This document shows positions 1 to 36,008 of a DNA stretch of 36,008 nucleotides, piece by piece. The stretch comes from Spirochaetaceae bacterium (GTDB taxonomy: Bacteria > Spirochaetota > Spirochaetia > Treponematales > Breznakiellaceae), in contig JAITIR010000104.1 of assembly GCA_031279285.1 (NCBI GenBank), forward strand, positions 1-36,008, in the 5' to 3' direction. The notes beneath the pieces are model-generated. The model made no database searches, was not told the origin of the DNA, and worked only from the letters and a program-made list of their open reading frames with translations. The translations under genes were made by a program, and so were the position numbers. The stretch's first letter is position 1. Each line of letters opens with the position of its first letter.

Positions 1-5
1 TTCCC

Positions 6-100
6 GCAACAGGCAACAGGCAACAGGCAACAGGCATCAGGCAACAGGCAACAGGCAACAGGCAACAGGCAACAGGCAACAGGCAACAGGCAACAGGCAA
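6..100. repeat. 7-bp tandem repeat (GCAACAG)13
   Basis: Thirteen head-to-tail copies of GCAACAG plus a partial GCAA. All are identical except the fifth unit (34-40, GCATCAG). Seven is not a multiple of three, so copy-number change would shift any reading frame. No gene is visible across the tract. Its GGCAA core also recurs at the start of each unit of the 21-bp repeat 120 bp downstream, so the two arrays may be related. Confidence 0.95.
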
Positions 101-154
101 TTATGGAGCCGAATTCGGATTTGTCAAGTAACTAACACATAAATTCATCCCTTG

Positions 155-182
155 TTTACTCCTATTTTCCTTAAGATATGAT
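155..182 (+). promoter_or_regulatory. Candidate sigma-70-like promoter upstream of the 21-bp repeat array
   Basis: A TATGAT -10 box (177-182) has TTTACT (155-160) 16 bp upstream, or a weaker hexamer at 17-19 bp. Transcription from here would run through the whole 21-bp repeat array into the gene at 449, making the array a long 5' leader. Found by eye only. Confidence 0.35.
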
Positions 183-221
183 ACAACCGCAGATCATTTT
201 TCCCCATACAGTTTAGCCGAA

Positions 222-431
222 GGCAAATCCCTTCTGGAATTAGGCAAATCCGTTGCGAACTTGGGCAAGTTTAATCCGGAGGGAGGCAATTCCAGCATGG
301 AATTAGACAAGTCCACCGCAAACGGAGGCAATTTCACCGTAAACGGGGGCAATTCCGGTATGGAATTAGGCAAATCCACCACAAAGGAGAGCCATTTCAC
401 TCTGGACGGAGGCAATCCCGTCCCATACCAC
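222..431. repeat. Ten-unit degenerate 21-bp periodic repeat
   Basis: A GGCAA(A/T)TCC-like core recurs at 222, 243, 264, 285, 306, 327, 348, 369, 390 and 411, exactly every 21 bp. Units differ by substitutions but not indels, so the period of seven codons has been kept. Both strands stay open. On + the frame is stop-free from 132 to 449 and reads heptads of the GGNxxxE / LGKSTxx type. On - an 80-codon frame (433-194) reads LPxSxxE / LPPFxVx heptads. The + frame ends in TAATG, whose last base is the first base of the ATG of the next gene. There is no well-placed start with a Shine-Dalgarno for the + peptide; the first candidate is TTG at 261. Whether either peptide is made is unknown. Confidence 0.85.
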
Positions 432-448
432 AATAAGGAGACACCATA

Positions 449-1078
449 ATGTCAACCACAAGAGACTGGCTCCCGGCAAGCCGGGAACAACAACTGGCAA
501 TGGCAAAAGACTGGCAGAGCGTCGCCACAGACAAGGCCCAGGCGTGGGGTATCCCCGCCGCTGTTTTGACCGAATTGAGCGACCTCATACAAACCGCCGA
601 TACCGCCTTGGCCACCGCCCAATGTAGGGCGGCGTTTGAGGCATTGGCCGAAAAAATGCGGGACATGAAACGCCGCTACTTCCTCACCCCGCCCTTGACC
701 GATGCAGACTACATTTCTCTGGGCCTCAAGCCCCACAACACCACACCCACGGCAAGCGGAACACCCACAGCGCAGGTAACGGTAGAAACCTACCTTGCGG
801 GACGGCATGAACTGGGCGTAAAAATCATCTACGTTACCGGAAGTCCCTCGGACCCGGCCAACAAGGGCTACCGCGTCTGGTACTCGGTGATTGCGCCTGG
901 TGAAACGCCGCCCGTGAACCCGAACGAGCTGCGCAAATCGTTCTTTACCAAACGGAAGAAGGACGTGGTGGAGTTTGACTTTGGGGACAGCGGGAAAACG
1001 GCGTACTTCGCGGTGATAGTCGAGAACGGCGGGAAGCAGGGCCCCGCGGGGCCGCTGGTATCGGCGCTTATTCCGTAA
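449..1078 (+). CDS. Conserved-looking protein of unknown function with helical N-terminus
   Basis: I do not recognise a named family. The 209-residue product has no signal peptide or membrane segment. Residues 1-75 are predicted helical (alanine, glutamine and charged residues) and end in a basic KMRDMKRRYF stretch. A proline/threonine linker (about 100-110) follows, then a beta-rich C-terminal domain with alternating hydrophobics (IIYVTGS, YRVWYSVI, AYFAVIVEN) that resembles a fibronectin III-type fold; this is a guess. The start is well supported: AAGGAG at 435-440 lies 8 nt before the ATG. The stop of the upstream repeat-encoded frame overlaps this ATG (TAATG), which would suit translational coupling. 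Confidence 0.75.
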   Translation: MSTTRDWLPASREQQLAMAKDWQSVATDKAQAWGIPAAVLTELSDLIQTADTALATAQCRAAFEALAEKMRDMKRRYFLTPPLTDADYISLGLKPHNTTPTASGTPTAQVTVETYLAGRHELGVKIIYVTGSPSDPANKGYRVWYSVIAPGETPPVNPNELRKSFFTKRKKDVVEFDFGDSGKTAYFAVIVENGGKQGPAGPLVSALIP

Positions 1079-1098
1079 GGAATAAGAGATACCCTAAC

Positions 1099-1166
1099 AA
1101 AGGTGTTATCCGCTTAAGCGGTAACCATACAAATTTGCTGGCGGGCATACGCAAAGGAATCGTATT
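1099..1166 (+). promoter_or_regulatory. Conserved leader element, copy 1 (upstream of GLUG-type lipoprotein)
   Basis: This leader matches the one at 12631-12706, in front of another lipoprotein gene. Both share AAAG(G/A)TGTTA(T/C)CCGCTTA(A/T)GCGGT, then ACATA or CCATA, an A/T-rich stretch and GGCGGG, then a purine-rich ribosome binding site. Here CCGCTTAAGCGG is a perfect 12-bp palindrome, flanked by GTTA and TAAC with one bulged base, so the RNA could form a hairpin. AAAGGA lies 8 nt before the start codon. Confidence 0.55.
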
Positions 1167-1712
1167 ATGAGAAGACGATCTATTGGTTTACTGGTCGTGT
1201 TACTGGTATTGGGATTTACTCTGGTTGGTTGTCCTACTGATGGTGGTGATGATGATGACGGCATAACAAAAATCAGCACGGCTGAACAATTTAATGCTAT
1301 CCGAGACCGGTTGGACGGACATTATGTTTTAGAGGCGGACATTGACCTTGCCTCTTATGGAAACTTTGTACCCATTGGCGCATTTGTGCCCCTTTCCGAG
1401 GCGCAGGAGGATCAGGAAACCCCGAAGCTGGAACTGGCCTTCACCGGTGTCTTTGACGGCAAGGGGCACAAAATTTCCAATGTTACCATTTCAGCCCCCA
1501 TGCAAGCGGGGGTCGGACTATTTGGTTGTGTAGCCGGAGAGGATGGCGTTGTAAAGAATCTTGTGGTGGAAAACGTGACGGCAACCGGATATATGCTGGT
1601 AAGCGGTGTAGTGGGATACAAATCGTCTGTCAATACGTTTGAGGATATTACCCTGCAAGGCACAAATTCTATTACCGGTACTCAAATGGTAGGCGGAGTA
1701 TTAGGCCCATAG
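1167..1712 (+). CDS. Short lipoprotein with GLUG-like beta-helix repeats
   Basis: A 181-residue exported lipoprotein. A basic start (MRRR), a hydrophobic core and the lipobox LVGC put the lipidated cysteine at residue 22, followed by an Asp/Gly-rich tether. The mature part begins with the typical 'I.TAEQF.AIRD.L.G.Y.L..DIDL' opening of surface proteins, then has FTGVFDGKGHKISNVTI (about 97-113) and GLUG-like turns (VGLFGCV, VSGVVGYK, VGGVLG). Proteins of this kind usually carry many more repeats; this one stops inside a VGGVLG turn and closely spaced stops follow in frame, so it may be a truncated or minimal member. Start chosen by the AAAGGA ribosome binding site. Function is presumably surface or adhesive; the substrate is unknown. 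Confidence 0.75.
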   Translation: MRRRSIGLLVVLLVLGFTLVGCPTDGGDDDDGITKISTAEQFNAIRDRLDGHYVLEADIDLASYGNFVPIGAFVPLSEAQEDQETPKLELAFTGVFDGKGHKISNVTISAPMQAGVGLFGCVAGEDGVVKNLVVENVTATGYMLVSGVVGYKSSVNTFEDITLQGTNSITGTQMVGGVLGP

Positions 1713-1878
1713 TGAAACGCTGATTAACTTGACGCTAATCGCGGTTCCCTAATGTATTTGCTCATTTCATTGCGCAAATGGGGTAAACTTTGTTTACCTT
1801 GCGTTAAAGTAGCACCGATTGCGCCAACGCGGTTGGCGCATTCTCGATTGAATAAATCAGTGCTTTGTTAGTTGCTGA
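1713..1878. other. Intergenic region with two perfect hairpins
   Basis: GGTAAAC (1782-1788) pairs with GTTTACC (1792-1798) across a TTT loop. TGCGCCAA (1820-1827) pairs with TTGGCGCA (1833-1840) across a five-base loop. Neither is followed by a good T-run, so they are weak as intrinsic terminators. They separate the lipoprotein from the promoter at 1879. Confidence 0.6.
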
Positions 1879-1908
1879 TTGTACCGCGGCGTGCGGCTTT
1901 GCTATACT
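1879..1908 (+). promoter_or_regulatory. Sigma-70-like promoter, likely leaderless, for the transglutaminase-TPR gene
   Basis: TTGTAC (1879-1884), an 18-bp spacer and TATACT (1903-1908). The ATG at 1915 begins after six further bases (CTTGTA), so the expected transcription start is at or next to the A of the ATG. No Shine-Dalgarno is present. TTTGCTATACT-n-TTG-n-AATG is nearly identical to the promoter/start at 12104-12124. Confidence 0.6.
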
Positions 1909-1914
1909 CTTGTA

Positions 1915-4900
1915 ATGCGGGCAATCTTATGCCGGTCCGTGGCGCTGTACATATTCCTTTATCAGCTACGTTTGATTGCCGCCGATCTTTCCGATACGCC
2001 TGTCTTTATAACCGCGATACTGGGCGCCTTCGTAAGCGCGTTCGCCATCAGCCTGTTCTCGGACGCCGGACTCAGGGCCTCCGCCTCAGGTGGCCGTAAG
2101 CGGTACCCCCCAGGCGGTAAGGCCCTTTTCAACCCGGTCACCCTGTTGACAGCCTCCGGTGGCCTGGTATTGATACCCGTTGTGATACGCCTGTTGATAG
2201 CTTCCCTGCGTCCGCTTGGTGGCGGGGACATTAATGGGAAAATACTGTTCGATTCGCTGCTGCTGAATTATGACCGGAATGCGTTTGTTACAGCCGCGCC
2301 GTTTTACTGGACGGCGTGCAGCACATTTTTTTCGCTGCGATCGCGGCGGGCGTTACGTTTTTTCGCGGTGGCTGATTGCATTCTGCTGATCGCCGTATTT
2401 TCGATAGCGGGCAGCGCTTCCATTTACAGCCTGCCGTTGCTGCGAATCATTGTTTTTGCCGCGATAGTTTTTTTTGAACTCGCCGCGCTGATACTCTCAT
2501 CGCCGCCTGAAATGAGGCCGGAAAAAAAGGATTATGCCGCGGCCATCTGCGTTTTGTTGCTGCTTGCCTCATTCTGCGGGGCGCTCCTTGTGCGACCGTT
2601 GCAGGAACGGGCGCTTGAACAGGGCGGCGGCCTGCTGCAGCCTAAACTGTTCAGTTTTGATTTCGCGCCTTACCTCCGCCTAGAAAACGAAATCAGCATG
2701 AACGACGATCTTGTATTCATTGTCAGAAAAAGCTCAAGGTACGAAACCGCAGGCGATACGGAGCTTATGGACGAAACGCCGGAAACGCTGGATGTTGACG
2801 GCGGCTACGATCCGCGGTATTACAGTTACGCGGCGGCTTATACGGACGACCACTACCTGATGCGGCGCTTCGTGCTTTCCGCATACAACACAAAAGAAGA
2901 GAAAGACAGGACGATAGGATTCTTCCGCAACGACAAAATAGATGAGGAGGCGCAGGGGGCCAACCTTCCGCACGGCAGGACGAGGTATAAGACCCCGCCC
3001 GGCGCGTCGCGCGAAAAGCTCAGGCAGGAATACTATCTTGTCAATATTGACAGCTCCGCGTTCATAGCGATGAATGAGCCTGTGGAAACGCTGCCGTTTG
3101 AAAACTGGGACGCATCTTCCTTCAAGTCGGCCTATGCGGTAAACAGCATGGTGAACGTATGCACCCCGTCAGAATTGATCAACGCGGTGCCTGCCGAATA
3201 CGACGCGGAGGCTCTCGGTCTTACGGAAGATGACTACGAGTACTACACAAAATTCTCAGGATCGAAAAACAATAAAACTGAACGCGAACAAAAAATTACC
3301 GCGCTGGCTGAAAAAATAACGGCGTACACAAACAATTATTGGGAAAAGATACAGTACATTTATCAGTATCTTAAATTCGGGGATTACCGTTACAGCCTTA
3401 AACCGGGAATCGCGCCTTCCGGCGATCAGTTGGATTATTTTTTGTTTGATACAAAAAAGGGCTACTGCTCATACTTTGCGTTCGCGTTTGCTTCACTGCT
3501 CCGTTCGATAAACATACCGTGCCGCGTTGCCGTCGGATTCTTCCTTGAGCCCGGCGAGGGCAGGCTGGATTTTTACCCGGTGCGTTCAAACATGGCGCAC
3601 GCCTGGGTCGAGGTTTGGTTTCCAGATTTTGGCTGGATAGAGTATGACCCTACAACCAAAAAACTCGCGGAAGATGAGGAGTTTGAATTCTCAGCGGGAA
3701 TCCCGCCGGAACTTTTTGAACGCCTGATGAAGGAAATAATCGACAATCACGATCGCTTGAAAGTAAAGGAGGCCGCCGAAAGAGACGAAAACCGCGAAAA
3801 CGCGGCGGCTGCGCGCGCCGCCGCGTTTATAAAAAAATCGTTTGCATACATAGCCGTTATGCTTGTCGCCGGCGCCTTTATAGTTATTCGTTTCGGCTAT
3901 TATATAAGGTCACGCTTTTCAGGAAATCCGCGCAAAAAAACTCTGCGGCTCTGGCGGCATATAAAACGCCGTCTCCGGCTTGCCGGTATGCCCTGCGCGG
4001 AAGCGGAAAGCGAATGGGTAAACCGCGTTATGACTGAAGAGCCGGACTCCCCTCTCCGCGCGCTGTACGACAATGTTTCCGCCGCAAGGTACGCGGAATA
4101 CTACACGGCGGACGAGGCAAAAGAATTCTTCGCTTTGTATGAAACATTCAGCCTTTGGTATAAAAAACGTTTTTCGCCGCTGAGGAAATTCAAAACCCAC
4201 GACGCGGCAAAACCGCTTGTTTTTATTTTTTGCATTTTTTTATTTTCGTCGAATGTTAAAACGTATACGCAGGAAAACGTCACGGAAGCGGAAGAACTTT
4301 TTTCACAGGCGCTTACCGCGGAGAACAGCGAATTCTGGGAACGAGCGCTCGAACTGTATATGCGCGGAAAAATGGAATACCCGCTTGACTACCGGTTTCC
4401 GCTACGGCTGGGCGATCTCTATTTTAACCGCGAACTGTACCGGCTTGCGATGGACGAATTTTTGATCGCGAACAGCTTGTTGCCGGATGATACGCAGCTT
4501 TTATACCGGCTTGCCCAGACAGCGGGCAACCTGAACGAAAACAAGCTCGCCGCGGCCTTTCTTGAAAACCTGCTGGCGCTTGACCCTGTGAACCACGAGG
4601 CGATAGGCTCCCTGGGCTGGATGTACTTTAAGCTGCACCGCCTGCGCGATGGGGAAAAACTGCTTTCCGACGCGATTGAACGGTTCGGGCCCGATGTTGA
4701 TTTTTATATGACACTTGGGACGATCTATTCCGACATGTTCAACTACAAGGAAGCAAAACGTTACTACCTTGACGCTGTAAACGGCGCGATAAGTTTGGGC
4801 GGCACGGAGTTTGCCTCCGTCGCGTACTACAACCTTTCTATACTGGAAAGCCGTTTTTACCGTTACCAGGACGCTTTGTCCAGCACAACGTCGAGCCTCC

Positions 4901-6003
4901 TGCTGTCGAACCGGTCGTCAGGCCATCTTGCCCGTGGGGAACTGATGATGCGCCGCCTTGATTTTAACGAGGCGTTCAGCGAATACAATAAGTCTTACGA
5001 AATGGACAAGTCACAGCTTTCAAAACTAAGCCTTGCCCAGGCGTTTTTGGCTTCCGGCGATTTGGAGCAGGCGCGTCTGTACGCGGAAGACGGCTTAACG
5101 TCTAACAACCTTTACTGGATGCTGAACTACGGCATAGACCCGGTTCAGTACAAACGCGATCTGCACGAAATACTTTACAAGACTTATAGGGGCTTTGAAA
5201 AAAGAGAAGCGCTTAGCGCTCACTACGGACTCTACGGCGCCGTGTACGCTCTCGGACTACGCGCCGCCTGCTATTTTAAGTACAGGGTACACAAGCTGTT
5301 GTACCAAAAGTATGCATTGCTTTCAGCCGGCGCGTTTGAAGAGACTGAGCTTGGCTCAGGGGAGCGTCATCTTGAGGCGCTGTTTCAGTACTACAACGCG
5401 TTTTACGACTACAGAGGCCGCGCTTCGGACTACCTGAAAGCGGCGGAGGATTTTGAGCTTCGCCTGATACCGGAGGCCAGCCCTTCATACCTGTTTGAAA
5501 CGGGAAAACTCACGCGGAACATAGCCCTGCTGAACGATGCGCTTCCCGGTTTTGATCCGGTCTGGGAAAAGGATATTACGGCGGACACTTACACTGAAAT
5601 TGCACTCATCGCCCAAAAGAACGGCAGGCCGGAGCTTGCCGCCGAAGCTGCGGGCCGCCTCTTTGCGTTGAATCCCGGCGCCCTCCGGCAAAACGGCATA
5701 AGCCTGCCGGTAAACCTCGAAATTTCAGGCGAGGCGTTTGGCGTGGACGGCAGGGCAAGCGCCGTTCAAAAGGCGCTACGGCAGGCAGGCTTCGACACAA
5801 AACCCGCCGGCGTCCCGCGGTGGAGCCTACGCCTACACTCAGGCGAAGCGGCAGGGGTCTCAGCGGAACTGTACGACGGCGGAACCGGAAAGACATTCTT
5901 GCGTGAGACGCTTACCCTGGCCTCGTTTTCCAGAAAACAGTTCTGTCAATTCGCAAACACCCTTGCCGATGAAGCTTTCAACGGCTATGCATCCGCCCGC
6001 TGA
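1915..6003 (+). CDS. Membrane transglutaminase-like protein fused to a TPR domain
   Basis: A 1362-residue protein. The first ~220 residues hold several hydrophobic segments. A periplasm-facing region follows, with a transglutaminase-like core whose triad is visible: Cys518 in KKGYCSYFAFAFASLL, His562 in MAHAWVEVW, and Asp578 in IEYDPTTK. Another membrane segment (about 642-664, SFAYIAVMLVAGAF) and a cytoplasmic stretch lead to a second hydrophobic segment (about 767-780, PLVFIFCIFLF). After it come TPR-like helical repeats to about residue 1180 and an alpha/beta C-terminal domain. The first half matches the TgpA/DUF3488-plus-transglutaminase type that normally accompanies MoxR and DUF58; those two lie 27 kb away here. 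The fused TPR half is unusual. An upstream TTG at 1879 keeps the frame open, but it is the -35 box of the promoter, so ATG 1915 is preferred. Confidence 0.85.
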   Translation: MRAILCRSVALYIFLYQLRLIAADLSDTPVFITAILGAFVSAFAISLFSDAGLRASASGGRKRYPPGGKALFNPVTLLTASGGLVLIPVVIRLLIASLRPLGGGDINGKILFDSLLLNYDRNAFVTAAPFYWTACSTFFSLRSRRALRFFAVADCILLIAVFSIAGSASIYSLPLLRIIVFAAIVFFELAALILSSPPEMRPEKKDYAAAICVLLLLASFCGALLVRPLQERALEQGGGLLQPKLFSFDFAPYLRLENEISMNDDLVFIVRKSSRYETAGDTELMDETPETLDVDGGYDPRYYSYAAAYTDDHYLMRRFVLSAYNTKEEKDRTIGFFRNDKIDEEAQGANLPHGRTRYKTPPGASREKLRQEYYLVNIDSSAFIAMNEPVETLPFENWDASSFKSAYAVNSMVNVCTPSELINAVPAEYDAEALGLTEDDYEYYTKFSGSKNNKTEREQKITALAEKITAYTNNYWEKIQYIYQYLKFGDYRYSLKPGIAPSGDQLDYFLFDTKKGYCSYFAFAFASLLRSINIPCRVAVGFFLEPGEGRLDFYPVRSNMAHAWVEVWFPDFGWIEYDPTTKKLAEDEEFEFSAGIPPELFERLMKEIIDNHDRLKVKEAAERDENRENAAAARAAAFIKKSFAYIAVMLVAGAFIVIRFGYYIRSRFSGNPRKKTLRLWRHIKRRLRLAGMPCAEAESEWVNRVMTEEPDSPLRALYDNVSAARYAEYYTADEAKEFFALYETFSLWYKKRFSPLRKFKTHDAAKPLVFIFCIFLFSSNVKTYTQENVTEAEELFSQALTAENSEFWERALELYMRGKMEYPLDYRFPLRLGDLYFNRELYRLAMDEFLIANSLLPDDTQLLYRLAQTAGNLNENKLAAAFLENLLALDPVNHEAIGSLGWMYFKLHRLRDGEKLLSDAIERFGPDVDFYMTLGTIYSDMFNYKEAKRYYLDAVNGAISLGGTEFASVAYYNLSILESRFYRYQDALSSTTSSLLLSNRSSGHLARGELMMRRLDFNEAFSEYNKSYEMDKSQLSKLSLAQAFLASGDLEQARLYAEDGLTSNNLYWMLNYGIDPVQYKRDLHEILYKTYRGFEKREALSAHYGLYGAVYALGLRAACYFKYRVHKLLYQKYALLSAGAFEETELGSGERHLEALFQYYNAFYDYRGRASDYLKAAEDFELRLIPEASPSYLFETGKLTRNIALLNDALPGFDPVWEKDITADTYTEIALIAQKNGRPELAAEAAGRLFALNPGALRQNGISLPVNLEISGEAFGVDGRASAVQKALRQAGFDTKPAGVPRWSLRLHSGEAAGVSAELYDGGTGKTFLRETLTLASFSRKQFCQFANTLADEAFNGYASAR

Positions 6004-6102
6004 CCGAAAACTCGACGGACGGGCTGTGCAAGCGCTTTGCACTTGCACATTGACTTCACAAAAGGATTGCAGGTAAAATTTCTAAACTAATTCTATTGTA
6101 AA

Positions 6103-6195
6103 TGAGGCTGTTCCATCTAACCGAAGGTTCGCACCGTGCACGGGGCTATGCCGGGGCCGTTTAGCGCAGGTCGATTAGTTTTGGAACAGGTTCAA
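6103..6195 (+). repeat. ~93-bp terminal-inverted-repeat element, copy 1
   Basis: Begins TGAGGCTGTTCCA and ends TTGGAACAGGTTCAA, near-perfect inverted repeats. The interior has AACCGAAGGTTCGCACCGTG, a GGGGCCGTTTAGCGCA block and GATTAGTTTTGG. It lies 100 bp downstream of the transglutaminase-TPR gene. Related copies are at 11298, 23771 and 28697. It encodes no protein and is probably a MITE/REP-like element whose RNA folds. Confidence 0.85.
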
Positions 6196-6253
6196 ACATC
6201 AATGTACAGGATTTTTGCCGCCGTATTTGCCGGTAGAATCCGGTGGGGATTTT

Positions 6254-6865
6254 ATGGACAATACGGAATTTATTTTTGGCGTTGATCTTGACGGTGTTGT
6301 TGGTGATTTCTACGGCCTGATGCGAGAGATTGCCGCCGAGTGGCTGGACAAGCCGGTTGAAAGCCTTACAGAAGATGTTAGCTTCGGTTTTAGCGAATGG
6401 GGAATCGAGCCGTTCGGCGGCTATGAACGCCTGCATCGTTTTGCCGTTACGCAGCGCAACCTTTTTCGTAACATGAAGCCGATAAAGGACGCTTCCGCCG
6501 TTCTGCGGAAACTTTCCGCGCACGGGCTGCGGATCCGTATAATCACGCACCGTTTGTTTTTAAAGTATTCTCACAAAACCACAATCACACAAACTGTAGA
6601 CTGGCTCGATTCGTACGATATACCTTACTGGGATCTTTGTTTTATGAAAGACAAAGGGGCGGTTGGCGCCCATGTTTATATTGATGACGCCCCGGTAAAC
6701 ATTGAGTCGCTGCGTGCAACCGGATGTAAGTGCATCGTTTTTTCAAATTCAACCAACCGCGGCATAAGCGGGCCGCGTGCCGATAACTGGCACGATGTTG
6801 AGAATCTGGTTCTGCGCGCAAGGGACGAATGGAAAACCGGCGCGCGCGGCCTCTTTGAGGAATAA
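6254..6865 (+). CDS. HAD-family 5'(3')-deoxyribonucleotidase-like phosphatase
   Basis: A 203-residue cytoplasmic HAD phosphatase of the NT5C deoxyribonucleotidase type, which removes phosphate from (deoxy)nucleoside monophosphates. Motif I is GVDLDGVVGDFY (Asp11 nucleophile, Asp13 acid/base), motif II is IRIITHR, the motif III lysine is in FMKDKGAVG, and motif IV is YIDDAP. An ATG-free extension upstream is open in frame, but the ATG at 6254 has GGTGGGGAT just before it and puts motif I at the usual position near the N-terminus. It is flanked by non-coding DNA on both sides, so it is probably monocistronic. Exact substrate cannot be read from sequence. Confidence 0.85.
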   Translation: MDNTEFIFGVDLDGVVGDFYGLMREIAAEWLDKPVESLTEDVSFGFSEWGIEPFGGYERLHRFAVTQRNLFRNMKPIKDASAVLRKLSAHGLRIRIITHRLFLKYSHKTTITQTVDWLDSYDIPYWDLCFMKDKGAVGAHVYIDDAPVNIESLRATGCKCIVFSNSTNRGISGPRADNWHDVENLVLRARDEWKTGARGLFEE

Positions 6866-6975
6866 TGCTTAACAGTAAAAAGTTAGCAGTTGAAATGAAT
6901 GTAACAGCATATAATTTTTGTAACAAGAAAATATGCTATAACTAAACACGGGGTGGGGAATAGCATAAACATACA

Positions 6976-7009
6976 GGAAACATTTCTGACAAGGCAACGC
7001 GAGGCCTTG
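6976..7009 (+). repeat. 34-bp sequence shared with the region before the DegT gene
   Basis: Matches 19234-19267 at 29 of 34 positions, with the last 17 (GGCAACGCGAGGCCTTG) identical. Both copies lie on + a short way before the start of a large operon: 83 nt before flgB and 35 nt before the DegT gene. Role unknown. Confidence 0.7.
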
Positions 7010-7060
7010 AACAATTTTGCGGGGGATGTTAGTATGATGCTTTATTGGCGATTAAACCCT

Positions 7061-7068
7061 GCCGATAC
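7061..7068 (+). promoter_or_regulatory. flgBp: Candidate FliA/sigma-28-type -10 element of the flagellar operon
   Basis: GCCGATAC matches seven of eight positions of the enteric sigma-28 -10 consensus GCCGATAA. It lies 24 nt before the flgB ATG, leaving room for the ribosome binding site GGGAGG. The expected TAAA -35 is not clear at 15 bp, so this is tentative. An alternative sigma-70 -10 (TATAAC, 6937-6942) lies further upstream in this 226-bp gap. Confidence 0.4.
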
Positions 7069-7091
7069 TAGTAGTTGGGAGGCTATTAGAT

Positions 7092-7505
7092 ATGAATAAT
7101 TTTTCCAGGACCGTCGATCTTTTGCACCGCGCCCTTGATGCGCAGACGATACGGCGGGATGTGCTGGCGAACAACTTTGCCAACGCGGAAGTGCCGAACT
7201 TCAAGCGCAGCGAGCTTAACTTTGAAAGTGAACTTAAGCGGGCGCTGGACAGCGAAAAACAAAAACCCGTTATAGAACTTGCGCGGACCGACCCGCGTCA
7301 TATCTCAAACTGGAATCCGCCAGACTGGCGGGAGGTAAAACCGCGCCGCGTGCTGGACTATGTAAGCACGTCGAAGAACAACGGCAACAACGTTGACGCG
7401 GATCAGGAAGTCCAGCGGCTTGTCGAAAACCAGTTGATGTACTACCTGTTGTCACAGGCGACGGCATTCGAATTCAATCAGGTGAACAGTGTGTTAAGGA
7501 ATTAG
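7092..7505 (+). CDS. flgB: Flagellar basal-body rod protein FlgB
   Basis: A 137-residue proximal rod protein, about the usual FlgB length. It shows the rod-family N-terminal motif (DVLANNFANAEVPNFKRSEL, about residues 27-46) and the helical C-terminus with VENQLMYYLLSQATAFEFNQV, which pairs in the axial coiled coil. It is exported by the flagellar type III system and assembles periplasmically, as expected for endoflagella. TGGGAGG precedes the ATG. It is the first gene of the five-gene block, 11 nt before flgC. Confidence 0.95.
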   Translation: MNNFSRTVDLLHRALDAQTIRRDVLANNFANAEVPNFKRSELNFESELKRALDSEKQKPVIELARTDPRHISNWNPPDWREVKPRRVLDYVSTSKNNGNNVDADQEVQRLVENQLMYYLLSQATAFEFNQVNSVLRN

Positions 7506-7516
7506 GAGGATAGGTA

Positions 7517-7978
7517 ATGGGACTATTTAATTCAATCAATATAGCGTCATCAGGAATGACCGCGGAGAGGCTACGGACAGACGTCATCGCGGACAACATC
7601 GCCAACGTATCTACTACGCGGACGGCGGAGGGCGGCCCGTTCCGGCGGAGCCGCGTGATAATGAGGCCGCGCGTAGAGCAGGCTTACTGGCGGAGTCCGT
7701 TTTTGCCGGACGGCATGGATAACGGCATCGGCAAGGGGGTGCGGGTGGCTGAGATCGAGAAAGACGACTCGCCGCCGCGCCTTGTGTACGACCCGACGCA
7801 CCCGGACGCGATAAAGAGCGGACCGCGTGAGGGCTATGTCGAGATGCCGAATGTCGACATAGTTACCGAAATGACGGACATGATAGCGGCCAGCCGCGCT
7901 TACGAGGCGAACGCCTCCGTGATCGAGGGTTCAAAGGCCATGTTCCTGCGGGCGCTGGAAATAGGCGCAAGCCGGTAA
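7517..7978 (+). CDS. flgC: Flagellar basal-body rod protein FlgC
   Basis: A 153-residue proximal rod protein. The N-terminal flg_bb_rod motif (GMTAERLRTDVIADNIANVSTT, residues 14-35) and the C-terminal motif (VDIVTEMTDMIAASRAYEANASV) are intact. It follows flgB by 11 nt, with AGGAGG before the ATG, and precedes fliE, the standard order. FlgB, FlgC and FliE link the MS ring to the rod. Confidence 0.96.
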   Translation: MGLFNSINIASSGMTAERLRTDVIADNIANVSTTRTAEGGPFRRSRVIMRPRVEQAYWRSPFLPDGMDNGIGKGVRVAEIEKDDSPPRLVYDPTHPDAIKSGPREGYVEMPNVDIVTEMTDMIAASRAYEANASVIEGSKAMFLRALEIGASR

Positions 7979-8002
7979 AACGCCTGATTTTGTGAGGGAG
8001 AT

Positions 8003-8470
8003 ATGGATTTAATACCACGTTTGCGTGCCGACGATCTGTTGCCTATGGCGGTCAGCAACCCTAAGCACATGGACAACGCCGGCATAGTGGGTTTTGGCGG
8101 CTCGCGTGACCACGGTGGCGCGATAAAGGATTTTCGCGGGCGGCAGCTAGGGCAGGGGGCTGCGATAGCGGAAACCGGCGTAAAGATAGGCGCGGACGCA
8201 GTGCTAAGGGCGGGGAGTCTGGGAGTTTCCGGCCTTAACCGGACGGACGGCGCGAACTTTGCTGATGTGATGCTGCGCGCAATAGACGGGGTTTCCGGCG
8301 ACCAGAACAGGGTATCGGCGTTGACTGAGGCTGCCATAACGGACCCCGGTTCGGTTGACATCCACGATCTGACGATCGCCGAAGCCGAGGCCACGATGTC
8401 GCTAAACATAGCCCGTACGCTGCTGAGCCGTCTGACTCAGGCCTGGAGGGACATAATCAACACAAGATAG
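8003..8470 (+). CDS. fliE: Flagellar hook-basal body protein FliE with long N-terminal extension
   Basis: The C-terminal ~75 residues are typical FliE (FADVMLRAIDGVSGDQNRVS, then VDIHDLTIAEAEATMSLNIART and a final LTQAWRDI), the MS-ring/rod junction protein. At 155 residues it is clearly longer than the usual ~100-110. The extra N-terminal stretch (residues 1-80) is glycine-rich with no recognised domain. The ATG at 8003 has GAGGGAGAT upstream and no better internal ribosome binding site was found, so I keep the long start. It sits between flgC and fliF in the operon. Confidence 0.9.
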   Translation: MDLIPRLRADDLLPMAVSNPKHMDNAGIVGFGGSRDHGGAIKDFRGRQLGQGAAIAETGVKIGADAVLRAGSLGVSGLNRTDGANFADVMLRAIDGVSGDQNRVSALTEAAITDPGSVDIHDLTIAEAEATMSLNIARTLLSRLTQAWRDIINTR

Positions 8471-8537
8471 CGAATCAACACGCGCAAGCGTTTTGATCAC
8501 TTGTTAGGGGCCGTAAGGCCCGCCTTGGGAGGGGAAA

Positions 8538-10244
8538 ATGGGAGAATTTTTAAGGAAGCTGGTAGAGCAGTTCAGGATGTTGTGGGGACGCTGGACGCTG
8601 ATTCAGCGGCTGATACTTGGCGGCATTGTGGCTGTGTCCATCATCGCCATTGTGGTGATGGTGTCCGTTTCGTCCCGGCCGGGCATGATTCCGGTGATAG
8701 ACACGCCGGTTGTGAACGAGGAGCAGCGGGCTGCCATCGTTACCCGCATAAACGCCGAGGGGGTAAAGACGCAAGTTTCGTCCACCGGCGTTGTGTACGT
8801 GGCGGACGAGGACACGGCGCGGCGCATGAGGGCCATCCTTATCCGTGAAGACCTTGTACCACGGGGCACAGACCCCTGGGCGCTGTTCGACAGGGACCGC
8901 TGGACGATCACCGATTTTGAGCGGAACGTAAACCTGCGCCGCGCTATAACCACGATGGTCACCGACCACATACGCTCGCTTTCCGAGATTGACGATGCCA
9001 ACGTAGTGATAGAGATGCCTGAACGTACGCTGTTTACGGCGGACCAGAATCCGGTAACGGCCAGCGTGATCATAACGCCCAGACCGGGCAGCGATATTAC
9101 AAACGACAGGAAAAAAATCGAAGGCATCCAAAAGCTACTGATGTTTGCGGTTGAAGGTTTAAAACCTGAAAACGTCGTAATTACCGACCAGAATGGCCTT
9201 GTGCTAAACGATTTTGCCGGCATGGCGGAGATAGACAGGCTTGCCCGTATAGAAAAGGAAATTAAAATCGTGCGGGATACGGAGGCAAAGTACCGCGCCG
9301 ACATACTCCGGGCCTTGCAGGTAAACTTTTCCAGCGACCGTGTCCGCGACCTTAACATAAAAATCGACATGGATATGTCGAAAAAGGCTGTCGAATCGCA
9401 GAAAATCACCCCGATCATCCTGAAAGAGAGGACGCCGGGTCTTTCATACGACGATTCCGAGCGGGCGCGCTCGCTCACGCTGTCCGAAACCACATCAAAA
9501 ACCACATGGAAGGGCACGGGCTTTAACCCTGAAGGCCCCCCTGGTGTCGAGGGTCAGACCCCGCCCGCATACCGCGACATGTCTAACCTGTACGGCGAGG
9601 TGACACAGGAAACCCGCACGCACAACGAGGAGTTTAACCGCGAGGAGATAACGGAAGAACGCAGCCCGAAGATAGACCGGATAAGCGTTTCCGTGAATAT
9701 AGACGGAACCTGGGAGCGCAAGCGGGACGAGAAGGGCAAGATCGTCTACCTGCCGGACGGCAGAGTGGAGCGTGAATACAAGCCCGTCTCGCCTGAGGAA
9801 CTGAGCAAGACTCAGGCGCTGATCGAGGGGGCGGTGGGGTTCAACGCGACGCGCGGCGATATTGTGCGGGTGCAGAACATCCAGATCGACCGGAGCGCTC
9901 AGTTCGCGGCGGAAGATGCCGCCCTGATCAGGCAGCGCCAGATTCAGCTTACTATCATAGCAAGCCTTATCGGGCTGGCGTTTTTGATGATAAGCTTTGT
10001 ACTGTTCCAGATCGTCCGCAGGGCGCGGGAAGCGGCCCGGCGCAGGCGGGAGGAGGAACTTGCCCGTCAGCACCAGCTTATGCGTGAGGAAGCCCTGCTC
10101 CGCGCCGAAAGCGAAGGGCAGGATGTCGCGATGTCCGTCGAGGAGCAGGCGCGTATGGAACTTCAGGAAAAGGCGATCAACCTTGCCAAAGAACATCCCG
10201 CTGATGTGGCCCAGTTGATAAGAACATGGATAATGGAGGATTAG
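8538..10244 (+). CDS. fliF: Flagellar MS-ring protein FliF
   Basis: A 568-residue inner-membrane ring protein of normal length. There are two membrane segments: about 25-45 (LILGGIVAVSIIAIVVMVSV) and about 471-493 (IIASLIGLAFLMISFVLF). The large periplasmic YscJ/FliF domain lies between them, including the PGMIPVIDTPVV and EDLVPRGTDPWALFD segments. The cytoplasmic C-terminus is charged and ends in KEHPADVAQLIRTWIMED, the FliG-binding tail. GGGAGGGG precedes the ATG. The 67-bp gap after fliE has a small GGGCC-GTAA-GGCCC hairpin. Confidence 0.97.
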   Translation: MGEFLRKLVEQFRMLWGRWTLIQRLILGGIVAVSIIAIVVMVSVSSRPGMIPVIDTPVVNEEQRAAIVTRINAEGVKTQVSSTGVVYVADEDTARRMRAILIREDLVPRGTDPWALFDRDRWTITDFERNVNLRRAITTMVTDHIRSLSEIDDANVVIEMPERTLFTADQNPVTASVIITPRPGSDITNDRKKIEGIQKLLMFAVEGLKPENVVITDQNGLVLNDFAGMAEIDRLARIEKEIKIVRDTEAKYRADILRALQVNFSSDRVRDLNIKIDMDMSKKAVESQKITPIILKERTPGLSYDDSERARSLTLSETTSKTTWKGTGFNPEGPPGVEGQTPPAYRDMSNLYGEVTQETRTHNEEFNREEITEERSPKIDRISVSVNIDGTWERKRDEKGKIVYLPDGRVEREYKPVSPEELSKTQALIEGAVGFNATRGDIVRVQNIQIDRSAQFAAEDAALIRQRQIQLTIIASLIGLAFLMISFVLFQIVRRAREAARRRREEELARQHQLMREEALLRAESEGQDVAMSVEEQARMELQEKAINLAKEHPADVAQLIRTWIMED

Positions 10245-10250
10245 CTTTAA

Positions 10251-11291
10251 ATGGCCGAAACGGAATCGAGTTCAAAGAAAAAGAAAGACATAAAGAACAT
10301 GACCGGTAGGCAGAAGGCCGCCGTTTTCCTTGTCAGCATAGGTTCTGATATAAGCTCCGAGATTTTCAAGTATCTGCGCGAAGACGAGATAGAGACCCTC
10401 ACGTTTGAGATCGCCCGCATGGAAACGATAGAGCCTGATCAGAAGGACGCGATACTGTCCGAATTCCAGGAATTGATGATGGCCAACCAGTTCATCTCGA
10501 TTGGCGGCATCGACTATGCGCGGGAACTGCTGGAAAAATCGCTCGGCAGCCAGAAGGCGATCGATATTATAAACCGGCTGACATCCAGCCTACAGGTGCG
10601 TCCGTTTGACTTTATCCGCCGCACGGACCCTGCCCACCTCCTTAACTTTATACAGCAGGAACTGCCGCAGACGATCGCGCTGATACTTGCCTACCTGGAA
10701 CCAAACAAGGCTTCCGTGATCCTGCAAAACCTGCCGTCTGAGGTGCAGAGCGAGGTGGCGCGGCGTATCGCTATCATGGACAGGACGAGCCCGGAAGTCC
10801 TTCGTGAGGTTGAACGGGTTCTTGAAAAGAAACTTTCCACGCTGTCCAGCGAGGACTACACGGCGGCTGGCGGAGTCGGCAGCATAGTCGAGATTCTGAA
10901 CCTTGTGGACCGTTCTTCCGAAAAGCAGATCGTGGAGGCGCTGGAAGAGGAGGACCCGGAGCTTGCCGAGGAGATCAAGAAGCGTATGTTCGTGTTCGAG
11001 GATATTGTAATGCTTGACGACCGTTCTATTCAGAAGGTGCTGCGCGAGGTTGACCAGCAGGAACTGTCCAAGGCGCTCAAGTCCGTTGACACGGAGGTTC
11101 AGGAAAAAATATACAAGAACATGAGTAAACGCGCCGCACAGATGCTCAAGGAGGACATGGAGTTCATGGGTCCGGTGCGCCTTAAAGATGTCGAGGAGTC
11201 ACAGCAGAAGATTGTTTCGATCATCCGGCATCTTGAGGATACCGGCGAAATAGTTGTAGCCCGCGCCGGCGAAGACGAGCTCGTGGTGTGA
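10251..11291 (+). CDS. fliG: Flagellar rotor/switch protein FliG
   Basis: A 346-residue cytoplasmic rotor protein of normal length. The N-domain (KNMTGRQKAAVFLVSIG) binds FliF, the middle domain carries the EHPQ-equivalent segment (QQELPQTIALILAYL) and the C-domain holds the charged torque helix (VRLKDVEESQQKIV). It starts 6 nt after fliF, with GGAGGA inside the fliF end, so translation is probably coupled. In other treponemes, as I recall, fliH and fliI follow; here the operon ends and a dispersed repeat begins 7 nt later. Confidence 0.97.
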   Translation: MAETESSSKKKKDIKNMTGRQKAAVFLVSIGSDISSEIFKYLREDEIETLTFEIARMETIEPDQKDAILSEFQELMMANQFISIGGIDYARELLEKSLGSQKAIDIINRLTSSLQVRPFDFIRRTDPAHLLNFIQQELPQTIALILAYLEPNKASVILQNLPSEVQSEVARRIAIMDRTSPEVLREVERVLEKKLSTLSSEDYTAAGGVGSIVEILNLVDRSSEKQIVEALEEEDPELAEEIKKRMFVFEDIVMLDDRSIQKVLREVDQQELSKALKSVDTEVQEKIYKNMSKRAAQMLKEDMEFMGPVRLKDVEESQQKIVSIIRHLEDTGEIVVARAGEDELVV

Positions 11292-11297
11292 TTACAA

Positions 11298-11390
11298 TGA
11301 AGGCTGTTCCATCTAACCGGAGGTTCGCACCGTGCCCCCGCTATGCCGGGACCGTTTAGCGCACACTTGATTAGTTTTGGGGCGGGAAGG
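11298..11390 (+). repeat. ~93-bp terminal-inverted-repeat element, copy 2 (right end decayed)
   Basis: Starts TGAAGGCTGTTCCATCTAAC, then an AGGTTCGCACCGTGC block, GCTATGCCGGGACCG, TTTAGCGCA and GATTAGTTTTGG. The right terminus is degenerate (GGGCGGGAAGG instead of GGAACAGG). It begins 7 nt after the fliG stop codon, so it would be the 3' end of the flagellar transcript. Confidence 0.8.
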
Positions 11391-11453
11391 TCCATTACGA
11401 TAAGCAGCGCACAACGATTTCCCCCTGAAAGCAGGGTTGAGTATTTATGGATG

Positions 11454-11482
11454 TTGTATTATACATTATAGGTATATTGTAT
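11454..11482 (+). promoter_or_regulatory. Promoter/operator of the toxin-antitoxin pair
   Basis: An inverted repeat TATAC (11460-11464) - 7 bp - GTATA (11472-11476) lies in an A/T-rich stretch just before the antitoxin. TTGTAT boxes on both sides (11454-11459 and 11477-11482) could act as promoter hexamers. RelB-type antitoxins commonly repress their own promoter through such palindromes; that is inferred here. Confidence 0.4.
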
Positions 11483-11496
11483 GACAGGAGCTGATT

Positions 11497-11778
11497 ATGG
11501 GACAAGCGGTACTGAGTGTTCGTATAGATGAGGATATTAAGCGGCGTTTTGATCTGTTTTGCGCCGACGTGGGGATGAACGCTACGGTGGCGGTCAATAT
11601 GTTTGCACGGGCTGTGTTACGGGAAAAACGGATCCCCTTTGAGATCACCGGTACCGACGATCCCTTTTATAGCGTGAAGAACCAGACGGTTCTTGCGAAA
11701 TCAATAGAGGATCTGGGGGCGGGGCGGGGACTGGTAGAAAAGACTTGGGAAGAATTGCAGGTCATGGAAAGTGAGTAA
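11497..11778 (+). CDS. relB: RelB/DinJ-family antitoxin
   Basis: A 93-residue antitoxin. The N-terminus (AVLSVRIDEDIKRRFDLFCADVGMNATVAVNMFARAVL) is a ribbon-helix-helix DNA-binding domain typical of RelB/DinJ. The acidic C-terminal half (about 50-93) should wrap around and inhibit the toxin. AGGAG lies 8 nt before the ATG. Its end overlaps the toxin start by 8 nt, the usual coupled arrangement. Confidence 0.9.
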   Translation: MGQAVLSVRIDEDIKRRFDLFCADVGMNATVAVNMFARAVLREKRIPFEITGTDDPFYSVKNQTVLAKSIEDLGAGRGLVEKTWEELQVMESE

Positions 11779-12034
11779 ACGAATAATTTTCCAGTCTCTT
11801 GCATGGGAAGATTACCATTTCTGGCAGATCCAGGACAGAAAGACCTTAAAACGGATCAACCAGCTTATAAAGGACATTGAGAAACACAATAACGAAGGCA
11901 GCGGCAAGCGGGAACCACTGAAACACAAACCCGGTTACTGGAACCGCAGAATTGACAGCTTTAACCGCTTGGTTTACCGTCTCGTGAACGACACAATTGA
12001 AATAGCCCAATGCCGTTCCCATTACGATGATTAA
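11771..12034 (+). CDS. yoeB: YoeB/Txe-family mRNA interferase toxin
   Basis: An 87-residue ribosome-dependent endoribonuclease that would cleave mRNA in the A site. Strong family match: WEDYHFWQIQDRKTLKRINQLIKDI near the N-terminus, EPLKHKPGYWNRRID, RLVYRL and a terminal CRSHYDD. Residues equivalent to E. coli YoeB E46, R65, H83 and Y84 are present as E48, R66, H84 and Y85, so it is probably active. The start is GTG at 11771, overlapping the antitoxin by 8 nt. A RelB/DinJ antitoxin with a YoeB toxin is a mixed pairing but is seen elsewhere. Confidence 0.93.
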   Translation: MSKRIIFQSLAWEDYHFWQIQDRKTLKRINQLIKDIEKHNNEGSGKREPLKHKPGYWNRRIDSFNRLVYRLVNDTIEIAQCRSHYDD

Positions 12035-12086
12035 ATCCTGAACCGGCTACATACCTGCCGCACGGCTCCGCACATCCTAAAAGTTG

Positions 12087-12115
12087 TTGCATAAACTTGT
12101 AACCTTTGCTATACT
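12087..12115 (+). promoter_or_regulatory. Sigma-70-like promoter with -10 box 6 nt from an ATG
   Basis: TTGCAT (12087-12092), a 17-bp spacer and TATACT (12110-12115), then six bases (ATTGCA) and ATG at 12122. It is nearly the same as the promoter/start at 1903-1917. It looks like a strong promoter giving a leaderless transcript, or a non-coding RNA. Confidence 0.6.
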
Positions 12116-12121
12116 ATTGCA

Positions 12122-12664
12122 ATGACAAAGGAAACAGCGGTCCAAAAGATAGAACGCCAGCCGGGAGTTTGCCACGCTTCGAGCGTAAAAGCCCGAAAAA
12201 TCGCCGTTGTCGCTTGCCGCATGTCAGATGTACCACAGGCGCGCCTTACAGCGGCAAGACGCAAAGCGGCTTGTCTTGCAAACTTCAAAAGCAGCGTGCT
12301 GCCGGGGCTCCCCGGTTTCCATGCGGACAAACCGGAATGTCTGCCTGCTCTCGAATTTTTAACTGAAATTATTCTCTGGGGGGGGGGGGGGATGTTCGGC
12401 CATAGCCGCTTCCGCTCGCCAGCAGTTTATTCTAACCCGCAGATAGTTAACCATACCTCACCTGTAAGCGACTTCGCTCCATCGGCGGCAAATTATGCCT
12501 CATCCGCAACTACCTCACCGGCAGCCACTTCATCCCCTGCCGGACTGTTTCCCCGCAGACTCGACGGCCGCCTTGCGGAGGGCCATAACCATTCACCATT
12601 TGTGATGCGGATGACAGACCCAGCTGTATTAAAGATGTTACCCGCTTATGCGGTGAACATATAA
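12122..12664 (+). CDS. Doubtful ORF of unknown function containing a G14 tract
   Basis: A 180-codon open frame that begins leaderlessly at the promoter above. The first ~75 codons are basic and Ala/Arg-rich (ARLTAARRKAACLANF) with no domain. A run of 14 G follows (12378-12391, read as four Gly after Trp), then a Ser/Pro/Ala/Thr-rich low-complexity part. The last codons overlap the conserved leader of the next lipoprotein, so at least that end is unlikely to be selected as protein. An opposite-strand frame (12330-12109) is also open. This may be a non-coding transcript, a repeat remnant or a decayed gene. Confidence 0.3.
   Translation: MTKETAVQKIERQPGVCHASSVKARKIAVVACRMSDVPQARLTAARRKAACLANFKSSVLPGLPGFHADKPECLPALEFLTEIILWGGGGMFGHSRFRSPAVYSNPQIVNHTSPVSDFAPSAANYASSATTSPAATSSPAGLFPRRLDGRLAEGHNHSPFVMRMTDPAVLKMLPAYAVNI
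12378..12391. repeat. Homopolymer tract G14
   Basis: Fourteen consecutive G. Tracts of this length are prone to slipped-strand change, and poly-G tracts are known contingency sites in Treponema pallidum. Here it lies inside the doubtful ORF and 315 bp upstream of the InlB-repeat lipoprotein start. Confidence 0.9.
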
Positions 12665-12706
12665 AAACTTTGACGGCGGGTCGTTAAAACCGCAAGGAGA
12701 ATATAA
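12631..12706 (+). promoter_or_regulatory. Conserved leader element, copy 2 (upstream of InlB-repeat lipoprotein)
   Basis: Second copy of the leader at 1099: AAAGATGTTACCCGCTTATG, then CGGTGAACATATAAAAA and GGCGGG. The CCGC-TTAT-GCGG hairpin is kept even though the loop differs. A strong AAGGAG lies 7 nt before the ATG at 12707. Confidence 0.55.
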
Positions 12707-14401
12707 ATGAAGAGAAACATTGTATTAGTACAAGGGATGTTAGCCGCGCTGCTGGCATTGAATCTGGTTTTTGCGGGGTGTGAGAACGGTACTACGGATG
12801 ATCCCGGCGATGATCCAAAAACGTTGGTCATTACAGGTATAACTCAGGACCTGCTTGGTTATGGGACACCGAGTATTAAAATTGGAATTTTTCCGGTTGG
12901 AACAAGCCTGGAACAGGCATCACAACAGACAGGTATTGTTGCCGGAGCAGACAGCGAGCAAAATGCTGTAACACTTTCGCAATCAGCGCCTTATACCGCA
13001 ACCGCATTGCTCTATGTTCCTGATAACAGCGGAAGGTGGACGGGTTCCGGCACTTACGATATTTATATTTTAGTAAATGGTGATAGCTATTATCTGGCAC
13101 AAAATGTCTCATTTAACGACGCCACAACAACGGTTGACTTAGAGGATTTCACTTCTCCTCTATCCTCATACACCGTAACATTCGAGGGCAACGGTGGAAT
13201 CCCCGCTCCGGAGAGTCAAACCATAACAGAAGGCAAAAAAATAAGCCCGCCTCCCGCCATGACCAAGAGCGGCTATGTTTTTGAGGCATGGTATAAGGAA
13301 GCGACTTTTACAAGTCCATGGAATTTTTCCAGTGATACCGTAAAAGCCGATACCACGCTCTACGCCAATTGGACTGTGGTTCCACAAGGTTCATTGGCGG
13401 TAACATTCGAGACTAACGGCGGGACTTCTGTTCCGGGGCAAGTTGTAACATCCGGCGGGAACGTAACTAAACCGACTGACCCAACAAGGGACGGATACAG
13501 CTTCAGCGGCTGGTATAAGGAAGCGACTCTTACAAGTCCATGGAATTTTTCCAGTGATACCGTAAGCGCCAATACCACGCTCTACGCCAGTTGGACGCCT
13601 ACAACCTATAGCATCATGTATCACCTGGACGGCGGGACCAACAGCAGCGCGAACCCGGCCACGTACACTGTAGAAAGCCCAGCCATTAACCTTGCAGCCC
13701 CCACCCGTGCGAACTATGACTTTGCGGGCTGGTACACCACCAGCAGTCTTAGCGGGAGTCAGGTTACCAGCATCCCCAAGGGCAGTACCGGGGACAAAAC
13801 TTTTTACGCCAGGTGGACGCCTATAACCTATAGCATCATGTATCACCTGGACGGCGGGACCAACAGCAGCGCGAACCCGGCCACGTACACTGTAGAAAGC
13901 CAAGCCATTAGCCTTGCAGCCCCCGCCCGCGCGAACTATGACTTTGCCGGCTGGTACGCCACCGCCAGTTTTAGCGGGAGTCCGGTTACCGTCATCCCCG
14001 CGGGCAGTACCGGGGACAAAACTTTTTACGCCAGGTGGACGCAGAAAAATAATCCTGAAAAAACGTTGGTCATTACAGGTATAACTGAGGACCTGCTTGG
14101 TTATGGGACACCGAGTATTCAAATTGGAATTTTTACGGGTGGAACATCCCCGGACCAGGCATTACAAGGGACAGGTATTGTTGCCGGAGCAGACAGCGTG
14201 GAAGGTGCTGTAACACTTTCGCAATCAGCGCCTTATACCGCAACCGCATCGCTCTATGTTCCTGGTAGCGGAAGGTGGACGGGTTCCGGCACTTACGATA
14301 TTTACATTGTAGTAGGTGGTAATAACTATTATCGGGCACAAAAGGTCTCATTTAACGACGCCACAACAACGGTTTCCGCAGGGGCTTTCTCATCTTTATA
14401 A
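12707..14401 (+). CDS. Lipoprotein with four InlB-type (Listeria-Bacteroides) repeats between duplicated domains
   Basis: A 564-residue surface lipoprotein; lipobox VFAGC puts the modified cysteine at residue 25. A ~105-residue domain (TLVITGIT.DLLGYGTPSI to NDATTTV) occurs near the N-terminus and again at the C-terminus. Between them are four InlB B-repeat/Flg_new units, each ending in GWY....FYARW or LYA.W. Units three and four are near-identical tandem copies with a 222-nt period (13611 vs 13833). InlB B-repeats are beta-grasp modules found in adhesins and surface proteins. The nucleotide identity between copies suggests recent duplication or gene conversion. Start supported by AAGGAG and by the leader shared with the gene at 1167. 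Confidence 0.88.
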   Translation: MKRNIVLVQGMLAALLALNLVFAGCENGTTDDPGDDPKTLVITGITQDLLGYGTPSIKIGIFPVGTSLEQASQQTGIVAGADSEQNAVTLSQSAPYTATALLYVPDNSGRWTGSGTYDIYILVNGDSYYLAQNVSFNDATTTVDLEDFTSPLSSYTVTFEGNGGIPAPESQTITEGKKISPPPAMTKSGYVFEAWYKEATFTSPWNFSSDTVKADTTLYANWTVVPQGSLAVTFETNGGTSVPGQVVTSGGNVTKPTDPTRDGYSFSGWYKEATLTSPWNFSSDTVSANTTLYASWTPTTYSIMYHLDGGTNSSANPATYTVESPAINLAAPTRANYDFAGWYTTSSLSGSQVTSIPKGSTGDKTFYARWTPITYSIMYHLDGGTNSSANPATYTVESQAISLAAPARANYDFAGWYATASFSGSPVTVIPAGSTGDKTFYARWTQKNNPEKTLVITGITEDLLGYGTPSIQIGIFTGGTSPDQALQGTGIVAGADSVEGAVTLSQSAPYTATASLYVPGSGRWTGSGTYDIYIVVGGNNYYRAQKVSFNDATTTVSAGAFSSL

Positions 14402-14462
14402 TGTTGTAACGCCGGAAAAACGCAGGGTAACTGGCAGCATCTGAGCATTGTCCCCGAAAACG

Positions 14463-14491
14463 CCCCGCCGCCTGGCGGGGTGTTCCTTTTT
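14463..14491 (+). terminator. Intrinsic terminator after the InlB-repeat lipoprotein
   Basis: CCCCGCC (14463-14469) pairs perfectly with GGCGGGG (14474-14480) across a GCCT loop, followed by TGTTCC and five T (14487-14491). Confidence 0.75.
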
Positions 14492-14595
14492 AAACAGCGG
14501 CGGCGCGAGTGTGTAAGCCGCGATTTACCCGCAAAGCGCGGCATGCTTCTAGCAGTTTACAGTGATTTTGCATAAACTAAGGCAACGGAGGCGTT

Positions 14596-15723
14596 ATGAC
14601 TGCGGGAATTATTGGGGCGACGGGCTACGCCGGCGCGGAACTGTTCAGAATCCTTTCAGGACATCCTGAGGTGGAGGAGGTGGTGGTTTCCTCTACTAGT
14701 TATGAGGGAAAGCGGCTGTCGAATATATACCCCAACTTTCTTGGCAGCCCAAATGTGAAACTGGAAAACGCTGGAATGGTTATGGCCTCTTCCGATGTTG
14801 TGTTCGCGGCGTTGCCGCACGGCGTGGGGGAGGATTTTGCCTCCATGTGTTCCAGCCTTGGCGTGCCGTACATAGACCTGTCCGCGGACTTCCGTTTTGG
14901 CGATGATGAAAAAACATACAGCGCCTGGTACGGCCACGAATACTGGTACCATGACTTGCATGAAGCATCGGTTTACGGCCTGCCGGAGCTGAACCGTCAA
15001 AAAATCAGGGAGGCGGCAGAGCGCGGTGGCGATGAGGGCGTGATAATAGCGAATCCAGGCTGCTACCCGACCGGGGCCTCGCTGGCGGCCTTTCCGGCGC
15101 TTTCACGCGGCGTTTACGGGGGCGGGACGATAATCGTAGATTCCGCCTCCGGTATTACCGGAGGCGGGCGCGAGCCGGCGCGGACCTACCACTTCCCGGA
15201 ATGTTTCGATTCGATGACGCCGTACAAGGTGGCCTCACACCGCCACACGCCTGAAATCAGCCGCAACTTTTCGGTCATGGAAGGTATACCGCCGTCCTGC
15301 CCCCGTCCGCTTATCTTCACGCCGCACCTTGCCCCGATGAACCGGGGTATCCTCAGCACGGTCTACATTCCGCTGTCCGCGGAATGGAGATGCGGACCGC
15401 CTGAGCCTTCACAGCCGCGCCCACCTTCCAAAGAGGTTATCAAAAAGACCGCTTGTATCCGCAGGCTGTATGCGGACTTTTACCGGAATGAACGTTTTGT
15501 GCGCGTGCTTCCTACCGGCGTTTTTCCCGCGACAGGCCGTGTGCGCTCATCAAACTTTTGCGATGTATCGGTACACATAGACCAGAACGGCGCGAATCTT
15601 ATCGCGGTAAGCGCGATCGACAATATGGTCAAGGGCGCCGCCGGGCAGGCCGTCCAAAACATGAACATCATCTTTGGTTTCGATGAAGCCGCCGGCCTTG
15701 ACGCGCTGCCCGCCCCGTTCTAG
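14596..15723 (+). CDS. argC: N-acetyl-gamma-glutamyl-phosphate reductase
   Basis: The third enzyme of arginine/ornithine synthesis, reducing N-acetylglutamyl phosphate to the semialdehyde with NADPH. The 375-residue product starts with the Rossmann motif GATGYAGAELFRIL. The catalytic cysteine is Cys156 in ANPGCYPTGASLA, and HRHTPEI supplies the conserved basic residues. It is slightly long for the family (about 340-350) because of a charged insertion near residue 270. GGAGG precedes the ATG. It is alone on its strand; argH lies 10 kb away, so the pathway is scattered. It converges on the next gene. Confidence 0.95.
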   Translation: MTAGIIGATGYAGAELFRILSGHPEVEEVVVSSTSYEGKRLSNIYPNFLGSPNVKLENAGMVMASSDVVFAALPHGVGEDFASMCSSLGVPYIDLSADFRFGDDEKTYSAWYGHEYWYHDLHEASVYGLPELNRQKIREAAERGGDEGVIIANPGCYPTGASLAAFPALSRGVYGGGTIIVDSASGITGGGREPARTYHFPECFDSMTPYKVASHRHTPEISRNFSVMEGIPPSCPRPLIFTPHLAPMNRGILSTVYIPLSAEWRCGPPEPSQPRPPSKEVIKKTACIRRLYADFYRNERFVRVLPTGVFPATGRVRSSNFCDVSVHIDQNGANLIAVSAIDNMVKGAAGQAVQNMNIIFGFDEAAGLDALPAPF

Positions 15724-15758
15724 CCGCTTTTCACTCATGTCTGAAGCCTGCCCGCATC

Positions 15759-16769
15759 TCAGTTCCTTAGCGCTTTTACCGAGTTAAGGTACTCGATAAC
15801 CGCAAGGCCGTCCTGGGCGGAAGAGCAGGGCCTAAGTGAGGGGTTTTTGATGCAGGAAACCGCGTCAGCGACCATATTGGCGAAAAAGCCGGTCTTGCCC
15901 GTAAATGTTTCGCCGGTTTTTTCCAGAGAACAGAAATTTTCCGCATAGGGACTCGGCGCGCTCTCCCAGACTTCATAGACCCCGTTGCCGATACGCAGCC
16001 GGCCCCCGCTAAAGGAGAATTCAATCTCAAACACCAGATGATCCCGTCCGGCGCCCGCTTCAATTACGCAGGGTATTTCCCTGGTTTTAGACCCGGCCTT
16101 ACCGGAACCGGCGAGTGTGCCGAGCAGCCACGCCGTTCCTGCCTTGTCCGAAAGATCGGCCCCCCATGCCGCCTGATGCCGTATCTCAGCGCCGCTTAAA
16201 AAAGCAATGGCATCGACAAGGTGCGTTCCATCGTGCCACAGTACGTCAATAAGCCGCCGGTTTTTCCCAAAATAGAGGAGCGCCCGTACCGAGAGCAGTT
16301 CCCCCAGCCGTTTTTCATCAATAATGGCCTTTGCCCTGCGGTAATTCTCTGAATAGCGCCGCTCGTGGTTCACCAGCACCCTGAACTTTCCCGGCTTGGT
16401 AAGGGAAGCAATGTTGCGGGCATCTTTGACGGTATCTGCCAGGGGTTTTTCGCAGATCACCAGCGGTACGCCCGCATGAGCGGCGGTACAGCAGTATTCG
16501 GCGTGGCTGTCCGGGTCCGTTGCGACAACAAGTATCTGGGGTAGCTGCTCCCTAAGCATGAGTTGAGCGTCTCGATAGACCTCCACATTCCAGCGTTTGG
16601 CAAAAAGGTCGCGCCGTTTTCCGTCGGTATCCATGCCGGCGGTCAAAATACAGTCCGGGTTTGCGCTCAAAGCCCCCGCATGGGTACAGGGTTTTTCCCG
16701 CAACGCATCATCTTCCAGCAGGCTTGCTATACGCCCCAGCCCGATAATCGCGGCTTTTACCTTGTCCAT
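15759..16769 (-). CDS. Gfo/Idh/MocA-family NAD(P)-dependent oxidoreductase
   Basis: A 336-residue sugar/cyclitol dehydrogenase-type enzyme. The N-terminal Rossmann fold starts KAAIIGLGRIAS, and the family signature EKP is at residues 107-109 (ICEKPLADT). The WHDGTHLVDAI segment carries the likely active-site histidine. The substrate cannot be read, and the neighbours give no pathway. No Shine-Dalgarno is visible; TATTGA lies 6 nt before the ATG, so this might be another leaderless start, but no -35 is apparent. Confidence 0.88.
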   Translation of the reverse strand: MDKVKAAIIGLGRIASLLEDDALREKPCTHAGALSANPDCILTAGMDTDGKRRDLFAKRWNVEVYRDAQLMLREQLPQILVVATDPDSHAEYCCTAAHAGVPLVICEKPLADTVKDARNIASLTKPGKFRVLVNHERRYSENYRRAKAIIDEKRLGELLSVRALLYFGKNRRLIDVLWHDGTHLVDAIAFLSGAEIRHQAAWGADLSDKAGTAWLLGTLAGSGKAGSKTREIPCVIEAGAGRDHLVFEIEFSFSGGRLRIGNGVYEVWESAPSPYAENFCSLEKTGETFTGKTGFFANMVADAVSCIKNPSLRPCSSAQDGLAVIEYLNSVKALRN

Positions 16770-16869
16770 GGTTGATCAATACCCTGTTTTCACCTGGCAG
16801 GCGCGAAACGTTGGACGCTTGCTTTGCACACCGGCAGTGACGTTTGCCGGCTGCCGCCTGCTACGCCGA

Positions 16870-17358
16870 TCAATGTAGCACGGTCTCAGCGCCCCGCTCT
16901 TCCTTGATCTCAAGAGATTCCAGCGACAGGTAGATGTACGGGTAGCCGTCCTCCTCGTAAGAGTCGAGTACGCCTACCGCCTCTACCCAGTCGTCATCCA
17001 CCGGGTATTCTGCCTCCTGTCCTTGAGGCCAGCTTACTTCAAATCCGGCGGTGCCGTCGTAACCGCAGCAGCCCGGCCCGTAACGCAAAACAAAACGGAA
17101 AGTCTGCTCGCTTCCCACATACGAGTCCGTCTTGAACAGTCCTTCCAGACTTACCCTGCGGCCCATGTATTCGTCGGGGTTCAGGTAGACATCGTTGGTT
17201 TGGGCGATAAAGAGTTTTTCTTTTATTTCGAGAGTCGGGAGTTCCACCGCTTTCTGTTTTTTGGTTTCAGCGCTTTCCGCCTGCGGCGTTCTGTGCTTAC
17301 AGGCCGGAATTGTAGCAATAAATAGAATCGTAAACAGTAAAAAAACATTTTTATTCAT
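16870..17358 (-). CDS. Lipoprotein with a CC motif, coupled to a metal ABC transporter (YcgQ/DUF1980-like?)
   Basis: A 162-residue lipoprotein; signal peptide with ATIPAC puts the lipidated cysteine at residue 20. After a linker comes NPDEYMGRRVSLEGLF, then FRFVLRYGPGCCGYDGTAGF, then DDWVEAVGVLDSYEEDGYPYIYLSLESLEI. The order 'G..V.leG', 'R....CC..D' and 'W..v.GvL' resembles the C-terminal domain of YcgQ-type DUF1980 proteins, which are linked to zinc limitation. I infer a metal-handling role; the two adjacent cysteines are candidate ligands. The start ATG overlaps the permease stop (ATGA), so they are co-translated. A longer upstream frame exists but lies inside the permease gene. Confidence 0.7.
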   Translation of the reverse strand: MNKNVFLLFTILFIATIPACKHRTPQAESAETKKQKAVELPTLEIKEKLFIAQTNDVYLNPDEYMGRRVSLEGLFKTDSYVGSEQTFRFVLRYGPGCCGYDGTAGFEVSWPQGQEAEYPVDDDWVEAVGVLDSYEEDGYPYIYLSLESLEIKEERGAETVLH

Positions 17359-18227
17359 AATCGTGGCGGCTCCCCCGGCGCCGCTTTCTCCGTGCGGAGG
17401 CAACGCCTGATTTTTACTTGTAAGAAATTTATACCGGAAAACAGTATAAAAGTAAAGATATTGAGGATAACAACGCTCGCGCCGGTGGGTATAGCCCGCA
17501 GGTACGAAATCACAAGACCAAAAAAATAGCAGCCAACGGAAACGACGGCGCTGCATACCGTTACTGTTTTGAATTTTTTGCACAAGCGCATCGAAGTAAG
17601 CGCGGGAAAAATAATCAGGCTGGATATTAAAAGGGCGCCCATCATGCGCATCCCCAAAACGATTGTAAGCGCCGTAAGAAGCGCGATGATCATGTTGTTT
17701 ATACCGGTGTTCACGCCGCATGAACGGACAAAGGTTTCGTCAAACGTGATCGAGAATATGATGTTGTAGAAAAAAAAGAACAGTAGCAGTACCAGCACGG
17801 ATAGGCTGACCGAAAGGTAAACGTCGCTCCTTGTCATAGCGAGGATGCTGCCAAAAAGATAGTTGCATACGTCTGTATTAATCCCCGTTGTCATTGAAAT
17901 TACAACGATGCCCACGGCAAGCGCCCCCGTCGAAATCATGGCGATTGCGGCGTCCCCCTTTATCTTGCTGTTTTCGCTCAGGCGCAGGAGCAGGAAGGCC
18001 GCCGCCACGACCACCGGTATCGACACGGCAAGCGGCGCCAGCTTGAATGCAGTAGCGACTGCCAGGCTGCCGAAGCCTACGTGCGAGAGCCCGTCCCCTA
18101 TCATCGAATACCGTTTAAGTACGAGGCTTACACCCAACAGCGACGCGCACAACGAAACAAGGAGTCCCACGACGAACGCGCGGACAAGGAAAGTAAACGA
18201 AAACATTTCCGTCAATACTGCTATCAT
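17355..18227 (-). CDS. Metal ABC transporter permease (ABC-3 family, ZnuB/TroC-like)
   Basis: A 290-residue inner-membrane permease with about eight to nine hydrophobic segments. It matches the ABC-3 family of zinc/manganese/iron importers: SLVLKRYSMIGDGLSHVGFGSLA near the N-terminus and the conserved GMRMMGALLISSLIIFPALTSMRL segment. GGAGG precedes the ATG, formed partly by the stop of the ATPase gene 6 nt upstream. It is coupled to the lipoprotein downstream. No solute-binding protein gene is next to it, unlike the tro operon of T. pallidum. The metal cannot be assigned from sequence. Confidence 0.92.
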   Translation of the reverse strand: MIAVLTEMFSFTFLVRAFVVGLLVSLCASLLGVSLVLKRYSMIGDGLSHVGFGSLAVATAFKLAPLAVSIPVVVAAAFLLLRLSENSKIKGDAAIAMISTGALAVGIVVISMTTGINTDVCNYLFGSILAMTRSDVYLSVSLSVLVLLLFFFFYNIIFSITFDETFVRSCGVNTGINNMIIALLTALTIVLGMRMMGALLISSLIIFPALTSMRLCKKFKTVTVCSAVVSVGCYFFGLVISYLRAIPTGASVVILNIFTFILFSGINFLQVKIRRCLRTEKAAPGEPPRL

Positions 18228-18233
18228 GCTTTA

Positions 18234-18953
18234 TTACCTCCGCTTTCCCAAAAACATTTTTCCGATGTCGCTGTTTATATAATCGTCCGTGCTTCCAAAA
18301 AACAATTGCCGCTGCCACAGTTGCAGAATCATGTTGGCGTACTTTACGGCGGACAGGATGTCGTGCGAAACCATAACGATTGTTATTTTCATATCGCGGT
18401 TTATTTTTTCAAGTAGGGCGTACAGTTCCTGCGCGGCGAGCGGGTCAAGGCCGGTGGCAGGTTCGTCCAGCAGGAGTAGTTTTTTTGTGGCGCAGAGAGC
18501 CCTTGCCAACAGAGCGCGCCGCTGCTGTCCGCCGGACAGTTCCCCGAAACAGCGGGACGCCAGATCCGCTATGCCTAGTTTTTCCATGTTAAGCCGGGCC
18601 GTCCTCCTGTCGGCGGCCGTGTAGAACGGCAGGAATTTCTTTCTACCGGAAAAGCCGGAGAGTACAACCTCCTCAACGCCCGCCGGAAAATTCTTTTGCG
18701 CCGCGGACTGCTGGGGAAGGTAACCCGTCCCGCCTCGCAGTTCCCGCGCCATCCATAAGCCGCCGGATACCGGCTTCAAAAGCCCCAGCATACCCTTTAC
18801 CAGCGTGCTCTTGCCCGCCCCGTTTTCACCAGCGATACAGAGGTAATCCCCCTCAACAACGGAAAACTCAAGTCCCGAAACCGCGGTCTTTTCATCGTAG
18901 GCGTAACAGAGATCATGACATTCGAAAATTGTCTGCATAGCATAATTATTCAT
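18234..18953 (-). CDS. Metal ABC transporter ATP-binding protein (ZnuC-like)
   Basis: A 239-residue ABC ATPase energising the permease downstream. Walker A is GENGAGKST, the Q-loop is YLPQQS, the signature is LSGGQQ, Walker B is LLLLDEP and the H-loop is SHD. The frame is open upstream to 18986, but the ATG at 18953 has GGAG 7 nt before it and starts at the usual point. It is first of three genes on this strand; the operon is ATPase-permease-lipoprotein. Confidence 0.92.
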   Translation of the reverse strand: MNNYAMQTIFECHDLCYAYDEKTAVSGLEFSVVEGDYLCIAGENGAGKSTLVKGMLGLLKPVSGGLWMARELRGGTGYLPQQSAAQKNFPAGVEEVVLSGFSGRKKFLPFYTAADRRTARLNMEKLGIADLASRCFGELSGGQQRRALLARALCATKKLLLLDEPATGLDPLAAQELYALLEKINRDMKITIVMVSHDILSAVKYANMILQLWQRQLFFGSTDDYINSDIGKMFLGKRR

Positions 18954-19041
18954 TTTCCATCTCCAATGTGCAAGCCGCAAGCTCAAACCGTATCAAGCCG
19001 CGGTTAAACCGCTAATAGCGTGAATGGGGGGACCGCGAAGG

Positions 19042-19079
19042 GACGCGAATGAGTACTAATGACGCGAATAGATGCTAAT
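19042..19079. repeat. 19-bp direct repeat, two copies
   Basis: GACGCGAATGAGTACTAAT (19042-19060) is followed directly by GACGCGAATAGATGCTAAT (19061-19079), with a partial related stretch before it (GACCGCGAAGG). Confidence 0.8.
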
Positions 19080-19085
19080 TTTCAT

Positions 19086-19197
19086 GAATTATTCTGTCTT
19101 GGGTTTAATACTCCGCCTACCCTTCCTTATCGGGTTAGGCAAACGGCAAAACGTTAGGCAAAACAGCTTAACGCTGTTTTGTGGCGGGGAGCTTCAT
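19086..19197. repeat. Conserved-end, variable-interior repeat, copy 1
   Basis: Left end TTATTCTGTCTTGGG-TTTAATACTCCGCC and right end GGCGGGGAGCTTCAT match the element at 25109-25190. The ends are complementary (CTCCGCC / GGCGGGG). The ~66-bp interior is unrelated to that of the other copy and has its own AAAACAGC-TTAAC-GCTGTTTT hairpin. Confidence 0.7.
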
Positions 19198-19233
19198 CCT
19201 GCTTGGGAACTGTTTGAGGCATGGACCTTTTTC

Positions 19234-19267
19234 GGGAACATTTTTGATGGGGCAACGCGAGGCCTTG
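19234..19267 (+). repeat. 34-bp sequence shared with the flgB upstream region
   Basis: Second copy of the sequence at 6976-7009; it ends 35 nt before the DegT start codon. Confidence 0.7.
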
Positions 19268-19301
19268 CGCAGGGGGGCCGGAATGAGGCACAGTATAGAT
19301 C

Positions 19302-20525
19302 ATGCTTGCGCATTCAGGGGGCAGCGATACAAGGAATATTCCGTTTTCCCGTCCGTTTATCGGGAAGGAGGAGGAGGATGCCGTGTTGCGGGTGTTGAGG
19401 TCCGGCTGGCTCACGACCGCGGAGGAGGCATTGGCCTTTGAACAGGAATTCGCGGAACGCCTCAGCCGGACTGCGGCGTCGCCGCTTGCCGCCGCCGCAG
19501 TAAGCAGCGCGACGGGCGGCCTCCACATAGCGCTGGAAGCTTCCGGCCTGCGGACGGGAGATGTGGTCCTTGTGCCGACTTATACCTTCGCGGCCACAGC
19601 CGAGGTCGCTATCCATGTTGGCGCTGAAGTGGCGTTTATCGACTGCGCGGAGGACTCTTTCCTGCTGGACACAAAGGCTCTTGAAAGGACGGCGCGTCGG
19701 CTCAGTGAAGGTAAAACGGCCTACGAAACGGGCGGACCTGCCGGTAGGCCGGGCGCCGTCGTGCCGGTGCACTTCGGCGGCCTCTGCTGCGATATGAAGG
19801 CCGTCAACGAAGCGGCCCGCCGTTACGGTATGGCCGTGGTGGAAGATGCCGCCCACGCCTTCCCCTCATACTCCGAAACGGGCGAACCTGCCGGTGCTTT
19901 AGGGGACGTGGGTGTCTTTTCGTTTTACGCTACGAAAACGATTACGACGGGCGAAGGCGGGATGGTGGTGAGCCGCAGCCATGACATGATAAAACGGGCA
20001 GCCTTGCTGCGCTACCACGGCATAAACCGGCCTGTCTGGGACCGGTATACCGAAGCTGCGGCTTCCTGGTACTACGAAGTTGCCGAGGCCGGCCATAAAT
20101 ACAACCTTCCCGACATACTTGCCGCTATAGGCCGTGTTCAACTGCGGCGGACGGACGATCTGTTGGAAAAACGTAAACGTATCGCGGCCTGTTATGACGC
20201 GGCCTTTTCCACGAGTCCATTCTTTTCGATCCCGCCCAGCGCGTCAGGCGACGCGCGCCACCTGTACCCGTTACGCCTAAACCCGCCGCTTGCCGCCGTC
20301 CGTGACGACTGTATAAAAAAACTCCAGGAATGGGGGGTAGGCGTGTCGGTTCACTTTATACCGCTGCACACGATGCCGTACTACAGGAAACGTTACGGGA
20401 CTAAATACGGTGACTTTCCGCGGGCGGAGGACGCGTACAGCCGCGTGATCTCGCTGCCTATATGGCCCGGCATGACGGACGGGCAGGTAGAGCGGGTTAT
20501 CGATTCGGTTTTCAAACTGGTATGA
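19302..20525 (+). CDS. DegT/DnrJ/EryC1/StrS-family PLP aminotransferase
   Basis: A 407-residue sugar-aminotransferase-type enzyme. The family start PFSRPFIGKEEEDAVLRVLRSGWLT, the PLP region SSATGGLHIAL, VEDAAHAF and the PLP lysine Lys212 in FSFYATKTITTGEGG are all intact. Such enzymes usually make amino sugars for envelope glycans, but no glycan gene is next to this one. Its stop overlaps the start of the hydroxylase-like large subunit (ATGA). The start is forced by an upstream stop (TAG at 19297); no Shine-Dalgarno is obvious. As I recall, T. pallidum TP0078 (annotated SpsC) lies close to TP0080 (annotated quinoline 2-oxidoreductase), which would be the same arrangement. Confidence 0.92.
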   Translation: MLAHSGGSDTRNIPFSRPFIGKEEEDAVLRVLRSGWLTTAEEALAFEQEFAERLSRTAASPLAAAAVSSATGGLHIALEASGLRTGDVVLVPTYTFAATAEVAIHVGAEVAFIDCAEDSFLLDTKALERTARRLSEGKTAYETGGPAGRPGAVVPVHFGGLCCDMKAVNEAARRYGMAVVEDAAHAFPSYSETGEPAGALGDVGVFSFYATKTITTGEGGMVVSRSHDMIKRAALLRYHGINRPVWDRYTEAAASWYYEVAEAGHKYNLPDILAAIGRVQLRRTDDLLEKRKRIAACYDAAFSTSPFFSIPPSASGDARHLYPLRLNPPLAAVRDDCIKKLQEWGVGVSVHFIPLHTMPYYRKRYGTKYGDFPRAEDAYSRVISLPIWPGMTDGQVERVIDSVFKLV

Positions 20526-22357
20526 GGGAAGCATCCTTGTTTGTAGACGATATATTCCTGGACAACCAGTACCTGGCCGTAACGATACGTTCACCGGCCG
20601 CGAATTGCATATTAAAAGACATACACTGCCCCACACTCGACAATAAGTACAGGCTGATACGGGCCGCCGATATTCCCGGTCGGAATCGTTTGGCGGGCGG
20701 CGACGTGCCGGTACTTGCCTCGGAAAAGCTTTGCTACATCGGTGAACCGGTAGCAATACTTGTGGGTCCTGACGGAGCAAAACTCGAAGAGCTTGCCGCG
20801 GAGGTCGTCGTCGAGACGGAGCCTACCGCGCCTCCGCTACTTTCGATCGACTCAGCCGATGCGGAGATCACCGCGCAGCTAATGCTCGACACGGAGGCTT
20901 TTCCAAAAAATGTTTGCGCGCCGAAAGAGAAGCCTACGGCGGACGAAGCGGATGACTCGACGGAGGCCCTTACCTCGCCGCCCAACCCGGATCCCGCCGT
21001 TGTAGCCGGCTCTTACAGAACCGGCGCCCAGGAACACTGGTACAGCGAGCCGCACGGCGCCCTTGCCGGTCTCCTTGACAACGGCTTGATCGTGCACACT
21101 GCGACACAGTGGCCGAATCATGTGAAACAGAGCGTCGCGGAAGCCTTGTCCTTACCTGTCGGCGCTGTCTCCGTTAAAACGGCTGATCTGGGGATTCACC
21201 TTGACGGAAAGATATGGTATCCGTCCCTCGTTGCCGTTCACGCCGCTCTTGCCGCGTTTATCACAAAAATGCCGGTTAAACTGATGTTGACACGTGAGGA
21301 GGACTTTCTTTTTTCGCCAAAACGTCCGGAAACCGTGCTGGAATTTTCCAGCCTGCTCGATCCTAAAGGCGAGCCTTACGAAACGACGGTAAATATAAGG
21401 ACCGGTTTTGGGGCGGAAACTTTTTTTGCAGACGCGATGCTGGGCAGTATTGCGCGGGCGGCTGCCGGCTATTACAGGTTGGGACGCATACGGGTAAAGG
21501 CGGAGGCGGTAAAGACGAATCTGCCGCCGGCCTGTCCGTTTGCTGGTTTCGGCGCGGCGCAGGGGTTTTTCGCGCTTGAACGTCATATCGCCAGGATTGC
21601 CGATACCGTGCACGTTGAGGGTTCCGAGTGGCGCGGCCATCATTTTAACGAAAAGAAGATGCCGGTAGACGACTGGGAAAAATTGACAGGCGATATGATA
21701 AAACAGTGTGATTACAAACGAAAATGGGCCGCATACGAGTTGCTGTGCCGACGCTGGAGGGAGACAGGCGAGAAAATAAGCCCTATGCGCGGCATCGGCA
21801 TTGCCGCCGTCACGTACGGCGGCGAGAAAACCCGCTACAGCCTTGTCGGTAAGTCCGCCGGCCTGTCCGTCTCCTACGCCGACTCGCCCCCGGTTGCCGC
21901 CGCAGTCGTTGAACTGGAGATCGACAGGATCGACTTTTCCGCAAACATACGCTGCGCCTGTATATCCGTCCGTGCCGGCGTGCTGAACGATAAACGCGCC
22001 GCCCGCCGCAAACTGCTACAAAACAGCATCGCTGCTTTCGGCTGGACCGCCATCGAAAAACTTGAATACAGGGACGGACAAATTGGCGAAAACGTGCCGG
22101 CTGAGTACAGGCTCCCGACGCCCTCCTCCACTCCCCCTATAAAGATCATTTTTTCCGAAAGGGCAGGCGTGGAAGAAAACCCGGATGCTATTGGTGAGTT
22201 GCCGTACTGTGTATTTCCTGCTGCATACCTACAGGCGCTTACACAGGCCTGCGGTCACCACTTCGAGGCCATACCGGTGTTTGCCCGCGACATTTGGCGC
22301 GCCGTTGAAGGCCGTGAACGCCGCGGACAGGAATCGCATGGAGAAAAAGAAGAATGA
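20522..22357 (+). CDS. Xanthine dehydrogenase/CO dehydrogenase large-subunit homologue with decayed cofactor motifs
   Basis: A 611-residue homologue of the molybdopterin-binding large subunit, which is usually about 750 residues. The N-terminal hammerhead domain is recognisable (VTIRSPAANCILKDI, then SEKLCYIGEPVAILVG), as are TQWPNHVKQSVAEALSLP and a C-terminal IGELPYCVFPAAYLQALTQACG, which keeps the glutamate at the catalytic GVGE position. The central GGGFGGK motif instead reads LGIHLDGK. The RGFG motif reads FAGFGAAQ, lacking the arginine. The domain after it is short. Binding of a normal molybdenum cofactor is therefore doubtful. Start ATG overlaps the DegT stop, and the end overlaps the next ATG, both by ATGA. 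An upstream in-frame start lies inside the DegT gene and is not needed. Confidence 0.82.
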   Translation: MREASLFVDDIFLDNQYLAVTIRSPAANCILKDIHCPTLDNKYRLIRAADIPGRNRLAGGDVPVLASEKLCYIGEPVAILVGPDGAKLEELAAEVVVETEPTAPPLLSIDSADAEITAQLMLDTEAFPKNVCAPKEKPTADEADDSTEALTSPPNPDPAVVAGSYRTGAQEHWYSEPHGALAGLLDNGLIVHTATQWPNHVKQSVAEALSLPVGAVSVKTADLGIHLDGKIWYPSLVAVHAALAAFITKMPVKLMLTREEDFLFSPKRPETVLEFSSLLDPKGEPYETTVNIRTGFGAETFFADAMLGSIARAAAGYYRLGRIRVKAEAVKTNLPPACPFAGFGAAQGFFALERHIARIADTVHVEGSEWRGHHFNEKKMPVDDWEKLTGDMIKQCDYKRKWAAYELLCRRWRETGEKISPMRGIGIAAVTYGGEKTRYSLVGKSAGLSVSYADSPPVAAAVVELEIDRIDFSANIRCACISVRAGVLNDKRAARRKLLQNSIAAFGWTAIEKLEYRDGQIGENVPAEYRLPTPSSTPPIKIIFSERAGVEENPDAIGELPYCVFPAAYLQALTQACGHHFEAIPVFARDIWRAVEGRERRGQESHGEKEE

Positions 22358-22839
22358 CGATAGCTTTCATCTTGAACGGTGAAGATGTTAAGGTAGAAGC
22401 GGAGCCGAACCGGCGGCTTATAGAAATACTGCGCGGCAATTTTATGCTGTACGGCGCAAAATGCGGCTGCTTGAGCGGTAGCTGCGGCGCCTGCGCCGTC
22501 ATATTTAACGGCTCTGTGAGTTCCGCCTGCCTGATACCGGCATTCCGTATACGAGGCAGTGAGGTTATAACGATCGAAGGTTTCTCGCTCACGGATAATT
22601 ACAGCGATATCGTCCGCGCATTCAATCTCAGCGATGTGGAGAACTGCGGTTTCTGCGACACGGCAAAGATTCTTTTAACCGAAACCCTGCTTACCGAAAA
22701 GGAACTGCCGACGCGCGCCGAGATTCTTTCAGCCTTCAACAACATAAGGTGCCGCTGCACGCTGGGCGAAAATCTGGCGGACGCTGTTATAGCTGCGGCG
22801 GATATACGCCAACGGAGACGTCGTGAACGAAAAAATTAG
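22354..22839 (+). CDS. [2Fe-2S] small subunit of the hydroxylase-like complex (CoxS/XdhC-like)
   Basis: A 161-residue iron-sulfur subunit. The plant-type cluster ligands Cys39, Cys44, Cys47 and Cys59 (CGCLSGSCGAC) and the second-cluster ligands Cys98, Cys101, Cys133 and Cys135 (NCGFC, RCRC) are all present. Unlike its partners, it has kept its cofactor-binding residues, so electron transfer is probably still its job. The second cluster motif reads CRCTLGEN rather than the usual CRCTGY. The start overlaps the large subunit stop by 4 nt and the end overlaps the next gene by 17 nt. Confidence 0.9.
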   Translation: MTIAFILNGEDVKVEAEPNRRLIEILRGNFMLYGAKCGCLSGSCGACAVIFNGSVSSACLIPAFRIRGSEVITIEGFSLTDNYSDIVRAFNLSDVENCGFCDTAKILLTETLLTEKELPTRAEILSAFNNIRCRCTLGENLADAVIAAADIRQRRRRERKN

Positions 22840-23656
22840 TCAGATTTTTTACCCGTCCAACATGCAGGAATTTTTTGGCGCGTTAAACCACATTGACAGC
22901 GTAGATATTTTTTCCGTCAGCGCCCGGCAGATACAGAAACAGCACGGCAGGATGATTACAATGCCCAAAGTTATCATTAATACTGATAACCTTGCGGATC
23001 TGAATAACATCAACCGCACCGAGCGTTACATAGAAATAGGCTCAATGGTAAGTTTGCAGCAGATCTGCAAGTTGGGAAAGATTGTTCCTTCCGCCATCAG
23101 GCAGGCACTGGATTGCCTGTACAGCAGATTCCTGCGAAACACACTAAGTATGGGCTGCATCATTTACCAAAATTCTGACTACGAGCCGCTTGCCGCCGCG
23201 CTGATAGCCCTGGACGTCCGCTGCGAACTGCGTACGAATTCACAGTCCCGCTGGATCAGCATGTTACGTCTTACCGGCCCCGAAAAAGCCCGCGTTTTTC
23301 TTCCCCATGAAATCCTGTACCGTATCAGAATTCCGCTCGACCAGTGGGATTTTACCCTTTGCAGGCATTTCGACGATGTAAACGAGACCCACGATAAATC
23401 TGGTTTCATAGTTTTCCTTGCCCGCATTCAGAACAACATCCTGTCCGATATCCGCATAGTATTTTCAGGCGTCTCCATAATCCATGACAGAAACTGTGAA
23501 ACGAGTCTTCTGGGTAAAAAGCTCCCGCTCGGTAAAAGGGACGCCGCGGCCTTCATACATCTTTGGAAAAATTCCCTGCCCGAAGGTACGCCCCCATTCC
23601 TTGTTAGCCGCATCCTGTCATTCGTAGAAACCGCAATCTTGAATTTCACCGGTTAG
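22823..23656 (+). CDS. FAD-subunit homologue (CoxM/XdhB-like) with decayed FAD loops
   Basis: A 277-residue relative of the FAD-binding medium subunit. The overall plan is visible: FYPSNMQEFFGAL at the start, IEIGSMVSLQQI for the usual 'l.IGA.vt...i', RNTLSMGCIIYQNSDYEPLAAALIALD for 'RN.aTiGGNi....sD..p.L.aLda', and a C-terminal domain. The FAD-binding AGGTDL loop reads SVSARQI and the GGN loop reads MGC, so FAD binding may be lost or changed. It starts with GTG at 22823, overlapping the [2Fe-2S] gene by 17 nt, and is the last gene of the operon. Confidence 0.75.
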   Translation: MNEKISQIFYPSNMQEFFGALNHIDSVDIFSVSARQIQKQHGRMITMPKVIINTDNLADLNNINRTERYIEIGSMVSLQQICKLGKIVPSAIRQALDCLYSRFLRNTLSMGCIIYQNSDYEPLAAALIALDVRCELRTNSQSRWISMLRLTGPEKARVFLPHEILYRIRIPLDQWDFTLCRHFDDVNETHDKSGFIVFLARIQNNILSDIRIVFSGVSIIHDRNCETSLLGKKLPLGKRDAAAFIHLWKNSLPEGTPPFLVSRILSFVETAILNFTG

Positions 23657-23770
23657 GTTTGATAAAAATACCGTATCTGTCAATTTTTCCCCTGACAAAG
23701 CCCCTGATAAAAAATATTTACAAACAGGAATGGATATGAAATAACTATCAAACTGAAAGAAAAAGACAAA

Positions 23771-23865
23771 TTGAGGCTGTTCCATCGAACCGAAGGTTCG
23801 CAACGTGCCCCCGTCTATGCCGGGGCCGTTTAGCGCATAGTCAATTAGTTTTGGAACAGGCTCAA
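23771..23865 (+). repeat. ~95-bp terminal-inverted-repeat element, copy 3
   Basis: The best-preserved copy: TTGAGGCTGTTCCA at the left and TGGAACAGGCTCAA at the right agree at 13 of 14 positions when one is reversed. Flanking GACAA and TTGTC extend the stem. The interior has CGAACCGAAGGTTCG (a 5-bp hairpin) and GGGGCCGTTTAGCGCA. It lies 115 bp after the FAD-subunit gene. Confidence 0.88.
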
Positions 23866-23940
23866 TTGTCAGAAATATTCAGTGAATTCATTTCTACACG
23901 CACTGTTAAGCCTTAACCGTTCCCTTGATTATCGTTGACA

Positions 23941-25107
23941 CTAGAATTGGGACAAGATACGGTGCACCGCGCCGACAAGCGCGTTAATGTCATCAATTTT
24001 TGTGGTCCACCCAAACGAAATGCGTATAGCAGTAAATGCAAGCGCGTCGTCGATTCCGATAGCGTTCAGTACGGGACGCTTTTTTGAACCTGTGGAGCAG
24101 GCGGAACCTGTCGAAACGGCAAAACCCAGATCGTCAAGCGCGCGCACCATCACCTCGCCCGGAATATCTTTGAAGGCCGCCTGCAAAATGTACGGCGAAT
24201 ACCGTTCGTCTACAGCCTGCCTGCATTCGGGGATGATCGTACAGCGTTTCATTCCGCGCAGGGCTTCAATAAGACAGGCCATATTCGCTGTCGCCTCCTC
24301 GTGGGCTTTTATCTGCGTCTCCGTCCTAAAACGGATTGCTTCAGCAAAATGACACGCGCCGAGGGTGTTCTCCGTACCGGGCCGGATATCTCCCTCCTGC
24401 CCGCCGCCCTTGCAAAGTACCTGTACCGGTTTACGCAGGTACAGAACACCTATTCCGCGCGGGCCGCCTACCTTGTGCGCACTGAAAGCCGCTGAATCTA
24501 TGTCCATATCACGAAGCGTAAACGGGATTTTCCCAAGGGCCTGTACCATGTCGCTGTGTATATGAAGCGCCTTGCCGTCCCGCTTCCGCGCAGTTTTTAC
24601 CAAAGAGGACAGATCGGAAATCGCGCCGGTTTCGTTGTTAACGTACATCAGCGCAAGCATCGTTGCGTCTGTATACTTGCGCAAGGCTTTTTCCAACGCG
24701 CCTGGAACGGCGGCGCCGTATCCGTCAACACTAATACAGTGTACGGGGATACCCATATACTCAAGCGGCGCGCGATTTTTTGTTATAGATGGATGCTCCG
24801 CCGCGGTCGTGATTAAACCCTGCTTAACGCCGCCGGCGTGACCGTAAAGCATCGAAAAAAGGATTATGGCGTTCGCTTCCGTAGCGCCGGATGTAAAATA
24901 GATTGTCCCCTCGTCCGCGCCTAGCGCTTCCATACAGACGCGGCGGGCTTCCTCCAGCGCGGCGCGCGCGGCGCGTCCCTCCGAATGACCGGAAGACGGG
25001 TTGCCGAAAAAACCCGGACGGTCCAAGTCCTTAAGCGTACAAAGCCGATTTAGGAGAAACGGCGCGCTAGCCGCCCAGTCAAAATAGAATCGCCCGTTCT
25101 TGTTCAA
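23941..25107 (-). CDS. Cysteine desulfurase (NifS/IscS-like)
   Basis: A 388-residue PLP enzyme that takes sulfur from cysteine for Fe-S clusters or tRNA. It has YFDWAASAPF at the N-terminus, the SGATEANAIIL PLP motif, AAEHPSI, the PLP lysine in SAHKVGGPRGIG, and the active-site cysteine in STGSACSTGSKKR. The frame is open to 25203, but those extra codons come from a dispersed repeat and the upstream gene's end. I choose TTG at 25107, directly before the family-typical N-terminus; no good Shine-Dalgarno is visible. No iscU or iscR lies nearby. Confidence 0.9.
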   Translation of the reverse strand: MNKNGRFYFDWAASAPFLLNRLCTLKDLDRPGFFGNPSSGHSEGRAARAALEEARRVCMEALGADEGTIYFTSGATEANAIILFSMLYGHAGGVKQGLITTAAEHPSITKNRAPLEYMGIPVHCISVDGYGAAVPGALEKALRKYTDATMLALMYVNNETGAISDLSSLVKTARKRDGKALHIHSDMVQALGKIPFTLRDMDIDSAAFSAHKVGGPRGIGVLYLRKPVQVLCKGGGQEGDIRPGTENTLGACHFAEAIRFRTETQIKAHEEATANMACLIEALRGMKRCTIIPECRQAVDERYSPYILQAAFKDIPGEVMVRALDDLGFAVSTGSACSTGSKKRPVLNAIGIDDALAFTAIRISFGWTTKIDDINALVGAVHRILSQF

Positions 25108-25108
25108 A

Positions 25109-25190
25109 TTTATTCTGTCTTGGGGTTTAATACCCCGCCGCAAATTTTGCGCGCAAACTTGTTTGCGTACTCTGCGTCGGGGAGCTTCAT
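25109..25190. repeat. Conserved-end, variable-interior repeat, copy 2
   Basis: TTATTCTGTCTTGGGGTTTA and ATACCCCGCCGC at one end and GTCGGGGAGCTTCAT at the other match 19086-19197. Seen on the minus strand it begins TGAAGCTCCCCG; this TGA is the stop codon of the upstream gene, and the other end abuts the TTG start of the cysteine desulfurase. The element thus fills the whole junction. Its interior (GCAAATTTTGCGCGCAAACTTGTTTGCG-type inverted repeats) differs from copy 1. Confidence 0.72.
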
Positions 25191-25615
25191 TGTTCTGTGG
25201 CAATCACGTAGACAACATTACCGAAACCCCTGCGCCCGCGGTACTCATAGTTGATCACTATCGTATTGGTATTGTCCGGACCAGGGTTTACCGTTATGTA
25301 AGCGTTAAGCGGCCTTACCGTTACCCCGCGCGTCCGCCGCCGCCATATTACGGGATTGCCCGTACCCTCATCATTATAGAACTCGTACTGTTTCGAGTCC
25401 CTCTCCCTCACGCCCGAAAGTTTTAGCGTAAAACTTCTCAGCGCCAAAATTGAGCTCTGACTTATTGTTACAAGCGGTTCGTAAAGTTTTGTCGTGTCCA
25501 CGCCGGAAACTGATGCCTTTATGAGACGCCCGATAACCTGCCCATCGGCAAACAGTGAAACCGCGCAGCCAAGCGTCAATCCCGCTAAAAAAATAACTCT
25601 TTTTGTTGACAGCAT
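25187..25615 (-). CDS. Small secreted protein of unknown function
   Basis: A 142-residue protein with a clear signal peptide (KRVIFLAGLTLGCAVSLFADG, cleavage probably after FA or ADG near residue 24). The lipobox-like GC has no good context, so I expect a soluble or membrane-associated periplasmic protein. The mature part is beta-rich, with basic RRRTRG and a tyrosine/glycine-rich end. I recognise no family. GGGGGCGGGT precedes the ATG. The stop codon is supplied by a dispersed repeat. Confidence 0.75.
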   Translation of the reverse strand: MLSTKRVIFLAGLTLGCAVSLFADGQVIGRLIKASVSGVDTTKLYEPLVTISQSSILALRSFTLKLSGVRERDSKQYEFYNDEGTGNPVIWRRRTRGVTVRPLNAYITVNPGPDNTNTIVINYEYRGRRGFGNVVYVIATEQ

Positions 25616-25635
25616 ACCCGCCCCCTGTCACACAC

Positions 25636-25641
25636 ATTATA
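25636..25641 (-). promoter_or_regulatory. Candidate -10 box (TATAAT) for the small secreted protein
   Basis: On the minus strand TATAAT lies 20 nt before the ATG, leaving space for the G-rich ribosome binding site. The -35 (TTACCT or neighbours at 16-18 bp) is weak. Confidence 0.4.
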
Positions 25642-25706
25642 AATACAAATCCTAAATAAGGTAAGCCCAGCCGGGACCGTAACGGCCTGCGAAAGGCCGG
25701 CCCATT

Positions 25707-27104
25707 TCACAAGGTGAATTTTCGTAATTTAGCGATCTGGCGGCGTACCTCTTCCGGGGCCGGGCCGCCGGTAAGCCGGCGGGCAGCCACGCAGGCACGT
25801 GGAGTCAGGATGGCGTACACGTCCTCCTCAAATAGTGGAGATCGGTTTTGTAGTTCGGCAAGGCTGAGGGAGGCGATGTTGTCCTGGCCGGCGGCAATCG
25901 CGTCCCTGACGAGGAGGGCGGCGGTCTCGTGGGCCTTCCTGAAAGGAAGGCCCTTGCGGACCAGGTACTCGGCGGCGTCGGTGGCTTCCAGGAAACCGCC
26001 TGTAGTGGCCGCCGCCATCCGTTCCGTGTTAAAACTTGCGCCCGCCATCATCCCACAGAACATCCGTAGGCAGGTATCCACCGTATCCAGGCTATCGAAC
26101 AGCGCCTCCTTATCCTCCTGCAAATCCTTGTTGTACGCGTATGGCAGCCCCTTAACCAGCGTAAAAAGGGTTACCATGTTTCCTGCGGTGCGCCCTGCCT
26201 TGCCGCGTATCAGTTCCGCAAAATCGGGATTCTTTTTTTGCGGCATTATCGACGAGCCTGTACTCCAGTCCTCCGCCAGATCTATAAACTTAAACTCTTC
26301 GCTTGCCCATATAGCGATGTCCTCGCAGAAGCGGGAAAGGTGGATTTGGGTTATCGCGCAGTCCGCGGCCAGTTCCAGCGCAAAGTCCCTGTCCGCCACG
26401 CTGTCCATTGCGTTCAGGGTCGGGCCGGAAAAGCCGAGCGCGGAGGCCGTTCTTTCACGATCAAGCGGCAGGCTGGAACCTGCAAGGGCGCCCGCGCCGA
26501 GCGGACATTCATCCAGACGTGTAAGCGCGTCGGCAAAGCGGAGCCTGTCGCGGCACAGGGCGGAGGCCCAGGCGCAGAGGTGAAAGCCCAGCGTTACACA
26601 CTGGGCCCGCTGGAGGTGGGTGTATCCGGGCATAATACTTTCCGTATGCCGTTCCGCTAAGTCAAGCAGTGTAGCGATCGCCGCGTCGATCCGCACCTCA
26701 AGCTCAGGCACGCGGCGCTTGAGATACAGCCTCGTATCGAGCGCGACCTGGTCGTTTCGGCTTCTGCCGGCGTGAACGGAACGCCCGGCGTCTCCCAGCC
26801 GCTCCGTCAGAATCCCCTCAATGAACGAATGAATGTCCTCCGCTCCTTCATCTATAAGCAGTTTACCCGACCTGATTTCCCCGGAGATGTTGACAAGTTC
26901 CGCGTCCAAGTCCGCCACCGTCCCGGCGTCCAGGATGCCCTGGGCGCCCAGCATGGCGATATGGGCGCGGCTCCCCTTGATGTCCTCAAAAACAAGCCGC
27001 CTGTCAACATTTATTGAGGACTGAAACGCGAAAGCTTCTCCATCCGGCTTTTTGCCAAGCCGTCCTGCCCAGAGCACCGCGTTTTTCGGGGTATCGTGTT
27101 TCAT
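25707..27104 (-). CDS. argH: Argininosuccinate lyase
   Basis: A 465-residue lyase catalysing the last step of arginine synthesis (argininosuccinate to arginine and fumarate). The fumarase/aspartase signature GSSIMPQKKNPD is intact, as are the HSFIEGILTERLGDAG and HAGRSRNDQVALDTRLYL segments and the THLQRAQ histidine motif. A frame open to 27254 overlaps the bactofilin gene; ATG 27104 gives the family-typical start and follows the bactofilin stop by 10 nt. It is third in a minus-strand operon behind two genes with no link to arginine. Confidence 0.95.
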   Translation of the reverse strand: MKHDTPKNAVLWAGRLGKKPDGEAFAFQSSINVDRRLVFEDIKGSRAHIAMLGAQGILDAGTVADLDAELVNISGEIRSGKLLIDEGAEDIHSFIEGILTERLGDAGRSVHAGRSRNDQVALDTRLYLKRRVPELEVRIDAAIATLLDLAERHTESIMPGYTHLQRAQCVTLGFHLCAWASALCRDRLRFADALTRLDECPLGAGALAGSSLPLDRERTASALGFSGPTLNAMDSVADRDFALELAADCAITQIHLSRFCEDIAIWASEEFKFIDLAEDWSTGSSIMPQKKNPDFAELIRGKAGRTAGNMVTLFTLVKGLPYAYNKDLQEDKEALFDSLDTVDTCLRMFCGMMAGASFNTERMAAATTGGFLEATDAAEYLVRKGLPFRKAHETAALLVRDAIAAGQDNIASLSLAELQNRSPLFEEDVYAILTPRACVAARRLTGGPAPEEVRRQIAKLRKFTL

Positions 27105-27114
27105 TTTTGCCGCA

Positions 27115-27669
27115 CTATAATGGGGCGGACTCGTCCGCCTGAACAAATTGAGTTTCTGAAGCGGGCTTATTTTCCATAGCAGGCTTGGTTGCCGGATCGG
27201 CCGGCTCAGGCTGTTCCGCGGTGTCATGCCTGTCCACCTGCGCTCCATAAACATCGGGACGGAGGGCCGCCTTGATTTCAGGTGTAGACATCGAGAATAT
27301 CTCGGCTTCGCTGCCCTCGTTTATCATGCTACAGCGTCCTTCAAACAGGACGCCATCCGCTATCCGTAGGCGTCCCGCCCTTATATCGCCGTGAACTTCG
27401 CTGCCCGACATCAGATCAACCTTGTCGTTCGCGTTTATCTGTGATGTTACCATGCCATGTACGGTTATTGAATTGACATATATATGGTCACAATCAACCT
27501 GAGCGCCCTTACCTACGATAAGATCGCCCTTTGCTTCAATTGTACCATTGAAACGTCCCATTATGCAGATCAGGCCGTCAAAATGGAGCACGCCTTTAAA
27601 ACTTGTCGTCTTTGACAGCGTTGCCGTTGGAACCAGTTCTTTCTTGTTTCCGTATAAAAATTGTGACAT
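27115..27669 (-). CDS. Bactofilin (polymer-forming cytoskeletal protein)
   Basis: A 184-residue bactofilin. The beta-helix core (about 15-130) shows the alternating GxI/V pattern: FKGVLHFDGLICIMGRFNGTIEAKGDLIVGKGAQVDCDHIYV and GSEVHGDIRAGRLRI. The C-terminal tail (about 135-184) is Pro/Ala/Glu-rich and disordered. Bactofilins form nucleotide-free filaments that help set cell shape, in line with a spirochaete. The start follows the upstream receiver-gene stop by 1 nt (TAA-A-ATG). Confidence 0.93.
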   Translation of the reverse strand: MSQFLYGNKKELVPTATLSKTTSFKGVLHFDGLICIMGRFNGTIEAKGDLIVGKGAQVDCDHIYVNSITVHGMVTSQINANDKVDLMSGSEVHGDIRAGRLRIADGVLFEGRCSMINEGSEAEIFSMSTPEIKAALRPDVYGAQVDRHDTAEQPEPADPATKPAMENKPASETQFVQADESAPL

Positions 27670-27670
27670 T

Positions 27671-28375
27671 TTAACAGTTTACAGTACCACGTATCGGTTT
27701 TTCCAGAATTGTAAGGCCGATTTCCTGTTCTTTCAGGTTTTCCCACTCCGTTTCTGTATGCTCAATGATTTTTTCCGCCTTGGAAAATATATTTTGTACC
27801 CGCATAGCATTCTCTATCAGTTGTCCGGTAAAGGCCTTGCTGTTTTCTTTTGCCTGCAACTGTGTAAGCTCCAACATGAGGTCATCTATCGCCTTTTCCA
27901 GGTCTAGGAATGCATGTTTTAAGGTGACATTCGACTTTTCGGCCAACGTGAGCCGTTTTTCCCGCGTCCTAAGCTGTGAAAATAGTACACTGTTACGCAA
28001 AGCAGCCCGTATCCGCGCAAGAACAACCGAAAAATTGAACGGTTTTAAGATATAATCATCCGCGCCAATCTCAAAAGCCTCGACTATTTCTTTTACATCA
28101 TCAATTTCAGACAGAAGGAGTACCGGAATTACCGAAGTTTTTGGGTCGGCCTTGACGGCTTTCAGGATTTCCCAGCCACTCACTTTTGGAAGCACCGTGT
28201 TGATAACGATGAGATCGGGGTATCCCTCATCATGCCCGTTTGTTACCTTGGACAGCACTTCGGACCCGTCCTGGGCCTTTTCCACAACAAAGCCAAGTTT
28301 TGACAGCATCAGGTCAAAAAAATCGAGATTCAAGGCATCGTGATCCGCGATAAGTATCTTTTTTCGGTTTATCAT
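27671..28375 (-). CDS. Pseudo-receiver (response-regulator-like) protein with helical C-terminus
   Basis: A 234-residue protein. Residues 5-125 are a receiver (REC) domain: acidic pocket IADHD (Asp11, Asp13), Ser89 at the Ser/Thr switch position and Lys111 in YILKPFN. At the phospho-acceptor position (CheY Asp57) the sequence is DLIVINTVLP, with Asn59 (codon AAC) instead of Asp, so normal phosphorylation is not expected. Residues 130-220 look like a coiled coil with no DNA-binding or enzymatic output domain. It directly precedes bactofilin, so a scaffold role in morphogenesis is a reasonable guess. GGGGG lies before the ATG. Confidence 0.85.
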   Translation of the reverse strand: MINRKKILIADHDALNLDFFDLMLSKLGFVVEKAQDGSEVLSKVTNGHDEGYPDLIVINTVLPKVSGWEILKAVKADPKTSVIPVLLLSEIDDVKEIVEAFEIGADDYILKPFNFSVVLARIRAALRNSVLFSQLRTREKRLTLAEKSNVTLKHAFLDLEKAIDDLMLELTQLQAKENSKAFTGQLIENAMRVQNIFSKAEKIIEHTETEWENLKEQEIGLTILEKPIRGTVNC

Positions 28376-28417
28376 CTAAAACCCCCTGCCTTTACAAAAA
28401 TGGTTTCCAAAACCGCA

Positions 28418-28460
28418 GTATAAGCATGAATCATTGTAGCCCAAATCTGAATTATAATTC
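28418..28460 (-). promoter_or_regulatory. Promoter and palindrome upstream of the receiver-bactofilin-argH operon
   Basis: On the minus strand: TTGGGC (28445-28440), a 16-bp spacer and TATACT (28423-28418), about 43 nt before the ATG. A perfect 12-bp palindrome GAATTATAATTC (28449-28460) lies just upstream of the -35 and could bind a regulator. Confidence 0.5.
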
Positions 28461-28629
28461 AATACGCAAGATGGGGTGTCGCTATCCCGGATATTTGCCA
28501 GGCCCACGTTAATTTCTCATTGATAGTTGCCTTTCATTGATCATGATATTAACGTCGTTGAACGGGCCGGTGAACCCTTGAGGGTAGGCCTAATTCCCTT
28601 TACGACAGCCCCTTCTCAAGGCTTTCCTG

Positions 28630-28659
28630 TTGGCTATAGCTGTCAGTCGCTATAGCCAA
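28630..28659. other. Perfect 11-bp inverted repeat
   Basis: TTGGCTATAGC (28630-28640) and GCTATAGCCAA (28649-28659) are exact reverse complements around an 8-base loop. It is not followed by a T-run on either strand, so it looks more like a protein-binding site or structured RNA than a terminator. Confidence 0.8.
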
Positions 28660-28696
28660 CCGGTTAAACGGAAATCCATTAGAAACAATTCTTAAC

Positions 28697-28734
28697 TGAG
28701 GCTGTTCCGATGATTGGTTTTGGAACAGGTTCAA
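28697..28734 (+). repeat. Terminal-inverted-repeat element, copy 4 (interior deleted)
   Basis: Only the ends remain: TGAGGCTGTTCC and TTTTGGAACAGGTTCAA, joined by GATGATTGG. This confirms the boundaries of the full-length family. Confidence 0.8.
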
Positions 28735-28807
28735 CTATACAGTAAACAAATATCAAGTTGTTTGCTGAAAAAATACAAAAACTACAGCCAAAATAGCTTA
28801 AAAATCA

Positions 28808-28836
28808 TTGCTTACGATTTAATAAAATAGTATACT
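28808..28836 (+). promoter_or_regulatory. Strong sigma-70-like promoter before a gene remnant
   Basis: TTGCTT (28808-28813), a 17-bp spacer and TATACT (28831-28836). It points at the broken secretory ORF starting at 28902. Confidence 0.6.
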
Positions 28837-28901
28837 ATAAAAGATCGGGGAAGCCCTGAACGCGGGCCCCGTTACGGCTCTTGCCGCGTAGAATTCCTGC
28901 G

Positions 28902-29022
28902 ATGAGTGGAAAAATGGACAAGAACATCGCGAAAAAATATAGGGTATGTAGCCGCTATTTCTAGCCCTCCTTATCGTAACAGTTGAGAGCGCCGCTTACG
29001 CGCATGAAGTTGGTAATTTATT
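28902..29022 (+). pseudogene. 5' remnant of a secreted-protein gene, frameshifted
   Basis: ATG at 28902 (or 28914) reads GKMDKNIAKKYRVCSRYF and stops at 28962. One base out, from 28955, the frame reads LFLALLIVTVESAAYAHEVG, a convincing signal-peptide core and cleavage site. One extra T in the TTT at 28958-28960 would join them. The frame then runs into the 3' end of the opposite lipoprotein gene, so only the start of the old gene remains. A good promoter is still present upstream. Confidence 0.4.
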
Positions 29023-29023
29023 A

Positions 29024-30081
29024 CTATTCAGTGATGACAATCGTCTTGTGGTCGTAGCCATACCTGCCCGTATTCCCGTTGACATACGTGATAATCGAGA
29101 CGCCCCAACTGGTCGCGTACGTTGTCGCCTTGCCTGAAGGTACCTGGATGATCATCGTGGTGGAGCCGGTGTTGCTGTTATATGTGGCTGTAAACACATT
29201 GTCGCCCAGGGTAGGCGGGTCATCGGGCAGGCGCAACGTAGTGAGGGCGGCGCAGCCCGAGAAGGCGTGATCGCCGATGCTAGTTATGTTTGCGCCTTCT
29301 ATGCTCTTGAGGCTGGTAAAGTACCGGAAGGCCGGGACGGGAGCATCTTGCCCGGCGCCCTCAGTGCCAGCCTTTACGCTTTGCGCCGCGCCAGGCAGGA
29401 CGAGGGACACGATCCTGTTTTTGCCGGCATCAAACGTGTCGGGGTCAAACTCCATAACGCCTTGGGCGTTCCCGGCCATCGTACAGGCGGAAAGATCCAG
29501 CGCAACATACTTGCCAGCGCTGTTTATCGCGGTAAGGAGACCGATCCAGCCGTTTGTGTTGTCCGCCAGGTTAAGGCTCAGCGCCAGAGTGACGGGATTC
29601 GCGGAAGTGGTTCCGCCGGACACGGAGGAGAGGTAGGACGTTATCGCCGCAACGGAATCGAGATAAGGCCCTTTATAAGCCGTTACCGTCAGCTCAAGCC
29701 GCCCGCTCTCGCTTTTATCCGTCTCTGTTACCGTAACCCAGTAAGACCCCGCCGGGATGTTGGTGGCGTGGGTCAGGGTCAGCGTGGCGCCGCTGACGAG
29801 CGCGCTAACAGCGGCGGACGGGCTTCCTCTGCTCGACTGGGTGTAAACCTTCCAGACGGCGGAACTGTCAAAAGGCGGGTCGTTGCTCAGGATAAAGGTT
29901 ACGCTTGTGGGTATCGGCGCTTTTCGCCACGCTTGAGCTGCTGACCGTTGGGGTCCGGGAAACCTCAATATCCGGGCCGCTGTCTTCCAGCGGCGCTTCG
30001 CAGGCTGCCAGCGCAAATAGCGCAATGATCAACGCGGGGACAACGCCTAACGGCCTGGAACTGGGGGGGGGGGGGGCTCAT
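29024..30081 (-). pseudogene. BspA-like LRR lipoprotein gene, out of frame at a C14 tract
   Basis: The intended start is ATG at 30081, with AAGGA 6 nt upstream. Directly after it is a run of 14 C on this strand. With 13 (or 16) C the frame reads a lipoprotein signal peptide (RPLGVVPALIIALFALAAC); with 14 it hits a stop after 35 codons. A second shift is needed to reach the long frame, most simply one A too many in AAAA (29924-29921). The long frame (to 29024) has beta-sandwich-like domains, then a BspA/LRR_5 unit (FRYFTSLKSIEGANITSIGD, then HAFSGCAALTTLRLP). It could be a phase-variable surface lipoprotein that is off, a pseudogene, or a product of homopolymer sequencing error. Confidence 0.75.
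30063..30076. repeat. Homopolymer tract G14 (C14 on the coding strand)
   Basis: Fourteen G on +, five coding-strand bases after the A of the lipoprotein start codon. It has the same length as the tract at 12378. One base lost here restores the signal-peptide frame. Confidence 0.92.
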
Positions 30082-30106
30082 GGTTTTTCCTTATAACACA
30101 AGATAT

Positions 30107-30183
30107 ACAGCCTCAAGGCTGTGGGCATAATTTAACATGCTGAGAGCTGAGTAGTCAAGTGCGGCTCAAGCCTGCGGCTTGAG
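30107..30183. other. Two perfect hairpins between the lipoprotein and smc
   Basis: ACAGCC (30107-30112) pairs with GGCTGT (30117-30122) around TCAA, just upstream of the lipoprotein on the minus strand. CTCAAGCC (30165-30172) pairs with GGCTTGAG (30176-30183) around TGC. The rest of the 247-bp divergent gap shows no gene and no clear smc promoter. Confidence 0.65.
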
Positions 30184-30328
30184 TTTGGGAGTTTGCGGGC
30201 GATGGTCAGTCTTACGTACATAGGTGCAGGCTGGCCTGCCTTGGTGTGAGGCTAGCCGCAAAGCGGGTGGCGGGGTATAGTGGGATACAGAGATTTAGCG
30301 ATACGGATAAGTTTTTTAGGAGATCCTG

Positions 30329-33283
30329 TTGTTTCTTAAAAGTCTGGACATTTTTGGATTCAAATCCTTTGCGGATAAGACGCATATAGAGTTTGCGGAT
30401 GGGATAACCGCACTTTTGGGGCCGAACGGCTGCGGAAAGTCGAATGTGGTCGACGCTATAAAGTGGGTGCTGGGCGAGCAAAAGTCGGGCGCCCTGCGGG
30501 CAGAGAAGATGGAGGACGTGATATTCAACGGCACGGAAGCGCGGAAGGCGCTCAGCGTGGCGGAGGTCACGCTGACGCTTGCCAACGACGACGGCATCCT
30601 GCCGATAGACATGCCCGAGGTGCAGATAAAGCGCCGGCTGTACCGCTCAGGTGAGAGTGAGTATTCGATCAACTCGCAGGAGCGGCGGCTAAAGGAGATA
30701 CGGGAGCTTTTCTGGGATACGGGTGTCGGCAAGGCGGCGTACTCCGTGATGGAGCAGGGGAAGATCGACCAGGCGCTGTCGTCCAAGCCGGAGGAACGGC
30801 GTTACCTGTTCGAGGAGGCGGCGGGCATCACTAGTTTCAAGGTAAAGACCCGCGATGCCGAGATGAAAATCGCGAAGTATGACGAAAACATCAGGCAGGT
30901 CGAGGCGCTGCTAAAAGAGGTCAAACGAAATTACGACACGTTGAAGGTCCAGGCGGAAAAGACAATACGCTTTCGCACGTTGCGGGACGAGATTTTTTCC
31001 CTTGAACGGGATATTCAACTTCTCCGCCTCAAACAGTTCCGCGACCTGCGCGATGAACGCTCCGAAAATGTCAAACTAAAGACGGCGGAGCGTGATACGT
31101 TACGCCGGGAACTGGAAGATATTAACAGATCGGTGCAGGATTTCCTTGACGAGGTAAACTCGCTGGAACAGGAATTTCTGGAGGGTCAGAAGACGCTTTT
31201 CGGGCTGGCCAAGGACAAGGAGGCGCTCGCAAACGAGGTAAAACTTGTCGCTGAACAGCAGCATGAGTGCAAGAATCAGATAAATCAGAATGAAGGTAAG
31301 GAACGTTCCTCTATATCGAGGATAGAGGAACTACGGGACGACGCGGACGAGCAGGATGGAATAGTCCGCGATCTGCGTAAAAAGATCGCCGGCATTGAAG
31401 AAAACATCGCTTCGTTTGAGGAGAACATCAAGATTTCGTCGTCGAGAATAGGCGAGAACGAGGAAACGATACGCTCTGACGAGGCGGCGATAAAGCGCTT
31501 TGAGGAAAAACGCGCCGTATCTGAACGGGAACTTGAGACGATCACGGACGACATCGTGGCCGCCCTTGACGCGGGGCTTAAAGAGGCTGGGTATTCGGCG
31601 GCGGAACGGAGGAAGACTCAGGCGGCGCTTGAAGATTCGTTGCGGCGGCTTGACGCGCTGCTCAAAGGGAAGGCGGCCCTGCTCGGTGATATGGCCGCCG
31701 CCGCCGGGCGCGGGACTTCCGACAGGGACGAGATAAGCCGAACGGCGGAGGGCCTTGCCGCCGCGCTCGGCAAGGCGGCTGAGGAGGCGGAGTTCGCTTC
31801 CACGCTCTTTGCCGCGTACTGCAAGAGCGCTCCCACATTCATTGATGAATTCCTCGCACCGGAGGGTATCATCACCAGGAAGCGGGCGCTGGATGGTGAG
31901 ATTCGTTCCTGTAAGGATGGCGTTATTGCCAGGCGGGAACATATTTCAGCGTTGAGGCGGGACAACGAGGGGTTGGGCGAAAAGATGGCGGAGTACAGGC
32001 AGACCCTGCACGGCCTCCAGGTCAACAAGACGCAGATGCAGGCTCAGTCCGAGGCCGCCGACTCCCGTGCGCGCCTGATTCGCCGCCAGCTAACCGAGCA
32101 GGAAGCTCTGTTGAAAAGCATCCAGGATGAACTTTTCCTCACCCGCAAGCGGAGGGACGACCTTGAAGAACGCATCTCCCAGGCGGAAAGCGACATTGCG
32201 GATATAGAAAAGCGCGGTACGGCGCTCGGCGCGGACCTTGAAAAGCTGCAAAAGGACATAGAACGACGCAACAAGGATGTTTCCGGCAAGAGGGATACGG
32301 TCAACAAGCGGATGGAGGCGATCAACAGGCTGAACCAGCAGCTTGAGCGGCTTCAGGTCGAGCTTGCCACCTCGGAGCATGACATAGAAAACATCCAAGA
32401 GAACTTCCGCGAGACTCATTCCAGAGATTTGCTGGAATTTGAGGAGAGGATTTATACGATTACCGATTCGCCTGCCGATCTGCGGGAACGGTTGAACGCG
32501 GCCAGGGGCAGCTCTCGTGAACTTGGAAACATAAACTACGGTGCGCCTGAGGAGTTTGAGGAGACTAAGGAACGTTACGATTTCCTTGCGAATCAGACTG
32601 ACGACTTGCAGAAGGCGCGGGCCGACCTTGAAAACATTGCGGCGGAAACCCGCGCCATCGCTTCGGAACGTTTCATGGCAAACTACAACAAGATAAAAAC
32701 AAATTTCCACAATATGTTCCGGCGGATGTTCGGCGGAGGGCAGGCGCAACTCAGGCTGAGCGATCCGAACCACGTGCTTGAGTCCGGCATAGAAATCTTT
32801 GCCCAGCCGCCCGGCAAGAAGCTGGAAAACATCACGCTGCTTTCCGGTGGCGAAAAGTCGATGACGGCGGTGGCGCTGCTGTTTGCCACGTACATGGTAA
32901 AGCCTTCGCCGTTCTGCTTTTTGGACGAGATCGACGCAGCCCTTGACGAGGATAACGTGAGCCGCTTTGTGCAGTTGCTCCGTGAATTCGGCAGCAAGAG
33001 CCAGTTCGTCATCATCACGCATAACAAAAAGACCGTTACCGGAGCGGCGACGCTGCTCGGTATTACGATGGAAGAGAAGGGCGTAACCAAAACGATAGCG
33101 ATACGCCTGCAAAATGCCGCCGGCAGCACAGGCGGTGACGACGGTGACTCCTCCCTTGTAAGCGCAGCCGCCGTAGAGGATGAGGATGTTCCGCCAGAAG
33201 AGGGCCGCGAACTCCCATTGGGTGTAGACGACCCAGAAGCGGTAAGCGAGGCGGACATGCATCCGCTTCGCGTTGAGCTGTAA
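30329..33283 (+). CDS. smc: SMC-family chromosome segregation ATPase, apparently hinge-less
   Basis: A 984-residue SMC protein, shorter than typical bacterial Smc (about 1,170-1,190). The N-terminal head has Walker A GPNGCGKS (31-38) and the VDAIKWVLGEQ segment. Long heptad-rich coiled coils run from about 170 to 790. The C-terminal head has LSGGEKS (838-844), the Walker B segment FCFLDEIDAALDEDN and the switch FVIITHNKKTV. Between the two coiled-coil arms I see no normal hinge domain, only a short segment (about 460-530, FASTLFAAYCKSAPTFIDEF and neighbours). The acidic tail (about 945-984) is unusual. Start is TTG at 30329 with AGGAG 8 nt upstream. moxR follows 72 nt later. Confidence 0.9.
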   Translation: MFLKSLDIFGFKSFADKTHIEFADGITALLGPNGCGKSNVVDAIKWVLGEQKSGALRAEKMEDVIFNGTEARKALSVAEVTLTLANDDGILPIDMPEVQIKRRLYRSGESEYSINSQERRLKEIRELFWDTGVGKAAYSVMEQGKIDQALSSKPEERRYLFEEAAGITSFKVKTRDAEMKIAKYDENIRQVEALLKEVKRNYDTLKVQAEKTIRFRTLRDEIFSLERDIQLLRLKQFRDLRDERSENVKLKTAERDTLRRELEDINRSVQDFLDEVNSLEQEFLEGQKTLFGLAKDKEALANEVKLVAEQQHECKNQINQNEGKERSSISRIEELRDDADEQDGIVRDLRKKIAGIEENIASFEENIKISSSRIGENEETIRSDEAAIKRFEEKRAVSERELETITDDIVAALDAGLKEAGYSAAERRKTQAALEDSLRRLDALLKGKAALLGDMAAAAGRGTSDRDEISRTAEGLAAALGKAAEEAEFASTLFAAYCKSAPTFIDEFLAPEGIITRKRALDGEIRSCKDGVIARREHISALRRDNEGLGEKMAEYRQTLHGLQVNKTQMQAQSEAADSRARLIRRQLTEQEALLKSIQDELFLTRKRRDDLEERISQAESDIADIEKRGTALGADLEKLQKDIERRNKDVSGKRDTVNKRMEAINRLNQQLERLQVELATSEHDIENIQENFRETHSRDLLEFEERIYTITDSPADLRERLNAARGSSRELGNINYGAPEEFEETKERYDFLANQTDDLQKARADLENIAAETRAIASERFMANYNKIKTNFHNMFRRMFGGGQAQLRLSDPNHVLESGIEIFAQPPGKKLENITLLSGGEKSMTAVALLFATYMVKPSPFCFLDEIDAALDEDNVSRFVQLLREFGSKSQFVIITHNKKTVTGAATLLGITMEEKGVTKTIAIRLQNAAGSTGGDDGDSSLVSAAAVEDEDVPPEEGRELPLGVDDPEAVSEADMHPLRVEL

Positions 33284-33320
33284 TCTTTAGCCTCCTATCC
33301 CGAGTAAGCCTAGCGTCTCA

Positions 33321-33349
33321 TTGCCCTTGTGGGGCGGCTGATGTACAAT
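33321..33349 (+). promoter_or_regulatory. Sigma-70-like promoter, likely leaderless, for moxR
   Basis: TTGCCC (33321-33326), a 17-bp spacer and TACAAT (33344-33349), then six bases (ACCGGT) and ATG at 33356. No Shine-Dalgarno precedes the ATG. Confidence 0.55.
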
Positions 33350-33355
33350 ACCGGT

Positions 33356-34447
33356 ATGACAGGTATGTCGCTCAGCGCGGAAGATTTGATTCGCGCAAAA
33401 GATATTGTTAACAGGTACCGGCGGGCGATGGCCGCCCATATTGTCGGGCAGCAGGACATGATTGACGGCCTCCTCTCGGCGCTTGTTGCCGGTGGACATA
33501 TCCTGCTTGAAGGCGCGCCGGGCCTGGCAAAGACGCTTGCCGTAAAATGTCTTGCCGCCGTAACGGGGCTTGAGTTTAAGCGGATTCAGTTTACACCCGA
33601 TCTGCTACCCGCCGACCTGACGGGGACACTCGTGTGGGAACTGGACAGGGCTGCTTTTTCCGTGAGGAAAGGTCCGGTTTTTACAAACATTGTGCTTGCC
33701 GACGAGATAAACCGCGCCCCCGCAAAGGTGCAGTCCGCGCTGCTTGAGGCGATGGAGGAGTACCAGGTTACGATTGGCGAGCAGACCTGGCCGTTGCGTG
33801 AGCCTTTTTTTGTGCTTGCCACGCAGAATCCGATTGAACATGAGGGCACCTACCCGCTGCCTGAGGCTCAGCTTGACCGCTTTCTGCTAAAGCTGAAAGT
33901 AGATTATCCCGGAGTGGAGGATGAACTCAACATTGTCAGGATAAACGAGGCCGAAGGTGAGGGCGGGAAGACGGGACGGCGGGGTCAGGCGGTAAGTGGG
34001 ATGGAGGTCGTGCTGGGCACGGACGTGATAGCGGCGCTTAGGGCTACCGCGGCGCGGGTTCATATTGATGAGCAGATTGAGCGTTACATAGTGTCGATAG
34101 TCGCCGCTACGCGCCCTGCGCGGGACAGGACGACCTCCCGCAGGCCTGGAGGCGGGGACAGAAAGCCGTTCTATACCGGAGCGGAGGCTTCGAACAGGAC
34201 GCAGGCGGAGGGCATATACCGCTACATCTCATTCGGTGCGTCCCCGCGCGCATCGATCGCGTTACACCGTTGCGCCAAAATCAGGGCACTGTTTGGCGGT
34301 AATACGTTTGTCCGCCCGGAAGATGTGAAGGTGGCGGCGCCGTCCGTGCTCCGTCATCGCCTCTCCTTGTCCTACGAGGCGGAGGCGGACGGGCTTGATT
34401 CGGATGCCGTCATCGCCCGCATCCTTGCCTCCGTTCCGGCGCCCTGA
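33356..34447 (+). CDS. moxR: MoxR-family AAA+ ATPase
   Basis: A 363-residue AAA_3 ATPase that acts as a chaperone for DUF58/VWA partners. Walker A is GAPGLAKT, Walker B is VLADEINRAPAKVQ, sensor 1 is FVLATQNPIEHEGTYPLPEAQLDRF, and the C-terminal lid has GASPRASIAL and the final RHRLSLSYEAE. The frame is open back to a GTG at 33329, but that lies within the promoter, so ATG 33356 is preferred. The DUF58 gene starts 2 nt after its stop. Confidence 0.95.
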   Translation: MTGMSLSAEDLIRAKDIVNRYRRAMAAHIVGQQDMIDGLLSALVAGGHILLEGAPGLAKTLAVKCLAAVTGLEFKRIQFTPDLLPADLTGTLVWELDRAAFSVRKGPVFTNIVLADEINRAPAKVQSALLEAMEEYQVTIGEQTWPLREPFFVLATQNPIEHEGTYPLPEAQLDRFLLKLKVDYPGVEDELNIVRINEAEGEGGKTGRRGQAVSGMEVVLGTDVIAALRATAARVHIDEQIERYIVSIVAATRPARDRTTSRRPGGGDRKPFYTGAEASNRTQAEGIYRYISFGASPRASIALHRCAKIRALFGGNTFVRPEDVKVAAPSVLRHRLSLSYEAEADGLDSDAVIARILASVPAP

Positions 34448-34449
34448 TC

Positions 34450-35337
34450 ATGGAACGCTACGAGCTTTTACGGCGGATAAACACATTTCCGCTGGCTGCC
34501 GCCACCCTTGCGAACGATCTGTTGTCCGGCGATTTCCGTTCGGTCTTTCGTGGAAACGGCATAGAGTTCGAGGAGGTCAGGCGTTACGAACAGGGGGACG
34601 ACATCCGCTTTATCGACCGCAATGTCAGCGCCCGCTTTGGTACGCCGTACGTGAAACTGTACCGTGAGGAGCGTGAACTGACGGTCTTCGTTCTACTTGA
34701 CTGTTCCGCTTCAATGTTTTCCAGCGGGAAAAGTAATGTAAGCAGGTTTGAGCAGGCTCTGCTTGCCACGGCGCTTGTCGGGTTTTCGGCGGAACGGGCC
34801 GGGCAGCGTTTTGGCGCTCTCTTTTTTGACAACGAGATGCGGCGCCTGTTTAAGCCCGGCAAGGGCCGCCACCACCTGATGGTCGTGATAAGCCGGGCGC
34901 TGGAAGCAAGGCCGCGCGCACACGGCAGCGTCCTTTCCGCCGCGATACGGGCAGCCGGTACCCTGTTGAAGCGGCGCAGCCTGGTTGTCCTTGTGTCCGA
35001 TTTTCGCTGTTCCGGCTGGGATGATGAACTCCGCGCGATTGCCGGTAAGCACGATTTCATAGCCGTTAGAATCACCGATCCGTTCGATCACGATTTTCCG
35101 AATCTGGGCCTCCTAACGGTTGAAGACCCGGAGAGCGGTAAAACGGTACAGGCGCCGGGAGGTTTTTCGTCTTTCCGCGCCGCCTGGCGTGAATGGAATG
35201 ACAGGCAGACGGCCTCATGGGCCGCCTCCTGCCGCAGGCTGGGGATCGCGAGGCTGGGGCTTTCAACGGAGGACGACGCGCCATCCGTACTGAAAAGCTT
35301 TTTCCAGGGCAGACGCCGTCCCTTAAACCAGAATTAG
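34450..35337 (+). CDS. DUF58 protein (VWA-like, MoxR partner)
   Basis: A 295-residue protein of the DUF58 family. The hallmark FRGNGIEFEEVRRYEQGDDIRFIDRNVSARFGTPYVKLYREERE (about 37-79) is followed by a von Willebrand A-like fold with the metal-site motif DCSASM and VVLVSDFRCSGWDDEL. There is no signal peptide or clear membrane segment. It is co-translated with moxR (2-nt gap). In many bacteria moxR and DUF58 sit with a transglutaminase membrane protein; that candidate partner here is at 1915-6003. Confidence 0.94.
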   Translation: MERYELLRRINTFPLAAATLANDLLSGDFRSVFRGNGIEFEEVRRYEQGDDIRFIDRNVSARFGTPYVKLYREERELTVFVLLDCSASMFSSGKSNVSRFEQALLATALVGFSAERAGQRFGALFFDNEMRRLFKPGKGRHHLMVVISRALEARPRAHGSVLSAAIRAAGTLLKRRSLVVLVSDFRCSGWDDELRAIAGKHDFIAVRITDPFDHDFPNLGLLTVEDPESGKTVQAPGGFSSFRAAWREWNDRQTASWAASCRRLGIARLGLSTEDDAPSVLKSFFQGRRRPLNQN

Positions 35338-35362
35338 CCGTGGGACTTAATTTAAAAAAAAC

Positions 35363-35391
35363 TTGCTTTACGAAAAGAATCGTGTTTTAAT
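35363..35391 (+). promoter_or_regulatory. Sigma-70-like promoter for the iron-sulfur genes
   Basis: TTGCTT (35363-35368), a 17-bp spacer and TTTAAT (35386-35391) in an A/T-rich gap, 18 nt before the ATG at 35410. Confidence 0.55.
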
Positions 35392-35409
35392 TAAGAAAGA
35401 GAGGGGTTT

Positions 35410-35682
35410 ATGGATACGGAAAGCGGTTTTATAATTGTACGCTGTCTGGAATGTACGCATAAGGGATGCGCCGTTGTCTGCGAAAACACCGCGCTTGCCT
35501 TCATGCATGGGGATTTGCTGGTTGATACGCAAAAATGCCCGAAATGTTATGCCGGCGGCCTTAAACAGGGCCTTCCGGACTGCATTGCAGACTGCCGGTA
35601 TGCCGTTCAAAAAGCCATAATCACCGAAATGACGATCGAAGATAAACGAACGCAAGCGGTAAATGCCCTGTCATTGCTGTAA
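35410..35682 (+). CDS. Small two-motif ferredoxin-like iron-sulfur protein
   Basis: A 90-residue cytoplasmic protein with two four-cysteine sets: C12-x2-C15-x4-C20-x3-C24 and C43-x2-C46-x11-C58-x3-C62. These spacings match motifs II and IV of the four-motif HycB/HydN/DmsB electron-transfer subunits; motifs I and III are absent. It may carry two [4Fe-4S] clusters, or pair with another subunit. GAGAGGGG lies before the ATG. The next gene is a HycB/HydN-like protein, so the two probably work together in electron transfer to a hydrogenase or formate dehydrogenase. Confidence 0.8.
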   Translation: MDTESGFIIVRCLECTHKGCAVVCENTALAFMHGDLLVDTQKCPKCYAGGLKQGLPDCIADCRYAVQKAIITEMTIEDKRTQAVNALSLL

Positions 35683-35687
35683 ACAGG

Positions 35688-35704
35688 GCCGGCGTAAAAC
35701 CGGC
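35688..35704 (+). terminator. Weak hairpin between the two iron-sulfur genes
   Basis: GCCGG (35688-35692) and CCGGC (35700-35704) around a seven-base loop, followed by TCAATTTAAT. It is a short stem with few T, so more likely an attenuator or nothing than a full terminator. Confidence 0.25.
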
Positions 35705-35735
35705 TCAATTTAATATTTATTTATAAGGAGTAGTT

Positions 35736-36008
35736 ATGAGTGTAAAGCAATCGTTTTTTGTGCTGGCCGATACTGAAAAATGTACAGGCTGCCGCGCCTG
35801 TGAGCTTGCCTGCTTTGCCGGACATCAAAAGAAAAAACCGGCGACCGTAGGTAACATCACATCTACGGTGATTCCGCGCCTGTACCTTACGCGCGGAGAT
35901 ACCCTCTGTATGCCTGTTCAGTGTCATCACTGTGAGGATGCGCCCTGTCTGCGTTCCTGCCTGACGGGCGCGATCAAAAGGCAGGACGGTGTTGTCGTCC
36001 TTGACCCG
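35736..36008 (+). CDS. HycB/HydN-like 4Fe-4S electron-transfer protein (partial, cut by window end)
   Basis: The first 91 codons of an open gene. ATAAGGAG lies 7 nt before the ATG. After FFVLADTEK comes cluster motif I, CTGCRACELAC, then a basic KKKP stretch and motif II, CHHCEDAPCLRSC, followed by LTGAIKRQDGVVVLDP. This is the HycB/HydN/CooF pattern of subunits that carry electrons for formate dehydrogenase, hydrogenase or CO dehydrogenase. Termite-gut treponemes are known for formate dehydrogenases and hydrogenases with such subunits, so the missing downstream region is likely to hold one; this is inferred. Confidence 0.88.
   Translation, partial: MSVKQSFFVLADTEKCTGCRACELACFAGHQKKKPATVGNITSTVIPRLYLTRGDTLCMPVQCHHCEDAPCLRSCLTGAIKRQDGVVVLDP

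Follow-up and report, generated by a model that had tools for sequence, protein, structure and literature searches.

Four overlapping genes on a contig of a Spirochaetaceae bacterium (JAITIR010000104.1, 36,008 nucleotides, hereafter the window) raise the question of what the three subunits of a molybdenum-hydroxylase-like complex do behind a sugar aminotransferase, when the site of the defining cofactor appears to be lost. A protein of this triad is presumably the one labelled 'quinoline 2-oxidoreductase' in T. pallidum, a molybdopterin-dependent label that is probably wrong for the spirochaete clade described here. A search of the open-access literature found no study of the operon or of the complex. 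The locus seems to present a conserved, selected complex whose defining cofactor has gone while its genes still lie beside a sugar-nucleotide pathway; what had been a vague question about treponeme dehydratase and aminotransferase genes with odd partners can now be tested in culturable relatives.

Gene organization

The operon of the window lies entirely on the forward strand and begins at a DegT-family PLP sugar aminotransferase of 407 aa (AT; 19302..20525; PF01041, 3e-100, 336 bits against a cut-off of 19.8), in which the PLP lysine K212 (19935-19937) is retained, as in 47/47 sequences. Downstream follow, in the order originally predicted, a large protein resembling the molybdopterin subunit (611 aa; 20522..22357; PF02738, 3.5e-40), a two-cluster [2Fe-2S] subunit with eight aligned ligands (161 aa; 22354..22839; PF01799 and PF00111) and a protein resembling the FAD subunit (277 aa; 22823..23656; PF00941, 4.5e-17); the Pfam families found on the four products were DegT_DnrJ_EryC1, MoCoBD_1, Fer2 with Fer2_2, and FAD_binding_5. 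The ATG codons of the large and [2Fe-2S] subunits, at 20522 and 22354, each sit in an ATGA overlap with the preceding gene, in the former case with the AT stop, and the FAD-like gene starts with GTG at 22823, 17 nt inside its neighbour, so that the predicted overlaps of 4, 4 and 17 nt proved exact. Between members of the genus, dN/dS was 0.10-0.24 for all four genes, which are thus under purifying selection. Together with a confidently predicted fold of the large subunit (AF2, pLDDT 81 / pTM 0.83), these values argue that the genes are neither chance open frames nor pseudogenes.

The large subunit and its clade

The AF2 model of the large subunit matches the xanthine dehydrogenase large subunit in Foldseek (TMq 0.80). 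The two motif replacements that had been predicted were both found: LGIHLDGK (residues 223-230; 21188..21211), read directly, stands for (M)GGGFGGK in the first molybdopterin loop, and FAGFG (residues 340-344; 21539..21553) for FRGFG, with loss of the pterin-binding Arg. The protein had also been judged about 140 residues short. It is indeed shortened (611 aa, compared with about 690-770 in full-length relatives), and the alignment attributes this to one missing block of about 125 residues near 432-455. That site (21815..21886), which corresponds to the MGQG motif and the Ser loop, is a disordered linker in the model (pLDDT <50 at residues 434-454). MoCoBD_2 matches here through only the last third of its profile (200-283), below the cut-off, and since a search of the window's own genome with this profile gave no match, even to the large subunit itself, the second Pfam domain is no usable marker. 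The original prediction had missed GELP; its Glu, E559 (22196..22198), is still present and aligns by phmmer with the catalytic Glu, E730 of R. capsulatus XdhB. The Gln of ATQW is kept as well.

In a tree, the large subunit of the window fell within a spirochaete clade of 58 rows, split with 100% support from the canonical xanthine-dehydrogenase-type subunits. GGGFGG was kept in none of the 58 members and neither was the Arg of FRGFG; the Gln1194-equivalent was replaced, with no Gln among the letters listed. MGQG was not kept in the full-length rows, and its columns were gapped in 13/13 short members. The catalytic Glu persisted in 28/45 full-length and 6/13 short members. Beside the former active site, W232 (21215..21217) occupies a column with Trp in 42/45 full-length and 11/13 short members and His in the canonical rows. 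A scan of genome contigs gave 156 relatives, and the 80 among them that were listed were all spirochaetes by title. The loss of the molybdopterin site is general to the clade and ancestral, while the shortened large subunit and the loss of the FAD motifs described below represent a later change in one clade that holds the window's genus. The decay noticed in the window is real as a lost pocket but is not special to it; only the missing block and the FAD motif loss are local.

Molybdopterin synthesis genes

Among 43 genomes at least 90% complete and carrying the large-subunit clade, MoaC was absent in 26, of which 12 were single-contig assemblies, and MoeA was also absent in 20 of the 21 MoaC-less genomes tested. 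One of the 12, the 1.14 Mb reduced genome L173, is seemingly T. pallidum. The original statement that this species has the same gene neighbourhood and probably lacks molybdopterin synthesis agrees with these data, as L173 shows the same four-gene order and, like many other genomes, has no Moco synthesis genes. Since MoaC is missing from 26/43 genomes and the pocket motifs from 58/58 large subunits, the loss is ancestral, and a requirement of the complex for molybdopterin is hardly conceivable.

It could still be argued that the triad is a conventional molybdenum hydroxylase whose sequence is merely unusual and which continues to bind Moco. The genome of the window encodes MoaA, a MOSC-MogA fusion, MoeA and YqeC, and both MoaC and molybdoenzymes of the formate-dehydrogenase type occur in its genus, which means that Moco exists in this lineage; moreover, the triad protein is the only large subunit found in that genome, and it keeps E559 and the Gln of ATQW. 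However, the pterin-binding motifs are lost clade-wide, part of the second Moco domain is missing in the window, and MoaC and MoeA are absent from many near-complete genomes that have the operon. The possibility that the window's genome makes Moco for the triad was considered and rejected, because the formate-dehydrogenase-type enzymes of the genus account for the synthesis. We consider Moco binding very improbable.

A large-subunit fold without its cofactor has a precedent in the apo-CO dehydrogenase of H. pseudoflava (1ffu), which exists without Mo-pyranopterin; there, in contrast, the cofactor is missing from an otherwise canonical enzyme and the pocket is not lost.

The FAD-like and [2Fe-2S] subunits

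The predicted loss of AGGTDL from the FAD-like subunit was borne out: alignment places SVSARQ (22913..22930) where relatives have AGGTxL, and the second motif, TIGGN, is also degraded, to LSMGC (23144..23158). Both motifs are kept in most full-length relatives. A survey of active-site residues across the clade, which had been proposed as a check on the decayed cofactor sites, upheld the absence of an intact molybdopterin pocket but found the FAD motifs intact in most full-length relatives. The AF2 model of this subunit (pLDDT 85 / pTM 0.84; least confident near residues 31-50) matches 4zoh_B (TMq 0.75); the protein alone found no match in the PDB by phmmer, whereas its family profile did.

The [2Fe-2S] subunit of the window has all eight cysteines (C39, 44, 47, 59, 98, 101, 133 and 135), as do 119 of 127 family members. 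Ligands are lost in L173, L178, L186 and L207; L173 lacks all four of the N-terminal cluster, and in another genome, G279, nearly all eight are gone. The statement that only this subunit keeps its ligands is therefore correct for the window and does not hold in general; different redox centres have been lost in different lineages.

Cofactor sites that disappear step by step and independently are what would be expected of a decaying relic without function, held only by its position in the operon, and some genomes that are 94% complete, G011 and G078 among them, gave no match. Against this, besides the low dN/dS values, a large-subunit relative with an open frame occurs in 138/150 family genomes, all three triad genes are kept in the reduced genome L173, and the triad persists once it has been split from the operon. 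A relic is accordingly improbable.

By Pfam for all three subunits and by Foldseek for the large and FAD subunits, the proteins are homologous to those of the xanthine oxidase family. The triad shares the three-subunit make-up, the large and medium folds and the two-cluster iron-sulfur subunit with R. capsulatus XdhAB, quinoline 2-oxidoreductase and CO dehydrogenase. Unlike these enzymes, its clade lacks the molybdopterin motifs in every member read and occurs in genomes without Moco synthesis genes, and the window additionally lacks an intact FAD motif and a block of the second Moco domain.

Genomic context and the aminotransferase

The claim of a conserved treponemal complex is supported, as the four-gene order recurs across spirochaetes. 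The commonest arrangement was the antiterminator LoaP, a CapD-type sugar dehydratase, an ArnB/PseC-like AT, and the large, [2Fe-2S] and FAD subunits. It was found in 52 loci with LoaP directly upstream of CapD and is probably ancestral. In relatives, LoaP scored 135 bits with NF033641 (cut-off 125), and the dehydratase belongs to PF02719 (1e-108 to 3e-110). In the window itself, LoaP is not linked to the operon, and a CapD orthologue, 74% identical, is located elsewhere in the window's genome. LoaP operons have been reported from Spirochaetes (PMC7858274), and the present loci resemble LoaP-controlled biosynthetic operons in that 50+ of them have LoaP as the third gene ahead of the large subunit. 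This gene order points to the synthesis of a 4-amino-sugar nucleotide. The flagellins of T. denticola bear a novel glycan of 450.2 Da (PMC9481697); a part in flagellin glycosylation was considered, and no evidence ties it to the operon.

The AT shares with ArnB/PseC-type aminotransferases the DegT family, the catalytic lysine and, in many loci, an adjoining dehydratase, and its best PDB match was ArnB (1mdo, 7.9e-65). In contrast to them, it is linked to a molybdenum-hydroxylase-like triad, and it falls below the cut-offs of the two nearest NCBIfam equivalogs, PseC (327 against 423.5 bits) and ArnB (272 against 631). The coupling of the triad to the AT, as originally proposed, occurs widely and probably goes back to the common ancestor, yet it is dispensable: in six genomes with the triad there is no AT orthologue at E <= 1e-60, and in several the two are apart, the triad often standing alone in the window's family.

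The PDB search also matched E1-type dehydrases of the same DegT family (3bb8/3bcx), which work in 3,6-dideoxysugar synthesis with E3, that is, with flavin and [2Fe-2S] partner proteins, which belong to a fold family other than that of the triad. By analogy, the triad could be a functional redox enzyme turned to a new task, passing electrons between FAD, two [2Fe-2S] clusters and either a sugar intermediate in the rebuilt pocket or the PMP adduct of the AT. The eight cysteines in 119/127 iron-sulfur subunits and the FAD motifs of most full-length members argue that redox chemistry is retained in most of the family, which speaks against the reading we prefer. However, E1 dehydrases have the PLP lysine replaced and the AT keeps it, which is why E1/E3-type dehydration is placed second; some genomes have no AT; and L173, G279 and the window's clade each show a break in the electron chain, at differing points, with the genes still selected in the window's genus. 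We regard such an enzyme as possible, though rather unlikely.

Proposed function

Taken together, our findings make it fairly likely that the triad descends from a molybdenum hydroxylase, no longer uses molybdopterin and has been recruited to a 4-amino-sugar-nucleotide pathway that also includes the CapD-type dehydratase and the ArnB/PseC-like AT. We hypothesize that a three-subunit molybdenum hydroxylase, old in the Spirochaetia, lost its cofactor pocket early. A CapD/FlaA1-type UDP-sugar 4,6-dehydratase would make a 4-keto-6-deoxy sugar nucleotide, which the AT would then aminate. The biochemical role of the triad itself in amino-sugar metabolism is inferred from this context. With less certainty, the large subunit may now bind either a sugar or another protein, in a rebuilt pocket that includes the clade-specific Trp. 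A more tentative and somewhat doubtful proposal is that this new pocket accepts a nucleotide sugar and that the flavin and iron-sulfur partners serve or regulate the PLP aminotransferase or the dehydratase reaction; such chemistry, if true, is not known from the xanthine oxidase family. The incomplete association with the AT and the survival of the catalytic Glu in the window and in many full-length members count against the molybdenum-free amino-sugar reading.

Electron transfer through the FAD and [2Fe-2S] subunits may persist in most lineages. The chain looks broken in the window's clade, where the FAD motifs are lost, and in L173, where the N-terminal cluster is lost, and for this reason the complex would there most likely act in a non-redox role, as a scaffold or substrate-handling partner.

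Results and Discussion

The large subunits encoded beside a DegT-family aminotransferase (AT) form a spirochaete clade from which the molybdenum site has been lost. When 66 large subunits were placed in one tree, a fully supported branch split these AT-type proteins from the canonical xanthine dehydrogenase-type ones, which carry GG[AG]FGGKE and FRGFG and have no AT; the AT-type part is broadly in line with taxonomy. Among the 58 AT-type large subunits read in their loci, a hand-picked set and no census, drawn from mostly draft genomes, GGGFGG and the Arg of FRGFG were kept in none, the MGQG motif was not kept and the residue equivalent to Gln1194 was replaced. The catalytic Glu is present in 28 of 45 full-length members and in 6 of the 13 that lack a block of about 125 residues. 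Conservation reaches 85% in no more than about 40 columns of the whole set, most of them common to the canonical enzymes, and the clearest clade-specific conserved column near the former active site is W232, a His in the canonical rows. Judging from these alignments, the molybdenum site was lost long ago.

MoaC is required for synthesis of the molybdopterin cofactor (Moco). Of the 43 genomes with a completeness of 90% or more in which the operon was read, 26 (12 of them single-contig) yielded no MoaC, absence being called only at that level of completeness or where a genome was a single contig; MoeA was also not found in 20 of 21 tested among the MoaC-less genomes. That so many genomes without Moco synthesis have retained the complex is hard to reconcile with a molybdenum enzyme; we regard a true molybdoenzyme as very improbable. 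By its gene content, the window's own lineage makes Moco: MoaA, MOSC-MogA and MoeA are encoded in the window's genome, and six genus members have MoaC. The cofactor most likely serves formate-dehydrogenase-type enzymes, several of which in the genus and family (G141, G052, G010, G061 and others) contain a single in-frame TGA, as selenocysteine enzymes would. On contig C82 of the window's genome (locus L053; 1330-2109, 7160-8128 and 8131-9108), YqeC lies near MoaA and the MOSC-MogA fusion, YqeC scoring above the cut-off of TIGR03172 (selenium-hydroxylase cofactor protein); a canonical molybdenum hydroxylase was not found in this incomplete genome.

In the window, the positions of the four genes (19302-23656), their overlaps of 4, 4 and 17 nt and the altered protein motifs were all borne out by the sequence, and the large subunit still has the GELP motif of the catalytic Glu (E559), overlooked in the original prediction. 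Pfam assigned the AT to the DegT aminotransferases, the FeS subunit to two-cluster [2Fe-2S] proteins, the FAD-like subunit to FAD_binding_5, and the large subunit to MoCoBD_1 with a mere remnant of MoCoBD_2. Comparison of genus members gives dN/dS values of 0.10-0.24 across the four genes. AlphaFold2 models, which as monomers carry no information on the complex, gave confident folds for the large and FAD subunits, matching xanthine dehydrogenase-type large (TMq up to 0.80) and medium subunits (TMq about 0.75), respectively. On the evidence of sequences and models, the four products are working proteins; that the complex is a relic appears improbable.

Later losses, as read from the sequences, differ between lineages. 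The missing large-subunit block and degraded FAD motifs mark one 13-member clade in the window's family; the N-terminal [2Fe-2S] ligands are mostly or all lost in G205 (a single 1,139,633-bp contig, taken from its size to be T. pallidum Nichols) and its relatives G420 and G498; and an FeS homologue of G279 (L186, 8323-8802) lacks nearly all eight Cys ligands in an otherwise complete operon. Elsewhere, all eight are kept in 119 of 127 FeS subunits, and the FAD motifs persist in the majority of FAD subunits. Since these sites are lost in some lineages but kept in most, the electron-transfer chain is dispensable in the former and probably intact in the latter. Retained redox chemistry as the function of the complex is possible, but we consider it rather unlikely.

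We favour, as the somewhat more probable reading, a Moco-free complex acting in a sugar pathway. The commonest upstream order (52 loci) is the antiterminator LoaP, scoring above its NCBIfam cut-off, followed by a CapD/FlaA1-type dehydratase (PF02719) and the AT. The dehydratase gene lies immediately 5' of the AT in G205 and at a separate place (C92; 74% identical) in the window's genome. The PLP lysine is kept in all 47 AT copies; the closest solved structure is ArnB, although the AT scores under the cut-offs of both the PseC and ArnB equivalog models. Dehydratase and AT would together make a UDP-4-amino-6-deoxy sugar, and the triad of large, FeS and FAD-like subunits might have a binding or scaffolding role in this pathway, its redox activity perhaps being kept in many lineages and not in the window's clade or G205.

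The coupling of the four genes proposed originally holds in part. A profile search of 393 Spirochaetota genomes, together with the 58 loci, found the AT-large-FeS-FAD order in many families, G205 among them, but the genes are not linked everywhere: in several members of the window's family the triad stands on its own, in some with the AT elsewhere, and no AT orthologue was found at E <= 1e-60 in six triad genomes (G044, G148, G030, G116, G092, G505). In two of these, G148 and G030 (L057, L194), the dehydratase is immediately 5' of the large subunit. Of 150 genomes from the window's family, 138 have a large-subunit relative, a count that may include canonical relatives. No match was found in the genus or family members G130, G141, G011 and G078; since G011 and G078 are 94% complete, the complex is dispensable in some lineages. 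Genome G034 (4,646,109 bp) is Breznakiella homolactica NZ_CP067089.2.

Downstream of the triad in the window's family lie a winged-helix-like regulator, 3-dehydroquinate synthase and an outer-membrane-like protein for which no Pfam match was found; the latter two occur in about 40 loci (e.g., L046-L049), often preceded by the winged-helix-like protein. Elsewhere in the window, a cysteine-desulfurase-like class-V aminotransferase (23941-25203) is convergent with the operon, and 12707-14401 encodes a Listeria-Bacteroides (Flg_new) repeat protein, likely a surface protein.
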